64,000 bases of DNA from Bacillaceae bacterium IKA-2 (lineage in GTDB: Bacteria > Bacillota > Bacilli > Bacillales > Anaerobacillaceae): the NCBI GenBank assembly GCA_031761875.1, contig CP134492.1:2294001-2358000 (forward strand), written 5' to 3'. Numbering within the stretch: the stretch's first letter is position 1; each line of letters starts with the position of its first letter. Shown here one piece after another: positions 1 through 64,000 of this stretch. The notes below the pieces were generated by a model. It saw only the letters and a list, made by a program, of their open reading frames with translations. It made no database searches and was not told where the DNA came from. The translations under genes were made by a program, and so were the position numbers.

Positions 1-91
1 TTTTTACTATCAATTTATAAGAACCTCATAAATAGCGGCATTAGGAGTTGTTCAGAACACGGGATCGGACTTCTAAACACATTAATCCGAC

Positions 92-120
92 TTGACTAAT
101 TGGAATAGTGAGGATATTAT
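92..120 (+). promoter_or_regulatory. candidate sigma-A promoter of cysJI
   Basis: TTGACT at 92-97 and TATTAT at 115-120 are separated by 17 nt. Transcription would start near 127, so the inverted-ended repeat at 142-256 would lie in the 5' leader of cysJ. No other promoter-like pair was seen between 1 and 297. Inference from consensus only. Confidence 0.45.
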
Positions 121-141
121 AATTTAATAGAACCAGTAACA

Positions 142-256
142 GAATGAATTTCATAATACCAAAAATTAGCCACATCATTCTACTAAGTTGAAGATGTTTT
201 AATTCAACTAAATGTAGTATCCTAGTGGCGTAAAATCTGCATTATGAAATTTATTC
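142..256. repeat. dispersed inverted-ended repeat, copy A (115 bp)
   Basis: The ends are inverted copies of each other: GAATGAATTTCATAAT at 142-157 and ATTATGAAATTTATTC at 241-256. An inner arm pair (AGTTGAA / TTCAACT type) lies around 190-215. Related copies lie at 55716-55830 (same length) and 33730-33802 (shorter, opposite orientation). It has no coding capacity, so it resembles a MITE- or REP-like element. This copy ends 41 bp before the cysJ start codon. Confidence 0.75.
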
Positions 257-297
257 AATTATTGATAAAATTATTATCCTATGTGAGGTGGATATCA

Positions 298-2130
298 TTG
301 CAACTTAAGGTTATCAACAGTCCTTTTAATCAGGAGCAGGTAGAGCTTCTTAATCGTATTCTACCAACCTTAACAGAAACACAAAAAGTCTGGCTGAGCG
401 GTTATCTGGCCGCGTCTCAATCATTTTCTGTTCCACAAACATCAGGATCTCTAGTGCCAGAACTTCAGGCAAAGAGAACTGAGAAGACACTCTCAAAAGA
501 AGTGATCATTCTTTACGGGTCACAAACTGGCAACGCCGAGGGACTTGCAGTAAGTATGGGTAAGACACTTGAAACGCGAGGTTTTCAGGTAACGGTCTCA
601 TCGATGAGCGATTTTAAGTCGAACACTTTGAAGAAAAGTCAAAATCTTCTTATTGTTGTAAGCACACATGGTGAAGGAATTCCACCAGATAACGCGCTAA
701 CATTTCATGAGTATCTCCAAGGAAATCGGGCACCAAAGCTTGACGAGCTTCACTTTTCAGTTTTGTCGCTAGGAGACAGCTCGTATGAGTATTTCTGTCA
801 GACAGGAAAAGAATTTGATGCTCGGCTAGCAGAGTTAGGTGGAACAAGGCTTTATCCGCGTGTTGACTGTGATCTTGATTATGATGATCCGGCAGCCGAA
901 TGGCTTGAAGGAGTCTTTGCAAGCTTAAGTGATGCTGACGGCAGTAGTCGTGTAGTAGCTGTAGCTTCGGCATTGGCGCCCCAAGCACCATCAAGCGAAG
1001 CTGCGTATTCTAGAACCCATCCATTTCAAGCAGAAGTACTTGAAAATTTAAATTTGAATGGTCGAGGCTCAAATAAAGAAACACATCATCTTGAGTTATC
1101 TCTTGAAGGGTCTGGCCTCACATTTGAACCGGGTGACAGCCTCGGTATCTATCCCAAAAACGATCTGGTTCTTGTAAATATGCTTATTGAGGAGATGAAA
1201 TGGGATCCAAAAGAAATTGTGACGGTCAATAAACTGGGAGACGTTCTTCCGCTTAAAGAGGCACTCAGCTCTCACTTTGAAATTACCGTTTTAACAAAGT
1301 CACTTCTTGAGGTGGTCGCGTCGCACTCGACAAATGAACAGTTACGTGAGCTTGTATCTACTAACAACAAAGAAAAATTATCTACGTATCTTAACGGACG
1401 AGATTTACTCGATTTAGTCCGTGATTTTGGACCGTGGAGTGCCTCAGCTCAAGAATTCGTCTCTATGCTACGCAAATTGCCAGCCCGACTTTATTCGATT
1501 GCGAGCAGCCTTTCAGCAAATCCGGATGAAGTACATGTAACGATCGGTGCTGTCCGATACGAGGCATATGGACGCGAACGAAAAGGGGTCTGCTCGATTT
1601 TATGTGCCGAACATCTACAACCAGGGGACACACTACCAGTTTACATTCAGCATAATCAAAATTTTAAATTACCTATTAGCACTGATACGCCGATCGTTAT
1701 GGTTGGTCCAGGAACAGGTATTGCACCGTTCCGCGCCTTTATGCAGGAGCGTGAAGAAATCGGAGCAGGAGGAAAATCATGGCTGTTCTTCGGCGATCAG
1801 CATTTTGTGACAGATTTTCTTTACCAGATCGAGTGGCAAAAATGGCTAAAAAATGGTGTGCTAACGAAAATGGATGTCGCATTTTCACGTGATACGGCTG
1901 AAAAAGTCTATGTCCAACACCGTATTTTTGAACATCGTAAAGAACTGTTCGAGTGGATTCAAGATGGAGCGATCGTTTACGTCTGTGGAGATGAGAAAAA
2001 TATGGCACATGACGTCCATAACACTCTTATTGAGATTATCGAAAAAGAAGGCGGTATGAATCGTGAAAGTGCGAAAAACTACCTTGCCGACATGCAACAG
2101 CAAAAACGTTACCAGCGGGATGTATATTGA
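298..2130 (+). CDS. cysJ: sulfite reductase [NADPH] flavoprotein subunit (CysJ)
   Basis: CysJ carries electrons from NADPH through FAD and FMN to the CysI hemoprotein, which reduces sulfite to sulfide for cysteine synthesis in the cytoplasm. An N-terminal flavodoxin domain has the FMN loop YGSQTGNAEG near residue 72. The FAD-binding motif RLYS is near residue 397 and the NADPH-binding GPGTGIAPFRAF near residue 469; the chain ends in the expected Tyr (RDVY). I chose TTG at 298 because GAGGTGG at 285-291 gives good spacing and the protein then starts MQLKVINSPFNQEQ, as I recall for Bacillus CysJ. An ATG at 244 would add 18 residues and starts inside the repeat. It is followed 19 bp later by cysI, surely the same operon. 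Confidence 0.95.
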   Translation: MQLKVINSPFNQEQVELLNRILPTLTETQKVWLSGYLAASQSFSVPQTSGSLVPELQAKRTEKTLSKEVIILYGSQTGNAEGLAVSMGKTLETRGFQVTVSSMSDFKSNTLKKSQNLLIVVSTHGEGIPPDNALTFHEYLQGNRAPKLDELHFSVLSLGDSSYEYFCQTGKEFDARLAELGGTRLYPRVDCDLDYDDPAAEWLEGVFASLSDADGSSRVVAVASALAPQAPSSEAAYSRTHPFQAEVLENLNLNGRGSNKETHHLELSLEGSGLTFEPGDSLGIYPKNDLVLVNMLIEEMKWDPKEIVTVNKLGDVLPLKEALSSHFEITVLTKSLLEVVASHSTNEQLRELVSTNNKEKLSTYLNGRDLLDLVRDFGPWSASAQEFVSMLRKLPARLYSIASSLSANPDEVHVTIGAVRYEAYGRERKGVCSILCAEHLQPGDTLPVYIQHNQNFKLPISTDTPIVMVGPGTGIAPFRAFMQEREEIGAGGKSWLFFGDQHFVTDFLYQIEWQKWLKNGVLTKMDVAFSRDTAEKVYVQHRIFEHRKELFEWIQDGAIVYVCGDEKNMAHDVHNTLIEIIEKEGGMNRESAKNYLADMQQQKRYQRDVY

Positions 2131-2149
2131 TTGAAGGGAGTTTTATTAC

Positions 2150-3868
2150 ATGGTTGATAAAATTTTAAAAGCACCAGATGGACCACCAAGCGATGTTGAG
2201 CAACTTAAAAAAGATAGTAACTATTTGCGTGGCACGCTGAAAGAAACGATGATAGAGCGGATTAGTGCCGGTATTTCCGCAGAAGACAACCGCTTAATGA
2301 AATTTCACGGCAGTTACTTGCAGGATGACCGAGATCTTCGCCATGAGCGCCAAAAGCAAAAGCTTGAACCTGCCTATCAATTCATGTTACGCATCCGCAC
2401 GCCTGGTGGTATAGCAACACCGAATCAATGGCTTGTTTTGGATGCGCTTGCCGAAAAATATGGAAACAACACCTTAAAACTAACAACTCGCCAGGCTTTT
2501 CAAATGCACGGTATTTTAAAATGGAATATGAAAAACACGATTCAAGAAATTCATTCATCCCTTTTGGATACGATTGCGGCTTGTGGCGATGTAAACCGCA
2601 ACGTCATGTGCAATCCGAATCCATATCAATCAGAAATTCATTCCGAAGTATATAACTGGTCAAAAAAACTGAGTGATGATTTGTTACCACAAACAAGAGC
2701 GTACCATGAACTTTGGTTGGATGAAGAAAAAGTCGCTGGCACTGCGGATGTTGAAGAAGTGGAACCGATGTACGGTGCGCTTTATTTACCACGAAAGTTT
2801 AAGATTGGTATCGCTGTTCCACCATCTAATGATATTGATGTCTATTCACAAGACCTTGGTTTCATAGCGATTGTTGAAGATGGCACACTTATCGGTTTTA
2901 ACATCTTGATCGGTGGCGGGATGGGCATGACCCACGGCGACAAAGAAACGTATCCGCAACTTGCAAAAGCGATTGGCTACTGCAAGCCAGAACAATTATA
3001 TGATGTCGCCGAAAAAGTGATTACGATTCAGCGCGATTATGGAAACCGTTCCGTTCGCAAAAATGCCCGGTTCAAATATACCGTTGACCGACTCGGTTTA
3101 GAAACGGTTAAGGCTGAACTAGAAAGCCGACTAGGCTGGAGCCTAAATGAATCAAGACCTGTTCATTTTAACGGTAATGGCGATCGCTATGGCTGGGTGA
3201 AAGGTATTAACAGAAGTTGGCATTATACGTTGTTTGTCGAAGGAGGCCGGATCACAGATGTTAATGATTATAAGCTAATGACTGGCTTACGTGAGATTGC
3301 CAAAATCCATAAAGGTGATTTCCGTCTAACCGCAAATCAAAATTTGATTATTGCCAATGTATCTAGTCAGAAAAAGAAAAAAATTAGCGAACTGATCGAA
3401 CAATATGGTTTGATCGATGGGATGCATTATACGGCACTCCGCCGTAACTCACTGGCATGCACCTCGCTTCCGACATGCGAATTGGCAATGGCCGAAGCAG
3501 AACGCTATTTACCAGGTTTACTAGATAAAATTGAGATTATTGTTGATGAAAATGGGCTGCGGAACGAAGAAATTACGATCCGTATGACTGGTTGTCCGAA
3601 CGGCTGTGCACGCCATGCGCTCGCCGAAATTGGATTTATCGGCAAAGCGCCAGGTAAATACAACATGTATTTAGGCGCTGCTCATGATGGCAGCCGCCTA
3701 AGCAAAATATACCGCGAAAGCATCGGTGAAGAAGAAATTTTGAGTGAACTTCAGGTTCTTTTTTCTCGCTATGCGAAAGAACGACATGAAGCTGAACACT
3801 TCGGTGACTTTGTCATTCGCGCTGGCTTCGTTAAAGCAGTAACAGATGGTCTAAATTTTCATGACTGA
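2150..3868 (+). CDS. cysI: sulfite reductase hemoprotein subunit (CysI)
   Basis: This 572-residue protein is the siroheme/[4Fe-4S] subunit that performs the six-electron reduction of sulfite to sulfide using electrons from CysJ. The four cluster and siroheme ligands are in place: Cys437 and Cys443 (CTSLPTC) and Cys482 and Cys486 (TGCPNGCAR). The length and the duplicated nitrite/sulfite reductase half-domains are normal for the family. The start ATG at 2150 follows GAAGGGAG. It is the last gene of cysJI, closed by a strong terminator at 3874. Confidence 0.96.
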
Positions 3869-3872
3869 TAGT

Positions 3873-3907
3873 AAGAGTATTCCTTGTCCAAGGAATACTC
3901 TTTTTTT
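3873..3907 (+). terminator. rho-independent terminator of cysJI
   Basis: A 12-13 bp perfect stem (AGAGTATTCCTTG with CAAGGAATACTCT) with a very short loop is followed by a run of seven T. It starts 5 bp after the cysI stop codon. Confidence 0.92.
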
Positions 3908-3954
3908 AATTAAACGAACGCACCCTTAGCGAAATAAGCAAATCAATTTTAATT

Positions 3955-3971
3955 TGAATGAAATTCATTCA
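3955..3971. promoter_or_regulatory. palindromic operator candidate upstream of the RND gene
   Basis: TGAATGAAATTCATTCA is an odd-length perfect palindrome (8-bp arms around one central base), the shape bound by many TetR-family repressors. It lies 115 bp before the RND exporter start. No TetR gene lies nearby, so the binding protein would be encoded elsewhere. Confidence 0.45.
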
Positions 3972-4007
3972 TTTAAGGTTAGTTTCATATTTTCTTACTC
4001 AATGATC

Positions 4008-4027
4008 TCAGTTCATTCTCAGTTCAT
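4008..4027. promoter_or_regulatory. direct repeat, possible response-regulator site
   Basis: TCAGTTCAT occurs twice, at 4008-4016 and 4019-4027, with an 11-bp period. OmpR/PhoB-family regulators usually bind direct repeats with this period, and such a regulator is encoded just downstream (7241-7909). The link is inference. Confidence 0.35.
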
Positions 4028-4086
4028 AAACTCATGATAATCTCATTATTAAAAGAAAAAACATTTATTGGAATGGAGAATGAATA

Positions 4087-7000
4087 ATGAAGATCCCAAA
4101 GTATGCAGTTAATAATCCAGTGACAACGATGATGATGATGTGTCTAGTATTAATTTTAGGTTTTGTATCCTTAACAGGTTTACGACTAGAGCTGATGCCG
4201 AATATAAATCCACCAATATTAGCGGTAATGACAACATATCCAGGAGCAGGTCCCGAAGAAGTCGCTGAAATGGTTACAAAGCCATTAGAAGAAGTAATTG
4301 GAACAAGTTCAGGGCTAAATATGATGCAATCAAGAAGTAGCTCTAATTCCTCTTTAATTATCGCTCAGTATCAATGGGGAGCAGATATTTCGGAAATAAG
4401 AGAAGATCTCAATTCTTCACTAGGTATGATTCAGTTCGCTGATGGGGTCGGTGATCCGATGCTTGTAAAGTTTGATCCGACGATGATGCCGATTATCCAG
4501 ATGGCTGTCTCAAATGGTGAGGATATGGCCCATCTTCAGGATATGGTCAATGATATCGTTCTTCCTCAATTACAGAGCATAGATGGTGTTGCAAGTGTTT
4601 CTGTAACAGGTGGATTTGATGAAGAAATCACTGTTTTATTAGATGAAGAAGCGCTTGTAGAAAGTAAGCTTACGCAAGCACAGGTCGTACAGTTAATACA
4701 AGGAAATAATTTAACGTTCCCAGGTGGTGTCATTGAAGAGGAAGGCGAAAAATTAAGTTTCCGGATTCTTGCAAAAGTAGAATCAGTTGAAGAGTTAAGA
4801 GAATTACCGGTAAGTATAAAACAAAATGGAGAAGAAATAAATGTTGTAACATTAGCTGACATAGCTGAAGTTACACTTGCACCAAAAGATATATCATCAG
4901 TTGCAAGAACGAATGGAAAAGAAAGCTTGTTAATAAATATTCAGAAAGAAGCAACTGCCAACACAGTTTCTGTATCAAACGAAGTTCAAGATAGACTTGA
5001 GACAATTAAAGATAAAAATAGTGATTTACAATTTTCGGTTTCAAGTGACCAAGGTGAGATCATTGAACAATCTGTTACCAATGTTATGCTAGCACTTGTT
5101 TTAGGAGGTATTTTTGCAGTTTTAATCATCTTGGTCTTTTTAAGATCAATTAAATCGACTATTATCGTTGGAATCGCGATCCCTTTTTCTGTCATTTCAA
5201 CATTTGTGCTTATGTACTTTACTGGGATGTCTCTTAACATTATGTCCCTGGGAGGATTGGCCCTCGGTGTCGGTATGTTAGTTGATAATGCGATTGTTGT
5301 CATCGAAAATATTTATCGACATTTGAGTAAAGGGAAATCAAGAACAGAAGCGGCTATCTCGGGCGCAACTGAAGTAAGTGGAGCTGTGACAGCTTCGATG
5401 TTAACAACTCTAGCTGTATTTTTACCAATTGTTTTTGTTGGTGGAATGGTAGGCGACTTATTTAAAGAACTAGCGTTAACCGTTTCATTCTCTCTACTAG
5501 CATCTTGGATTGTAGCGTTAACAGTCGTACCTACTTTAGCGGGTCTATGGCTAAAAAAAGAAAAAATTAAAGAATATAAGGAAAATCGATATTATAAAAA
5601 TGTAATTACTTGGGCATTAGATCATCGCTGGGTAACCATTTTGATTACAGGAGTAGTAGTAATTCTTTCTCTAGTTCTTGTCCCACAAGTTGGCACAGAA
5701 TTATTGCCTTCACAAGATGAAGGAATCTTTATCGTCGATGTTGAGCTACCGGAAGGGGCTACTAAAGATCGAACATTGGAAGTTGTTACAGATATTGAAA
5801 AGGAATTATTGAAGTTATCTGAGGTGGATGTCATTACTGCTTCTGTTGGAACAGGTGATGCCATTAGAGCAGCGGCTACGGGAAGTAGCGAAAATAGTGG
5901 TAACATAATTGTGAAACTACTTTCTCAGAGTGAGCGAAGTCAATCAACCGAAAAAATTATGAATGACTTTGAAGATAATCTTCAAGAAATGAATAAAGAC
6001 GCAACGATTATCTTTAGCCAAAGTAGTTCTATGGAAGCAATGGCAGGTAGTTCAAATCAAATTGATGTCATGATGTTAGGAGCTAATCAAGCACAACTTG
6101 AGGAATATTCGAATGAGTTAACCCAACGATTATCAAAAGAGGGTCTTTTCAGAAAAGTAACAGATAGCGTTCAAGATGGAAAGCCCGAGTATCAATTTAT
6201 TGTTGATAAGAATGAAGCGATGAAATACGGTTTAACTTCTTACCAAGTAGCCACTTTCATTAATCAATCATTACAAGGAACGGTCGCTACAAATATTTTT
6301 GATGCTGACGTTCGAGTAAAAATGGATGGAGTGTCTAACTCTAAAGAAACCATTGACAACTTAACAATGACAACTCCAGTCGGGCAAGAGGTAACATTAG
6401 GAGAAATAGGTACAGTTGTTAGAGGCGAAGGGCCTGTTACGATTGTTCGTGAAAACCAACAAGACTCGATTGTTGTGTCCGCTGTGTTTGAAGGTAAGGA
6501 TATGGGAACGGTATCCTCAACTACTCAAACGATTATTAATGAAATGATTGAGGACTTTGCTATTGATACCGATCAATATCAGATAAAAGTAGCCGGCGGG
6601 GCAGAAATGATGGAAGAAGCTTTTGTAAGCCTATTACTCGTTGTGGCGCTAGCGATTATTTTCGTCTACATGGTCATGGCTAGTCAGTTTGGTTCATTCT
6701 TACAACCGCTTATTATTATGTTTACATTACCATTAGCTGTGATTGGTGTCGTCTTCGGATTACTAGTTACCGGGTATGCTTTCGGTATAACAGCCTTCCT
6801 TGGTATAATCATCCTAGTTGGTATCGTCTTAAATAATGCAATTGTATTTATTGACTATACGAATCAATTACGTGATCAAGGGTTATCAGTTCGTGATTCG
6901 TTAATTCAGGCCGGATTAACTAGGTTACGTCCAATCGTAATGACTGCCGTAACAACCATTTTAGGGTTATTGCCATTAGCAATTGGCTTAGGAGAAGGCA

Positions 7001-7143
7001 GTGAAATGCAAGCACCTATGGCTATTGCTGTTATCGGAGGACTTTTATCAGCAACTCTCTTAACTCTTGTCGTTATTCCAGTCATTTATAGTTTGTTTTC
7101 TAGTATCAGTAACATTGGAAAAAAAGTAAATGCAGACAATTGA
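4087..7143 (+). CDS. RND-family efflux transporter (AcrB/SwrC-like)
   Basis: This 1018-residue inner-membrane proton-driven exporter resembles Bacillus SwrC (YerP), which exports surfactin and gives resistance to amphipathic compounds. An N-terminal transmembrane helix leads into the porter domain (GAGPEEVAEMVTKPLEE), then a bundle of helices around residues 330-480, a second large extracytoplasmic loop, and a C-terminal bundle after residue 840. The essential TM4 acidic residue is kept as Asp400 in LVDNAIVVIEN, but the second Asp of AcrB is Asn. In TM10 the AcrB Lys is replaced by Asn (LNNAIVFIDY), as I recall for Gram-positive members. No membrane-fusion protein or outer channel is encoded beside it, as expected without an outer membrane. 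A two-component pair follows. Confidence 0.9.
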   Translation: MKIPKYAVNNPVTTMMMMCLVLILGFVSLTGLRLELMPNINPPILAVMTTYPGAGPEEVAEMVTKPLEEVIGTSSGLNMMQSRSSSNSSLIIAQYQWGADISEIREDLNSSLGMIQFADGVGDPMLVKFDPTMMPIIQMAVSNGEDMAHLQDMVNDIVLPQLQSIDGVASVSVTGGFDEEITVLLDEEALVESKLTQAQVVQLIQGNNLTFPGGVIEEEGEKLSFRILAKVESVEELRELPVSIKQNGEEINVVTLADIAEVTLAPKDISSVARTNGKESLLINIQKEATANTVSVSNEVQDRLETIKDKNSDLQFSVSSDQGEIIEQSVTNVMLALVLGGIFAVLIILVFLRSIKSTIIVGIAIPFSVISTFVLMYFTGMSLNIMSLGGLALGVGMLVDNAIVVIENIYRHLSKGKSRTEAAISGATEVSGAVTASMLTTLAVFLPIVFVGGMVGDLFKELALTVSFSLLASWIVALTVVPTLAGLWLKKEKIKEYKENRYYKNVITWALDHRWVTILITGVVVILSLVLVPQVGTELLPSQDEGIFIVDVELPEGATKDRTLEVVTDIEKELLKLSEVDVITASVGTGDAIRAAATGSSENSGNIIVKLLSQSERSQSTEKIMNDFEDNLQEMNKDATIIFSQSSSMEAMAGSSNQIDVMMLGANQAQLEEYSNELTQRLSKEGLFRKVTDSVQDGKPEYQFIVDKNEAMKYGLTSYQVATFINQSLQGTVATNIFDADVRVKMDGVSNSKETIDNLTMTTPVGQEVTLGEIGTVVRGEGPVTIVRENQQDSIVVSAVFEGKDMGTVSSTTQTIINEMIEDFAIDTDQYQIKVAGGAEMMEEAFVSLLLVVALAIIFVYMVMASQFGSFLQPLIIMFTLPLAVIGVVFGLLVTGYAFGITAFLGIIILVGIVLNNAIVFIDYTNQLRDQGLSVRDSLIQAGLTRLRPIVMTAVTTILGLLPLAIGLGEGSEMQAPMAIAVIGGLLSATLLTLVVIPVIYSLFSSISNIGKKVNADN

Positions 7144-7240
7144 AAATTAGAATTAAGCTGATGTAGAATTAGAAGATTAGGGTGTCAACAAAGACACCTT
7201 GATCTTATTTTAAAGTATCGAAAGGAAAGTGGGGTTAAGA

Positions 7241-7909
7241 GTGAATAAAATTCTGATCGTAGATGATGATCCACATATTCGAAAACTGATGAAATTATAT
7301 CTTGAAAATAGCCAATTTAAAGTTTTAGAAGCAGTAGATGGAAGAGATGCATTGGAGTTGTTATCCCATGAATCAGTTGATTTAGCTATTGTTGACGTCA
7401 TGATGCCACACGTTGATGGAATCGAATTGACAGAAGATATTCGATCGTTCCTTACTATTCCGATACTCATGGTTACCGCTAAAGGTGAATCTCAGGATAA
7501 AGTAAAAGGTTTTAATGCAGGCACGGATGATTATTTAGTAAAACCGTTTGACCCAGTAGAATTAATTTTAAGAGTTAAGGCGCTTTTAAAGCGTTATCAT
7601 CTGGGTTCAGATAAAATTGTTGCAATAGGTTCAACATCGATAGATCTAGAACGACTTATTGTCCAATCTTCTGATTTAACCGTTCCTCTAAAGAAAAAAG
7701 AATCTGAACTATTATTTGTTCTTGCAAGTTCTCCAGGTAAAATCTTTACACGTACACAACTAATCGAAAAAATTTGGGGTTATGATTATGAAGGTGACGA
7801 AAGAACAGTTGATGTTCACATTAAACGTTTAAGAGAGCATTTGGTTCCTTTTTCAGAAATCACCATCACAACTGTTAGGGGTTTAGGATATCGTTTGGAG
7901 GATGTTTAA
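7241..7909 (+). CDS. OmpR-family response regulator
   Basis: This 222-residue regulator has a receiver domain with the acidic pocket (VDDDP), phospho-acceptor Asp52 (VDVMMP) and conserved Lys in VKPF. A C-terminal winged-helix domain ends in TVDVHIKRLREHL and TTVRGLGYRLE. I chose GTG at 7241 because AAAGGAAAGTGGGG just upstream gives correct spacing and the chain then begins with the canonical KILIVDDD; an in-frame GTG at 7229 would lie inside that ribosome site. The partner kinase gene starts at the next base after the stop codon. Likely targets include the RND gene upstream; this is inference. Confidence 0.93.
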   Translation: MNKILIVDDDPHIRKLMKLYLENSQFKVLEAVDGRDALELLSHESVDLAIVDVMMPHVDGIELTEDIRSFLTIPILMVTAKGESQDKVKGFNAGTDDYLVKPFDPVELILRVKALLKRYHLGSDKIVAIGSTSIDLERLIVQSSDLTVPLKKKESELLFVLASSPGKIFTRTQLIEKIWGYDYEGDERTVDVHIKRLREHLVPFSEITITTVRGLGYRLEDV

Positions 7910-9265
7910 TTGTTAAGAAAAAGTCTCTACTTACGAATTGTTGTTACATTTATTAGTGTTGTGATCATTAGTTCACTAAGCGCTTACTTGATATCTTCTT
8001 TGTTTTTCCATGATGAAGTAATTTTTGAAGAAGAAATGATCAATGGGACAGCGGGTGTGGCAGAGCTGTTTGAAATAACAGAAAGAGATAAAATTCCCGC
8101 ACTTGTTGAAACATTACAAACTTTTTATTTTGATGTTTTGATTGTTAATGAAGATGGTACCCCCCAATTTAATCAAGAATCAACATTATTAATTCCTGAA
8201 GCGGAGTTAGTGAGTGTTCTAAATTCAAGGGAACAAGTGCCAATTATTCTTCCCCATCGCAAAAGAGAAGCAACAAGAATAGTTGGTGTTCCAATTGAAA
8301 TAACGAATCAGCCTTACGCTTTGTTTATCCATTTGAATTATGAAGAAAAGATGAAAGGGATAAAAAGAGGGATCGGCTTGTCACTATTTTTGGTTTTGTT
8401 GATCGGCAGTTTGTTAATTACACTTGCTTCGCGTCATTTAGTTAATCCAATCAAGAAGTTAACAAATGCAGCAAAAGAAATGGCAACAGGAAACTTTGCT
8501 ATACGGTTAAAAAGTAAAAATAGAGATGAAGTCGGAGAATTAATTACCAGCTTTAACCATATGGCTACTGAGTTGGGAAAAATTGATAAAATGCGAGAGG
8601 ATTTTGTTAGTAGTGTATCACATGAAATTCAATCGCCCCTTACGTCAATTAGAGGTTTTACAAAAGCGATAAGAGATGAAGTAGTTCCAAAACAAAATCA
8701 GAAAGAATATTTAGATATCATCTATCATGAAACAGAGAGGCTTTCTAGACTTAGCGATAATTTATTGCGTTTAGCATCACTTAATTCTGAGCATCATCCT
8801 TACCGACCAGAAATATATAGATTAGATGAGCAAATTAGAAGAACCGTACTAGCTAATGAACCTCAATGGAAAATGAAAAATATTCAATTTTCATTAGAAT
8901 TAGAATCTTTGGAAGTTTTTGCAGATCAAGATTTATTTGAACAAGTTTGGCTAAATCTAATTATAAATGCAATTAAGTATTCTCCTAATAATGGGACAAT
9001 TGATATTGAATTAAAGCAAACGAATGGTGGTATTCAAGTAAGCATAAGAGATTTTGGTAAAGGCATACCTGAAGTTGCAATCCCATATCTATTTGATCGC
9101 TTTTATAAAGTTGATAAAGCGAGAAGTAGTGCCGTTGCAGGCAATGGTCTTGGATTGTCAATCGTTAAGAAGATTTTATCTATTCATTATTGTTCAATTG
9201 AAGTAGTAAGTGAAGAAGGACTTGGTTCGATTTTTACGGTAACTATTCCAGATAAAAGTAGCTAG
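7910..9265 (+). CDS. sensor histidine kinase
   Basis: This 451-residue membrane kinase has one N-terminal helix (residues 8-28), an extracytoplasmic sensor segment, a second helix near 150-168, and a HAMP domain (residues 170-220). The HisKA domain has phospho-acceptor His238 in SHEIQSPLTSI, and the HATPase domain has N box NAIKYSP, GKGIP and GLGLS. The start is TTG at 7910, directly abutting the regulator gene, with GGAGG inside the end of that gene. It phosphorylates the regulator encoded before it; the signal is unknown, although an envelope or drug stress would fit the RND neighbour. Confidence 0.92.
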   Translation: MLRKSLYLRIVVTFISVVIISSLSAYLISSLFFHDEVIFEEEMINGTAGVAELFEITERDKIPALVETLQTFYFDVLIVNEDGTPQFNQESTLLIPEAELVSVLNSREQVPIILPHRKREATRIVGVPIEITNQPYALFIHLNYEEKMKGIKRGIGLSLFLVLLIGSLLITLASRHLVNPIKKLTNAAKEMATGNFAIRLKSKNRDEVGELITSFNHMATELGKIDKMREDFVSSVSHEIQSPLTSIRGFTKAIRDEVVPKQNQKEYLDIIYHETERLSRLSDNLLRLASLNSEHHPYRPEIYRLDEQIRRTVLANEPQWKMKNIQFSLELESLEVFADQDLFEQVWLNLIINAIKYSPNNGTIDIELKQTNGGIQVSIRDFGKGIPEVAIPYLFDRFYKVDKARSSAVAGNGLGLSIVKKILSIHYCSIEVVSEEGLGSIFTVTIPDKSS

Positions 9266-9410
9266 TTTACCGTTTAAGAGGATTTTCAAAAAGCCATCAA
9301 TCTAAGCGGATTTTGGCTATCAATTGATTGATCAATAATTCTTTAGTGTATACATTAGTATAAGACTTTGGCTATAATTAAAAATATAGCAAACGTTAAA
9401 GGGTGATAAT

Positions 9411-9911
9411 ATGGAAAAATCAAATAGTTCTAACTTCGATAATGAAATGGAATCAATTAAACATGCATTGTATTCTGTTAATCGTCATGTCAAAACTGCT
9501 ATTGACAAGCGTGAATTGTATGACCTGAAAAGTAAAACTCTACAAAAACTTCTAAAAGTTGGACATGCCGAAAAAATGTGGCTTGAGTATAGTAGTAATC
9601 CTGGAAAATCAAAACAAAGTACAGTGGTTCTTTTAAAAGTGGGCACGAAAACTAAAGGAGAACCTCATTTTTTTCATATGCTTCCAGAAAAAGATGATTA
9701 TTCATCTTTAAAACATAAAGGAGTGGTTAGTACCCAAGACCTCCATAATCCAAAAAGTAATATGTCCCTTAAAATAGCGAAAGAAATTCTGCTGAAATTT
9801 ATTGGTGTGGACATTAAAAAAGCTCATGTAAAAAAAGCACCTAGACAAGCTCTTAATAAAAGAATATTCGTTTCTTCCTTCCTAGACGGCAACTCACGAC
9901 CTCGGAATTGA
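9411..9911 (+). CDS. ykyB: YkyB-like protein
   Basis: This 166-residue protein matches what I remember of Bacillus subtilis YkyB: ALYSVNRHVKTA near the N-terminus, a Lys-rich KTLQKLLKVG segment, FHMLPEKDDY in the middle and NPKSNMSL before the C-terminus. The family is conserved in Bacillus and has no established function to my knowledge. There is no signal peptide or transmembrane segment. It is probably monocistronic; a TATAAT at 9373-9378 is a plausible -10 but no good -35 was found. Confidence 0.75.
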   Translation: MEKSNSSNFDNEMESIKHALYSVNRHVKTAIDKRELYDLKSKTLQKLLKVGHAEKMWLEYSSNPGKSKQSTVVLLKVGTKTKGEPHFFHMLPEKDDYSSLKHKGVVSTQDLHNPKSNMSLKIAKEILLKFIGVDIKKAHVKKAPRQALNKRIFVSSFLDGNSRPRN

Positions 9912-10023
9912 TAACCACCCAGATAACCAGTTAAGTTCATCATTAACCCAAATTCTTTTTTACAGATCGTCCGGGAAAATTCCTAACAAAGCCAAACAGC
10001 AAATTCTCAGGTTACACTCTTGT

Positions 10024-10072
10024 TGACATAAGAAAATAAACTATTGTATAATTATCTTTAATTCGAGATAAT
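10024..10072 (+). promoter_or_regulatory. mhqR promoter with overlapping MhqR operator
   Basis: TTGACA at 10024-10029 and TATAAT at 10048-10053 (18-nt spacer, TG before the -10) form a near-consensus sigma-A promoter. Overlapping its downstream edge, TATCTTTAATTCGAGATA at 10054-10071 matches the remembered B. subtilis MhqR box (TATCTCGAATTCGAGATA) at 16 of 18 positions. Repressor bound here would block RNA polymerase, giving autoregulation. Confidence 0.8.
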
Positions 10073-10091
10073 AAGAAAAGGAATGGTAATT

Positions 10092-10547
10092 ATGGATACA
10101 CAGGACAAAAAAAAAATTGAAGCCGATTTATCTTTAAAATTATTTATTGTTTTGTCCCGTGCTTTACAATCAGTTAAAAAGCATATCGAAGAAGACATAA
10201 AAAGCTATGGACTTAATCCAACTGAGTTTGCGGTTCTTGAGTTGATTTATAATAAAGGTGATCAACCAATCCAAAAAATTGGTGAGAAGGTATTGATTGC
10301 AAGTAGCAGTATTACCTATGTGGTAGATAAATTAGAAAAGAAAAACTTCCTAGAAAGAAAATCTTGTCCAAAAGACCGTCGTATTACCTATGCTGCAATA
10401 ACGGCAGAAGGAACTACATTAATGAATGAGATCTTTCCTAAACACAGAGAGGGAATTCATGAAATATTTGCTGGGTTAGATTCTGCTGAAAAAGAATTTA
10501 TGACTCAACAATTAAAAAAATTAGGGTATTATGCTCAAAACCTTTAA
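10092..10547 (+). CDS. mhqR: MarR-family repressor MhqR
   Basis: This 151-residue winged-helix repressor closely resembles B. subtilis MhqR, which controls genes for resistance to methylhydroquinone, catechol and related electrophiles. Recognisable stretches are LSLKLFIVLSRA, GLNPTEFAVLELIYNKGDQP, SSSITYVVDKLE, PKDRRITYA and FPKHREGI. I preferred ATG at 10092 over the ATG at 10083 because GGAATGG then has workable spacing. The operator in its own promoter and the mhqD gene downstream support the assignment. Confidence 0.9.
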   Translation: MDTQDKKKIEADLSLKLFIVLSRALQSVKKHIEEDIKSYGLNPTEFAVLELIYNKGDQPIQKIGEKVLIASSSITYVVDKLEKKNFLERKSCPKDRRITYAAITAEGTTLMNEIFPKHREGIHEIFAGLDSAEKEFMTQQLKKLGYYAQNL

Positions 10548-10561
10548 TTTTTTTAGATTAA

Positions 10562-10579
10562 TATCTCGAATTAATAATA
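10562..10579. promoter_or_regulatory. candidate MhqR operator upstream of mhqD
   Basis: TATCTCGAATTAATAATA matches the remembered MhqR box at 14 of 18 positions, with one perfect half-site (TATCTCGAA). It lies about 185 bp before mhqD. No clear promoter was identified beside it. Confidence 0.55.
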
Positions 10580-10763
10580 TATGAATTAATTCAATAAAAA
10601 ATTATTATCAAATAAAAAGAAATAGCTAAACAAATACTTACTCATATAATGAGGGACTGATCCAAACAGAAGTTATTCAACATTATGATTGCTTATGCGG
10701 GAGAGTACCAAGTAAAAATTAATTTCTATCGTTAAAATACGAGTATTAGAGGAGAAGATATTC

Positions 10764-11372
10764 ATGAAACATATTTTTAATCAAGGTAAAGATAAAACAA
10801 AACCAACATTGCTTTTGTTGCACGGGACAGGAGGAACGGAATTAGATCTTTTACCCTTAGCTAGCGTTATTGATAAAGATGCCTCTGTACTGAGTGTTCG
10901 TGGAGATGTGTTAGAAAATGGAATGCCACGTTTTTTTCGCCGCTTAGCAGAAGGAATATTTGATGAAGAAGATTTAGTATTTCGTACAAAAACGTTAGCT
11001 GATTTTATCAAACAGGCATCAAAGGAACATGGATTTGACGTCAATAATGTAGTCGCGATTGGATATTCAAATGGTGCAAATATTGCGGCTAGTCTTTTAT
11101 TTCATTACCAGAATGCTTTAAAAGGAGCGATCCTTCATCACCCGATGGTTCCGCTAAGAGGGATAGAGTTACCAGACTTGTCTAACGTACCAATTTTTAT
11201 AGCAGCAGGCGAAAATGATCCAATTTGTTCCCAAGCAGAGTCTACAGAATTACAATCGAAGTTAACAAAAGCAGGATCGGATGTAGTTGTTCATTGGGAA
11301 GATAACGGACATTCATTAACACAAACGGAAGTAAACGCGGCTTTTGAATGGTATCAAAAGAATTTTAGCTAA
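10764..11372 (+). CDS. mhqD: hydrolase/carboxylesterase MhqD
   Basis: This 202-residue alpha/beta hydrolase of the phospholipase/carboxylesterase family is very like B. subtilis MhqD (LHGTGG, VLENGMPRFFRRLAEGIFDE, GAILHHPMVP). The catalytic triad is visible: Ser in GYSNGA (about residue 102), Asp in AGENDP (about 151) and His in NGHSL (about 182). It is induced by quinones in B. subtilis; the natural substrate is not established. ATG 10764 follows AGAGGAG. A flavin-reductase-like gene follows 13 bp later, almost certainly co-transcribed. Confidence 0.92.
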   Translation: MKHIFNQGKDKTKPTLLLLHGTGGTELDLLPLASVIDKDASVLSVRGDVLENGMPRFFRRLAEGIFDEEDLVFRTKTLADFIKQASKEHGFDVNNVVAIGYSNGANIAASLLFHYQNALKGAILHHPMVPLRGIELPDLSNVPIFIAAGENDPICSQAESTELQSKLTKAGSDVVVHWEDNGHSLTQTEVNAAFEWYQKNFS

Positions 11373-11385
11373 GGGGGAGTTAAAT

Positions 11386-12000
11386 TTGAAATCAATTGAC
11401 CCAAATGAGTTACCTGAACATGAAAACTATAAATTTTTAACGGGGAGTATCATTCCAAGACCGATTGCTTTTGTTACAACACTTTCAGAAAATGGGATTG
11501 TAAATGCTGCTCCGTTTAGCTACTTTAATATTGTTTGTTCAAATCCGCCAATGATTTCCGTTTCGGTTCAACGTTTCAATGGAGCAATGAAAGATACCTC
11601 GAGAAACGCGATCGAGAAAAAAGAATTTGTCGTTCACATTGCCGATGAGTCGTATATCGAAAAAATAAATATAACTGCAAAATCTTTACCTTCTAACGAA
11701 AGTGAAGTTGTATTAGCTGATTTAACAACTGTTGAGAGCACAAAAATTACTGTCCCAGGAATCAAAGAATCTAAAATCCGCTTAGAATGTGTGCTTGAGC
11801 AGGTAGTTGAATTAGGCGGTACCGGTCCAAAAGATCCTGCCTGTGAGTTATTAATTGGACGTGTCGTTCACTATCATATTCGTGAAGAATTATATCAAAA
11901 TGGCAGAATTGATTCTAAACAGTTACAACCTGTCAGTCGGTTAGCTGGCGATTTCTATTCGAAATTAGGAGAAGAAATTGAAATAAAAAGACCGACTTAA
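11386..12000 (+). CDS. flavin-reductase-like FMN-binding split-barrel protein
   Basis: This 204-residue protein has the DIM6/NTAB flavin-reductase fold signature: NYKFLTGSIIPRPIAFVTTLSE, NAAPFSYFNIVCSNPP and a C-terminal LQPVSRLAGDFYSKLG. Such proteins bind FMN and reduce flavin or act as oxidoreductases; the YwrF group is the nearest I recall. I chose TTG at 11386 because AAGGGGGAG at 11371-11379 is well spaced; an in-frame GTG/ATG-like start at 11344 lies inside mhqD. The context suggests quinone or aromatic detoxification. Confidence 0.85.
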   Translation: MKSIDPNELPEHENYKFLTGSIIPRPIAFVTTLSENGIVNAAPFSYFNIVCSNPPMISVSVQRFNGAMKDTSRNAIEKKEFVVHIADESYIEKINITAKSLPSNESEVVLADLTTVESTKITVPGIKESKIRLECVLEQVVELGGTGPKDPACELLIGRVVHYHIREELYQNGRIDSKQLQPVSRLAGDFYSKLGEEIEIKRPT

Positions 12001-12026
12001 AGAGGTTGTTCAAAAATAAAGTCAAT

Positions 12027-12060
12027 TACCTTGAATTCGTAATATACTTTATGATAATAT
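12027..12060 (+). promoter_or_regulatory. candidate promoter with MhqR-like box upstream of wrbA-like gene
   Basis: TACCTTGAATTCGTAATA at 12027-12044 matches the remembered MhqR box at 14 of 18 positions, including the GAATTCG core. It overlaps a possible -35 (TTGAAT, 12031-12036) that is 18 nt from TAATAT at 12055-12060. If real, the quinone reductase is part of the MhqR regulon. Confidence 0.45.
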
Positions 12061-12246
12061 TCTAAATAGAGATAAACCAATTCACTGTTTTACGATGTCG
12101 AATAAAATCTCCAAAATATGGGGATAAGAACATGATGACATTGAAAATAAGTGTTTTTCAATGGGTGGGTTCTTATTAGGAAAAGCAGGTGTATAGGCGT
12201 GGGATTTTTAGAAACATTATTTGGAAAAAAAAAGGAGACGAAAAAG

Positions 12247-12858
12247 ATGTCAAACATTAAATTAGCAGTTATCTATTACAGTTCAACAGGAACAAACTAT
12301 CAATTAGCAAAGTGGGCTGAAGCAGGTGGAATAGCAGCTGGGGCGGAAGTTAAAATAGTCAAAGCACCTGAGTTTGCACCACAAGCAGCAATTGATTCAA
12401 ACCCTGCTTGGGCAGCTCTTGTTGAAGCCACGAAAGACGTTCCAGATGTAATATTAGATGATCTTGAGTGGGCAGATGCGATTATCTTCAGCGTACCGAC
12501 TCGCTTCGGTAATATGCCTGCCCAAATGAAGCAATTTATTGACACAACTGGAGGGCTTTGGTTTGGTGGGAAACTGGCAAACAAAGCAGTAAGTGCGATG
12601 TGTTCAGCAAATAATGCCCACGGTGGTCAAGAAGCAACCATCCTTTCGCTTTACACAACGATGCATCATTGGGGTGCAATTATTGCTTCTCCTGGTTACA
12701 CAGATCCAGTACAATTTTCTTCTGGTGGTAATCCGTACGGAGTAAGTGTAACAGTTGGTCAAGATGGTAAAATGCAAGAGGATGTAGAAGAAGCAGTAAA
12801 ATATCAAGCAAAACGTACTGTTCAGGTTGCCGAGTGGATTAAAAAAGGAAATCAATAA
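12247..12858 (+). CDS. WrbA-like NAD(P)H:quinone oxidoreductase
   Basis: This 203-residue flavodoxin-fold protein of the WrbA family carries out two-electron reduction of quinones, avoiding semiquinone radicals. Visible features are the FMN phosphate loop YYSSTGTNYQLA, the SVPTRFGNMPAQMKQFID motif, and GGQEATILSLYTTMHHWG near the flavin. ATG 12247 is well placed after AAAGGAG. An in-frame GTG at 12199 would add an amphipathic MGFLETLFGKKKE-type extension and cannot be excluded. A terminator follows directly. Confidence 0.88.
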   Translation: MSNIKLAVIYYSSTGTNYQLAKWAEAGGIAAGAEVKIVKAPEFAPQAAIDSNPAWAALVEATKDVPDVILDDLEWADAIIFSVPTRFGNMPAQMKQFIDTTGGLWFGGKLANKAVSAMCSANNAHGGQEATILSLYTTMHHWGAIIASPGYTDPVQFSSGGNPYGVSVTVGQDGKMQEDVEEAVKYQAKRTVQVAEWIKKGNQ

Positions 12859-12861
12859 AAT

Positions 12862-12904
12862 AAAAAGAGCTAATCGGATATTTTTTCCGATTAGCTCTTT
12901 TTGT
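12862..12904 (+). terminator. rho-independent terminator after wrbA-like gene
   Basis: A 14-bp stem (AAGAGCTAATCGGA with TCCGATTAGCTCTT) is followed by a T run; the A-rich 5' side makes it usable in both directions. Confidence 0.9.
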
Positions 12905-13161
12905 TATGAAGTTGATATTAATCTCAACGGCTTCGGATCTGCTGCCGACGTCCAACGAGCAAATGAAACATGGAGCAAGTTCTACCAAGTTACACGAACA
13001 AGAAATAGCACGTATCAGCGTTAGAACCTCGTAACTTTAGCCATGAGAGATTCAGTGTAGAGAGTACGGATAAATATTTTACTTTCACCCAGAAAAGTAA
13101 TCAACAAACTAGATCGAGAATAACAATTGCATTTCAAGGCGAAGTACGGTATTCTAATTTA
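12905..13161. other. intergenic stretch before the nrd control region
   Basis: No gene is supported here. A short open frame continues from 12905 to 13024 (its residues include NGFGSAADVQRANETWSKFY) but it lacks its own ribosome site and start; it could be the remnant of an older gene. Confidence 0.4.
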
Positions 13162-13208
13162 TATCAATATATTGTATCATTTTTTATGTTTCATTCAATA
13201 TATAGTAT
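13162..13208. promoter_or_regulatory. two NrdR boxes upstream of the nrd operon
   Basis: Two copies of the NrdR core CWATATATWG are present: CAATATATTG at 13165-13174 and CAATATATAG at 13196-13205. Their centres are 31 bp apart, about three helical turns, as is usual for NrdR box pairs. The remembered consensus is acaCwAtATaTwGtgt. NrdR is the ATP/dATP-sensing repressor of ribonucleotide reductase genes. The promoter must lie at or next to these boxes because the riboswitch begins 20 bp later. Confidence 0.8.
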
Positions 13209-13228
13209 ACCAACTTTATATGAACAGA

Positions 13229-13402
13229 AAATCAGGTGCCTCGAATTGAGGCTTAAAAGGGAATCCGGTGTAAATCCGGTACTGTCCCCGCAACTGTAAA
13301 TGTGGACGAAATGAGGAGACCACTGTATAAGAATGTCATGAAAATGGTGCTTATATGGGAAGACTCAGAGTAGAGTGAAGCATAAGTCAGGAGACCTACC
13401 AT
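13229..13402 (+). ncRNA. cobalamin riboswitch 1 (nrd operon)
   Basis: The conserved core of the B12 aptamer is present: AGGTGCC near 13234, the GGGAATCCGGTG / AAATCCGGTACTGTCCCCGC block at 13259-13292, the CCACTG segment near 13320, GGGAAG near 13357 and the closing B12 box AGTCAGGAGACCTACC at 13385-13400. Binding of adenosylcobalamin should terminate transcription using the structures at 13434-13550. Confidence 0.95.
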
Positions 13403-13433
13403 GATTTTCTATAGTTTCTGATCTTCGGGGGTT

Positions 13434-13550
13434 GAGAATGAGAAACGGCAGTAGACATCGCTGATTTTTACGTGTGATCATTCAGATTCGTCTACCAAGA
13501 TCTCTCATCCTGCCGTTTATCATCCTCCCTGAAATCAGGGGGGCTTTTTT
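13434..13550 (+). terminator. expression platform: antiterminator and terminator of riboswitch 1
   Basis: A long antiterminator can form between 13434-13451 and 13510-13527 (16 of 18 positions pair), extended inside by GTAGAC with GTCTAC. A terminator hairpin (CCTCCCTGA with TCAGGGGGG) at 13524-13543 is followed by six T. The two share bases 13524-13527, so they exclude each other, the usual ON/OFF logic. Confidence 0.75.
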
Positions 13551-13581
13551 GTATTTTAAAAAGATTGAAAGGATGAATCAG

Positions 13582-15792
13582 ATGACGAAGACAACTATTT
13601 CTATGAATAGCTTGGATAGGACAATTGATGCCTTAAAGTGTCGATTTCCACTTTTAACTTGGGAGCCATTTATTGAACGAATCAACAAAATGTCGAACCA
13701 ACAACAAACAGCAGCGTCGATGGCTGTGATGTCTGCTCTTGACCAATTAACGGCTGAGGAAGCCAATTGGACCTATGTTGCTTCGAGTATTTACTCAGAA
13801 TACCTGTACGAGGAAGTAGCTACCAATCGCGAGATACCAGCGTATAAACAATTCGCTAAGCTCGTTAAACAATTGGTCGAGCAAGGTTTCTATAAAAAGG
13901 AGTTACTTGAAATTTATTCAGTAGATCATTTACATCAATTAGCAGAACGCTTGAATAAAAAGCGAGATGAAACATTTACCTACATTGGCTTGAAGACGCT
14001 AGCTGATCGTTATTTGACAAAATCTCACGAGGGACAATTGCTAGAGTTACCTCAAGAGCGGTTTATGATCATTGCAATGAGCTTGATGATCAATGAACCA
14101 GAGCAAAAGCGAATCCAACTCGTCGAAGAAGCCTATTGGGCTCTATCCCATTTGTATATGACCGTTGCGACACCAACATTAGCGAATGCTGGCAAAACTC
14201 ACGGGCAATTATCAAGTTGTTTCATAGACACAGTCGATGATAGTTTACGAGGGATTTTTGACAGTAACACAGATGCCGCCACTTTAAGTAAAAACGGGGG
14301 TGGAATCGGCATTTATTTAGGGAAAATCCGGGCGAAGGGATCGTCGATCAAAGGATTCAAAGGAATATCTTCAGGAGTTCTACCATGGATGAAGCAATTC
14401 AACAATACCGCTGTCAGTGTCGATCAACTAGGTCAGAGACAAGGGGCGATCGCCGTATATTTGGATGTATGGCATAAAGATATCTTTTCCTTTTTAGACG
14501 CCAAATTGAATAACGGTGATGAACGTCAAAGGACGCATGACCTTTTTACAGGCGTATGCATTCCAGATCTATTTATGGAGAAAGTAGCCTCTAGGCAAGA
14601 CTGGCACTTATTTGATCCACACGAAGTCCGTCAAGTAATGGGGTTTTCCTTGGAAGATGTATATGACGAGAAACAAGGACAAGGGAGCTTTAGAGATCGC
14701 TATCAGGCCTGTGTCGCAAACAAACTTTTATCATCTCATAAAGTAGCGGCGATTGATATTATGAAACGAGTGATGGTCTCACAGTTGGAAACAGGCACTC
14801 CATATATGTTTTATCGAGATACGGTTAACAGACTGAACCCAAATCGCCACGAAGGGATGATTTACTCATCGAACTTATGTACAGAAATTATGCAAAACAT
14901 GAGTGCGACAACGGTTGAAGAAGAAACAATAGGCAATGGTGAGATCAACATCAAGAAAAAAGCCGGGGATTACGTGGTCTGTAACCTAAGTTCGATTTCG
15001 TTGGCGACTGCTGTTAAAAACGATGTTCTTGAGAGGTTGATTAAAATTCAAGTCCGGATGCTTGATAATGTCATTGATTTGAATACGCTCGAAGTACCAC
15101 AAGCAAAAATGACGAATCAAAAATATCGGGCGATAGGTTTAGGCACATTTGGCTGGCACCACCTTCTTGCTGAAATGAGGATACCGTGGGAGTCAGAAAA
15201 AGCTGTTCACTTTGCCGACGAACTGTATGAAAATATTCATTACCATACTGTAAAGACGAGCATGGAATTGGCAAAAGAAAAAGGTTCGTATCCAGTTTTC
15301 CAAGGTTCTAGCTTTGCTACAGGAGAATATTTTGAAACTCGCGGCTACCAGTCTCCACGCTGGAATGAACTTAAGCAGGCGGTTCAAGAATCGGGGATCC
15401 GTAATGGCTATTTAATGGCTGTCGCCCCTAATTCGAGTACATCTTTGATTGCTGGATCGACGGCTTCCATTGACCCGATTTTTAAGAAAGTATATGCAGA
15501 AGAGAAAAAAAACTATAAAATTCCGGTTACTGCACCAAATTTGAATCAAGAAACAACATGGTATTACAAATCTGCTCATCTGATTGACCAGCATTGGAGT
15601 ATTAAACAAAATGGGGCCAGGCAAAAGCATATCGATCAGTCAATTTCGTTTAACTTATACGTGAATAATGACATCAAAGCAAAAGAATTACTTAATCTTC
15701 ATCTCGCGGCATGGGAAAATGGACTGAAAACGACCTACTATGTGCGCTCGACTTCTAGTCAGTTAGAAGAATGTGAAAGCTGCTCAAGTTAA
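13582..15792 (+). CDS. nrdA: class I ribonucleotide reductase, large subunit
   Basis: This 736-residue alpha subunit reduces ribonucleotides to deoxyribonucleotides together with the beta subunit encoded next. The active site is complete: Cys213 (SSCFID) and Cys467 (VCNLSS) form the reducible pair, and Asn431, Cys433 and Glu435 (SNLCTEI) are the radical-site residues. The C-terminal ECESC supplies the shuttle cysteines. I see no N-terminal ATP-cone, so overall dATP inhibition through that domain is not expected. ATG 13582 is preferred over ATG 13573 because GAAAGGA is then properly spaced; longer frames run into the riboswitch terminator. First gene of nrdA-nrdB-nrdD-nrdG. Confidence 0.94.
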   Translation: MTKTTISMNSLDRTIDALKCRFPLLTWEPFIERINKMSNQQQTAASMAVMSALDQLTAEEANWTYVASSIYSEYLYEEVATNREIPAYKQFAKLVKQLVEQGFYKKELLEIYSVDHLHQLAERLNKKRDETFTYIGLKTLADRYLTKSHEGQLLELPQERFMIIAMSLMINEPEQKRIQLVEEAYWALSHLYMTVATPTLANAGKTHGQLSSCFIDTVDDSLRGIFDSNTDAATLSKNGGGIGIYLGKIRAKGSSIKGFKGISSGVLPWMKQFNNTAVSVDQLGQRQGAIAVYLDVWHKDIFSFLDAKLNNGDERQRTHDLFTGVCIPDLFMEKVASRQDWHLFDPHEVRQVMGFSLEDVYDEKQGQGSFRDRYQACVANKLLSSHKVAAIDIMKRVMVSQLETGTPYMFYRDTVNRLNPNRHEGMIYSSNLCTEIMQNMSATTVEEETIGNGEINIKKKAGDYVVCNLSSISLATAVKNDVLERLIKIQVRMLDNVIDLNTLEVPQAKMTNQKYRAIGLGTFGWHHLLAEMRIPWESEKAVHFADELYENIHYHTVKTSMELAKEKGSYPVFQGSSFATGEYFETRGYQSPRWNELKQAVQESGIRNGYLMAVAPNSSTSLIAGSTASIDPIFKKVYAEEKKNYKIPVTAPNLNQETTWYYKSAHLIDQHWSIKQNGARQKHIDQSISFNLYVNNDIKAKELLNLHLAAWENGLKTTYYVRSTSSQLEECESCSS

Positions 15793-15806
15793 CAGGAGGG
15801 AAAATT

Positions 15807-16844
15807 GTGACGAAATTAACGGCAAGAAAACTTTATGATGTAAAAGCGCCAAATGCTTCGACAGGAATCATCTTAGGTGAAAGCTCAAACGTATTGAACT
15901 GGGACGATGTTCGATTTCCCTGGGCATACCCGTTATACAAAAACATGCTTGGAAATTTTTGGACACCTTTTGAAATCAACATGAGTTCAGATGTTAAGCA
16001 ATTTGCGTCATTGACAGAAGTAGAAGATGAGGCCTTTAAAAAAATCATTGGCTTATTAGCTTTTCTCGATAGTATTCAAACAGATTATGCGATGCACGTA
16101 GCTAAATATTTAACAGATTCTAGTTTAAATGCGCTGATGACGGTTTTAGCTTTTCAAGAAGTCGTTCATAATCAAAGCTACTCTTATGTGCTATCGAGTC
16201 TCGTCAACAAAGATGAGCAGGATGAAATTTTTGAATATTGGAAGCATGATCCCGTGCTAAGAGAAAGAAATGATTTCATCGCTCAAGGATACGAAGCGTT
16301 TCTTAGTAATCCAACACCACGAACTTTTCTAGAGTCGATCGTCTATGATGTGATTTTAGAAGGTCTGAATTTTTACTCAGGTTTTAGCTTCTTTTATCAT
16401 TTGGCAAGAAATCAAAAGATGGTTTCAACGTCAACAATGATTAACTATATCAATCGTGATGAGCAGCTACACGTCTTTCTTTTTGCGAATATATTCAAAG
16501 AACTTCGACGAGAATTTCCTGAGTTACAAACGGCGGAGGTTGATGACTTTGTGCAACGTACATTTATAAAAGCGACAGAACTTGAAATCAAATGGGCGAA
16601 TCATATTATCGGGGCACAGATACCAGAAATTCCGATTGATGATTTACATCAGTATATAAAATTCATGGCGAACAAAAGAGTCAATGAGCTCGGAATTGAA
16701 CGTCCTTTTGAAGGACATCGCTCAAACCCGATGAAATGGATTAACGTCTATGAAGATGTCAATCAAGGGAAGACCGATTTTTTTGAACAGAAGTCGCGGC
16801 AATACACGAAAGTATCAGAAAATAATGGGTTTGACGATTTATAA
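15807..16844 (+). CDS. nrdB: class I ribonucleotide reductase, small subunit
   Basis: This 345-residue ferritin-like protein houses the dimetal centre and radical. Ligands and radical site are all seen: Glu118 and His121 (QEVVH), the radical Tyr125 (NQSY), Glu in VILEGLNF, and Glu/His of NRDEQLH. A Tyr at the radical position points to a conventional tyrosyl-radical enzyme. The start is GTG at 15807 after AGGAGGG, 14 bp beyond nrdA. Confidence 0.95.
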   Translation: MTKLTARKLYDVKAPNASTGIILGESSNVLNWDDVRFPWAYPLYKNMLGNFWTPFEINMSSDVKQFASLTEVEDEAFKKIIGLLAFLDSIQTDYAMHVAKYLTDSSLNALMTVLAFQEVVHNQSYSYVLSSLVNKDEQDEIFEYWKHDPVLRERNDFIAQGYEAFLSNPTPRTFLESIVYDVILEGLNFYSGFSFFYHLARNQKMVSTSTMINYINRDEQLHVFLFANIFKELRREFPELQTAEVDDFVQRTFIKATELEIKWANHIIGAQIPEIPIDDLHQYIKFMANKRVNELGIERPFEGHRSNPMKWINVYEDVNQGKTDFFEQKSRQYTKVSENNGFDDL

Positions 16845-16870
16845 TTGTTGGAAATTGGGGGAGAAAAACA

Positions 16871-18718
16871 ATGAGAGAGTTAGTTAAGTCATTTCAAGAT
16901 ATTGAACAAATCAAAAGTGAAACATTGAAAGAAAATGCGAATGTTGATGGGTATGCACCGTTAGGAAAAATGAATTCATTTGCGTCGGTTACTTGTAAAT
17001 GGTACACAGATGAGTTTCTTTTATCAGAAACGACAAAACAAGCAGAAAAAGAAAACATTCTCTATATTCATGACAAAGATTTTTATCCAACAGGCACGAC
17101 GACCTGCAGTCAAATCCCATTGGACAAATTGCTGGAAAGTGGTTTTTACACGGGACATGGTCGCATAAGGCCACCAAAATCTATTCAATCAGCGATGTCA
17201 CTCGCAGCAATCATTCTGCAGTCGAACCAAAACAACCAGCATGGCGGGCAATCGTTCCAAAAATTTGACTATGATTTAGCCCCATTTGTACGGAAATCTT
17301 TTCTAAAAACAAAAGAACTCTTAGTGACTCATCATCCGTCCTCGTTTGAAGAAGATACGGAGTTAGAGAAATTTGCCTGGGAACAAACTCGAAAAGAAGT
17401 TTTTCAAGCATGCGAAGCTTTTATTCATAATGCCAACAGCATGCACTCACGTGGCGGCGGACAAGTTCCATTCGTATCGATTAATTACGGTACAGATACA
17501 TCTACTGAGGGAAGAATGCTTGTCGAGGAATTGCTAAAGGCGACGCGAAATGGGTTAGGAAATGGAGAAACACCAATTTTTCCGATTCAAATTTTCAAAG
17601 TGAAGGATGGTGTCAATGGCCAAGACGGGGATGCGAATTTTGATTTATTTCAACAAGCAATTATCACGACTAGCCGTCGCTTATTTCCGAACTTTAGTTT
17701 TTTAGATGCGCCTTTTAATAAAAAGTATTTTACCGGAGATCCAGAAACAGAAGTTGCTTATATGGGTTGTCGGACAAGGGTGATGGGAAATATCCACGGA
17801 GATGAAACGTCTGTTGGCCGTGGCAATCTTTCCTTTTCTTCTTTGAACCTTGTTCGCCTAGCTCTTTTAGCTAAAGGTGACAAAAATAATTTTTGGGGAA
17901 GGTTATCAAAAGCAATTGAAACAGTTATTTTGCAGTTGCTTGATCGTTATCATTATCAAAGCAAGAAAGTTGCAGCAGAATTTCCATTTTTATTTTCACA
18001 GGACATCTGGAAAGGTGGACAACTTCTGCAAGCAAATGAACAAGTAAAAGATGTCATCAAACAAGGAACCTTAAGCATTGGCTTTATCGGGCTGGCTGAA
18101 GCGTTAACTATTCTAACTGGAAAGCATCATGGGCAATCGGAAAAATCGTTAGAGTTTGGTTTAAAGATTATTGCTAGAATTAGAAAAGAAGCTGATGCAG
18201 CAACCCAAAAATACCAGCTCAATTTTGGTGTAATTGCGACACCGGCAGAAGGGTTATCAGGGAAATTTGTCGGTGCCGATCGACAGCAGTTTGGCAAGAT
18301 AGTCGGAGTGACGGATCGAGAATACTATACAAACTCCTTTCATATCCCTGTTCATTTTCCTGTGTCGATTCAAGAAAAAATCCGCTTAGAAGCCTCCTTT
18401 CATGAACTCTGTAATTCTGGGCATATCACATATGTAGAGCTCGACGGCAACGCCTGTAAAAATCCACAGGCGCTCATGCAAATAGTCAATCACATGAAAA
18501 CTTCGGGTATGGGTTATGGGTCAATTAATCATCCCGTTGATCAGTGCCTCAGTTGCGGCTATCAAGGAGAAATAAACGTGGAATGTCCGTCTTGCGGAGA
18601 AACGGATGAAAATAAGCTACAACATATTCGACGAATAACAGGCTATCTTGTTGGAGACATGAAAAGATGGAATAATGCAAAGCGACATGAAGAATCAAGT
18701 CGGGTGAAGCATCAATGA
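16871..18718 (+). CDS. nrdD: anaerobic (class III) ribonucleoside-triphosphate reductase
   Basis: This 615-residue glycyl-radical enzyme makes deoxyribonucleotides without oxygen. The C-terminus carries the zinc ribbon CLSCGYQ...CPSCGE and the glycyl-radical motif RITGYLVGD with Gly591. The protein is about 100 residues shorter than E. coli NrdD, consistent with loss of the N-terminal ATP-cone. It lies 26 bp after nrdB, after GGGGGAG, in the same operon as the aerobic enzyme. Its stop overlaps the nrdG start by 4 bp. Confidence 0.95.
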   Translation: MRELVKSFQDIEQIKSETLKENANVDGYAPLGKMNSFASVTCKWYTDEFLLSETTKQAEKENILYIHDKDFYPTGTTTCSQIPLDKLLESGFYTGHGRIRPPKSIQSAMSLAAIILQSNQNNQHGGQSFQKFDYDLAPFVRKSFLKTKELLVTHHPSSFEEDTELEKFAWEQTRKEVFQACEAFIHNANSMHSRGGGQVPFVSINYGTDTSTEGRMLVEELLKATRNGLGNGETPIFPIQIFKVKDGVNGQDGDANFDLFQQAIITTSRRLFPNFSFLDAPFNKKYFTGDPETEVAYMGCRTRVMGNIHGDETSVGRGNLSFSSLNLVRLALLAKGDKNNFWGRLSKAIETVILQLLDRYHYQSKKVAAEFPFLFSQDIWKGGQLLQANEQVKDVIKQGTLSIGFIGLAEALTILTGKHHGQSEKSLEFGLKIIARIRKEADAATQKYQLNFGVIATPAEGLSGKFVGADRQQFGKIVGVTDREYYTNSFHIPVHFPVSIQEKIRLEASFHELCNSGHITYVELDGNACKNPQALMQIVNHMKTSGMGYGSINHPVDQCLSCGYQGEINVECPSCGETDENKLQHIRRITGYLVGDMKRWNNAKRHEESSRVKHQ

Positions 18719-19170
18719 TTAGCGTCTTATCAGTTATTCATGATTCGATTGTCGATGGTGATGGCTTACGGACGACGATATTTTTTGCCGGATGTCCTCA
18801 CCAATGTCTAGGGTGCCACAATCCCGAGAGCTGGCGCTATGAAAATGGGCAGCGTTATTCTGCTACTAATTTACTGGAAATTGTGATGGGAAATCCGTTG
18901 AATAATGTGACTTTTTCGGGAGGTGAACCGTTTCAACAAGCAAACGAAATCGTCCCGTTAGCAAGGGAATTAAAAATGAATGGCAAAAATATTTGGTGCT
19001 ATACAGGATATACGTATGAGTGGTTACTCAAACACGGAAGTGAACGTCAACGAGAACTGCTAAACTATATTGATACCCTTGTGGATGGACCTTTCATCGA
19101 AGCGTTAAAAGATACGACATTATCTTTTTGTGGGAGCTCCAATCAACGAATGATTGACCTAAACAACTAA
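18715..19170 (+). CDS. nrdG: anaerobic ribonucleotide reductase activating protein
   Basis: This 151-residue radical-SAM activase generates the glycyl radical on NrdD. The [4Fe-4S]/SAM motif is Cys27, Cys31, Cys34 (CPHQCLGC), followed by SGGEPF, the SAM-contact motif. The start ATGA overlaps the nrdD stop, indicating translational coupling. It is the last gene of the operon; no strong terminator is seen after it because a pseudogene fragment begins 12 bp later. Confidence 0.95.
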   Translation: MISVLSVIHDSIVDGDGLRTTIFFAGCPHQCLGCHNPESWRYENGQRYSATNLLEIVMGNPLNNVTFSGGEPFQQANEIVPLARELKMNGKNIWCYTGYTYEWLLKHGSERQRELLNYIDTLVDGPFIEALKDTTLSFCGSSNQRMIDLNN

Positions 19171-19182
19171 ACTCTAGCTTAT

Positions 19183-19449
19183 TTTTACCGGATGATCTGC
19201 CATTTTAAGGAGTAGATCCACTAAGCTTTCCAATTTCAAGAGCAGTTCAGATGAGTAGTTCAATACCATTCTTTTTTATCCAGGAAAAATAAACGATAAC
19301 ACAATTATTGTTGGGGTACTCTTAGCAATTATCCTATTTGGATATTTGACTCAAAGGGAATTCCAAGATGGCCAACAATCGGTTTCCGCTTATCAGGCCA
19401 AAGCTTACTTTTTCAATCAGCAAAGATAAGAGAACCAGTATCAAAATAC
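19183..19449 (+). pseudogene. decayed duplicate of the patatin-like lipase gene (fragment)
   Basis: This 267-bp stretch is a near copy, in the same orientation, of 28563-28830 within the intact patatin gene (roughly 85-90 % identical by eye). It has a premature stop (CCATTTTAA where the intact gene has CCATTTTAC), several indels, and the catalytic Asp codon of the DGG motif changed to GTT. It cannot encode a lipase. It shows an old partial duplication now separated by the corrinoid operon. Confidence 0.9.
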
Positions 19450-19478
19450 TGAGATGATCAACTAAAAAAATTAATCAA

Positions 19479-19507
19479 TTTACAAGAATAGAAAAATCTG
19501 CTATTAT
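19479..19507 (+). promoter_or_regulatory. promoter of the corrinoid operon
   Basis: TTTACA at 19479-19484 and TATTAT at 19502-19507 are 17 nt apart; transcription would start near 19514, about 20 bp before the riboswitch aptamer. Confidence 0.6.
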
Positions 19508-19535
19508 TCTTTTTAGAGTAAACAACTTAATAATA

Positions 19536-19718
19536 GACAAATAGGTTTCTTAAATGAGCATAGAATAATTCATTTGAGACTAAGAGGGAAGTTGGTGTGA
19601 ATCCAACACGGTCCCGCCACTGTAAGCGTTGAGGAAGGTTATAAATATCCACTGTGTGTATCTGCATGGGAAGGGATAACCAACCGTTGATACGTGAGTC
19701 AGGAGACCTGCCTATTTG
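19536..19718 (+). ncRNA. cobalamin riboswitch 2 (corrinoid transport operon)
   Basis: The aptamer core is recognisable: AGAGGGAAGTTGGTG, then AATCCAACACGGTCCCGCCACTG at 19590-19622 in the expected order, TGGGAAGGG near 19670 and the B12 box GAGTCAGGAGACCTGCC at 19696-19712. It controls btuF and the genes after it, so corrinoid should switch off its own uptake. Confidence 0.95.
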
Positions 19719-19839
19719 GTTTTAAGCTTCCTCGAGGAAAGGAGTGTTTAAAGTGCATAGGAATCTATTTCTTTATAGAGTAGATTGCAAATGTGTAACA
19801 CTCAAGTCGATTGAGCATACATATGTGCCTTTTACATTC

Positions 19840-19869
19840 ACGCTTTTCCTCTGGAATGGCGTTTTTTTG
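19840..19869 (+). terminator. terminator of riboswitch 2
   Basis: A hairpin ACGCTTTTCC / GGAATGGCGT with one mismatch and a seven-T run lies between the aptamer and btuF. It is the likely expression platform, with read-through when corrinoid is scarce. Confidence 0.7.
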
Positions 19870-19897
19870 TTGCTCAAAAATAAAAGGGGGAAAAAAG

Positions 19898-20911
19898 ATG
19901 AATTTCGTATTTTTAAAAAAGTGGGGTCTATTAGCTTTTGTACTTTTGTTAAGCATGGCGATTTTTGTAGGTTGTGGTCAACAAGATCAAGAACAGTCTG
20001 CTCAAGGTGAAGAGAATTCAACTGAAGAAGGAACGAATGATGATAATGAGGAGTTAGCAGAGAAAAGTGAAGAACTTTTTCCTGTTACGTTTACTGATGA
20101 TGGAGGTCGAGAGGTTACGATTGAAACAGAACCTCAATCGATTGTTTCCATTCAAGCGAGTAACACAGAAATGGTCTTTGCACTTGGTTTAGGCGATAAA
20201 GTTATCGGCGTATCGGATTATTGTAATTACCCAGCCGAGGTGCTAGAGATTCAACAAGTTGGCGCACAAGATATCAACGTTGAACTTATTCTAACACTTC
20301 TTCCAGACGTGGTACTTGTAACCGATTATCATTTCAATAATTATCCAGAAATATTAGCCAATTTTGAAGAAGCGGGTATAAAGGTGATTGTTACAGGTAG
20401 TGCTTCGTCCTTTGCAGACGTTTATAGCATGATTGAAATGATTGCTACTGCTACTGGAAGTCAAGTTAATGGAGAAGAAATTATTTCTGATATGAAGCAG
20501 CGTCTTAGTGTTATTAAAGAAAAAGCGGCAGCTGTTACGAATAAAAAGACAGTGTGGGTCGAAGTTTCACCGGCTCCAGATATTTTTACGACAGGTAAAA
20601 ATACATTTATGCATGAAATGCTTGAATCGATTCAAGCTATTAACGCTGCCGAAGCACAAGATGGCTGGGTTAGTTTGACGGAAGAAGAAATTGTTAAATT
20701 AGATCCCGAAGTGGTCATTACGACTTATGGATACTATGTAGATAATCCACGAGAGGAAGTATTAAACCGTGATGGATGGGCCGAAGTTCCAGCTGTCAAA
20801 AATGAACAAGTGTTTGATGTTGATAGCGACACAGTTACTAGACCTGGTCCACGTTTAATCGAAGGAGTGGAGACACTTGCTGACTTCATCTATCCGGAAA
20901 TATTTAAGTAA
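19898..20911 (+). CDS. btuF: corrinoid ABC transporter substrate-binding lipoprotein
   Basis: This 337-residue lipoprotein has a signal peptide ending in a lipobox (FVGC), an acidic linker rich in Glu, and a periplasmic-binding domain of the BtuF/FhuD class (DDGGREVTIETEP, SIQASNTEMVFALGLGDKVIGV, LLPDVVLV). It captures cobalamin or cobinamide outside the membrane for BtuC/BtuD. I chose ATG 19898 because AAAAGGGGG precedes it; the longer frame overlaps the riboswitch terminator. Its end overlaps btuC. Confidence 0.92.
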   Translation: MNFVFLKKWGLLAFVLLLSMAIFVGCGQQDQEQSAQGEENSTEEGTNDDNEELAEKSEELFPVTFTDDGGREVTIETEPQSIVSIQASNTEMVFALGLGDKVIGVSDYCNYPAEVLEIQQVGAQDINVELILTLLPDVVLVTDYHFNNYPEILANFEEAGIKVIVTGSASSFADVYSMIEMIATATGSQVNGEEIISDMKQRLSVIKEKAAAVTNKKTVWVEVSPAPDIFTTGKNTFMHEMLESIQAINAAEAQDGWVSLTEEEIVKLDPEVVITTYGYYVDNPREEVLNRDGWAEVPAVKNEQVFDVDSDTVTRPGPRLIEGVETLADFIYPEIFK

Positions 20912-21938
20912 TAAAATTTTTTGGACGTATCTTTTAAGTGGAGGGGTTGTACTTGGTACAGCCCTCCTTGGTTTATTAGTGAGCAGTGTCTCAATACCAG
21001 TTCCAACGATTTTACATATTGTAGCGGAAAAAGCTTTTAGTTTGGGATGGCTTAATGATATTCCCAAAAACGAAGAAATGATTATTTGGAACATCCGTCT
21101 ACCACGGGTTTTACTTGCTCTTTGTGTAGGAGCATCGCTAGCATTAGCCGGAGCTGCATTTCAAGGACTTTTACGCAATCCACTAGCAGATCCTTATACG
21201 ATTGGAGTATCATCAGGTGCCGCTTTAGGGGCAGTGTTTGTTTTGTTTTTTCAGGTGACGATTATTGGCTTAGGAAGTTTTACACTCCCGATCGTTGCGA
21301 TAATTAGTGGATTTATATCTTTACTCGTTGTGTTTGGCTTAGTTAGGTTAAGTAGTCGAAGTTTAGCTATTGAAACGATCATCTTAGCAGGAATAATCGT
21401 AAGTGCTTTTATTGGTTCGATTATCTCTTTGGTTATTTCATTGGGAGATCAAGATTCGATGATCCAGATTATCTACTGGTTATATGGTAGTGTGGGAATG
21501 AGGGGATGGAGTCACGTTCAACTTATCATACCTTTTATGCTTGTCGGATCTTTTATTCTGCTGATTCATTACCGTGAATTAAATGCACTGGCTTTAGGTG
21601 AGGACGCTGCTGATCATATTGGCGTCAATGTAAAGAAAGGGAAAATATTTATTTTAATTGGTGCTTCTTTATTAACAGGGTCTGCGGTAGCAGTATCTGG
21701 CTCAATAGGGTTTGTAGGTCTCGTGATTCCCCACCTAGTCCGTCTTGTCACAGGACCAAATCATCGACATGTTCTGCCATTATCGATGTTAGTAGGAGGA
21801 GCTTTTCTAATTTTAGCAGATTTAATTGCTAGAACTATTATTGCCCCGAAAGAACTACCAATTGGTGTCATTACAGGTCTAATAGGGGCACCAGTTTTTG
21901 CACTATTATTGATTAGAGAGAGAATTGGTAGGAGGTAG
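20877..21938 (+). CDS. btuC: corrinoid ABC transporter permease
   Basis: This 353-residue FecCD-family permease has about ten transmembrane helices and family motifs RLPRVLLALCVGASLALAGA (about residue 73), NPLADPYTIGVSSGAALGA and GPNHRHVLPLS. The start is TTG at 20877: GAAGGAG at 20861-20867, inside the end of btuF, is at ideal distance, giving a 35-bp overlap and translational coupling. Confidence 0.92.
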   Translation: MLTSSIRKYLSNKIFWTYLLSGGVVLGTALLGLLVSSVSIPVPTILHIVAEKAFSLGWLNDIPKNEEMIIWNIRLPRVLLALCVGASLALAGAAFQGLLRNPLADPYTIGVSSGAALGAVFVLFFQVTIIGLGSFTLPIVAIISGFISLLVVFGLVRLSSRSLAIETIILAGIIVSAFIGSIISLVISLGDQDSMIQIIYWLYGSVGMRGWSHVQLIIPFMLVGSFILLIHYRELNALALGEDAADHIGVNVKKGKIFILIGASLLTGSAVAVSGSIGFVGLVIPHLVRLVTGPNHRHVLPLSMLVGGAFLILADLIARTIIAPKELPIGVITGLIGAPVFALLLIRERIGRR

Positions 21939-21943
21939 TAGCG

Positions 21944-23407
21944 ATGATTGAACTAATTAATGTAGTAGGCGGATATAAAAATAGCCCGATTATTAAAGGG
22001 GTTAATTTAGAAATTGAAAAGGGTGAATTTTTTGCGCTCCTCGGGCCAAATGGAAGTGGTAAAACAACACTTTTTAAACTTATTACAGGGCAGTTACCTA
22101 TTCATAAGGGGAAAGTTCTTCTTGCTGGAAAAGAAATTTTGTCGCTTTCAAAACTTGAAAAAGCAAAAAAAGTCGCAGTTCTAACACAAGAAGTTCAAGT
22201 TTCATTTGATTATACAGTCGAAGAAATCATTTGTCTCGGACGTTATCCTCATCAAAAAGGGATTATTAAACAATTATCAAAATTAGATTGGCAAGTCATT
22301 GACGATGTCATGGAACTAACAAAAATTAGCCAATATCGAAACACTCAATTCCGAATGATTAGCGGCGGTGAAAAACAACGGGTCTTATTGGCTAAAGCCT
22401 TGGCACAAGAACCTGAAATCTTGCTTTTAGATGAACCTACCAATCATTTAGATATAAAGCATACGTTTCAAATGTTAGATTTATTAAAAGAACGACAACA
22501 AAAAATGGGGCTAACTATTTTTGCCATCCTACATGATCTAAACGTTGCTTCTCTTTATGCAGATCGTATTGCCCTACTAGAAAAAGGGAAATTTCTAGAA
22601 GTAGGGGGCGTAGACACGTTAAGGAAAGAAGATCAATTAAAAAAGGTATATGAGGTCCAGGTAAAAACCCAATCACATCCCACTGTTCCGAAACCTCAGA
22701 TTCTGATGACGCCACAACACTCAACTTTGAGTAATCATTTAGACTTTGATAGCTCCTATAAAATAGCTAAAAAAAATGAATATATTCACATTGAATTTAA
22801 GCAACCAATGCGAACCATTTCCAATGGTGTAATCGGAGATGGCATCCAGTGGTTAAGTCATTTTTGTAATTTTCATGTAGAAAAGCACTATAATGGCGAA
22901 AATCCTAAAAAAGATTTACAGATGTGGATGGACAAGTATCAAATCCCTCATCAGCAGGCCGTTGGAATGATGACTGCTGTTAATCTTGACGAAATGGTTC
23001 TCATAAAGCAAGAAATAGAAGATATTGAAATGATGGTAATTGTGACCGCAGGAGTTGCCAATGCCATTGATATCTCATCTGGTTATTCAACTGAAGCAAT
23101 CAGTCAGATTGGCACAATAAATACGATGGTCTTTATAAATTCCTATTTTACCGACGGAGAGCTTTTAAATGGATACATGGCTGCAACTGAGGCAAAAGTT
23201 AAGGCCTTACAAGATCTAACGATAAAAGATTCTCAATCACATACAATTGCTACTGGTACACCCACAGATACCCTTGTTATTGCCCTTACGCAGCAAACAA
23301 AAAAGGGGCCCGAATCCAGAGTGGTTCTCGGAAAATTAATTGGTCAATTGGTCTATCAAGGAACAAAGACTGCCGTACGAAAATACTTAAAGAGGAAACA
23401 GAAATAA
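21944..23407 (+). CDS. btuD: corrinoid ABC ATPase fused to CbiZ amidohydrolase
   Basis: This 487-residue protein has an N-terminal ABC ATPase (Walker A GPNGSGKTT at about 34-42, signature SGGEKQR near 138, Walker B LLLDEPTNHLD) and, after a linker around residue 245-270, a CbiZ domain (MTAVNLDEM, VTAGVANAID, TGTPTDTLVIA). CbiZ removes the side chain of adenosylcobinamide or pseudocobalamin so the ring can be rebuilt into the cell's own cobamide. The same fusion occurs in B. subtilis YvrA as I recall. It starts 5 bp after btuC. Confidence 0.92.
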   Translation: MIELINVVGGYKNSPIIKGVNLEIEKGEFFALLGPNGSGKTTLFKLITGQLPIHKGKVLLAGKEILSLSKLEKAKKVAVLTQEVQVSFDYTVEEIICLGRYPHQKGIIKQLSKLDWQVIDDVMELTKISQYRNTQFRMISGGEKQRVLLAKALAQEPEILLLDEPTNHLDIKHTFQMLDLLKERQQKMGLTIFAILHDLNVASLYADRIALLEKGKFLEVGGVDTLRKEDQLKKVYEVQVKTQSHPTVPKPQILMTPQHSTLSNHLDFDSSYKIAKKNEYIHIEFKQPMRTISNGVIGDGIQWLSHFCNFHVEKHYNGENPKKDLQMWMDKYQIPHQQAVGMMTAVNLDEMVLIKQEIEDIEMMVIVTAGVANAIDISSGYSTEAISQIGTINTMVFINSYFTDGELLNGYMAATEAKVKALQDLTIKDSQSHTIATGTPTDTLVIALTQQTKKGPESRVVLGKLIGQLVYQGTKTAVRKYLKRKQK

Positions 23408-23436
23408 TTGTTGTTACTAGAAAGGTGGAGCTCATT

Positions 23437-24816
23437 TTGACAGAACAGCGAATTGTAATTGCTGGTACAGGAAGCGGTGTCGGGAAAACGACGCTAACTA
23501 TTGGTTTAATGTCAGCATTAAAAAAGCGTGGCTTAGTAGTTCAGGGATTTAAATGTGGACCTGATTATATTGATCCGACCTATCATACCGCGGTAACCAA
23601 CCGAGTTTCTCGTAATCTAGATAGTTGGATGCTCACGAAAGATATCGTCTTAGATATTTTCACTCACGGTCGTAAAAATTCTGATATATCAATTATAGAA
23701 GGCGTGATGGGCTTTTTTGATGGAAAGAACCCTACAACAAATGAAGGAAGTACTGCCGAGATTAGTATGATTACAAAAAGTCCCGTAATTCTAGTTGTGA
23801 ATTGCTCAAGTATGGCTCGAAGTGCTGCAGCTATTGTAAAAGGTTTTCAATTGTTTGCAGAGGGTCCAAATATTGTCGGGGTAATCGCAAATAAAGTCGG
23901 CAGCGAAGGGCATTTTCAGCTAGTCAAGACTGCCATTGAATTAGAATGTGACATTCCCGTAATCGGCTATTTGAAAAAGGAACTGAACATTGAAATCCCT
24001 GAGCGACACCTAGGACTAATTCCTTCAATTGAAAGAGGCGATCTTGATCCGTTTTTTGATAAATTAGGAGATTTGGTCCTTGAAACGATAGACATTGATA
24101 AGTTTCTTGAATTATCTGTTGCTGAACCACTAGCAGTAAACAAAAGACGATCGCTTTTTGAAAAAAAGATAGAACCTTTCGTCAGAATTGCGGTAGCAAA
24201 AGATGCGGCATTTAACTTCTATTATCCTGAAAATCTAGAGATCCTCGAAGCAAATGGTGTCGAAATCGTTTATTTTTCTCCATTAGCCAATGATCTATTG
24301 CCAGATGATGTTGATGGGCTCTATATTGGTGGTGGTTTTCCTGAAGAGTTTGCTGATAAACTTGCTTGTAATAGTAAAGCAAAACAATCATTGAAAGCAG
24401 CAATCGAAAACGGATTACCTACAATTGCCGAGTGCGGTGGCTTCATGTATTTGACGGATTCCATTGAAACAACGAAAAAGACAAAGCATGAAATGGTCGG
24501 AGTCATCCCAGGTAAAGTCGAAATGCAATCAAAATTAGCCGCAATCGGCTACAGAGAAATCAGTGGATTAAATAACAATTTTCTGCTTAAAAATGAAGTA
24601 GCCAGAGGGCATGAATTCCATTATTCTTCCTTTCAAATTTCTGACGAAGTCGATATCCCATATGCATATGAGACTAAAGGGATGAGAGGCATGAATAAAG
24701 AAGGCTATTTAACTTATAATTTAGTAGCAGGATACACTCATTTTCATTTTGCATCTTGTCTATCTATTGTTGAAAATTGGATTGAAAAATGTTTAGAGAT
24801 TAAAGTTAATGCTTGA
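23437..24816 (+). CDS. cbiA: cobyrinic acid a,c-diamide synthase (CbiA/CobB)
   Basis: This 459-residue ATP-dependent glutamine amidotransferase amidates the a and c side chains of cobyrinate. The N-terminal P-loop is TGSGVGKTT (about residue 9-17), followed by KCGPDYIDP and VEGVMGFFDG-type motifs. The C-terminal GATase domain has the nucleophile in AECGGFMYL (about Cys333) and the His of THFHFAS. I chose TTG 23437, spaced correctly after GAAAGGTGG. No other ring-synthesis genes are present here, so it may act on salvaged or externally made intermediates. Confidence 0.9.
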   Translation: MTEQRIVIAGTGSGVGKTTLTIGLMSALKKRGLVVQGFKCGPDYIDPTYHTAVTNRVSRNLDSWMLTKDIVLDIFTHGRKNSDISIIEGVMGFFDGKNPTTNEGSTAEISMITKSPVILVVNCSSMARSAAAIVKGFQLFAEGPNIVGVIANKVGSEGHFQLVKTAIELECDIPVIGYLKKELNIEIPERHLGLIPSIERGDLDPFFDKLGDLVLETIDIDKFLELSVAEPLAVNKRRSLFEKKIEPFVRIAVAKDAAFNFYYPENLEILEANGVEIVYFSPLANDLLPDDVDGLYIGGGFPEEFADKLACNSKAKQSLKAAIENGLPTIAECGGFMYLTDSIETTKKTKHEMVGVIPGKVEMQSKLAAIGYREISGLNNNFLLKNEVARGHEFHYSSFQISDEVDIPYAYETKGMRGMNKEGYLTYNLVAGYTHFHFASCLSIVENWIEKCLEIKVNA

Positions 24817-24918
24817 AAAACAGGTTTAATCAATCAACAATATTGATGTTAAGAAAAAGTTTTGAATAAAAGTTAGTCTACCGATGGATTTCCAATTTTT
24901 TAATTACAGGAGGTTTTC

Positions 24919-25470
24919 ATGAGTAAAGAAAAACAAAACCAAAAAGGCTTAACGCTTGTTTATACAGGGGATGGAAAAGGGAAAACCACAGCATCTTTGG
25001 GATTAGCTCTCAGAGGAATAGGTCGAGGATTCAACGTAAAAATTTATCAGTTTATTAAATCACCGGAACGCTCGTATGGTGAACAAATCTCCCTGCGTAA
25101 ATTGGGAGTTGAGATGGTTCAGCTTGGAATTGGATTCACTTGGACAAAAACACCTGAGGAACATAGAGAGGCTCTAAAGAAGGGATGGCCTATAGCAAAG
25201 CAAGCCGTTTTGAGTGGAGAATACGACTTAGTTATTTTAGATGAATTAAATAATGCTTTGGCCATTGATAAATTCCCAATAGAAGATGTTTTGCCATTAA
25301 GTGAAGTTATTGACATGATTAAAAATAAACCTCCTCATGTTCATCTCGTTATTACAGGGAGAGATGCGAAGAAAGAAATTAAAGAGTTAGCTGATCTTGT
25401 TTCCGTCATTGAAGTGGAAAAGCATTATTACAACGAGGGCGTACAAGCTGTTAAAGGAATAGAATTTTAG
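24919..25470 (+). CDS. cobO: cob(I)yrinic acid a,c-diamide adenosyltransferase (CobO/BtuR type)
   Basis: This 183-residue enzyme transfers the adenosyl group of ATP to reduced corrinoid. The P-loop is TGDGKGKTTA (residues 16-25); ALRGIGRGFNV, YQFIK and VILDELNNAL (Walker B region) are family hallmarks. It follows cbiA by 102 bp with AGGAGG before the ATG and completes a uptake-trim-adenosylate set under riboswitch 2. Confidence 0.93.
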   Translation: MSKEKQNQKGLTLVYTGDGKGKTTASLGLALRGIGRGFNVKIYQFIKSPERSYGEQISLRKLGVEMVQLGIGFTWTKTPEEHREALKKGWPIAKQAVLSGEYDLVILDELNNALAIDKFPIEDVLPLSEVIDMIKNKPPHVHLVITGRDAKKEIKELADLVSVIEVEKHYYNEGVQAVKGIEF

Positions 25471-25820
25471 TTATTTCTGTGGAATGTATAGCTTAAAAGA
25501 TAGAAAATCATTTTAACTATGCGAATTCTGGAATTTAAAATGTCTATATTGTTATGAGGATAGTAGAATCTCAAAAAAAAAAATACGGTGACCATTTGAG
25601 CCAGATACCCGTCATCTACAAAAACTTGTAATCAAGATATTTTCGAAGTCCTTCTTATAGTCACGATCTTCATCATACAAGTGCTATCCTTTAAAAGGGA
25701 TAAGCGCTTTATTGCATTTTAGGTATTAGTTTAAGACACGCCAGTACCTAAGTAGTATAATAAGTCCATTATACGGATATACAAATTAATTTTAGTGACG
25801 AAGCGAGGAGTATCAAGTTA
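25471..25820. other. intergenic region after the corrinoid operon
   Basis: No gene is seen. A hairpin at about 25691-25715 (GTGCTATCC with GGATAAGCGC, followed by TTTATTGCATTTT) is a weak terminator candidate. Confidence 0.4.
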
Positions 25821-28040
25821 ATGGGAAGTTCAAGTGGTTTACTAAATAAAGTAAGAAAAATATTTCCTTGGTTAAAAGGTCGAATTAATAAAACAGCAAC
25901 AAATGATGCGAAACTAAAAACTATGATACTAACGTTATGGTTAATGACGCTCATCGCAGCAAGCATTGCTAGTTTGGCAATGCCTACAGGATTCGGTGTA
26001 TATGTAGATCTTTTCATGTTTCTGTTCTTAAATACAGTTTTATTCTTTTTAACAACCGCTTTGATTGGTTATTTGCTGACATTATTATATGTTCCTTTAC
26101 CACGGCTGTTTGTAGGAAGTATAGTTTATACTACCATCCTCACTTATTATATTTTAGTCGAAGCAAACTCAGGAGTTTTGTTTTCTTGGATTTTTACAGC
26201 GGTTTATTTACTAGTCGGTCTTTGCCTTGGGATTATCGTTACAATTTATCAATCGAACAGGATAACACCGATAAGAAAAGTTTTTGCATCGATGATTCCG
26301 GCGATTTTGATATTATTTGCATTCATATGGACTCCATCGATTGCAAATGATCATGTAGAGCGATCCTTTACAGAAAATGATTATATTGCCCCATTAACAA
26401 TTGAAAATCCTGCTGAACTAGGAACGTACTCGATTCGAAATTTTACGTATGCAAATGGATTAGACAAGCACCGTCGAGAATTCAGTAATCATGCAGATGT
26501 CCTATCTGACTCCGTTGATGGTTCAGAATACATAAAAGAATGGCATCGTTTCAGAAAATTTTTCTGGGGATTTGATGAAAAAAAACTACCAGTTAATGGA
26601 CGAGTCTGGATGCCTCAAGGTGAAGAAAAGTTTCCTCTCGTTTTGATGGTTCACGGAAACCATCGTATGGAAAATTTTTCTGATGCTGGATATGAATATT
26701 TAGGCGAACTATTAGCAAGTCGAGGCTATATTGCTGTATCCGTCGATCAAAATTTTCTAAACTATTCAAATTGGACAGGGATTCCTAAAAATGATATGAA
26801 GTTGCGAACGTGGGTGTTGATCCAACATCTATTACAAATTGATCAGTTTAAAGGAATGCCAGAATCACCGTTTTATCAAAAAGTAGATATGGACCGTGTC
26901 GCAGTTATCGGGCATTCTCGTGGTGGGCAAGCAGCAGCTATGGTGGCTGATTATCAGAAATGGTTTGATTCGGATCTTTCCCTAGCTGGAATGGAAAACA
27001 TTAATGTCCAGGCTGTGATCGGAATTGCTCCTACAGAACGGAAAGCAGATGGTATGTGGCCTGAATTAAATAATGTGTCATACTTGACTCTACATGGAGC
27101 ACGCGATGGAGATGTCCATAATTACCACGGTGACCGTCAATTTTCTAGAACATCGATAGAAGCTGATTCTGATAAGTTTAAAGCAGGTGTATATATTGCT
27201 GAAGCAAATCATAGCCAATTTAATCAAGATTGGGGCAAAATGGACCAGAAGCTTCCAGGCGGATTGTTTCTTAATAAGAATCAAATTATGGATCCTGATA
27301 AGCAAAGGGAAGTGGCTAAAGTGTATATTTCCGCATTTATTGAAAGTACCTTAGGCGGTAATGAACAGTATATTCCTTTGTTTCGTGATGTTCGTCATGG
27401 AAGTGAATGGCTTCCGAATACACAGTATGTGACTAGGTTTGAAAATAGTGAATTTCACCCTATAGTGAACTTTAACAAGACGAATAGTAAAACAAAATTT
27501 CCCAAAGGAATTACTGCTGAAGCAATAGGTTTTGATATTTGGGAAATAGAATCCGCAGTCAACCGATCTGGAAATAAAAAAGCAAAGCAAGGGATGGTGT
27601 TTGAATGGGAGAACACTGGAACTTACACATTATCTATTCCCGAGGATTATCGAATGGAATATTTAAACGGTTCCTTTGAAAGTTTCTATATCTCAATGGC
27701 AAATCTGGACGATGAAAATACGACTGACCCTAAATTAACTGTGACGTTTGAAATGAGCAATGGAAAAACAGCGAACGTTCCTCTCGAAAGGTATAAAGAA
27801 ATTGCACCTTCTATCCACACTCAATATACGAGAAATCGCTATTTAGAGGATATTTTTAGAAAAGGAAAGTATAGCGTAGCAACTGAGCCAGTATTTCAAA
27901 CGTATGAAATACCTATGGAATACTTTAAAAAATTGAATCGAGACCTTAAATTGCAAGAAATTGAAAGAATAACAATATCTTTTAAAAATGGACCGGGGAA
28001 ATTAATGGTGGATGACATCGGCTTTGTAGGATATGAGTAA
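25821..28040 (+). CDS. membrane-anchored alpha/beta hydrolase
   Basis: This 739-residue protein has about five transmembrane helices in the first 180 residues, then a large domain that is probably outside the cell. The hydrolase core shows VLMVHGNHR (oxyanion region), the nucleophile elbow GHSRGG with Ser366, an acidic residue in HGARDGDVHNY and a His in EANHSQFNQDWG. A C-terminal 170-residue region ends in LMVDDIGFVGYE and looks like a beta-sandwich. I do not recognise a named family or substrate; an esterase or lipase role is inferred from the core only. ATG 25821 follows GCGAGGAG. It is probably monocistronic. Confidence 0.8.
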   Translation: MGSSSGLLNKVRKIFPWLKGRINKTATNDAKLKTMILTLWLMTLIAASIASLAMPTGFGVYVDLFMFLFLNTVLFFLTTALIGYLLTLLYVPLPRLFVGSIVYTTILTYYILVEANSGVLFSWIFTAVYLLVGLCLGIIVTIYQSNRITPIRKVFASMIPAILILFAFIWTPSIANDHVERSFTENDYIAPLTIENPAELGTYSIRNFTYANGLDKHRREFSNHADVLSDSVDGSEYIKEWHRFRKFFWGFDEKKLPVNGRVWMPQGEEKFPLVLMVHGNHRMENFSDAGYEYLGELLASRGYIAVSVDQNFLNYSNWTGIPKNDMKLRTWVLIQHLLQIDQFKGMPESPFYQKVDMDRVAVIGHSRGGQAAAMVADYQKWFDSDLSLAGMENINVQAVIGIAPTERKADGMWPELNNVSYLTLHGARDGDVHNYHGDRQFSRTSIEADSDKFKAGVYIAEANHSQFNQDWGKMDQKLPGGLFLNKNQIMDPDKQREVAKVYISAFIESTLGGNEQYIPLFRDVRHGSEWLPNTQYVTRFENSEFHPIVNFNKTNSKTKFPKGITAEAIGFDIWEIESAVNRSGNKKAKQGMVFEWENTGTYTLSIPEDYRMEYLNGSFESFYISMANLDDENTTDPKLTVTFEMSNGKTANVPLERYKEIAPSIHTQYTRNRYLEDIFRKGKYSVATEPVFQTYEIPMEYFKKLNRDLKLQEIERITISFKNGPGKLMVDDIGFVGYE

Positions 28041-28156
28041 ATGAGGGAGTTTTTTGTTAAAAGTTAAAAGTAAATTTGACTATTTTAAGTTAATATTGGC
28101 ATAGTACTTCTTCTATTTCTATAAAATGTAATAGCATAGTGGAAGGAGGTTACCAG

Positions 28157-29149
28157 ATGAAAATTGACGGAGTCTTTGAAGGTGGCGGTATCAAAGGGCT
28201 AGCCCATATAGGTGCAATTTCGGTGATAGAAGAAGCTGGCTATAAATGGGAGCGTCTAGCTGGAACTTCAGCTGGTTCAATTATTGCAGCTTTGTTAGCT
28301 GTTGGTTATCGTGCATCAGAGATAAAGGACTTAATGTTAGATTTTCCTTACGAAAAGATTGAACAAAGAGGAATGCTTGCTAAGTTTCCTTTAGTAGGAC
28401 CGATATTAAGTCTACTGTTTAAAAATGGGATTTATAAGCTTACTGTTTTGGAACAGTGGATGGAGCAAGCCTTGAAGAAAAAAGGGAAAACGACCTTTGG
28501 TGATTTACCCGAAAATAAACTAAAAATAGTGATTACTGATATTTCTAATAATAGAATGTCGATTTTACCAGATGATCTTCCATTTTACGGAGTAGATCCA
28601 CTAACTTTTCCAATTTCAAGAGCAGTTCAGATGAGTAGTTCAATACCATTCTTTTTTATCCCAGAAAAAATAAAGGATAATACAATTATTGATGGGGGTG
28701 CTCTTAGCAATTATCCTATTTGGATATTTGACTCAGCCGGAATTCCAAGATGGCCAACAATTGGATTTTGCTTATCAGGACAAAGCTTATCTTTTCATCC
28801 ATCAAAAATAAGGGGACCAGTATCAAAAACTTTAGCAATTATTCGGACAATGCTTGATGCCCATGATAAGCAATATATTGAGAAGAAAGCTGCTGTACGA
28901 ACGATATTTATAACAGGAATCACAGTAGGTGCTACTGATTTTAAAATCTCTCAAAAGGATAAGCAAGCTTTAATAGAGGTGGGTAGAAACTCTGCAAGCA
29001 AATTTTTACAACAATGGGACTTTCAAAAGTATATAAAGGAATACCGGATTAATAAAATAGACAATAAAATAGACGATACAAAAATTAATATAAATAAATA
29101 TACATTAAATAACAAACCTATTTTAATAAAAGTTAAGACTCGTGAATAA
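28157..29149 (+). CDS. patatin-like phospholipase
   Basis: This 330-residue lipid acyl hydrolase has the glycine-rich oxyanion loop GGGIKGLAH (about residue 8), nucleophile Ser38 in GTSAGS and catalytic Asp179 in DGGALSNYP. It cleaves acyl chains from membrane lipids or related esters. The C-terminal 35 residues are Asn/Lys/Ile-rich and look disordered. ATG 28157 follows the strong GGAAGGAGGT. A broken copy of its middle lies at 19183-19449. Confidence 0.92.
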   Translation: MKIDGVFEGGGIKGLAHIGAISVIEEAGYKWERLAGTSAGSIIAALLAVGYRASEIKDLMLDFPYEKIEQRGMLAKFPLVGPILSLLFKNGIYKLTVLEQWMEQALKKKGKTTFGDLPENKLKIVITDISNNRMSILPDDLPFYGVDPLTFPISRAVQMSSSIPFFFIPEKIKDNTIIDGGALSNYPIWIFDSAGIPRWPTIGFCLSGQSLSFHPSKIRGPVSKTLAIIRTMLDAHDKQYIEKKAAVRTIFITGITVGATDFKISQKDKQALIEVGRNSASKFLQQWDFQKYIKEYRINKIDNKIDDTKININKYTLNNKPILIKVKTRE

Positions 29150-29593
29150 GGTATTTACAAAAAAGATAATGGAGCAGTATGATAAATTTGAAAATTATAT
29201 TTTATGGTGCCATTATGAAGCAGAATTTTGTTGAGATAAAGCGTAATCAACTAAATTCTGCAAACTTTAATCGTGATTGATACTTGCATAAACAGCCAAG
29301 TATTATTTTTTTGTGCAATTGTATTCACTAATTGCCACGTTACTTCACCACTATCAATAACGCGTATACCCATTGAACATTCCCCGCATCAAACTTGCAA
29401 AAACTTCAATTAATTAGCCACTTGATCACATTAATATTAGCGATTTTTATTTATGATAAAATGGGATAAAATGAAATTATGGTAATTTGTTGTTTTCCAA
29501 AAAATCTTATCGAAACTATCAGAGAATCTTCGATAAGTAAAATTGGTATTTTTAGTGCTTCTGCAGCAATTAAAAAGTGAAGGTGTTGTACAT
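29150..29593. other. intergenic region with two inverted repeats
   Basis: No convincing gene is present. GCAGAATTT at 29220-29228 pairs with AAATTCTGC at 29253-29261 (with GTTGA/TCAAC inside), and CTTATCGAA near 29507 pairs with TTCGATAAG near 29530. A 40-codon minus-strand frame (29251-29373, start MGIRVIDSGEVTW) has no good ribosome site. Confidence 0.4.
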
Positions 29594-32332
29594 ATGACAA
29601 ACTTGATTAATACGCAATACAAGGAACTAATAGCCTGCTTCGCCGAAATAGGGTTCACACTTGACTTCAACATAGTAAAAAGCAAATCTTACACTGATGT
29701 TGATAAAAGCATAGCTGATGACCTATACAAAAAATATCTAGACAATCATAATTTAATGCTCTTCTATTATGGTTTTATCGAAAAAACCGAAAAAATGACC
29801 GTGTCAATGGAATTTTTACATAGCATAAGCAACAAATTTATTAAAAGTCTATCAAAAACACCGACGATCGAATTGAGTCGTGAGCAAACTTTCATAACAC
29901 CGACGGGTGACGAAATTAAAGAGATATTAGCTAACGTTCCTTTTATGATTGGACAAGAATTCATAAACAAACAATGGATTGAACAGTTATACCAAAACCT
30001 ATCAGCTGTTTTTTCTCAAGAAATAGGAGCCTATCAGGGTACCGTTGCTGAATTTTTGATGGAACATAACTCGAATATCAATGTTGTTGGTAGGGTATTC
30101 TTTCATTTAGTAGAAAACAAATCTGATACGTATCCATTTGCCTTCTTAGCAACCTACAGCACGGGGGGAATAGGTGACAAAAAAGCTGCCCACACACCGC
30201 TCAAACATGCATTGCTCGAATACAAAGGCCAAAATGATCGTCTCTTAAAATTACTAGCAACTGTTAGCAAGGCAGCCCAAAAAAGTGATTTCATATCTGA
30301 ATTTATCGAGAGCGGCGAGCTGTTTAGTCCACTCCAATTCACAAGCAAAGAAGCATACACCTTTTTAAAAGAAATACCTTTATACGAAGAATCAGGTATT
30401 CTCTGCCGCATCCCAGATTGGTGGAAGAAAAAGAGCAACTCACTAAAGCTTTCTGTTAAAGTTGGCGAAAAACAACCTTCAATGGTTGGCATGGATGCAC
30501 TCCTGAATTTTGATGCAGAGATATTTTTTGGTGATGATAAAATTACAGAGGAAGAGATCAAAGCGTTATTAGCCGAATCGAGTGGGTTATCGTTTATTAA
30601 AGGAAAATGGATCGAAGTTGATCACGAGAAGCTCCAAGCGACATTAGCAGCCTATGAAAAAACAAAAGAACTGACAGAAAGTGGCGAATACAATTTAGCA
30701 GAGGCGCTGCGTTTACAGTTGAATGCGGCTGATATTTTAGATATCAATGAAGCCGATGTTAGCCTCGAGGTAGCAAACGGTGAGTGGCTCAAAAGTATAA
30801 CCGCAAAACTTACGAACATTTCATTAATTGATAATATTGCCGTAAGCGATGACTTTAAGGCAACGCTAAGGGAGTACCAACAAAGTGGGTTAGACTGGTT
30901 AAATTATATGAAGAAGCTAGGATTCGGTGCTTGTCTTGCGGACGACATGGGGCTTGGCAAAACTGTGCAAATTATTGCTTTGCTTGAGCATAGTAGAATC
31001 AATACAAACGGTACAAAATCACTCTTGATCATTCCAGCTTCGCTAATGGGTAATTGGCAAAAAGAAATAGAAAAGTTCGCGCCGCGACTAAACTATAAAA
31101 TGATTTACAGTACAAAAGATAAGCTTGATTTACATGCGATTCATACTCCAGACACGATAGATAATTCAAACAAAACAGAAATAAAAGGAGACACGGTTGT
31201 CAGCGACACCCCAGACTTATATATAACGACCTACGGTATGGCTGTGCGAATCGAGGAATTCAAGTCGGTGGAATGGGATTTGGTTATCTTAGATGAGGCA
31301 CAAGCGATTAAAAACCCCAATACGAAGCAAACAAAAGCTGTCAAAAAGCTAAAAGCAAAATCAAAAATAGCGATGACAGGGACACCGATTGAAAACAGTT
31401 TGGGCGATCTTTGGTCATTATTTGACTTTTTAAATGCAGGATTACTTGGAACTGCAAAGGAATTCACACAATTCACGAAAAAATTAAAGGATGGCGAAGC
31501 TGATTATTCAAAGTTACGCGCCGTTGTCAATCCATTTATATTGCGGCGCTTGAAAACTGATAAAACTGTTATTGCTGACCTGCCAGACAAATTGGAGATG
31601 AAAGCATACGCTAAGCTCACGAAAAAACAGGTTGTTTTATACAAAAATTTAGTTAAGGAGCTAGAACAAAAATTAGCGAACTCCGAAGGGATCCAGCGTA
31701 AAGGCTTGGTTTTAGGCAGTATTATCAAATTCAAACAAATTTGCAATCATCCAGACCAATTCTTGGGACAAACAGCTTACAAACAAATTCATAGTGGGAA
31801 ATTCGAGAGATTACTAGATCTATGCGAAACGATCTATGAAAAAAGAGAACGCGTGATCGTTTTTACACAGTTTAGAGAAATGACCGAGCCAATAGCCGAT
31901 TTTCTAGAAACAATCTTTCAGCGTAAGGGGCTGATTTTGCACGGAGGAACACCTGTAAAAAAACGGTCAGAATTAGTTGATACGTTTTGTGGGGAAGAAT
32001 ATGTTCCGTATATGGTGCTATCACTTAAAGCGGGTGGGGTGGGATTGAATTTAACTGCGGCTAACCATGTGATCCATTTTGACCGCTGGTGGAATCCGGC
32101 AGTTGAGAACCAAGCAACCGACCGAGCGTTTCGGATCGGACAACAAAAAAATGTGATGGTTCATAAATTTATAACACCGGGGACAATTGAAGAAAAAATC
32201 GACATGATGATTGAGGAAAAAAGTAAACTAGCTGGAGATATCTTAGCATCATCGGGGGAAAAATGGATAACAGAGCTTGACAACAAGCAGTTGCTGGATT
32301 TATTCACTTTCGCAGAGGCAGGTGAGAAATAA
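29594..32332 (+). CDS. SNF2-family helicase-like ATPase
   Basis: This 912-residue protein has an unrecognised 400-residue N-terminal region and a full SNF2 motor: motif I DDMGLGKT (about 451-458), DEAQ box VILDEAQAI (about 564), MTGTPIENSL, and in the second lobe LKAGGVGLNLTAA, HFDRWWNPAVENQATDRAFRIGQ. It should use ATP to move along double-stranded DNA and remodel bound protein. ATG 29594 is preferred after AAGGTG; an upstream ATG at 29543 has no ribosome site. It overlaps the SWIM gene by one base, so the two are coupled. Confidence 0.92.
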   Translation: MTNLINTQYKELIACFAEIGFTLDFNIVKSKSYTDVDKSIADDLYKKYLDNHNLMLFYYGFIEKTEKMTVSMEFLHSISNKFIKSLSKTPTIELSREQTFITPTGDEIKEILANVPFMIGQEFINKQWIEQLYQNLSAVFSQEIGAYQGTVAEFLMEHNSNINVVGRVFFHLVENKSDTYPFAFLATYSTGGIGDKKAAHTPLKHALLEYKGQNDRLLKLLATVSKAAQKSDFISEFIESGELFSPLQFTSKEAYTFLKEIPLYEESGILCRIPDWWKKKSNSLKLSVKVGEKQPSMVGMDALLNFDAEIFFGDDKITEEEIKALLAESSGLSFIKGKWIEVDHEKLQATLAAYEKTKELTESGEYNLAEALRLQLNAADILDINEADVSLEVANGEWLKSITAKLTNISLIDNIAVSDDFKATLREYQQSGLDWLNYMKKLGFGACLADDMGLGKTVQIIALLEHSRINTNGTKSLLIIPASLMGNWQKEIEKFAPRLNYKMIYSTKDKLDLHAIHTPDTIDNSNKTEIKGDTVVSDTPDLYITTYGMAVRIEEFKSVEWDLVILDEAQAIKNPNTKQTKAVKKLKAKSKIAMTGTPIENSLGDLWSLFDFLNAGLLGTAKEFTQFTKKLKDGEADYSKLRAVVNPFILRRLKTDKTVIADLPDKLEMKAYAKLTKKQVVLYKNLVKELEQKLANSEGIQRKGLVLGSIIKFKQICNHPDQFLGQTAYKQIHSGKFERLLDLCETIYEKRERVIVFTQFREMTEPIADFLETIFQRKGLILHGGTPVKKRSELVDTFCGEEYVPYMVLSLKAGGVGLNLTAANHVIHFDRWWNPAVENQATDRAFRIGQQKNVMVHKFITPGTIEEKIDMMIEEKSKLAGDILASSGEKWITELDNKQLLDLFTFAEAGEK

Positions 32333-33051
32333 TGTCATTCTATAATCAGTTTCCTGAATATATACCCGTTGCCCAAAAGAAAGAAAATGCAAAAAAACAA
32401 ATTGAAAAGCTAAGAAAGAAAAAACCTAATATAGCACCGATTGTTATTGAAGGAAATTTGATAGCGAGAACATGGTGGGCTAAAGCTTGGAATAAAAATC
32501 TAGAAATTTATGCCGATTACAGCAATCGAATCGCTCGTGGGCGTAGCTATGTAAGAAATGGTGCTGTTCTAGATTTGCAAATAACAGAAGGTGTCGTGAA
32601 AGCTCTAGTTCAGGGAAGTGATCAAATGCCCTACGAAATAAAGATTACCATAGAACCATTCTCAAACGAGAAGTGGGACAGTATGCTTCTCGTTTGCAAT
32701 CATAAAATTGACAATTTGGAAGAGCTTGTCGAGGGAAAATTCCCGAAAGAGCTAGAAGAGATTTTTACATTAAAAGGGAAAGGGCTGTTTCCAACCAAAA
32801 CGGAGATAAATTTTGACTGTAGCTGCTATGACTCGGCTCAAATGTGCAAGCATGTTACAGCTTCCTTGTATGGTATTGGTGCAAGATTCGATGAGGACCC
32901 GATATTATTTTTTAAATTACGCAACATTGATTTTGAAGTCTTACTCAAGAAAACAGTCGAACAGAAAATGCAAAGCCTACTTGAAAATGCAAATAAAAAA
33001 AGTGCACGTACGCTTGACGATAAAGATGTTTTTAATTTATTTGGAGTCTAA
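32332..33051 (+). CDS. SWIM zinc-finger protein, partner of the SNF2 ATPase
   Basis: This 239-residue protein contains a SWIM zinc finger, FDCSCYDSAQMCKHV (CxC then CxH, about residues 162-178), preceded by a basic N-terminus (KKQIEKLRKKK) and a WWAKAWNKNLE motif common to bacterial SWIM partners. The TAATG overlap with the SNF2 gene implies a shared complex. SNF2/SWIM pairs are known in Bacillus and other bacteria, and their role is unclear. Confidence 0.85.
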   Translation: MSFYNQFPEYIPVAQKKENAKKQIEKLRKKKPNIAPIVIEGNLIARTWWAKAWNKNLEIYADYSNRIARGRSYVRNGAVLDLQITEGVVKALVQGSDQMPYEIKITIEPFSNEKWDSMLLVCNHKIDNLEELVEGKFPKELEEIFTLKGKGLFPTKTEINFDCSCYDSAQMCKHVTASLYGIGARFDEDPILFFKLRNIDFEVLLKKTVEQKMQSLLENANKKSARTLDDKDVFNLFGV

Positions 33052-33204
33052 TCTAAATGCAACCGAAGGAAAGGGGAATCCAGCGTTTTTTTGAATATCA
33101 GGATAAAAAAAATCAGTCCGCTCATTCAATCCGAGGAATAGTTCCCTTTAATTTGGTAACGATAAAATAGATGTTGACACAATCATTTAGGGAGGGTTTC
33201 ACAA

Positions 33205-33675
33205 ATGAGCTTTTTAGATATGTTCAACGAAAAGGAAGATAATAAAAAAGAGGTACGTAAGGAAAAGCCAGTTACAGATACAGAATTTGCACAAGACGAG
33301 GCACATCTGGATCTTCGCCAAGAAGAATTAGATATCCATAAACATCGGTCTGAAACAGGCGATGTTGAAATTCATAAAGTTATCGTCGAGGAAGAAAAAT
33401 CAGTTAATGTTCCCGTTTCCCATGATCAAGTGATAATTGAAAGAAAAGCTGTAGACCGTGAGGCAACGGATCAACCAATTACAGAAGAAGAAACTCTCCA
33501 CATTCCAGTCACCGCAGAAGCGGTTGATGTCGAGAAACATACAGTCGTCACTGGTGAAGTTTCTGCCCATAAGCGGTCAGTAGAAGAAACGGAATCAGTA
33601 AATGATGTCCTTCATAAAGAAGTTGCAAATGTTGAAACGCATGGTAATACAGATGTTATTAATCAAAATGAATAA
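33205..33675 (+). CDS. YsnF-like DUF2382 protein
   Basis: This 156-residue acidic protein is made of a DUF2382 repeat: LDLRQEELDIHKHRSETGDVEIHK, then VNVPVSHDQVIIERKAV, then IPVTAEAVDVEKHTVVTGEV and a final VETHGNTDV. There is no signal peptide. DUF2382 proteins such as B. subtilis YsnF belong to general-stress sets. A paralogue with a membrane anchor follows at 33852. ATG 33205 follows GGGAGGG. Confidence 0.85.
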   Translation: MSFLDMFNEKEDNKKEVRKEKPVTDTEFAQDEAHLDLRQEELDIHKHRSETGDVEIHKVIVEEEKSVNVPVSHDQVIIERKAVDREATDQPITEEETLHIPVTAEAVDVEKHTVVTGEVSAHKRSVEETESVNDVLHKEVANVETHGNTDVINQNE

Positions 33676-33681
33676 TGTTTC

Positions 33682-33716
33682 AACCTACTTAATTCACATT
33701 AAGTAGGTTTTTTTAT
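33682..33716 (+). terminator. rho-independent terminator
   Basis: An AACCTACTTA / TAAGTAGGTT stem with a T-rich tail, just after the YsnF-like gene. Confidence 0.9.
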
Positions 33717-33729
33717 TTTTGATATCAAT

Positions 33730-33802
33730 TAATTTCATAATGCAGATTCTGCGCCACTAGGTGGCTTGATGTGGCTAGGTTTTGGTATTATCAAATTCAT
33801 TC
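33730..33802. repeat. dispersed inverted-ended repeat, copy C (73 bp, internally shortened)
   Basis: In the opposite orientation to copy A it matches both halves: AATTTCATAATGCAGATT then CGCCACTAGG on one side, and TGATGTGGCTA then TTTTGGTATTAT and AAATTCATTC on the other. About 40 central bases are missing. It ends 49 bp before the next start codon. Confidence 0.8.
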
Positions 33803-33851
33803 GAATGGGTATACTAAAAAAACTTATCTTTTTTGGAGGAGCTAGTGGCCT

Positions 33852-34355
33852 ATGGGTAAATTTATTATTATTGGCGCAGTAATCGGGGGTTTGATTGGTT
33901 GGTTAATCGGTTTCTTTGTCTTTTCAGGAATTGTGCTTGGAGCAGTTGTGGGGGTGATTTTCGATGCTTTGCATAATAAAAGAAAGAACAAATCAACAGA
34001 AGCTACAAACGAGGTACAAAAGATGCAGCTTCGAGAAGAGCACTTGGATATAAAAAAAGAACGAATTAAAACCGGCGAAGTAAATATTCACAAAGAAATT
34101 GTCGAAGGGCAGAAAACATTCACTGTCCCTATTAAGCGCGAGGAAATGGTTATAGAAGCAGGGAGTGACGAAGAAATTCGGATTCCACTCAAAGAAGAAG
34201 AAATTGACATTGAAATAACCAAACACTTTGTTAAAGTGGGTGAATTATCCATCTCAAAACAGCAAATTGAAGAAATCAAAGAAGTTAAAGCAACGTTAAA
34301 AAAGGAAACTGTAAGAGTCGAAACTCATGGAAATACGGATGTGAAAGATAAGTAG
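33852..34355 (+). CDS. membrane-anchored DUF2382 protein
   Basis: This 167-residue protein starts with a Gly-rich transmembrane hairpin (residues 3-40, GAVIGGLIGWLIGFFVFSG) and continues with a DUF2382 domain (LREEHLDIKKERIKTGEVNIHK, then VRVETHGNTDV at the end). The soluble part matches the protein encoded at 33205, so this is a membrane paralogue. The short N-terminus is like glycine-zipper stress proteins. ATG 33852 follows GGAGGAG. Confidence 0.85.
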   Translation: MGKFIIIGAVIGGLIGWLIGFFVFSGIVLGAVVGVIFDALHNKRKNKSTEATNEVQKMQLREEHLDIKKERIKTGEVNIHKEIVEGQKTFTVPIKREEMVIEAGSDEEIRIPLKEEEIDIEITKHFVKVGELSISKQQIEEIKEVKATLKKETVRVETHGNTDVKDK

Positions 34356-34364
34356 GATAATAAG

Positions 34365-34418
34365 AGGTATAGGCATTGAATGGCTCTTTTGAAACGTTGA
34401 GCCATTCCCTCCTATACT
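34365..34418. other. long hairpin without a T tail
   Basis: GAATGGCTC at 34378-34386 pairs with GAGCCATTC at 34399-34407, and an outer GTATAGG pairs with CCTATAC. It could terminate the DUF2382 transcript weakly or protect its 3' end. Confidence 0.5.
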
Positions 34419-34548
34419 ATTCTCAATGTTTTAATAGTTAGTTTATAAAAACTTCTTACTTTGATAACAATTTGGTAACAATTTTCCTTTATATTTAAAC
34501 TAAGTTCAAAAGAACATTTAAGTTAAGAAGCGAAGAGGGGTATTAAAA

Positions 34549-35334
34549 ATGAAATTGAATAAAACATGGGTATTAAGTTTTTCCCTTGCCGTATCTTTAT
34601 CTTTAATTGCTGCTTGCAGTGATGTCGATGAATCAGGCAAAGAAAATAATGAGGAATCAGTAACGCAGGAGGAAGGGTCGGCCAATCTGGATGGTGGAGA
34701 AAGTGCTGAACAGATGGAAATGACAGAGCCAGACTTAGAAGGTATTCCTGACGTTGTAGCAGAAGTAAATGGAAAAGAAATAACGAAAGAAGAATTTGAA
34801 ATTGCTTACACAGGTCAATTTATGCAAGCGTCGATGCAATCACAGATGACAGGGGAAGTGGTTGACCAAGATCAATTAAAAAAACAGATTGCAGAAAGTA
34901 TGATTGGTTCGGAACTCCTCATACAAGAAGCAAACAGCCGTAGTTTTAAGGTATCAGAAGATGATATCGAAAAAATACTAGATGAATTAATAGCACAAAA
35001 TGGGCTTGAATCGAAGGATGAATTTATGGCTGTATTCAAAGAACAAGGCATGGATGAAAAAGAGGTTATGTCTCTGCTTGAAATACAAGTAAAAATAGAT
35101 CAGCTTATTGCTAGTGAATCTGGTGACATCAAACCAACGGACGAAGAGCTAAAAGAATTATATGATCTGATGGTCGTCCAGCAAGAGCAAATGGGTGGAG
35201 AAGCTGATATCCCATCTTTTGACGAAATGAAACCAGATCTTATAAAACAAGTACAGAGACAAAATGAAGCAGAAGCATCTGAAATTCTTGTTGAAAGACT
35301 TCGTAAAGATGGAGACGTCACTAACAATTTATAA
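34549..35334 (+). CDS. SurA N-terminal-domain lipoprotein (PrsA-like without parvulin domain)
   Basis: This 261-residue lipoprotein has a signal peptide with lipobox IAAC, an acidic linker, then VVAEVNGKEITKEEFE, the signature of SurA/PrsA chaperone N-domains, followed by helical segments to the end. No parvulin peptidyl-prolyl isomerase motif is present. It probably assists folding of secreted proteins on the outer face of the membrane. ATG 34549 follows GAAGAGGGG; a terminator follows at 35414. Confidence 0.85.
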   Translation: MKLNKTWVLSFSLAVSLSLIAACSDVDESGKENNEESVTQEEGSANLDGGESAEQMEMTEPDLEGIPDVVAEVNGKEITKEEFEIAYTGQFMQASMQSQMTGEVVDQDQLKKQIAESMIGSELLIQEANSRSFKVSEDDIEKILDELIAQNGLESKDEFMAVFKEQGMDEKEVMSLLEIQVKIDQLIASESGDIKPTDEELKELYDLMVVQQEQMGGEADIPSFDEMKPDLIKQVQRQNEAEASEILVERLRKDGDVTNNL

Positions 35335-35413
35335 TATTTTAAAAAAAGAAATTTTATTTGGTAACAAGTTTACTTGTGAAGTACAAAACAGGAAAACGCT
35401 GACCAATTCACAT

Positions 35414-35453
35414 AAAAAAGACTTTAGAGAAATTAATCTCTAAAGTCTTTTTA
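35414..35453 (+). terminator. rho-independent terminator
   Basis: AAAGACTTTAGAGA pairs with TCTCTAAAGTCTTT and is followed by TTAT; it works in both directions. Confidence 0.9.
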
Positions 35454-35770
35454 TATAATGTAAAAGTGGGGCTTGTCCCTGGATTGATACGGAGCGCCAT
35501 CTTTCCTACTTCAGTTAGTCGGAATGGATCAAGCACTGCATATGCTTTGGACGAGAGAATTTTTTGAAGCAAAAGAAGAATGCCGAATTCCAAAGCTATT
35601 TTTTTCTGGTCAATAGGCTTGGTTCAGCTAGTGAATTAATTATCGCAGCTGTTGTGTTTGATAATAAGTTATTAAACATGATATAAATGTAATAGAAGTG
35701 GAACATTTGACCTTATATTTTTGACTAAGAGTTTGAAGTTGTATCCATAGTGAGAGGATTTGAGTTTGAA
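35454..35770. other. intergenic region before dus
   Basis: No supported gene. A minus-strand frame around 35450-35593 contains AVLDPFRLTEVGKMALRINPG, which reads like real protein but has no ribosome site; it may be a gene remnant I cannot identify. Confidence 0.35.
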
Positions 35771-36748
35771 ATGATAGATAATTTTTGGCGTGATTTACCA
35801 CGGCCATTTTTTGTACTTGCACCAATGGAAGATGTGACAGATGTTGTTTTTCGTCACGTAGTAAGTGAAGCCGGTCGACCGGATGTATTTTTCACAGAGT
35901 TTGCAAACTCGGATAGCTATTGTCATCCAGAGGGTATTAAAAGTATGCGTGGCCGTTTGACTTTTACAGAGGATGAACAGCCAATGGTGGCACATATATG
36001 GGGGGATAGTCCCGAATCTTTCCGTCAAATGAGTATTGGCATGGCAGAGCTAGGATTTAAAGGCATTGATATTAATATGGGCTGCCCTGTACCGAACGTG
36101 GCATCGAGAGGGAAGGGTTGCGGCCTTATTCTCCGTCCAGACGTTGCGGCAGAACTTATTCAAGCAGCAAAAGCGGGCGGACTGCCTGTCAGTGTGAAAA
36201 CACGACTTGGCTTTAAGGAGCTTCACGAGTGGGAGGAGTGGCTAACGCATATATTAAAACAGGATATTGCGAACCTTTCTATTCATTTACGTACAAAAAA
36301 GGAAATGAGCGAAGTAGATGCGCATTGGGAGCTAATTCCGGAAATCAAAAAATTACGTGACCGAATCGCACCAAATACACTACTAACAATCAATGGAGAC
36401 ATTCCTGACCGTCATACTGGGCTGCAGCTTGCTGAACAGTATGGTATTGATGGCGTTATGATCGGGCGAGGTATTTTTAAAAATCCTTTTGCTTTTGAAA
36501 AAGAGCCAAAAGAGCATAGCACTAAAGAATATCTTGATCTTTTAAGACTGCAGCTTGACCTTCAAGATCAATATGCGGATGTACTGCCACGACCAATCAC
36601 AGGACTTCATCGCTTTTTCAAAATTTATGTCAAAGGATTTCCTGGAGCTGGTGAATTAAGGAATCAATTGATGAACACGAAATCAACAGATGAAGTACGT
36701 GCGTTGCTTGATAACATTGGAAAAGAAGTTGATGGGACGGGGAAATGA
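35771..36748 (+). CDS. tRNA-dihydrouridine synthase
   Basis: This 325-residue FMN enzyme reduces uridines in tRNA to dihydrouridine. It has the TIM-barrel start LAPMEDVTD, the conserved [10 protein letters not shown] with the catalytic-region Cys, [19 protein letters not shown] (with His of the FMN/RNA site) and [13 protein letters not shown] chose ATG 35771 rather than GTG 35750, which has no ribosome site. It belongs to the Dus family; the subfamily is not assigned. It is probably a single gene, ended by the hairpin at 36777. Confidence 0.93.
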
Positions 36749-36776
36749 TGTAACTCTTAAAAAGTAAGAGAAATAA

Positions 36777-36822
36777 AAAAAGAGACCAAAACCAGTAGTT
36801 AATGGAGGTTGGTCTCTTTATG
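36777..36822 (+). terminator. rho-independent terminator of dus
   Basis: AGAGACCAA at 36781-36789 pairs with TTGGTCTCT at 36809-36817, then TTTATG; the A-rich side would serve the other strand. Confidence 0.8.
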
Positions 36823-37205
36823 ATACAACCACGTAACAGCAAGAGGAATGCACATGATGCCAGTAGCAGAGCTCATTATAGGTAATGTAACAACAAAACA
36901 AACAAGGAACTGGCACAGTGTGTAGACTGTTAATAAAGATTTAATAATTTTAAGAACGATTAGGTCTCAGCATGGGGATTTTCCATTGAGACCTTTTTCG
37001 TTTACAGAGTTTTTTGCTTATTCGGCAAACAAGACAGTTATTTTTAAAAAGAACGATAACCTACATAAAAATAGATGTATTAACCAAAAATATTCAACAT
37101 ATTAACTTTTATTAGACAACTCGATATTGTGCATATAAGCATTTTGGTATCGTTTTTTTATATAATGGTCGCCACATAGTAAAAAAGAAAGGGTATGAGT
37201 GTATT
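36823..37205. other. intergenic region with an orphan terminator
   Basis: The hairpin AGGTCTCA...TGAGACCT at 36962-36994 with TTTTTC looks like a terminator but has no recognised gene before it. A 23-codon frame at about 36853-36924 is not convincing. Confidence 0.5.
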
Positions 37206-37679
37206 ATGATTCCTACATTAATTCGATTAGGTACGGTTTTAATATCTTGGACTTCACTAATTTTTTTACCCAGAAAGTCATTTTACAAGTATTTACCTGT
37301 TTCACTTTTTACTTCAGTGCTTGTTTTAATTGTCTGTGCCTTATCAATACAATATAAATTTTGGGTTATTAAGGGTAATAAGACGACAAGAATACTAAAT
37401 GATTTAAGTTTTGTATTTGGTTCATTTTTTGCAGGGACATTGTGGATATTTCATTTAACATTTGGGAAATTCAAGCAATATGTTGCCCTTAATTTAATTG
37501 CCAATTTACTTCTTTCATATCCACTCACTTATATCTTCCAGAAGTTAAATGTATATAAGTTAGTAAATTTAAGAAGTAAGTACCTATTCCTTATTTATTT
37601 TTCCTTTTCTTTTTTAATATATGGTTACCAAATGCTCCTAAACCGATGTTTTTCGTTTTACAGTAAACGTGATGTTTAG
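37206..37679 (+). CDS. small integral membrane protein of unknown function
   Basis: This 157-residue hydrophobic protein has four predicted helices (about residues 8-22, 28-48, 66-86 and 92-112) plus a fifth hydrophobic stretch near 125-143. I do not recognise it by name. RBS AGAAAGGG precedes ATG 37206. It lies at the edge of the accessory region and has no operon partner. Confidence 0.6.
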   Translation: MIPTLIRLGTVLISWTSLIFLPRKSFYKYLPVSLFTSVLVLIVCALSIQYKFWVIKGNKTTRILNDLSFVFGSFFAGTLWIFHLTFGKFKQYVALNLIANLLLSYPLTYIFQKLNVYKLVNLRSKYLFLIYFSFSFLIYGYQMLLNRCFSFYSKRDV

Positions 37680-37759
37680 CAGCTAATATAAAAGTCCAAC
37701 GTCTAATCCACATGGAGGGAGACTAATGAAGAATCATTTAATCATTAGGCGATAACATC

Positions 37760-38074
37760 ATGAGTGTTTCCGACAAACCACTAGTACGTAGTACAGTTAA
37801 TCGTTATTCAAATGCAGCTGTAGTAAAAAGGAGCCAAGCAAAAGGATTAAGACATAGCCATGCAAGCTACCTTATTAATCAGCACAATATAGACGTCTTA
37901 GTTATATCGATAGGATTAGGACATTCTAGTCCAGACATAACATTAAAACACTATGCTCATTTGTGGAGTCGAAATGATGAAGTTGTCGCTGATGCAATTA
38001 AAGGAGATATTGAAATCAATCTAGCAAGTAAATCTCTTATTGAATTTTATGGTAACCAGCATATTAGAAAATGA
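37760..38074 (+). pseudogene. C-terminal fragment of a tyrosine integrase
   Basis: The readable 104 residues contain the last catalytic part of a phage/ICE-type integrase: LRHSHASYLI (His-x-x-Arg region), LGHSSPDITLKHYAHLWSR with the second His and the nucleophile Tyr, and the tail IEFYGNQHIRK. The N-terminal domain, core-binding domain and first catalytic Arg are missing. It is a remnant of an integrated element. Confidence 0.85.
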
Positions 38075-38075
38075 A

Positions 38076-38114
38076 AAAACGTCCTAGGATAAATATATTC
38101 TAGGGCGTTTTTTG
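38076..38114 (+). terminator. rho-independent terminator
   Basis: AACGTCCTAG pairs with CTAGGGCGTT with one mismatch, followed by six T. Confidence 0.85.
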
Positions 38115-38132
38115 TGGAGTGGAGGAGTAGAA

Positions 38133-38351
38133 ATGGTGATGGTAGGAACTTCAAATGCAAGAAAGCAAAGGAATGCAGTAGTTATTACGATTCCAGCTAA
38201 ATTTGGAATCGAAGTAGGACAAAAATTTTATATTATTAAAGAAGATGATTCCCTCCGATTAATTCCTGAGACGGAAGATTTTTTTCAAAAAGCAAAAGAA
38301 TTAAGTATAGATCAAGATTTGAGTGAATTTAATGAAAAATATGTACCTTAA
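38133..38351 (+). CDS. AbrB/MazE-type antitoxin-like protein
   Basis: This 72-residue protein has the SpoVT/AbrB swapped-hairpin DNA-binding fold (NAVVITIPAKFGIEVGQKFYI) and an acidic, flexible C-terminus (LSIDQDLSEFNEKYVP) of the kind that blocks a toxin. ATG 38133 follows TGGAGGAG. A toxin gene would be expected directly downstream, but only a 43-codon frame is there. Confidence 0.75.
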   Translation: MVMVGTSNARKQRNAVVITIPAKFGIEVGQKFYIIKEDDSLRLIPETEDFFQKAKELSIDQDLSEFNEKYVP

Positions 38352-38463
38352 AAGAAGGCGGCAAACTGATGATAAACAAAAAGCAGTCATTACAGTTGAA
38401 TCGTATGACGAGGAATTAAATCGTTACAGTAAGTCAGAATATGTTATCATTAGTAGAAATTAG
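38332..38463 (+). CDS. 43-residue basic protein overlapping the antitoxin gene, possible toxin remnant
   Basis: The frame starts ATGAAAAATATG inside the antitoxin gene (+1 frame) and encodes MKNMYLKRRRQTDDKQKAV... to VIISRN. It occupies the position of a MazF-type toxin but lacks a complete toxin fold. It may be a truncated toxin or not translated. Confidence 0.35.
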   Translation: MKNMYLKRRRQTDDKQKAVITVESYDEELNRYSKSEYVIISRN

Positions 38464-38900
38464 TATAATAATTAACCAAACAATCATTAGCGTGTAAAAT
38501 TGTATACTCTAATAGTGTTAAGCCTTACTTACTTAGTAAAAGTTAATGTGAACGGGCTAAGAGGAAACAGTAGGGTAAATACAATCAATATTTACAAATT
38601 AAAGCAGATAGATGACTCTGATTCGACGCATGAGTTTATTGGCGAAATTTCAAACAAAGAATATTTAAAAATAGCTCAAGCAGTTTCTTTGAACTTTAAT
38701 TTTCCATTGTAGAAGAAGATCTTTTTTCATTTGAAAGTTTAAAAATTATATTAAGGATGTTTTGCTGACTCCCTCGAAAAGGTCTATTTAAGGTGTCCTA
38801 TCGTCTAATGTAGAATACCCTTAATGCGTAGATGTATAGTTTGAATAAACATTGATTAAAAAGAACTCGTTGACCAAAATTAAATAAGGGAGGATTTTGA
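38464..38900. other. intergenic region with one uncertain frame
   Basis: A 70-codon frame from TTG 38500 to 38712 includes NTINIYKLKQIDDSD and NKEYLKIAQAV, which looks protein-like, but it has no ribosome site. Nothing else is seen. Confidence 0.3.
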
Positions 38901-39037
38901 ATGGGGAATTTTAAAAGCATTATGGATAGTCTAGAAAAGAATAAAAATAAATTGGTTCTATGTCAAGAATTCGGACAAGTTAAATATAGAAATTTCCTAG
39001 TTGAATAATTTTTTCGAAACTACAAAACTTTAATGAT

Positions 39038-39886
39038 TTAACTTACGAAAGCGTTTTCGTAGTCATACGGTGACTTCATACCACAATATTCATGGATCCT
39101 GACGGTGTTGTAAAATGTTTCTATATACTCAAACACTAGTTCATGCGCGTGTTTAAGGTTTTTAATGACATAACGGTTAATCCATTCTCGTTTAATTAAG
39201 GCATGAAATGACTCTATACATGCATTGTCCCATGGATTCCCCTTGCGTGAATAGCTGCGGACAAAGTTTGCAGCTGGTGTAGCTTCAATATAGTTTTTAG
39301 ATACGTATTGGCATCCACGGTCACTGTGTATAACCACGGGTAGACTGATTTTACGGTTTTTCTTGGCTTTCTCAAGAGCTTTTAGTACATGTTCTGTGGA
39401 TAAACTATCCGATAGCTCCCAACCTATTATTTTTCTTGAATATAGATCCATGACACTAGTTAAGTAGACAAATCCAATTACTGTGTGAATATAAGTTATA
39501 TCTGTGACCCAAACGGCATTTGCTACTGGTGGTCTGAAGTCTCTATTTAAAATGTTTTTAAGCTTATTGTCGAAGTCAGGATCAATGGTTGTTCTCACAT
39601 ATGGGCGAACCCAGATGGCTTTTATTCCTTCTTCTCTCATGTAGTTACCCACGGTCTTCGTTGTTATCTCATGGCCTCTTGACTGAAGTATGGAAGCTAT
39701 TTTAGGTGCTCCATATATTTGATGAGATTCATTGTAAATCTTTATTATTTCCGTTTTTATGGCTTGTTTCCTTTTTTCTTGATTAGATATTGATCTCTTA
39801 GACCAGCTATAATATCCTGATGAAGAAACGTCTAAAAGTTTAAGCACACTGTTAACAGATATCTTGCGCTCCTTCGATAAGTCCAT
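39038..39886 (-). CDS. IS3-family transposase OrfB (DDE integrase)
   Basis: This 282-residue catalytic part has an HTH_21 region (IYGAPKIASIL) and an rve DDE core: Asp in WVTDITYI, Asp in HSDRGCQY and Glu in ACIESFHALIKREW. All three catalytic acids are present, so the element may still be active. Expressed as an OrfAB fusion by -1 frameshift, with a possible internal start at 39886. Confidence 0.92.
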   Translation of the reverse strand: MDLSKERKISVNSVLKLLDVSSSGYYSWSKRSISNQEKRKQAIKTEIIKIYNESHQIYGAPKIASILQSRGHEITTKTVGNYMREEGIKAIWVRPYVRTTIDPDFDNKLKNILNRDFRPPVANAVWVTDITYIHTVIGFVYLTSVMDLYSRKIIGWELSDSLSTEHVLKALEKAKKNRKISLPVVIHSDRGCQYVSKNYIEATPAANFVRSYSRKGNPWDNACIESFHALIKREWINRYVIKNLKHAHELVFEYIETFYNTVRIHEYCGMKSPYDYENAFVS

Positions 39887-39909
39887 TGTTTCTTTAAAAA
39901 TAGACTCTG

Positions 39910-40203
39910 TTAATTGTTCAGTATGCCGATAGCCTTTTTTAAGATTTCTAAGGCATCCTTTGAGTCCTTTAATTCTTTCTTTAGACGGGCAACTTCCTTC
40001 TCTGAATCTGAATTAAAATTACCTGATCCTCTGTGGTTAACTACACCATCATTTTCTTTTGCAGCTTTGACCCACTTGCTTAAAGTGGAGTGACCTATCT
40101 TCAAGTCCTTTGCGACTTGTTCAATGCTTTTATCAGATGAATAATAGTGATTAACAGCGTCTTGCTTAAACTCAGCACTATAACTTTTACCTCGATTCCC
40201 CAT
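39910..40203 (-). CDS. IS3-family transposase OrfA
   Basis: This 97-residue helix-turn-helix protein (YSAEFKQDAVNHYYSSDKS, LKIGHSTLSKWVKAA) ends in a leucine-rich coiled coil (VARLKKELKDSKDALEILKKA). Near its end an A6G slippery run (39934-39940 on the plus-strand complement) would let ribosomes shift -1 into the OrfB frame, which is open from there, producing the OrfAB transposase. ATG follows GGGGGGAAC. Confidence 0.9.
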   Translation of the reverse strand: MGNRGKSYSAEFKQDAVNHYYSSDKSIEQVAKDLKIGHSTLSKWVKAAKENDGVVNHRGSGNFNSDSEKEVARLKKELKDSKDALEILKKAIGILNN

Positions 40204-41239
40204 AAATAGTTCCCCCCTAGTTTAGTAATTTTATTCTATACTAATCTAGGAAATATCTCTATTTCGGTTGTCCTATTTTTATTCTAGCATCAAATTAGTT
40301 GAAAATACAAAAAGGCAAAAAGAAAAAATAGAGAAACGAAAAGAAGAGGATAAAAGAAAAAAAGAGGAAAAACGGAAAAAAGACAAACCTAAATTAATAA
40401 TAACAGGAATTTTACTTGTTGTATTATTTTTATTTTTAGGGGTTATGAGTTTCTTTGAAGATGATGAGAGTAAAGAAGTAGATACTAAAAATCAAACGGA
40501 AGAAAAGAGAGATACTGATAAGTTAGCTAAAGAAGAAGAGAGGGAAAAGCGAGAGGTTGATAAATTAGTTAAAGAAAAAGAAAGAGAAAACGAGGTAATA
40601 AAATCAATCTATGATGATGCCGTTGGTGAACTAGCTTATGACATATTTAAAGATTTGGACAAAGAAGGATTTGAAGCTGAGTTTATTCATGCAACATCCA
40701 GACAAGATTTTACCACAGTTGTTCAATTTGAAAGTGATTCTGAAGATGAGGAAACATACATTCCATGGGTAATTACAGAGCTGAATTCATTCGATTCAGA
40801 CGAGAAATATGCGTCGTTTTACATAAACACGGAAGAAAACATGGATGCTGACACAAAAAATCTTAAAAATGAAAAAAAACTAACAGATAAACTAAGTCCC
40901 TCATTTGCATGGGGAGCTGTAAGTATGTATGGTAAACACGAATTTCCATATGGTTTTAAGCTTAAAGTATCTAAGATGTTAGCAGAAGAAGCAATTGATG
41001 AAAAGACTTGGTTTCTTAAAACAAATTGTCACATTAAAAATAGCTCAGGGGTGTGGAATGAAAATGCTATATGTGAAGCAGAAGTTACAGGAACAAATGA
41101 AGCACCTAATGTAATTTCTTTTAATGTTTATAATCCTGGTAAACCATAGAAATCCCTTGATTTTAATTGGTTTTCGATAGTTTTATCATTACAATTTTCA
41201 CTGGTGTAGGCTTTTTTATAGCACCTGTTATCTTCTCAC

Positions 41240-41341
41240 CTACTGTTTTTGTAAAGCATAGCCATGAATGGTATTGATCGAGTAATTTTTTTCAACTTCA
41301 ATATACATTATATAATCATCAACCGCTGCTGTAAAATTCAT
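41240..41341 (-). pseudogene. N-terminal fragment of a tyrosine recombinase
   Basis: Thirty-three codons read MNFTAAVDDYIMYIEVEKNY then SINTIHGYALQKQ, the start of a SAM-like core-binding domain of XerC/D-type recombinases, after a well-placed GGAGG. It then stops. It faces the C-terminal integrase fragment at 37760-38074, but on the other strand, so the two are probably from different genes. Confidence 0.6.
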
Positions 41342-41965
<624 letters not shown>

Positions 41966-42297
41966 GGCATACCTTCGGACAAGATCTCGCTTTCTTCTCT
42001 GCACTCTGTCCGAACAAGGCATACCTTCGGACAAGATCTCACTTTCTTCTCTGCACTCTGTCCGAACAAGGCATACCTTCGGACAAGATCTCGCTTTCTC
42101 CTCTGCACTCTGTCCGAACAAGACATACCTTCGGACAAGATCTCGCTTTCTCCTCTGCACTCTGTCCGAACAAGGCATACCTTCGGACAAGATCTCGCTT
42201 TCTCCTCTGCACTCTGTCCGAACAAGGCATACCTTCGGACAAGATCTCGTTTTCTCCTCTGCACTCTGTCCGAACAAGACATACCTTCGGACAAGAT
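41966..42297. repeat. 52-bp tandem repeat array, 6.4 copies
   Basis: Units start at 41966, 42018, 42070, 42122, 42174, 42226 and 42278 (last one partial, 20 bp). Units differ at only one to three positions. Each contains TTCGGACA and its complement TGTCCGAA, so hairpins can form inside a unit and across unit borders (11-nt loop CAAGGCATACC). There are no unique spacers, so it is not CRISPR. The unit has no stop codon in any frame, so all six frames appear open; this is not evidence of coding. Confidence 0.95.
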
Positions 42298-42415
42298 TGA
42301 TCATCAAGGAGGTATGAAGTGGTAAATAGTCTGTCATTCATTGGTAGACATTTTGTAATTCAGCAGTAAGAACTATGTTAAGGATGGGACATTTCATTGG
42401 CTCTCACCCAATTGT

Positions 42416-43042
42416 TTATATTTTGCCGATATCTTCATTTCGACGTTCGATTCCCGGCATACCTGGAACCCAATTTGCTGGGACTCCTAAATTAGTTTGT
42501 CTACCGTATTGGATCCCCTGTAGTAACCGCATGATTTCGTACGTGTTTCTGCCGACCTCACGTGGGTAGATTAATTTTGATACGATAACTCCTTCGGGAT
42601 CAACAATCACTGTTGCTCTATAGGCTACACCAGAATCTTCATCAAACACCCTGTAAGCACGACTTATTTGATGATTCCGGTCGCTAATAAGAGGAAACTT
42701 CACCTGACTTGCAGTTGGAGAAATATCAACAAAGATTTTGTGAGCATAGACACTGTCAGTACTAATACCAAAAATTTCAGCATTTAATTGTTTTATTTGA
42801 GGATAATGAGCAGCAACTGCTGCTAACTCAGTTGGTCAAACAAAAGTGAAATCACTAGCATAAAAAAATAAAATCCTCCATTTCCCATGATAATCTTCAC
42901 TATTTAAAGTTTTGATTTCCCCATTCACATAGGCTTCAGCAGAAAAAGCAGGAGCTGAATCATCTCTGCTTGCACAAAATGGTAACGGATAATGGGTGAT
43001 TTGTTCGGTATTTAATTTCATTTGTTTTGTATGTTCTTCCAT
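42416..43042 (-). CDS. peroxiredoxin with in-frame UGA at the catalytic Cys; probable selenoprotein (PrxU-like)
   Basis: Read through one UGA, the frame encodes 208 residues of an AhpC/TSA peroxiredoxin. The UGA (42836-42838) is codon 69 and falls in DFTFV-U-PTELAA, where homologues have the peroxidatic Cys of FVCPTE. Frame and sequence quality are unbroken on both sides: SAPAFSAEAYVNGEIKTL and FFYASDFTFV before; GISTDSVYAHKIF, FPLISDRNHQISRAYRV, RATVIVDPEGVI and PANWVPGMPGIERR after. A SECIS-like hairpin begins right after the UGA. The usual resolving Cys of VCPANW is missing (LGVPANW); the only Cys left is near the N-terminus (LPFCASRDD). It would reduce peroxides using selenocysteine. A nonsense-mutated pseudogene is the alternative, but a single stop at exactly the catalytic codon argues against it. 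Confidence 0.82.
42798..42838 (-). promoter_or_regulatory. bacterial SECIS-like hairpin downstream of UGA
   Basis: Seventeen bases after the UGA comes a four-base loop AGTT, closed by six pairs (AGCAGC with GCTGCT). Below it TT and CATTATC form an internal bulge and TGAG pairs with CTCA. As I recall, bacterial SECIS elements need an apical loop with G in its first two bases about 16-37 nt after the UGA, with a bulged U below; this fits. Confidence 0.65.
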
Positions 43043-43447
43043 CCTAATCTAATCATCCTCTCTTATAATCTTTTTAGAAATATAATAAAGCATATTGACC
43101 TGTATGCTAGGTTATACTAATCAACATTAGTTTATAATCCATGAAACCATCCTTGATTAGATTGCTTAGGTTACCTATAAACCTCTCCCCTAGTCAATAT
43201 ATGGTATGTCGTTACCGAGAAATTGGTATATAGGTTTTTACCCAAATTTAGCAAATTGCGATTGGTTAAATTTAAATTTTTTGATAGTCCCTTATCCCTA
43301 TTTTGTGTAAATATGCTAAATTGTCACTTAAAAATTTAGCAAACGCATGCAACTCCTCTATATTAATAAAACAAGAACTACTGATTGAATAATAATTCCT
43401 TTAAAGGGAAAATTATAATTATAATCAATTTTTCGGAGGTAATGACT
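43043..43447. promoter_or_regulatory. divergent promoter region between the peroxiredoxin and DUF3231 genes
   Basis: AGCATA-N8-TATGCT at 43089-43108 is a palindrome placed where it could control the peroxiredoxin gene. TGCTAAATT / AATTTAGCA form an inverted repeat at 43314-43341, and AATTTAGCAAA also occurs at about 43246. No promoter could be fixed. Confidence 0.35.
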
Positions 43448-44230
43448 ATGTTAACCAATCACAAAATAGAATTAACATCGGCAGAAATTGGAAGTATTTG
43501 GACAAATTATATGAGTGATACTTCGGCAATTTGCACAATTGGAAGCTTCTTGGACCATGTTGAGGATACAGAAATTCGTGCCGTCTTAAAAATTGCAGAA
43601 CGGCTATCTAAATCACACGTTCAAAAACTAGAATCATTTTTCAACGAAGAACAACATCCTATTCCACATGGATTTACAGTAAAAAACGATATTAATAAAG
43701 AAGCACCGCGTTTATATACAGATGATTTTTTCCTTTTCTACATACAAAATTTAGGTAAAATGGGTATGGAATTTTATACAATGAGTTTATCTAGTTCAGC
43801 TCGTTTGGATACGTGTGAGTACTTTACTGAATGTATAAATGAATCGGCAAGACTGTTTAATAAAGCCACAGAAGCGATGTTAAAAAAAGGGACTTTTATA
43901 CGTGCTCCCTTTATCCCGGCCGCCAAAAATGTTGAGTATGTCCAAAAGCAAAGTTATTTAGCAGGATGGTTCGGTCAGCACAGACCTCTAAATGCGATTG
44001 AAATGTCGCAAATTTATGATAATCTAATAAAAAATCAGCTAGGCCGAACGTTGCTACTGGGTTTTTGTCAAGTCGCGACCTCCCAAAAAGTGCGTGATTA
44101 TATGATAAGGGGGAGAGATATTGCTGATAAGCATGTTGAAGTTTTTGGTTCATTGTTAAGTAAGGAATTCCTTCCTTCAGCTAGTTCCTGGGATACGCTT
44201 GTTTATGATACTCTAAAAGTGGCCCATTAA
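43448..44230 (+). pseudogene. DUF3231 protein, N-terminal part (gene split by insertion)
   Basis: This part encodes about 252 residues of a DUF3231 protein, a Bacillus-type family built of two similar ferritin-like helical repeats (ELTSAEIGSIWTNYM, then NAIEMSQIYDNLIKNQLGR). ATG 43448 is properly spaced from GGAGG. The true sequence ends near 44205 (SSWDTLV) where IS21 begins; the last few codons belong to the element. The missing C-terminus lies at 50085-50360. No function is established to my knowledge. Confidence 0.9.
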
Positions 44231-44313
44231 TAGAATAATATCAATTGAAAAACGGTCCAGTACTTTAACACTAATCTCTTACTGTTATGATGGCAGTAAA
44301 GGGGTGGGATGGA

Positions 44314-45111
44314 GTGATTGAGATAATGGACAAACATGCAATAATAAAACTAAAGCAGCAAGGTGTATCCAATAGAAAAGCTGCCAAGCTTTTAAACATC
44401 AATCGGAAAACAGTCGCAATCTATTGGAATGAGTACCAGAAGAACAATACTCTGTTGAATGCCTTAGACGTTAATAAAAAAGAAGTACAAGAAGTACAAG
44501 AAAAAATATGCGAGGCACCAAAGTATAATGCTCAAAATAGAAAGCCAAGAAAGTACACAGCAGAAATCGATACCAGATTAGACGAAATCCTAGAGAGTGA
44601 ATCTGAAAAGTGTAAAGAGTTAGGTCGACATAAACAACAGCTGACTAATTTGCAAATTCACCAAATGCTAGTCAATGAAAAGTTTGATATTGGATATACA
44701 ACTATTACAAATAAAATCAGAGAAAAAAGAAACAAACCTAAGGAATGCTTTATTAAACAATCATATGATTTAGGGCAAAGACTTGAATATGATTTTGGCG
44801 AAGTGAAGTTAGAAATAAACGGGGAGATCAATACCTATCATCTAGCTGTACTATCTTCACCAGCTGCTGATTTCAGATGGGCGTATTTATATAAGAATCA
44901 AAAGCAAGACGTCTTTATGGATTCTCATGTGCGTTTCTTCGATATGTTAGGTGGCGTTTATTCAGAGATTGTGTACGACAATATGAGAAATGTAGTATCA
45001 AAATTCATAGGTAAAACTGAAAAAGTCCTCAATGAGAATTTGCTAAAATTGTCACTCTACTACGGATTCGATATCAACGTCACTAATTGTTTCAGTGGAA
45101 ACGAGAAGGGT
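44314..45111 (+). pseudogene. istA: IstA transposase, N-terminal part
   Basis: This segment has the helix-turn-helix KLKQQGVSNRKAAKLLNINRKTV and the first two catalytic acids (EYDFGEV and YDNMRNVV) of an IS21 transposase. It ends in NCFSGNEKG, where the RIT element begins. GTG 44314 after AAAGGGGTGGG is the likely start; ATG 44326 is possible. Removing 45112-48611 joins it in frame to 48612-49292 and gives an uninterrupted protein of about 500 residues (GNEKG-HVEGSVKIIRNKAF). Confidence 0.9.
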
Positions 45112-45148
45112 AATGAAAAGTATATGATAATGTAAAGTAAGGCTGTTA
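45104..45148 (+). repeat. RIT left terminal inverted repeat (45 bp)
   Basis: A 45-bp sequence starting AGAAGGGTAATGAAAAG and ending GGCTGTTA is perfectly repeated in inverse at 48541-48585. It includes the motif AATGTAAAGTAA, which recurs inverted at about 45178-45190 and again at 48499-48510. Confidence 0.92.
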
Positions 45149-45251
45149 GATAACTATAAACAAAGTGATTCTAGTTGTTTTACTTTACATTTTCAATGGC
45201 TATATTTAATATAGGCGAGGTCGCCTACGTTAAATATAGGAGGTTATGATT

Positions 45252-46499
45252 ATGGAACAAAAATATCAAACATTTGAACAACTGTCCTCAGAAGTAGTTA
45301 AATCCCTTCGGGATATGTCCTATTCCGAATCAAGGATAAGCCAATATCGTTCCGCGTGGCAAAAACTGGCTACTTTTATGGAAAACAATCAGATTGAGTA
45401 TTATTCAGCGTCAGTAGGTGGAGCATTTATAGCTGACTTTATTGGTACTGGGAAATACGAGGAATTTAGCCATTGGGAAAAGAGCATAATCCGGTGTGTG
45501 GATGTTCTAACTGAATTTCAGTCTACAGGAACGTTCCAATACAGAAGGGCAAAGAAATCCTACCAATTTTATGGTTGCATCGGTAATCCTATGGTGGATT
45601 TCCTTAATCACCGAAAATCTTTGGGTATTACAGAAAATACGCTTGGTCATTACCGATTAAATCTTCATCGCTTTCTTAGTTTTTTTAATGAAGAAGGAGT
45701 CATGGAAACCGAAGCAATTAAAAAACAACACATTTTAGGATTTGTGAATCAGCTTGGTTTTTATACACCTGCAACGCGCCACAGCATGCTTACCACTTTA
45801 CGTGGGTTTATGAGATATCTACATGACAATGGGTATACAGGGATTGACTTTTCATACCTAATTCCAAAAGACAATTACAAGAAGCAATGTAAACTACCCA
45901 CGACATATACGAAAAATGAAGTTGAATCATTAATCAATACTGTTGACAGAAGTAGCCCAAAAGGGAAGCGTGATGCTGCTATGATACTATTGGCTGCACG
46001 ATTGGGATTGAGGGCTTCTGACATCTGTCTGTTGAAGTTTGAAAACATACACTGGGAAAAGAATACAATTACACTTGTTCAACAAAAGACTAAAAATAAG
46101 ATTGAGCATCCACTTTTAATAGAAATAGGAGAGGCTATTATCGATTATCTGAAGTATGGACGGCCTAAATCTGATCTTCCTTATGTCTTCCTACATGCAA
46201 TCCCGCCATATAACTGCCTAAATAGATCGACTTTGCATAGCATTGTTACTTTTTATCTCCGTCGTGCTGGCATTAAAAACATAACAGAAAAGAAACATGG
46301 TCCTCATGCTTTGAGGCACAGTCTTGCTGGGCAACTACTGGAACAAAAAATACCCATCCATGTTATATCAGAAGTGCTAGGTCACAAGAATACCGAAAGC
46401 ACAAAAACTTATTTACGAATAGACTTAACATCTTTGAGCCAATGCGCATTAGATGTTCCACTCTTAAAAACGCCATTTTATGCCAAGGAGGTGGAATGA
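45252..46499 (+). CDS. RIT tyrosine recombinase A
   Basis: This 415-residue recombinase has an extended N-terminal SAM-like region, then catalytic residues Arg (LGLRASD), Lys (QQKTKNK), His/Arg (HALRHSLAG), His (LGHKN) and Tyr (KTYLRI). All are present. ATG 45252 is spaced correctly from TAGGAGG. Its stop overlaps the start of the second recombinase gene, so the trio is one translational unit. Confidence 0.92.
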   Translation: MEQKYQTFEQLSSEVVKSLRDMSYSESRISQYRSAWQKLATFMENNQIEYYSASVGGAFIADFIGTGKYEEFSHWEKSIIRCVDVLTEFQSTGTFQYRRAKKSYQFYGCIGNPMVDFLNHRKSLGITENTLGHYRLNLHRFLSFFNEEGVMETEAIKKQHILGFVNQLGFYTPATRHSMLTTLRGFMRYLHDNGYTGIDFSYLIPKDNYKKQCKLPTTYTKNEVESLINTVDRSSPKGKRDAAMILLAARLGLRASDICLLKFENIHWEKNTITLVQQKTKNKIEHPLLIEIGEAIIDYLKYGRPKSDLPYVFLHAIPPYNCLNRSTLHSIVTFYLRRAGIKNITEKKHGPHALRHSLAGQLLEQKIPIHVISEVLGHKNTESTKTYLRIDLTSLSQCALDVPLLKTPFYAKEVE

Positions 46500-47470
46500 T
46501 GCCGAACTATTGTGGTATTTATGCTGGTTTAATCGAACAGTACATTGATTTCAAAAGAAACCTCGGTTACAAGTTTGTTGATGCCACTTACACACTTTCG
46601 TTATTTGACAGATTTACAATAGATAATGCCGTATTAAAACTCGGTCTATCAAAGGAGATTGTTGATAAATGGAGTGAGAAGCGTCCAAATGAATCAGACA
46701 AGACACGTTATGCGAGGATTCATTATATTGCAAAATTTTCCGCCTATTTAAATGATATGGGATATCCATCACATATACCGAGATTGCCTAAAAAGTACAG
46801 CAGTACGTTTGTACCACATATTTTCTCGAAAAAGGAAGTGAATGCATTCTTCGATGCATGTGATACGCTTAAAGTTAATAGACGATTTGAAACAACTGTG
46901 TATGTACTCCCCGCTTTATTTAGAATGCTATATGGCTGTGGCATCCGTATCAGCGAAGCGTTATCCCTAACATGTAAGGATGTTGATCTTGATGCAAAAA
47001 ATATTATTGTCAGGGAAACGAAAAACGGCAAAGACCGAATACTCCCATTATCTGAAACACTAACTGAGGTGTGTATTCAATATAGGAATGTTCGTCCCGG
47101 CAAATATGAACCGAAAGGTTATTTTTTTATCAAGAACAATGGGCAAAAATGTAATGCCAAGGCAATATATGAATGGTTCAGAAAAATACTCTGGAATGCA
47201 GGAATTCCACATGGTGGGAAGGGTTTTGGCCCAAGAATGCATGACTTTCGTCACACTTTCAGTGTACACTCTCTTGTGAAAATGTCAGAAGCTGGGCTAG
47301 ATTTATACTACTCACTCCCAATATTATCAAAATATCTTGGGCATCAGTCATTAGAGGCTACAGATAAGTATGTAAGGCTAACATCTGACATGTACCCTGA
47401 TTTAATTAGAGAAGTAGATAACGTTTGTGCCTATGTATTTCCGGAGGTTGACCATTATGAAGCCGACTGA
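46499..47470 (+). CDS. RIT tyrosine recombinase B
   Basis: This 323-residue recombinase has Arg (GIRISEALSL), Lys (TKNGKDR), His/Arg (MHDFRHTFSVH), His (YLGHQS) and Tyr (DKYVRL), so it is catalytically complete. It starts at the second ATG of an ATGATG that overlaps the stop of gene A, after AAGGAGG. An alternative start at 46496 adds one Met. Confidence 0.92.
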   Translation: MPNYCGIYAGLIEQYIDFKRNLGYKFVDATYTLSLFDRFTIDNAVLKLGLSKEIVDKWSEKRPNESDKTRYARIHYIAKFSAYLNDMGYPSHIPRLPKKYSSTFVPHIFSKKEVNAFFDACDTLKVNRRFETTVYVLPALFRMLYGCGIRISEALSLTCKDVDLDAKNIIVRETKNGKDRILPLSETLTEVCIQYRNVRPGKYEPKGYFFIKNNGQKCNAKAIYEWFRKILWNAGIPHGGKGFGPRMHDFRHTFSVHSLVKMSEAGLDLYYSLPILSKYLGHQSLEATDKYVRLTSDMYPDLIREVDNVCAYVFPEVDHYEAD

Positions 47471-48476
47471 TTTCTCTCGCTATCTGACAGGATTTCTTAC
47501 AAAATACCTGCCAGGAGAAATGGGGTTCAGTATAAATACGATTGCCTCTTATAGAGACACATTTGTACTTTTCCTTACATTTATCAAGGATAAAAAAGGA
47601 ATAAAAACAAATTCTCTGACGCTGGGCATGATTAATAAGGAAATGGTTATTCACTTTCTTGACTGGATAGAAACAGAGCGTGGCTGTAGTACAGCCACAA
47701 GGAACGTCCGCCTTGCGGCATTACACTCTTTCTTCCAATATCTCCAGTATCAGAGCCCCGATAATCTTTTGGAATGGCAGAGAATCCTTGGAATCCGGGT
47801 TAAGAAAACAGAAACAAAATCAATCAGTTACCTAACGCTTAATGGGATCAGACTACTTTTGGAAATGCCTGATCAGTCAACTAAAATAGGACGAAGAGAT
47901 CTTGCTCTTTTGTCAATTATGTATGAAAGCGGTGGAAGAGTACAGGAAATCATTGACCTCACTCCGTCACAAGTACGTTTTGACAGACCATGTACTGTAA
48001 AGTTAATTGGTAAGGGGAATAAAGCCCGGATAGTCCCTCTGATGGATGCTCCGTTAGATTTATTAAATCGATATATGGATGAGCAGGGGCTGTTAAGTTT
48101 GTCAGCAAACATGTACCCATTGTTCTGTAACAAAAGAGGAGAAAAACTGACCCGGGCAGGGGTGAATTACATACTAGATAAATATGCACGCAAGGCTCGT
48201 ATTAAAGATCAAATATTAATCCCAGAACGATTTAGCTGTCATTGTCTGAGACATTCAAAAGCTATGCACTTACTCCAAGCAGGAGTTAATCTCATATACA
48301 TCCGTGATATACTAGGTCACCGTTCTGTCCAAACAACTGAAATTTACGCTAAGGTAGATTCAAAACAAAAAAGAGAAGCAATTGAAAAAGCATATACAGA
48401 TGTTGTACCAAAAGGTGCACCTTCTTGGCAAAAAAGTGGAGATTTATTGGAATGGCTAAAAAGATTTGATAAATAA
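47457..48476 (+). CDS. RIT tyrosine recombinase C
   Basis: This 339-residue recombinase has Arg (SGGRVQEI), Lys (GKGNKARIVP), His/Arg (CHCLRHSKAM), His (ILGHRSVQ) and Tyr (EIYAKV). ATG 47457 is correctly spaced from CCGGAGG, overlapping gene B by 14 bp. The C-terminal tail WQKSGDLLEWLKRFDK is typical of this member of the trio as I recall. Confidence 0.92.
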   Translation: MKPTDFSRYLTGFLTKYLPGEMGFSINTIASYRDTFVLFLTFIKDKKGIKTNSLTLGMINKEMVIHFLDWIETERGCSTATRNVRLAALHSFFQYLQYQSPDNLLEWQRILGIRVKKTETKSISYLTLNGIRLLLEMPDQSTKIGRRDLALLSIMYESGGRVQEIIDLTPSQVRFDRPCTVKLIGKGNKARIVPLMDAPLDLLNRYMDEQGLLSLSANMYPLFCNKRGEKLTRAGVNYILDKYARKARIKDQILIPERFSCHCLRHSKAMHLLQAGVNLIYIRDILGHRSVQTTEIYAKVDSKQKREAIEKAYTDVVPKGAPSWQKSGDLLEWLKRFDK

Positions 48477-48540
48477 AATAGTGTTTGCGTTGCAGATAAT
48501 GTAAAGTAAAACAGCGAGGGATCCTTTACTTACGGTTATT

Positions 48541-48611
48541 TAACAGCCTTACTTTACATTATCATATACTTTTCATTACCCTTCTAATGTAAAGCTTTGC
48601 ATTAGAAGGGT
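48541..48611 (-). repeat. RIT right terminal inverted repeat with end palindrome
   Basis: 48541-48585 is the exact inverse of 45104-45148. It is followed by AATGTAAAGCTTTGCATT and the direct copy of AGAAGGGT. As a result 48578-48611 forms a near-perfect palindrome with 12-bp arms ACCCTTCTAATG / CATTAGAAGGGT. Confidence 0.92.
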
Positions 48612-49292
48612 CATGTGGAGGGCAGCGTGAAGATAATTAGGAACAAAGCATTTGCGTTAACTTATAAGTTTAAGACATTCGATGATGCACGTGAATACTT
48701 GAATACTATATTGATAGAACTCAATAAAGACAGCACTATTTCTGAAGAAATAAAACATCTTCAACCTACAAAACCAAAGCTTGATCTTGCAACAGTTACA
48801 GTGCAAAAACCAAATAAATATAGTTTTGTACGAGTTGATAACAACCACTATTCAGTACCGGAGTATCTTGTAGGACGCTTAATAACAATCAAGAAATATT
48901 ACGACACAATAGGCTTTTATTCAAACAACATACTCGTTTGTGAACACAAAAAAATAGATGGTACTAACGAGATAAGTATTAAAATTAAACATTACTTAAA
49001 CTCATTAAACAAAAAACCAGGTGCAATCAAGAACTCCCACGCTCTAAAAAGCATACCAAGGTTAAAAGCCATCTATGATACTAATTTTAGCAGAAACAAG
49101 AAAAAATTCATAGAGATCATTCAAGAAAATGATGATAAACCAATCGAAGAAATACTATTGATTCTAGAAACATACAATAAATCTCATATCGATATTATTC
49201 CATCTATGCACATAGATAAAACTGCACTTAGCAACATCGCTACAAGGCAAGTATCTAGATATAACGAATTATGTTTCTCGGAGGTGGAATAA
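48612..49292 (+). pseudogene. istA: IstA transposase, C-terminal part
   Basis: This part continues IstA with HVEGSVKIIRNKAFAL, the third-acid region, then the C-terminal Mu-transposase-like barrel (KYSFVRVDNNHYSVPEYLVG). It could be translated alone from GTG 48615 but would lack the first two catalytic acids. It is followed immediately by istB. Confidence 0.9.
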
Positions 49293-50039
49293 ATGCAAAT
49301 ACAAGAAATGGCCCATATACTAAAATTACCCTATATAAAAACCAATTATCAAATGCTTCTTGATGAAGCAAACCATACAAACATGACCCACCGAGAGCTG
49401 ATAAGTCGTCTACTCGAAAGAGAATTAGAACTAAGGCTTGAGAATGGTTTAAAACATAGACTCAGAAGGGCTAAATTCCCTCTTAACAAGTACTTAGAAG
49501 ACTTCGACAAGAGTAAGTACCATAAGAAATTTATACCGAAATTCGAAGAACTAGAAACGTTGCAGTTCATTGAAAATAAAGAAAATATAATCTTAATAGG
49601 ATCTCCTGGCTGCGGGAAATCACATTATAGTATTGGGCTTGGTATTAAGGCGTGTTTGGAAGGCAAAAGTGTATTGTTTATCTCTGTACCTAACTTAATA
49701 ATAGAGTTAAAAGAAGCAATGAGTGAAAGCAAACTATCGCAATATAAAACCAAATTTGAAAAGTACAGTCTTGTCGTTTTAGATGAACTGGGATACGTAT
49801 CATTTGACAAAATTGGTTGTGAAATACTATTTAATTTATTATCAAATAGAAACGATAAAGGATCAATAATCATAACAACAAACTTGGCTTTTGATCGCTG
49901 GGAAGAGATTTTTAAAGACCCGATGCTTACTGGTGCAATTGTAGATAGACTTGCTCACAAATCACATATCTTAGATATTTCACGAGAAGTAAGTCACCGA
50001 TTTGAAGAGACAATGTCATGGCTAAAACCAACTAAATAA
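49293..50039 (+). CDS. istB: IS21-family helper ATPase IstB
   Basis: This 248-residue AAA+ ATPase directs IstA to target DNA. Walker A is GSPGCGKSH (about 104-112), Walker B LVVLDELGY, sensor SIIITTNLAF and the end motif VDRLAHKSHILDI. Its start follows the istA stop directly with GGAGGTGG. It is intact, so the element could move if IstA were supplied by an unbroken copy. Confidence 0.93.
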   Translation: MQIQEMAHILKLPYIKTNYQMLLDEANHTNMTHRELISRLLERELELRLENGLKHRLRRAKFPLNKYLEDFDKSKYHKKFIPKFEELETLQFIENKENIILIGSPGCGKSHYSIGLGIKACLEGKSVLFISVPNLIIELKEAMSESKLSQYKTKFEKYSLVVLDELGYVSFDKIGCEILFNLLSNRNDKGSIIITTNLAFDRWEEIFKDPMLTGAIVDRLAHKSHILDISREVSHRFEETMSWLKPTK

Positions 50040-50084
50040 GTGGACCTTTTTTCAACTGATTCGTGGACCGCTTTTGAGTTGACA

Positions 50085-50360
50085 AATACAACGCTGCCGA
50101 CTGCTTCAACGATTACGCCGTATTCAGAGAAGCTAATGATGTTCCATACAGCCACATTAAATTCGGTCGGAATTGGACATTATGGTAGAAGTCTCGGTTT
50201 GAGTCCGAGACGTGATTTGGGAGCTAATTACCTGCGACTTTCGGCGGAGATTGCCCTTTATGCGGAAGACGGAACGAATATCATGATTGACAACGGTTGG
50301 TTAGAGCAACCACCACAGGCAACCGACAGAGACCAGTTAAATAAAAATCAAAAACAATAA
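50085..50360 (+). pseudogene. DUF3231 protein, C-terminal part
   Basis: About 91 codons give NTTLPTAST, YSEKLMMFHTATLNSVGIGHYG, SPRRDLGANYLRLSAEIA and DNGWLEQPPQA, the usual end of a DUF3231 protein. Together with 43448-44205 this makes about 344 residues, the normal family length. A frame starting at 50040 includes 15 codons of IS21 end sequence. Confidence 0.9.
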
Positions 50361-50493
50361 TTTTTTTGGATCTTAGTGAAGTTAATAATACAATTAACTA
50401 TCAGATCAGGTTACATCTAGTTTAAAATATATTATTTCAACTCGAGGTAACTTGATTTGGCCGAAGATACTGAATTTTGAGATTCCTAAATCA

Positions 50494-50530
50494 AAAAAAA
50501 GCATTCAGCCCATTTTACGAGCGGAATGCC
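50494..50530 (-). terminator. terminator candidate of the yitT-like gene
   Basis: On the minus strand GGCATTC and GAATGC form a stem followed by eight T (seen as A on the plus strand). Confidence 0.55.
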
Positions 50531-50567
50531 TATTTAATACAAGGTCTATTTCAATAAAAATTGGTTG

Positions 50568-51164
50568 TCATGATACTTGTTCAACTTTATTTGCTGTCTT
50601 ATAACGGTACACAAAATCAATTACTTTCGTGGCGATCCATTGACAGATAATCGCTAGTATGATGATGCGCCAATCCTTAACGATTGATATCGATAAAAAA
50701 ATCAGTGAATTCATCCAAAATAGCGATTTATCAGGTGGTTTATTTCGGTACTTTTCGATTAATAAAGCTGCAATAGCCATTCCACCTGAAGATGAGCCGT
50801 GCCTAAACAATACCCCTACTCCACAACCAAAAATAACTGCTCCGATAACTAAATCGACTAATAATAAATGACTCGTCACGCCTGTCAGTTCAGTAAATTC
50901 CAAGATGGAAATTGTTAGTGAAGTGATCGTGACTGAATAAATAGTCGCTAACGTTTTCTTTTTACCTAGCCATTTAACTGCTACTAAAAGTAATGTGAAA
51001 TTAAACAACCACAGCGATACACCGTTGGAAAGCTGGAAAAAATAATTCATTAAAATTGCAACTCCAGCCGCACCACCAGAAGGGATATCATATGGAAAAA
51101 GAAACATGGCCATTGCCAAGCCTTGTAACATTGCACCAAAGCTTATAAAAGTTAATGTCTTCAA
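50568..51164 (-). CDS. YitT-family membrane protein (short form)
   Basis: This 198-residue protein has five to six transmembrane helices and the YitT signature FPYDIPSGGAAGVAILMNYFF plus GVLFRHGSSSGGMAIAALLI. It lacks the soluble DUF2179 domain seen in longer members. Function unknown, possibly transport. It lies downstream of parC on the same strand but behind a terminator, with a separate start after AAGCGGG. Confidence 0.85.
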   Translation of the reverse strand: MKTLTFISFGAMLQGLAMAMFLFPYDIPSGGAAGVAILMNYFFQLSNGVSLWLFNFTLLLVAVKWLGKKKTLATIYSVTITSLTISILEFTELTGVTSHLLLVDLVIGAVIFGCGVGVLFRHGSSSGGMAIAALLIEKYRNKPPDKSLFWMNSLIFLSISIVKDWRIIILAIICQWIATKVIDFVYRYKTANKVEQVS

Positions 51165-51219
51165 CTAGATCAACCCGCTTCTAAATTTCGTTTTCATTGA
51201 GAATACTTCAAAAAAAAAT

Positions 51220-51254
51220 AGTCTAAAAACCTGAGTATACTACTACTCAGGTTT
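51220..51254 (-). terminator. terminator of parEC
   Basis: The stem AAACCTGAGTA / TACTCAGGTTT includes the last codons and TAG stop of parC and ends in T on the minus strand; it also works in the other direction. Confidence 0.85.
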
Positions 51255-53690
51255 TTTGTTTTCCTCATCTTTTTTTCGTTGTTCCCAAAGATCAATGATT
51301 GCTCCATCCTTAGTTATATCAATAATAAAAGAACCGTTACTATAACGATCACTAGCTCTTATTTGACTAGCTTCAACTATTTCTTCGAGACCTTTATCCG
51401 TCTTTAAATGGAAAATCGATTTGTTATCGGCTTTCTTTAAGGCAATTAAGCGGTGTGGATTACTTTTTAACTCTCGTAACATGATTAAGCCACGTTTTGC
51501 CCGGGACGATTTCTCAAATTCTGTTACATTCATCTTCTTAAAAGCACCGCGATGGGTCACGACGAATAAGTGTTGTTTTTCCTGGTTATTTAAGGTAAAG
51601 CCACTGATGAGATCGTCACCTGCTTTTAAGTTTATTCCTTTTACTCCTGTCGCCCTTTGACCGACAACACTAATTTCAGCTTCTTCAAACAATAGGCCAT
51701 AGCCAAATGCGGTAGAGATAAACACATCTTGAGAACCATCTGTTAAATGCAAGTCAACAACGACATCATCCTGTTTTAATTTTAATGCCATAAGCGGTTT
51801 TGAGTGCCTTTGGGCCTGATATTCAGAAATTGCGGTTCGTTTTGCCATTCCGCTTTTCGTAAAGAAAATCAGATATTGATCATCTTTAAATTCCTTGATC
51901 GGAATTGCCTTTATAATTTCATCGCCACGTTCTAAAGGGACGATATTAGCAACGTGTTGACCAAGGTCTTTCCAACGAATATCCGGAAGTTGACGAACTG
52001 GGATAAATAAATAATTTCCTTTTGAAGAAAAAATCAATAAAGTATCCGTTGTACTCGTCTCAAATTGTCCGATAGCCCGGTCCCCTTCTTTCATACCGAA
52101 AGGATCACCGTTAGAAGCTGTAAAAGAGCGTACACTTGTTCTCTTTACATACCCTTCCTTTGTTACTGTTACGATCACCTCTTCGGGAGGAAGTAATACT
52201 TCAAAGTCTATTTTAATTTCTTCAATCTCTGCTTCAATTACGGTTCGACGTTCATCATTAAACGTCTTCTTAATCGTCAGAAGATCCTTTTTAATTACTT
52301 GAATCAGCTTTTTGGGACTACTTAGGATCTCAGTTAATTGAGTGATTTTTTTATCTAACTCATCACTTTCTTTTTGTAAAGTCGTTACGTCAGTATTTGT
52401 TAATCGATACAGCTGTAAAGATACGATCGCTTCTGCTTGAGCATCTGTAAATTGGAACTTACTCATTAAGTTATCTTTCGCATCTCGCTTATCTTTAGAA
52501 GCTCGAATGGCTGCAATAACTTCATCTAAAATTGAGATGGCGCGAATTAAGCCTTCAACAATATGCTTTCTTTCTTCTGATTTTAGAAGTTCATGAGCAG
52601 AACGACGGGTTATCACTTCTTTTTGGTGGTTAATATACGCTTCTAAAAGCTGTTTTAGTCCTAATAGTACCGGACGTTTATTAAATATAGCAACCATATT
52701 AAAGTTATATGTAATTTGTAGGTCTGTATTTTTATATAAATAATTTAAAATTGCTTCAGCATTTGCATCCTTTTTTAATTCGATGACGATCCTTAGTCCT
52801 GTGCGATCAGTATCATCACGAACTTCAGCAATCCCCTCTACTTTTTTATCAAAGCGAATTTCGTCCATTTTTTTGACGAGGTTAGATTTGACGATCTCAA
52901 AAGGAATTTCGGTAATGATTATTTGCTGTTTTCCGCCACGAATCGTATCAATTTCTGATTTGCAGCGAACGACGACTTTACCTTTACCAGTTTCATAAGC
53001 TTGACGAATTCCTTGGGCACCTTGAATTGTTCCACCAGTTGGAAAGTCCGGTCCTTTAACGATTTCCAAAAGCTCATTTAATGTGCAATTAGGGCTTTCC
53101 ATTTGTAAAACTGCCGCATCAATGACTTCCCCTAATTGATGTGGTGGAATGTCTGTAGCATAACCTGCTGATATCCCGGTAGATCCATTTACAAGCAAGT
53201 TTGGAAACATCGCCGGCAAGACAACTGGTTCAGTATCAGAATCGTCAAAGTTAGGAATAAAATCAACGGTGTCCTTTTCAATATCACGCATCATCTGCGT
53301 CGAAATAGCTGCAAGACGTGCCTCTGTATAACGCATAGCAGCTGGCGGATCACCATCAATCGAACCATTATTACCATGCATTTGGACAAGTCCGTAGCGA
53401 ACCTTCCAATCTTGGCTCATCCGGATCATGGCATCATAAACAGATGTGTCACCGTGAGGATGATAGTTACCAATTACGTTACCGACAGTTTTCGCTGATT
53501 TACGAAACGGTTTGTCAGCCGTATTTCCTTCTTTATGCATCGAGTATAATATTCTACGCTGAACTGGCTTTAACCCATCTCTGGCATCAGGTAAAGCCCG
53601 TTCTTGAATAATGTATTTACTATAGCGACCAAATCGATCCCCAATTACGTCTTCTAAGGGAAGGTCTAAATATTTATCAGGCTGCAACAA
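51243..53690 (-). CDS. parC: DNA topoisomerase IV subunit A
   Basis: This 815-residue subunit cleaves and rejoins DNA to decatenate chromosomes. The catalytic Tyr is in AAMRYTEARL (about Tyr121), and the quinolone-determining region reads HPHGDTSVYDA with the important Ser (Ser83 here) kept. The C-terminal domain has beta-pinwheel repeats (EVIVTVTKEGYVKRTS). It starts with TTG after GGAGGAATAAG, 2 bp after the parE stop, so the pair is coupled. Confidence 0.95.
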   Translation of the reverse strand: MLQPDKYLDLPLEDVIGDRFGRYSKYIIQERALPDARDGLKPVQRRILYSMHKEGNTADKPFRKSAKTVGNVIGNYHPHGDTSVYDAMIRMSQDWKVRYGLVQMHGNNGSIDGDPPAAMRYTEARLAAISTQMMRDIEKDTVDFIPNFDDSDTEPVVLPAMFPNLLVNGSTGISAGYATDIPPHQLGEVIDAAVLQMESPNCTLNELLEIVKGPDFPTGGTIQGAQGIRQAYETGKGKVVVRCKSEIDTIRGGKQQIIITEIPFEIVKSNLVKKMDEIRFDKKVEGIAEVRDDTDRTGLRIVIELKKDANAEAILNYLYKNTDLQITYNFNMVAIFNKRPVLLGLKQLLEAYINHQKEVITRRSAHELLKSEERKHIVEGLIRAISILDEVIAAIRASKDKRDAKDNLMSKFQFTDAQAEAIVSLQLYRLTNTDVTTLQKESDELDKKITQLTEILSSPKKLIQVIKKDLLTIKKTFNDERRTVIEAEIEEIKIDFEVLLPPEEVIVTVTKEGYVKRTSVRSFTASNGDPFGMKEGDRAIGQFETSTTDTLLIFSSKGNYLFIPVRQLPDIRWKDLGQHVANIVPLERGDEIIKAIPIKEFKDDQYLIFFTKSGMAKRTAISEYQAQRHSKPLMALKLKQDDVVVDLHLTDGSQDVFISTAFGYGLLFEEAEISVVGQRATGVKGINLKAGDDLISGFTLNNQEKQHLFVVTHRGAFKKMNVTEFEKSSRAKRGLIMLRELKSNPHRLIALKKADNKSIFHLKTDKGLEEIVEASQIRASDRYSNGSFIIDITKDGAIIDLWEQRKKDEENKKPE

Positions 53691-53692
53691 AC

Positions 53693-55669
53693 TTATTCCT
53701 CCTCAGTTAACGTCAAATTTTCATTTTCTAAAATATTCGTTTCTTCATCTAAACCAAAAGCAACATTATCTTCAATCCACTTACGTCGTGGCTCAACTTT
53801 GTCGCCCATTAATGTTGTGATACGGCGTTCTGCTTTAGCAACGTCGTCTAGTCTGACACGAATAAGTGTTCTTGTATCAGGATCCATCGTTGTTTCCCAT
53901 AGTTGGATAGCATCCATTTCACCTAAACCTTTATAACGTTGAATAATGTAGCCTTTTCCTACTTTTTTCATGGCATCTTTTAAACCTAGCTCGTCCCACG
54001 CATATTCAACAATTGCTTTTTTTCCAGAGCCTTTGCTCGCTTTATATAGCGGTGGCAGAGCAATATAAACTTTTCCTGCCTCGATAAGAGGACGCATATA
54101 ACGATAAAAGAACGTCAGGATTAGAACTTGAATATGAGCTCCATCAGTATCTGCATCAGTCATAATAATCACTTTGTCATAATTAATATCTTCTATATTA
54201 AAATCAGCACCGACACCTGCACCAATCGCATAAATAATCGTCCTGATTTCTTCATTTTTCATAATATCAGCAAGCTTAGCTTTTTCTGTGTTAATAACTT
54301 TTCCTCGCAGTGGCAGGATTGCCTGAAACTTGCGGTCACGCCCTTGTTTTGCTGATCCACCTGCAGAATCTCCCTCAACAAGATATAGCTCATTACGGCT
54401 TGGGTTTTTCGACTGAGCCGGTGTCAGTTTTCCGCTTAATAAAGCATCTTTTCGCTTCGAGTTCTTACCACTACGAGCGTCATCACGTGCTTTTCTTGCT
54501 GCTTCACGAGCTTGAGTCGCTTTAACTGCTTTTTTAATTAGGAGCGAACTAATATCAGGGTTCTCTTCTAAAAAGAACGAGAGTTGCTCACTAACTACTG
54601 CATCGACTGCTGAGCGCGCTTCTGGTGTTCCTAACTTTCCTTTTGTTTGACCTTCAAACTGCAACTTTTCTTCAGGTACTCTGACAGACACAATTGCTGT
54701 AAAACCTTCACGAATATCAGATCCGTCTAGATTTTTATCTTTTTCACGAAGCATCGCTGTTTTACGTGCATAGTCATTCATAACTCTTGTCACAGCAGAT
54801 TTCGCACCTAATTCGTGAGTTCCACCGTCTTTTGTGCGAACATTATTGACAAAAGATAGCACATTTTCTGTATAGGCATCGTTAAATTGAAATGCTAACT
54901 CAACTTCGATCGCTTGGTTTTTTCCTTGAAAAAATGCAACCGGATGTAATGTTTCTTTTTCCTCATTCAAATATTCGACAAACGCTTCAATTCCATTTTC
55001 ATAATGAAATACTTCAAGCTTATCTCCTTTTCCGGCACGAGTATCTTTCAATTCGATAACTAAACCTTTTAACAGAAATGCCGCTTCTCTCAATCGCTCC
55101 GTTAACGTATCAAAATTATAAATTGTTGTATTAAAAATAGTCGTGTCTGGTTTAAAGTGAATTGTCGTACCTGTTTTTCGTGTTGTTCCAATTTTTTCAA
55201 GGGTCGTAACTGCTTTACCGCCATTTTCAAACCGTTGCTTAAACACAAATCCATCTCGTTTAATGATTACCTCGAGCCACTCAGATAATGCGTTTACAAC
55301 TGAGGCACCAACACCATGCAAACCACCGCTTGTTGAATAGCCGCCTTGGCCAAATTTTCCACCAGCATGAAGAACCGTTAAAATAACTTCAGGAGTAGGT
55401 TTTCCCATTTTATGCATTCCTGTTGGCATTCCTCGACCTGAATCCTCAATACTAATACTTTCGTCCTTATGTATTGTAACTTTAATGTCGTTTCCGAATC
55501 CAGCCAATGCCTCATCCACAGAGTTATCGACAATTTCATAGACAAGGTGATGTAAACCTTTTGAGTCTGTACTTCCGATATACATGCCTGGTCGTTTTCT
55601 GACGGCTTCTAGCCCTTCTAGAACTTGAATGGCATCATCGTTGTAATCAAATATTGCTTTAGTAGCCAA
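53693..55669 (-). CDS. parE: DNA topoisomerase IV subunit B
   Basis: This 658-residue ATPase subunit has the GHKL ATP site (EIVDNSVDEALAGF, GGLHGVGASVVNALS), a transducer domain, and a TOPRIM domain (EGDSAGGSAKQGRD, MTDADTDGAHI). It lacks the insert of gyrase B, and its partner gene is parC. The start is TTG at 55669, well spaced from GAAGGGAG. A copy of the dispersed repeat ends 46 bp upstream. Confidence 0.95.
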   Translation of the reverse strand: MATKAIFDYNDDAIQVLEGLEAVRKRPGMYIGSTDSKGLHHLVYEIVDNSVDEALAGFGNDIKVTIHKDESISIEDSGRGMPTGMHKMGKPTPEVILTVLHAGGKFGQGGYSTSGGLHGVGASVVNALSEWLEVIIKRDGFVFKQRFENGGKAVTTLEKIGTTRKTGTTIHFKPDTTIFNTTIYNFDTLTERLREAAFLLKGLVIELKDTRAGKGDKLEVFHYENGIEAFVEYLNEEKETLHPVAFFQGKNQAIEVELAFQFNDAYTENVLSFVNNVRTKDGGTHELGAKSAVTRVMNDYARKTAMLREKDKNLDGSDIREGFTAIVSVRVPEEKLQFEGQTKGKLGTPEARSAVDAVVSEQLSFFLEENPDISSLLIKKAVKATQAREAARKARDDARSGKNSKRKDALLSGKLTPAQSKNPSRNELYLVEGDSAGGSAKQGRDRKFQAILPLRGKVINTEKAKLADIMKNEEIRTIIYAIGAGVGADFNIEDINYDKVIIMTDADTDGAHIQVLILTFFYRYMRPLIEAGKVYIALPPLYKASKGSGKKAIVEYAWDELGLKDAMKKVGKGYIIQRYKGLGEMDAIQLWETTMDPDTRTLIRVRLDDVAKAERRITTLMGDKVEPRRKWIEDNVAFGLDEETNILENENLTLTEEE

Positions 55670-55715
55670 ATTAATAGACTCCCTTCAGTAAAAAATTTTA
55701 TTTCACTATACTAGA

Positions 55716-55830
55716 GTGAATTTCATAATACCAATAAACTAGCCGCATCAAGCTAAGTCTAGTTGCGAACTGTTTAACTCAACTATTCTTTTGTCTTAGT
55801 AACTTGAACCAACATTATGAAATTCATTAA
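55716..55830. repeat. dispersed inverted-ended repeat, copy B (115 bp)
   Basis: Ends GTGAATTTCATAAT and ATTATGAAATTCATT are inverted. It aligns along its length with copy A (ATACCA, TAGCC-CATCA, AACTCAACT in the same order) and has the same length. Read toward parE, its inner edge supplies TTGGTA, 18 nt before TATAGT, a possible parE promoter. Confidence 0.8.
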
Positions 55831-56067
55831 ATAGCAGTTTATATTAAGTAACTATAATACGAACGAATGTTTTGTTGCAAGGATAATTTATAATTTGTCT
55901 AGTTCAAGCATCTAATTTCTAGAATGGTTATGTCTAGTTCAACTGCACAATCGTCGATTTTACACCTTGTAATTTTCTTACTCACAATTCCAACACATAC
56001 TTCCTTATTTACAATAGCCTTTAAATCCTTATATTTCAAGCGTGTTTTCAACTTAAACAAAAAAAAA

Positions 56068-56184
56068 CCTCTTAATTACTATAAGAAAAACTACACTAAT
56101 CGCTAAATATGTGGCGAAAGCCTTAGTTTTTTCTTAATTCTTTACACCTTAAAAAATAAGAGTAAAGAAAATGTAATTAAGAGG
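56068..56184. other. highly folded element, possible three-way junction
   Basis: A perfect outer stem CCTCTTAATTAC (56068-56079) / GTAATTAAGAGG (56173-56184) encloses two further stems: TAAGAAAAACTA (56082-56093) with TAGTTTTTTCTTA (56124-56136), and TTCTTTAC (56138-56145) with GTAAAGAA (56162-56169). No coding. It could be a small structured RNA or a non-autonomous element, or in part a terminator. Confidence 0.6.
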
Positions 56185-56222
56185 ATTTTCCGATTTCTTT
56201 ATGCTATTTTATTCTGAATTTT

Positions 56223-56645
56223 TTATTTCATTTTGGCTAGTTCTATTTTAATACACCGATCCATGATCACGGTCATGTCGTTCTCTTTTAAATAATTATA
56301 AGCTTCTTCATTAACAAGACCTAGTTGCGCCCAAAATACTTTTGCTTTGATAGCAACTGCTTCTTTTGCAATTTCAGGAAGAAATTCACTTTTTCTGAAA
56401 ACGTTTACAATATCGACAGGTCCTTCTATTTCTTTTAATGATGAAACAGCCTTTACACCAAGGACTTCATCAACAACAGGATTTACAGGAATAATCTCAT
56501 AACCTGCATTTTGCATTACTTCAGCTACCATGTAAGAGGTTCGTTCGGGATTACTGGATAGACCTACAATTGCAATTCGCTTATTATTTGCCAAGATTTC
56601 GTTAATTTCATTTCTTTCAGGATTTTTAATAGTCAAAATCTCCAC
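56223..56645 (-). CDS. yneT: CoA-binding domain protein (YneT-like)
   Basis: This 140-residue Rossmann-fold protein (RIAIVGLSSNPERTSYMVAEVMQNAGYEIIPVNP, then FWAQLGLVNEEA) belongs to the CoA-binding YccU/YneT group, related to the small part of succinyl-CoA synthetase. Its job is not established. In B. subtilis, as I recall, yneT lies next to parE and parC, matching this order. Confidence 0.88.
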   Translation of the reverse strand: MEILTIKNPERNEINEILANNKRIAIVGLSSNPERTSYMVAEVMQNAGYEIIPVNPVVDEVLGVKAVSSLKEIEGPVDIVNVFRKSEFLPEIAKEAVAIKAKVFWAQLGLVNEEAYNYLKENDMTVIMDRCIKIELAKMK

Positions 56646-56819
56646 TCCTTTATCTAATAAAAAACTGTTCTATAATTATCTTAACCACTTTCTAGATAAT
56701 AATAAAGAAATATGGTTTGCGCTTTTTAGAAACTCGACTTATTGTTCTTAAAGGTTAGTTAAGGCTTGATCTAAATTTCGTTGCTATAATAATTACAGAT
56801 TCAGAATGACCGTCGTAAA

Positions 56820-56951
56820 TTATTGCCGACCCACAAAATAATAGTATCCCCCTACTAATGCTAGTAATAATCCAAATTTTATAAGCAAAGCGATCTTAAA
56901 TAATGGAAAATCTCTTTTTTGGTGCGAGTCTTTTCTTGAAGTACTTGACAT
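56820..56951 (-). CDS. 43-residue single-span membrane protein
   Basis: A short frame starts MSSTSRKDSHQKRDFPLFK, with one transmembrane helix (IALLIKFGLLLALVGGYYYF), ending VGRQ. AGGAGGCG is at ideal distance before the ATG. The clean N-in basic/C-out layout and strong ribosome site suggest a real gene, though I do not recognise it. Confidence 0.65.
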   Translation of the reverse strand: MSSTSRKDSHQKRDFPLFKIALLIKFGLLLALVGGYYYFVGRQ

Positions 56952-57082
56952 TGTTTCGCCTCCTATCTACATGATAAGGGAATCCAGCAGGTTTTTAAAG
57001 CATCCATTCTAACTTGCTAACTGTTTTTTTTTATAAATCAATAATAACTACTAAATACGGTACATGAAATTTAATTGTTAAC

Positions 57083-57115
57083 AAAAAAAAAGGTCAACGA
57101 AATATCGCTGTCCTT
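57083..57115 (-). terminator. terminator of the thiolase gene
   Basis: On the minus strand AAGG-CAGCGA pairs with TTCGTTG-CCTT (one mismatch) and is followed by nine T. Confidence 0.8.
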
Positions 57116-57140
57116 CCTCCATTATGCTTTCATTTTCTAA

Positions 57141-58319
57141 TTACCGTTCAACGATTAATGCTGTTCCTTGGCCGCCGCCGATACAAAGAGTTGCAAGTCC
57201 CGTTTTGGCGTTTTGGCGTTCCATTTCATATAAAAGCGTTACCAATACTCTTGCGCCAGACGCACCAATTGGATGACCAAGAGCAATTGCTCCGCCATTT
57301 ACATTGACTTTATTAGGATCCAGATCTAAATCTTTTGTTACCGCTAACGATTGCGCTGCAAAAGCCTCATTAGCTTCAATTAAATCAATATCAGCTATTG
57401 ATAAATTGGCTTTTTTTAGAGCTTGCCTTGTTGCTGGTACGGGTCCATAACCCATAATTTTCGGATCAAGGGCTGCATTACCGTATGATTTAATTGTCGC
57501 TAACGGCTTAATTCCTAGTTCTTCAGCTTTTTCTTTTGCCATTAAAACAATCATTGCTGCACCATCATTAATTCCTGATGCATTTCCCGCTGTTACCGTT
57601 CCGTCCTTTTTAAAGGCAGGTTTTAACTTTGCTAACTTTTCGATCGTCATCCCTTGCTTTGGATACTCATCTTTACTAACGACGATTGGATCACCTTTTC
57701 GCTGTGGGATCGAAACTGGGACAATTTCAGCATCAAACTTGCCTTCATTTTGAGCTTTTTCTGCTTTTAACTGGCTATTAACAGCAAACTGATCTTGTTC
57801 TTCACGTGAGAATTCCCATTTTTCAGCAATGTTTTCAGCCGTGATTCCCATATGATAGTTGTTGAACGCGTCCATCAGTCCGTCATGAACCATTGTGTCA
57901 ACCATTTTACCATCACCCATACGAAGTCCCCAGCGCCCATTATTCAACACATATGGGGCATTACTCATGCTTTCCATGCCACCTGCTACAATTACGTCCG
58001 CATCACCTAGCGCGATAAATTGAGCCCCCATACTGACTGTACGAAGTCCTGAACCACATAGCATATTTATCGTTGTAGCCGTTGTTGTTTCTGGGATACC
58101 TGCCTTAATTGCAACTTGGCGCGCTGGATTTTGCCCTGCACCAGCAGATAAAATATTCCCAATCAAAACATCATCTACTAAATCTGGACTAATACCAGAA
58201 CGTTTTAGAGCTTCCTCTACTGCAATAACCCCAAGATCTACTGCTGACAACGAAGCTAATGCACCCCCAAAACTTCCAATAGCTGTCCGGACCGCGCCTA
58301 CGATTACTACTTCTCTCAT
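57141..58319 (-). CDS. acetyl-CoA C-acetyltransferase (thiolase)
   Basis: This 392-residue thiolase joins two acetyl-CoA or cleaves acetoacetyl-CoA. The acyl-accepting Cys88 is in [11 protein letters not shown], the His of GHPIGASG is about residue 348 and the second Cys is in LCIGGGQG near 377. The length is standard. ATG 58319 follows AGGGGGAAAAG. It stands alone here, so whether it works in fatty-acid breakdown, ketone or mevalonate metabolism cannot be said. Confidence 0.94.
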
Positions 58320-58587
58320 TTCTTTTCCCCCTATAGATCATTTTATTATTAGAAAATCTAGTACTGAGCCAATTAGATTATTTTTTTGATGTGCACAAAG
58401 CCCAGCAAACATTATCTGTAATGTATTCTTAACGAACACAAAACATGTTAAGACTAGATCTTTCTAATTTACACAATATACAGTTTAATTTTACCACATC
58501 TCGTTTCTGTTAACTATAAGCTTATTTTATTTTTCTAAATTTTCAAATAAAAGGAAGCGAAACGATAATGTTGAAGTTTTCCTTTTC

Positions 58588-59811
58588 CTAATTTAAATCA
58601 AATTTCAACTCAGGCATCCATTGAGAAAGTTGTTGTTTCGTGTTTTCTAAATGTTCACTTGCATTCTTTAAAATAGTCGCGTCATTAATTTCGTCTAAAG
58701 GGTAAATTTTATAGTTCCGCCAATTTTTTTTATAACTAAAGGTAGCCAAAAAACGAGGATCCTTCAGTTTAATTGAAACTTCATCAGCGAACACTGTTTT
58801 TTCAACTTGCAATTGCACAATACCACCAATTTCCCGTTCAATGCCTACCTGCCCTGATAAAAAGTTACCTAAAGAGTATGCAACAAACGTCCTCGTTCCA
58901 TCTTCCTTTTCAATCCATTCGAGCGGTTGTAACACATGCGGATGATGTCCAAAAATGATATCAGCACCCGTTTGAGCAAATTCATTAACAAGCATCTTTT
59001 GTGTATCATTTGGAAGCAGTTCATACTCGTTGCCAAAATGTAAAGATAAAACAACGACATCAGATTTTTTTTTTGCTGCCTTTATTGCCTCATTTACTTT
59101 ATCTACATCAATTAAATTAATTAGATAATCCTTTCCACTAGGAACTGGCAGTCCATTTGTTCCATACGAATAAGCAAGAAATGAAAAATCAATTCCATTT
59201 TTTTCAATTATTCTAATCGTTTCCTGATCTTCTTTTGACTGATAGGCACCAGTATAAACAAGATCAGTGGAATTATAATAATTAATAGCGTTTAAAATCC
59301 CTTTTTCACCCATATCTAGTGTGTGATTGTTCGCAAGACTCAACACGTCAAATCCAGCAAATAGTAACGCATCTCCGACTTGAAAAGGACTGTTGAAACG
59401 TGGGTAACCAGATAAACCTAATTCAAGCCCGCCAAGTATCGTTTCCTGGTTCGCAAAAGCAATATCGGCTTGACTTATGTATGGTTTGACAAGCTCAAAC
59501 ATAGGCTTAAAATCATAACTGCCATCGTTTTGTTTGGCATCGGATATGATCGAATTGGCAATTAACATGTCACCGACACCCGCAATCGTTGCAGAAGTAA
59601 TAGTCGGTACTTCTTTCTTTACTGGATCTGGTTGTTCTTTGTTAATTTTCTGATCACTTAAATTCTGTTTTCTTTCAGCTTGATTTTTAGGATCACTACT
59701 ATTAAAGGGTTTCTCTTCTATTAATTTGAAGTCTTTGGCTATAAATACAAAACTAGTTATCGAAACAACTAAAATTAATAATAATGAAAAGGTAACTAAG
59801 TAATTTTTCAT
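58588..59811 (-). CDS. CapA-family protein (poly-gamma-glutamate capsule type)
   Basis: This 407-residue protein has an N-terminal membrane anchor (LVTFSLLLILVVSITSFVFI), a Lys/Gln-rich linker and a CapA metallophosphatase-like domain: GVGDMLIANSI, LANNHTLDMGEKG, VVVLSLHFGNEYE and FGHHPHVLQPLEW. CapA proteins take part in export or anchoring of poly-gamma-glutamate; no capB or capC gene is nearby, so the role is open. I chose ATG 59811; upstream in-frame codons have no ribosome site. Confidence 0.88.
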   Translation of the reverse strand: MKNYLVTFSLLLILVVSITSFVFIAKDFKLIEEKPFNSSDPKNQAERKQNLSDQKINKEQPDPVKKEVPTITSATIAGVGDMLIANSIISDAKQNDGSYDFKPMFELVKPYISQADIAFANQETILGGLELGLSGYPRFNSPFQVGDALLFAGFDVLSLANNHTLDMGEKGILNAINYYNSTDLVYTGAYQSKEDQETIRIIEKNGIDFSFLAYSYGTNGLPVPSGKDYLINLIDVDKVNEAIKAAKKKSDVVVLSLHFGNEYELLPNDTQKMLVNEFAQTGADIIFGHHPHVLQPLEWIEKEDGTRTFVAYSLGNFLSGQVGIEREIGGIVQLQVEKTVFADEVSIKLKDPRFLATFSYKKNWRNYKIYPLDEINDATILKNASEHLENTKQQLSQWMPELKFDLN

Positions 59812-59963
59812 TTCATCCCAACTTTGCAAATTCTTTTATGAATCTACTAAATAGCTTTTTCACTTATATGTCAATGAAAAATGGAGATTTTTTTAATTTG
59901 AGATTAAAATATGTCAGGCAATTACTTTTCTTTCAATCATCTTTTTGCTTTTATCATTGAAAA

Positions 59964-60013
59964 GGGGTTCTTACTCCTAGTTGGTAACCTTACCAACTAG
60001 GAGTAAGAACCCC
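59964..60013 (-). terminator. 24-bp perfect hairpin terminator of the coat-protein cluster
   Basis: GGGGTTCTTACTCC... pairs for 24 bp with its exact inverse around a two-base loop, then TTTT on the minus strand. It starts 23 bp after the last coat gene. Confidence 0.88.
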
Positions 60014-60036
60014 AAAACTCTTCTTTTAAAGTTATT

Positions 60037-60336
60037 TTAATTCTCCATCAGATTCAAGGCACTTTCAACAGTTTTAATATCAACTTGAAGCTGTTTATCG
60101 GTATCATACGGAAAGTAATATCCCTGATTGATCATATAGATCGAAATTTTTTGATGAAATTTAATTTCAGCTTCTAAATGCTCTATTAATGTTTCTCTTA
60201 CATCTTTAGAGGCGGTTTCGGTAATTGCTAATGAATAATTTTTTATTGCCGATTTGGCAGCTAACACCATATCCGTTGCAATCACTTGATCTGTCATAGG
60301 AGTCATCCCAGTTAGTTTTTCAATAATTTGGTTCAT
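60037..60336 (-). CDS. CotF/YraD-type spore coat protein
   Basis: This 99-residue helical protein has the CotF motif MTDQVIATDMVLAAKSAIKNYSLAITETAS and HQKISIYMINQGYYFPYD. Members are deposited in the spore coat late in sporulation. It is the last of four minus-strand genes. Its Tyr-rich C-terminal half is characteristic. Confidence 0.88.
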   Translation of the reverse strand: MNQIIEKLTGMTPMTDQVIATDMVLAAKSAIKNYSLAITETASKDVRETLIEHLEAEIKFHQKISIYMINQGYYFPYDTDKQLQVDIKTVESALNLMEN

Positions 60337-60357
60337 ATCATTACCCCCACTTAGTCC

Positions 60358-60555
60358 TTATGTTAAAATACTTTTTAATTCTTCAATTTGCTTTGCAGAC
60401 ATCGTAACATTTTGCTGCATAATTTCTTTTAAGCCTTGATCGGTTACTAGTCCTTGCATAACGACTGCTTTAGTAAAACATAAACTTTTAAAGGTAAGTA
60501 GTTCATGTATTTCTAGAGTCTCATGTACACCCAGATCTTCACGCATCTTAATCAC
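60358..60555 (-). CDS. small coat-associated protein (YraE-like)
   Basis: This 65-residue protein (GVHETLEIHELLTFKSLCFTKA, MQQNVTMSAKQIEELKSIL) pairs with the CotF-type gene after it, 21 bp away, as YraE pairs with YraD in B. subtilis. It contains a single Cys in the conserved FK-LC segment, shared with the protein at 60848. Confidence 0.82.
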   Translation of the reverse strand: MIKMREDLGVHETLEIHELLTFKSLCFTKAVVMQGLVTDQGLKEIMQQNVTMSAKQIEELKSILT

Positions 60556-60562
60556 CTCATAT

Positions 60563-60832
60563 TTATTGGTTTAAAGCTTGATTAGCATATTGAATATCTT
60601 TGTCTAGCTGCTCGGCAATATTATAAGCATCGTAAATTCCATTTTTTTGAAGATATCCGTATATTTGTTCATGAAAGTTGATGGCAGTTGTTAACTCTTT
60701 AACATAAAAATTATGAACGTCAGGAGATGCTGACTCAGTTATCGCAGTAGCAAAATCGTTAATCGCTGCCTTTGTTTCAAATAGCATATCAGTAGCAATT
60801 ACGTGCTCATTAAAATCTAGGTTTACTTGCAT
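60563..60832 (-). CDS. CotF-type spore coat protein
   Basis: This 89-residue paralogue of the 60037 product has VIATDMLFETKAAINDFATAITESASPDV and FHEQIYGYLQKNGIYDAY. It belongs to the first pair of the duplicated coat set. Confidence 0.87.
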   Translation of the reverse strand: MQVNLDFNEHVIATDMLFETKAAINDFATAITESASPDVHNFYVKELTTAINFHEQIYGYLQKNGIYDAYNIAEQLDKDIQYANQALNQ

Positions 60833-60847
60833 AACGTTTCCTCTTTT

Positions 60848-61063
60848 CTATTGATGTATGTCAGATACTGCAGCCTCTAATATCGTTTTCATTTGACTTA
60901 CGCTTTGGGTCCCCTCATTTATACTTTGTTCAACCAAAGCTTTGATATCAGGGTTTTTTATGCTATTGACACGAGATTTCGCCTTTGAAAGACAGGTTAC
61001 TTTAAAGTTAAATAATTCACGCATATCTGTAATTTCATGTACTCCAAACATAGTGCTATTCAT
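60848..61063 (-). CDS. small coat-associated protein (YraG/YraE-like)
   Basis: This 71-residue protein (FGVHEITDMRELFNFKVTCLSKA, then SVSQMKTILEAA) is a paralogue of the 60358 product. It is the first gene of the cluster, after GGGAGAG. A promoter for a sporulation sigma factor is expected upstream but I could not fix it. Confidence 0.82.
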   Translation of the reverse strand: MNSTMFGVHEITDMRELFNFKVTCLSKAKSRVNSIKNPDIKALVEQSINEGTQSVSQMKTILEAAVSDIHQ

Positions 61064-61130
61064 CCTTGTATCTCTCCCTTCTCTTAATTGAAAGTAGTGT
61101 TTGTTACTCTCTTAAATTTATTCCGTCCTT

Positions 61131-61164
61131 TCAAAAAAGAAGCGACTATTGTCGCTTCTTTTTA
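61131..61164 (-). terminator. terminator of the carboxypeptidase gene
   Basis: AAAGAAGCGACTA / TTGTCGCTTCTTT forms a bidirectional hairpin with T runs. Confidence 0.88.
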
Positions 61165-61228
61165 TCATCTTAATTTTTAAAGTTAACGCTAAGATATTTT
61201 CAAGCAACTTACCTTTTCCTTAATAACG

Positions 61229-62746
61229 TTACAACTGATAAATCCCTTGATATTTTTGCTGTAAATAGTCAATCAAATATTTAGGTTCAAGCCCCTCGCC
61301 TGTTATATCGTTCATTAACTCTAATGGCTTTTTCATTTTTCCATATTGGTGAATATTAGTATTGAGCCAGTTTTTAATTGGCGTAAAATCTCCTTTTGCT
61401 AATAACTCATCAAAGTTTGGAATCTCTTTGTCTAGTTGGTGTTTCAGTTGTGCGGAATAGATGTATCCTAATGCATATGATGGAAAGTAACCAAAAGCTC
61501 CACCTGCCCAGTGCACGTCTTGAAGTACTCCTTCTCCATCATGACTAGGCCGAACACCTAAATATTCTTCCATTTTATCATTCCATATTTTCGGTAAATC
61601 GCTTACTTCAATTTCACCATTAATGAGTGCTTTTTCAATTTCGTAGCGCAAGATGATATGTAATGAATACGTTAGTTCATCCGCTTCAATTCTAATTAAT
61701 GATGGTCCAGCAACATTAATCGCTTTATAAAATTCGTCTAAATCAACATTATCAAATTGTCCTGCTGAAAATTCCTTTAGGCGATTGTAGTTCTTTTCCC
61801 AAAAAGAGTAGTTACGACCGACAAAGTTTTCACAAAATAGTGATTGCGATTCATGAATTCCCATAGAAGTGCCATCGCATAACGGTGTCCCCATTAATTC
61901 TTCGGAAATATTTTGCTCATAAAGAGCATGACCACACTCATGGATGGTCCCAAAGACAGCCGTACGGAAGTCTTTTTCATCATACTTCGTCGTAATCCGA
62001 ACATCATTACGGTTTAGTGCGACCGCAAATGGGTGTACCGTTGTATCTAGACGCCCAGCATCAAAATCGTATTGTAGCTGTTTTAAAATCTCGATCGAGA
62101 AAGTTTTTTGCTTTTCTAATGGGAAATCATTGAACAAAAATTTTGTATTTGGTTGTACTGGTGATTCTTTGATTTTTTTGACTAAAGGAATAATTTTATC
62201 TCGTAATTCACCAAAAACAAGGTCAAGTACGTCAACGGTAACTCCAGGCTCATAATCATCTAATAAAGCATTATAAGGATGATCTTGATAGCCTATTCGC
62301 TCAACGTATTTTCGTAAATAAACAATGATTTTTTCTAAGTAAGGTTGAAAAAGGGCGAAGTCATTTTTTTCCTTTGCTTCTTCCCAAACCGATTCTGCTT
62401 TCGATGTTAAAATAACATATTCTTTAAATTCTTCTGGTGGAATCTTTTTATTTTTATCATATTCTCGTTTCGATTCTTCAACTAGTTTTTTAGTCATTTC
62501 TGAAATTTGTTTTTGTGCTTCAGGATCCGATAATACTTGTAAATATTCGCCCATTTCAGCGGAAACACTCATATTAAAAACGTCTGATGATAATGTACCA
62601 ATCGTCTCTGAACGTTGCTCAACACCTTTTTTAGGTGCTCCAGTGCGCAGATCCCAAAACATTAACGAAACAGCTTCATTGTAACTGGACATCTTTTTAA
62701 CGAAGTCGATAAACGACTTTTCAACCTCTATGATACTTTCTTGCAT
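61229..62746 (-). CDS. M32-family metallocarboxypeptidase (YpwA-like)
   Basis: This 505-residue zinc enzyme removes C-terminal residues from peptides in the cytoplasm. The zinc site is HECGHALYE (about residue 268). Other family stretches include MFWDLRTGAPKKG near the N-terminus, GTPLCDGTSMGIHESQS (second zinc ligand) and GEGVLQDVHWAGGAFGYFPSYALG. I chose ATG 62746 after AGAGGAAGTG; a longer frame from 62797 has no ribosome site. Confidence 0.93.
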   Translation of the reverse strand: MQESIIEVEKSFIDFVKKMSSYNEAVSLMFWDLRTGAPKKGVEQRSETIGTLSSDVFNMSVSAEMGEYLQVLSDPEAQKQISEMTKKLVEESKREYDKNKKIPPEEFKEYVILTSKAESVWEEAKEKNDFALFQPYLEKIIVYLRKYVERIGYQDHPYNALLDDYEPGVTVDVLDLVFGELRDKIIPLVKKIKESPVQPNTKFLFNDFPLEKQKTFSIEILKQLQYDFDAGRLDTTVHPFAVALNRNDVRITTKYDEKDFRTAVFGTIHECGHALYEQNISEELMGTPLCDGTSMGIHESQSLFCENFVGRNYSFWEKNYNRLKEFSAGQFDNVDLDEFYKAINVAGPSLIRIEADELTYSLHIILRYEIEKALINGEIEVSDLPKIWNDKMEEYLGVRPSHDGEGVLQDVHWAGGAFGYFPSYALGYIYSAQLKHQLDKEIPNFDELLAKGDFTPIKNWLNTNIHQYGKMKKPLELMNDITGEGLEPKYLIDYLQQKYQGIYQL

Positions 62747-62886
62747 AACTGACACTTCCTCTCTCTTTATCTGTGTTACTATTTGACACATATTCATGAC
62801 GATCTACTTCCTTATCTTAGCTGTTTTTACTGCAAAAAAAAAGCAAAAAGGAACATTCTCCCTTTCTGCTCTCCAAAAATCTTATT

Positions 62887-63909
62887 TTAGCCACCAATAT
62901 GGGACATTTCAATTTTACGAATTTGCTTTTTATCTGTATTTTGTAATCGTTCTTCTGAGTAACGGTCGTGTCTACCACTCCAAATTTGAGTAATTCGCTC
63001 AATCATAGCTTCGTCACTAGCCCCTGAACGTAACAAATCTCTTAAGTCATGACCGTCTGAAGCAAATAAGCAAGTTACTAATTTACCATTCGCTGAAAGC
63101 CTTGCTCTTGAACACGTTGAGCAAAATGCATCTGTTACAGAAGAAATAATGCCAATTTCATTATCGGATTCCTTATAGCGGAATCTTGTTGCCACTTCAC
63201 CTTGATAATTAGCTTTAATAGGTTCAATTGGTAGCACTTCATTAATTCGATCAAAGATTTCTTTTTTCGAGACAACTTGCCTTAAATTCCAACCGTTAGA
63301 GTTACCGACATCCATAAATTCAATGAAACGTAATATAATCCCCGAATCCTTGAAATGACGGGCCATTGGAATAATATCCACATCATTTAAACCACGCTGA
63401 ACAACCATGTTTAATTTGACTCCTAAACCTGCTGCTTTTGCCGCTTCAATTCCTTCAAAAACTCGGTCTACACTAACGTCACGCCCATTGATTTTACGAA
63501 AACGTTCGTCATCTAAGCTATCCAAACTAATCGTTACACGTTGCAAACCAGCTTGCTTTAATTCTTTTGCATGTTGGGCTAAAAGCGAGCCATTCGTTGT
63601 CATCGCGATATCATTAATTCCTTCAACTTTCGATAACATTTGAATTAACTTATAAAGATCTTTACGAACTAAAGGTTCCCCACCGGTAATTCTTAATTTT
63701 TGAATACCAGCTCCTTGAACGAATAAAGTCGCTAGCCTGGTAATCTCTTCAAAGGTTAGAACATCATTTTTTGGTAGAAACATAAAATCTTTATCAAAAA
63801 TTTCCGCAGGCATACAATAACTACAACGAAAATTACAACGGTCTGTTACTGATATTCTCAAATCACGAAGTGGGCGTCCTAATTGGTCTTGCAAATCATT
63901 TTTTTCCAT
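62887..63909 (-). CDS. moaA: GTP 3',8-cyclase MoaA (molybdenum cofactor synthesis)
   Basis: This 340-residue radical-SAM enzyme starts molybdopterin synthesis by rearranging GTP. The SAM cluster is Cys25, Cys29, Cys32 (CNFRCSYC), the second [4Fe-4S] site is CSTC with a third Cys in GKLVTC, and the essential C-terminal Gly-Gly is present (MSHIGG). RITGGEP binds SAM. ATG 63909 follows AGGGGGAT. Molybdoenzymes such as anaerobic reductases or formate dehydrogenase would use the cofactor. No other moa genes are in the window. Confidence 0.95.
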
Positions 63910-64000
63910 CTGCTAATCCCCCTATTCCTTCGTAAAGCTATATTTAGAAGGGCTGTCCATATGTGAAAGCAATAGCACTACTCATTTAACCGGAGCAGTA

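Follow-up and report, generated by a model that had tools for sequence, protein, structure and literature searches.

The window examined here, a stretch of 64,000 nucleotides from Bacillaceae bacterium IKA-2, carries an AhpC/Prx-type peroxiredoxin gene whose reading frame is crossed by one UGA codon (Table 1). When TGA is translated as U, positions 43042-42416 give 208 residues with that single UGA and a terminal TAA; the plus strand over the same interval is filled with stops. The original prediction had described an otherwise intact 208-codon peroxiredoxin at 42416-43042 without naming a strand, and the translation confirms both the limits and the single interruption, on the minus strand. 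The UGA stands in the context DFTFV-U-PTEL, at the position where AhpC/Prx proteins carry the peroxidatic Cys; here the alignment to Enterococcus AhpC and the Pfam AhpC-TSA match (E=3.6e-35), which places an AhpC-TSA domain in the protein, agree with the earlier assignment of the codon to the catalytic Cys site (DFTFV-U-PTE). An AlphaFold model built from a 29-sequence alignment has a mean pLDDT of 88.7, and its best matches in a structure comparison are AhpC structures, with Salmonella AhpC at the top (E=2.2e-21), so that domain and model together point to an AhpC/Prx1-type fold.

Table 1. Features of the putative selenoprotein peroxiredoxin gene, in window coordinates
Feature	Position	Strand	Remarks
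Putative Sec-containing AhpC/Prx-type peroxiredoxin gene	42416..43042	minus	208 codons + TAA; assigned by domain, alignment and model
Cys23 codon (PFCA motif)	42974..42976	minus	possible alternative resolving thiol; Cys in 34/40 close orthologs
In-frame UGA codon 69 (U69)	42836..42838	minus	peroxidatic position; predicted to be read as selenocysteine
SECIS-like hairpin, 6-bp stem AGCAGC/GCTGCT, tetraloop AGTT	42809..42824	minus	loop 17 nt after UGA
Val187 codon	42482..42484	minus	the canonical C-terminal resolving Cys would stand here but is missing

An internal stop codon may be a decay mutation or a sequencing error in what was a Cys peroxiredoxin, and the scattered distribution of the gene could be read in that sense. 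Among the 150 genomes searched, that of IKA-2 included, 18 hold an unbroken, near-full-length match (55-100% identity, exactly one TGA each), and a nineteenth match, in a genome of the same genus (G002), is a broken copy that aligns at 63% identity across residues 5-108 and contains one TGA as well as two TAA codons. The six other genomes of the genus, three of them only 62-90% complete, lack an unbroken copy, and this, together with the broken copy in G002, implies that the gene is dispensable. Decay or error is contradicted, however, by the codon itself, which is TGA in 40/40 aligned close orthologs (the window row and one plasmid ortholog included), with both flanks conserved and with covarying synonymous sites. 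Recurrence of UGA at the same codon in all 40 goes beyond chance, and the pseudogene or artefact explanation, whose probability is close to nil, was rejected on this ground. Translation and ortholog alignment likewise bear out the claim that reading is conserved on both sides of the UGA with no further defect, and the proposed comparison of homologues for UGA or Cys at this site is decided in favour of UGA. The frame-broken copy in G002 (L082 4539-5230) also retains the UGA position.

Wider searches gave a similar picture. A scan of named genomes yielded 25 loci, comprising 21 usable orthologs, one frame-broken copy (Melghirimyces), one off-site match and two distant Cys-type genes; the usable orthologs come from Bacillus, Mesobacillus, Salsuginibacillus, Salipaludibacillus, Rossellomorea, Fictibacillus, Pseudalkalibacillus, Ammoniphilus, Alicyclobacillaceae and other Bacillota. 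Class-wide, 15/398 genomes gave matches at E<=1e-45, and phylum-wide 21/398 at E<=1e-42, with one TGA in each match listed; some of these matches are already counted in other sets. All 60 fetched rows with at least 45% identity to the query have TGA, and no fetched row covering the site at that identity has a Cys codon; since the clade label was assigned to TGA rows only, the statement that 60/60 clade rows have TGA is true by construction. The two genome collections overlap in sequence, and the 60 rows amount to 55 different proteins and 53 distinct hairpin rows. Dropped before the counts were L073 and its apparent twin L094 (both TGA, frame-broken after the UGA), L076 (site not covered), the broken copy in G002 and an unfetched TGA match (G854); L043, L075 and L077 have Cys codons and were excluded from the tree. 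Stop-free matches in the 150-genome search reach at most 45% identity among the matches listed, and the 11 Cys rows of the tree at most 41.5% to the query. The UGA accordingly occupies a redox position at which more distant homologs have Cys, the pattern by which bacterial selenoproteins are recognised.

A second explanation is readthrough of the UGA, or its reassignment, with Cys or Trp inserted and no involvement of selenium. Against this stands the genome (one contig of 4.42 Mb, 99.99% complete), in which all four components whose search the original prediction had proposed are present: one tRNA-Sec above the Rfam gathering score, with anticodon UCA, selA and selB (profile scores of 558.9 and 336.9 bits), and two selD genes that exceed the cut-off and each contain one UGA themselves. 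One selD lies within about 7.5 kb of selA and selB. Furthermore, selA is over its cut-off in 18/18 genomes with the unbroken gene compared with 58/132 others (Fisher p=1.6e-6, related genomes being counted as independent, as are the rows in the covariation analysis below). UGA is also found at redox sites elsewhere in the genome, namely in its own PrxU gene (405.4 bits against a cut-off of 270) and, adjoining the second selD, in a TlpA-like ORF (SWURC) and an AhpD-like ORF (CHYU); the TlpA-like ORF has another UGA at codon 4, possibly upstream of its true start. With the two selD genes, and with a hairpin like that of fdhF after the UGA of the window gene, these speak for selenium; a Cys or Trp reading must be considered very improbable, and the catalytic-site stop codon is almost certainly read as selenocysteine. 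The second selD and the TlpA-like and AhpD-like ORFs form what looks like a small selenoprotein cluster (L081, G000:C1:3630500-3636500), and each selD copy is neighboured by an ORF which, from its translation, we take to be a LysR-like regulator (L080 5756-6706 and L081 3471-4436). Next after the tRNA-Sec comes an ORF presumably encoding a phage-type integrase (L001 1501-2911), as if the tRNA gene had served as an integration site.

The SECIS-like hairpin with an AGTT loop 17 nt past the UGA is present as the original prediction claimed, and it is conserved and covarying. Its 14-base core, GCRGCRGTYGCYGC, is present in a single copy in the 4.42-Mb genome. At fixed positions derived from the clade, all six stem pairs are formed in 49 of the 60 rows, five in ten and three in one; the same positions give at most 3/6 pairs in the Cys-type genes (n=11) and from 1 to 6 in the PrxU-like rows (n=9). 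Because the arms consist of GCN repeats, the proportion of paired cells tells little (97% in register, 88% when slid by -3 and 73% by +3) and it is the covariation that carries weight, with a score of 0.156 over the 53 distinct rows that falls to 0.029 or less when the register is slid by 1 to 3 bases and that was reached by 0/200 shuffles. The outermost loop bases fall on the wobble positions of the Ala75 and Val76 codons, yet they are complementary in 60/60 rows (G-C 38, A-T 16, C-G 6), as against 6/27 for control Ala-Val pairs taken from other parts of these genes, and the third positions of Ala74 and Ala77 are likewise coupled among the 40 close rows. The loop bases recognised by SelB are the G and the U, and the loops of the clade are of three types, GGUC, AGUU and CGUG, which require 8 changes of type on the clade tree, of which the well-supported branches force fewer.

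Single-sequence folds recover all five core pairs in 52/60 rows at 39 nt and in 46/60 at 51 nt. The window row alone folds into the hairpin at both lengths (pair probability 0.79 at 39 nt) and into a register-shifted hairpin at 57 nt, and in one relative (L053) the core pairs have a probability of only about 0.05. The hairpin lies directly downstream of the UGA, its 17 nt fall within the 16-37 nt given for the distance from UGA to apical loop in bacterial SECIS elements in a portion of one review (PMC10778597), and its AGUU loop contains a G, an invariant loop G being reported in an excerpt of another source (PMC4607533). The E. coli fdhF sequence served as the yardstick: in its element, TGCA-GGTC-TGCA, the loop comes 18 nt after the UGA rather than 17 and is GGUC rather than AGUU, and its fold is longer than the window hairpin. 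The genome's own PrxU gene has TTTCAGC-AGTT-GCTGAAA at the same offset as the window gene, with a predicted energy of -8.0 kcal/mol, an alternative hairpin being slightly stabler at -8.6. A search of 42380-43120 with Rfam gave nothing beyond a chance-level match in the peroxiredoxin gene. The peptide AAVAA, which follows the Sec position, is usual in the clade, rarer in PrxU-like rows and absent from Cys-type rows, and it may be the RNA hairpin that dictates it. Taken at the level of sequence, the recoding of UGA 69 to Sec is strongly supported by these data, and so is the original interpretation of the gene as a likely selenoprotein, for which Sec genes, UGA in close homologs and a conserved, covarying hairpin all speak.

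A tree of 80 rows falls into three groups, each forming one side of a branch: the present clade (60 rows, support 100/97), PrxU-like Sec proteins (9 rows, 100/99) and Cys-type AhpC/Prx proteins (11 rows, 97/89). The groups had been set beforehand on the basis of codon and query identity, and the tree afterwards agreed with the split; the tree program warns of long branches. As the three groups join at one point with no outgroup, the tree is silent on a shared origin of the two Sec groups. The PrxU-like rows, with 38-43% identity to the query, are eight fetched phylum matches (L105-L112) and one further gene of the IKA-2 genome (L079). The window protein scores below the cut-offs of both relevant family models, with 166.6 bits against 272 for AhpC (TIGR03137) and 161.9 against 270 for PrxU (NCBIfam NF040737), a model that we assume to represent the Sec peroxiredoxin of Eubacterium acidaminophilum (Sohling 2001). 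For two further members of the clade the scores with NF040737 were 170.8 and 154.7 bits, under the same cut-off of 270, and both were also under that of the AhpC model, so the Bacillota group seems to have no family model of its own. PrxU resembles the window protein in its Sec at the peroxidatic site and its AhpC-like sequence, and the nine PrxU-like rows likewise have no C-terminal resolving Cys. PrxU nevertheless differs in forming its own group in the tree and in having Gly six residues before Sec (9 rows) where the clade has Ser in 60/60, and the C-terminus is shorter in the window clade. With the AhpC 2-Cys peroxiredoxins the window protein has in common the fold, the motif DFTFV-[U/C]-PTE and the active-site Thr and Arg, and it departs from them in having Sec instead of Cys and in the loss of the resolving Cys.

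This loss is general in the clade. The C-terminal resolving Cys is found in 11/11 Cys-type rows, in 0/9 PrxU-like rows and in 0/60 clade rows, which have Val, Ile, Ala, Thr or Leu at the site, and the window protein, with Val187, thus lacks the residue that defines a typical 2-Cys peroxiredoxin. Its absence from all 60 rows suggests that the clade peroxidase is probably of a 1-Sec type. Peroxidase activity would follow from family membership, and a different role, in which the selenoprotein has chiefly a thiol-disulfide or regulatory redox function, has to be weighed: it would be in keeping with the missing resolving Cys and with the Pro at U-7 (PxxxTxxC/U motif), which is kept in only 12/60 rows and is replaced by Ala, Ser or Gly in 48/60 (Ala62 in the window protein). 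The AhpC fold of the model argues instead for a peroxidase, as do Thr or Ser at U-3 in 60/60 rows (Thr66 in the window protein) and Arg142 in 60/60, so that a mainly non-peroxidatic role appears unlikely. As to the resolving step, N-terminal Cys residues may provide a resolving arm where they are present, C23 often occurring with a second Cys at the C18 column (27/40 close orthologs; Tyr in the window protein). They lie near a low-confidence stretch of the model (residues 11-20, mean pLDDT 50). A universal N-terminal resolving Cys was considered and rejected, since C23 is absent in 6/40 close orthologs and such a role cannot therefore be general.

The best explanation as a whole, to which we assign a probability of about 96%, is that the gene encodes a selenoprotein peroxiredoxin which receives Sec through SelB and the hairpin and which would reduce peroxides, most likely in a 1-Sec cycle. 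SelB, Sec-tRNA-Sec and the hairpin after the UGA would lead the ribosome to place Sec at codon 69, and the Sec selenolate, held in a normal AhpC-like pocket with the conserved Thr66 and Arg142, would reduce hydrogen or organic peroxides. The resulting selenenic acid would most likely be reduced by an outside thiol, either thioredoxin or a low-molecular-weight thiol, and in many members C23, often with C18, might act in its place; an outside thiol as recycling partner in a 1-Sec cycle appears to be the simplest reading. More tentative, and falling somewhat short of even odds, is the proposal that the clade constitutes a Sec-only Bacillota peroxiredoxin subfamily without resolving Cys, distinct from PrxU, in which AAVAA is fixed by the SECIS element and not by what the protein needs, and an N-terminal Cys tail, often CxxxxC, is a possible substitute for the resolving Cys.

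Among bacterial selenoproteins, Sec-containing peroxiredoxins form an established family. To judge from the portions of the sources consulted, 12 were counted in 2006 (PMC1794560) and 91, across 78 organisms, in 2016 (PMC5029168), and the table of a 2026 review places them above its 'Predicted with high confidence' part (PMC13188914). The early survey counts only three selenoproteins for Bacillales (PMC1794560). A Sec-AhpC is reported from Blastococcus saxobsidens, where Sec is predicted in an AhpC protein and a bacterial SECIS comes after it; similar to the window gene by that description, it differs in inserting Sec at UAG with a CUA tRNA (PMC5330540). Since such relatives are already known, the gene, real as it is, represents no new kind of system. 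A literature search that had most subscription articles beyond its reach met no paper on a Bacillota Sec-peroxiredoxin group. What the locus adds is a selenoprotein with good support, together with a Sec-only group of the Bacillota, Bacillaceae included. It also offers a natural data set in which a bacterial SECIS-like hairpin covaries at synonymous sites and has three interchangeable loop types, and it poses the question of how a Sec peroxidase that lacks the resolving Cys is recycled.

The original prediction had further supposed that standard annotation would split such a gene into two fragments and so lose it, which is too strong as a general rule. In at least one case the gene has been kept whole: the close ortholog on a Cytobacillus spongiae plasmid (WP_225003809.1) is annotated as a single 597-bp CDS that runs through the UGA. 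Its entry in the plasmid collection table carries no selenoprotein note, and we therefore only infer that Sec was recognised in that record.

The surroundings of the gene suggest no partner. Within 4 kb, no ORF group is common to more than 6/24 loci, and most of the neighbour ORF groups listed follow either the Salipaludibacillus or the Rossellomorea/Cytobacillus set. A scan for promoters and terminators gave no excess over shuffles. Regulation by PerR was considered and rejected, no box of at least 12/14 being found in 58 upstream regions (shuffle mean 0.5), with a best score of 11/14 for the window gene. Flanking the gene are ORFs which, from their translations, we take to be an IS3-type transposase pair, one IS21-like transposase and a run of three tyrosine recombinases; these transposase- and recombinase-like ORFs lie at 39038-40203 (minus), 44287-45135 (plus) and 45246-48476 (plus). 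Just past the 3' end of the gene, at 41966-42297, is a 52-bp tandem repeat in 6.4 copies, each holding the inverted repeat GTCCGAA...TTCGGAC; the 25-base core of the repeat occurs six times genome-wide, in every case within this interval.
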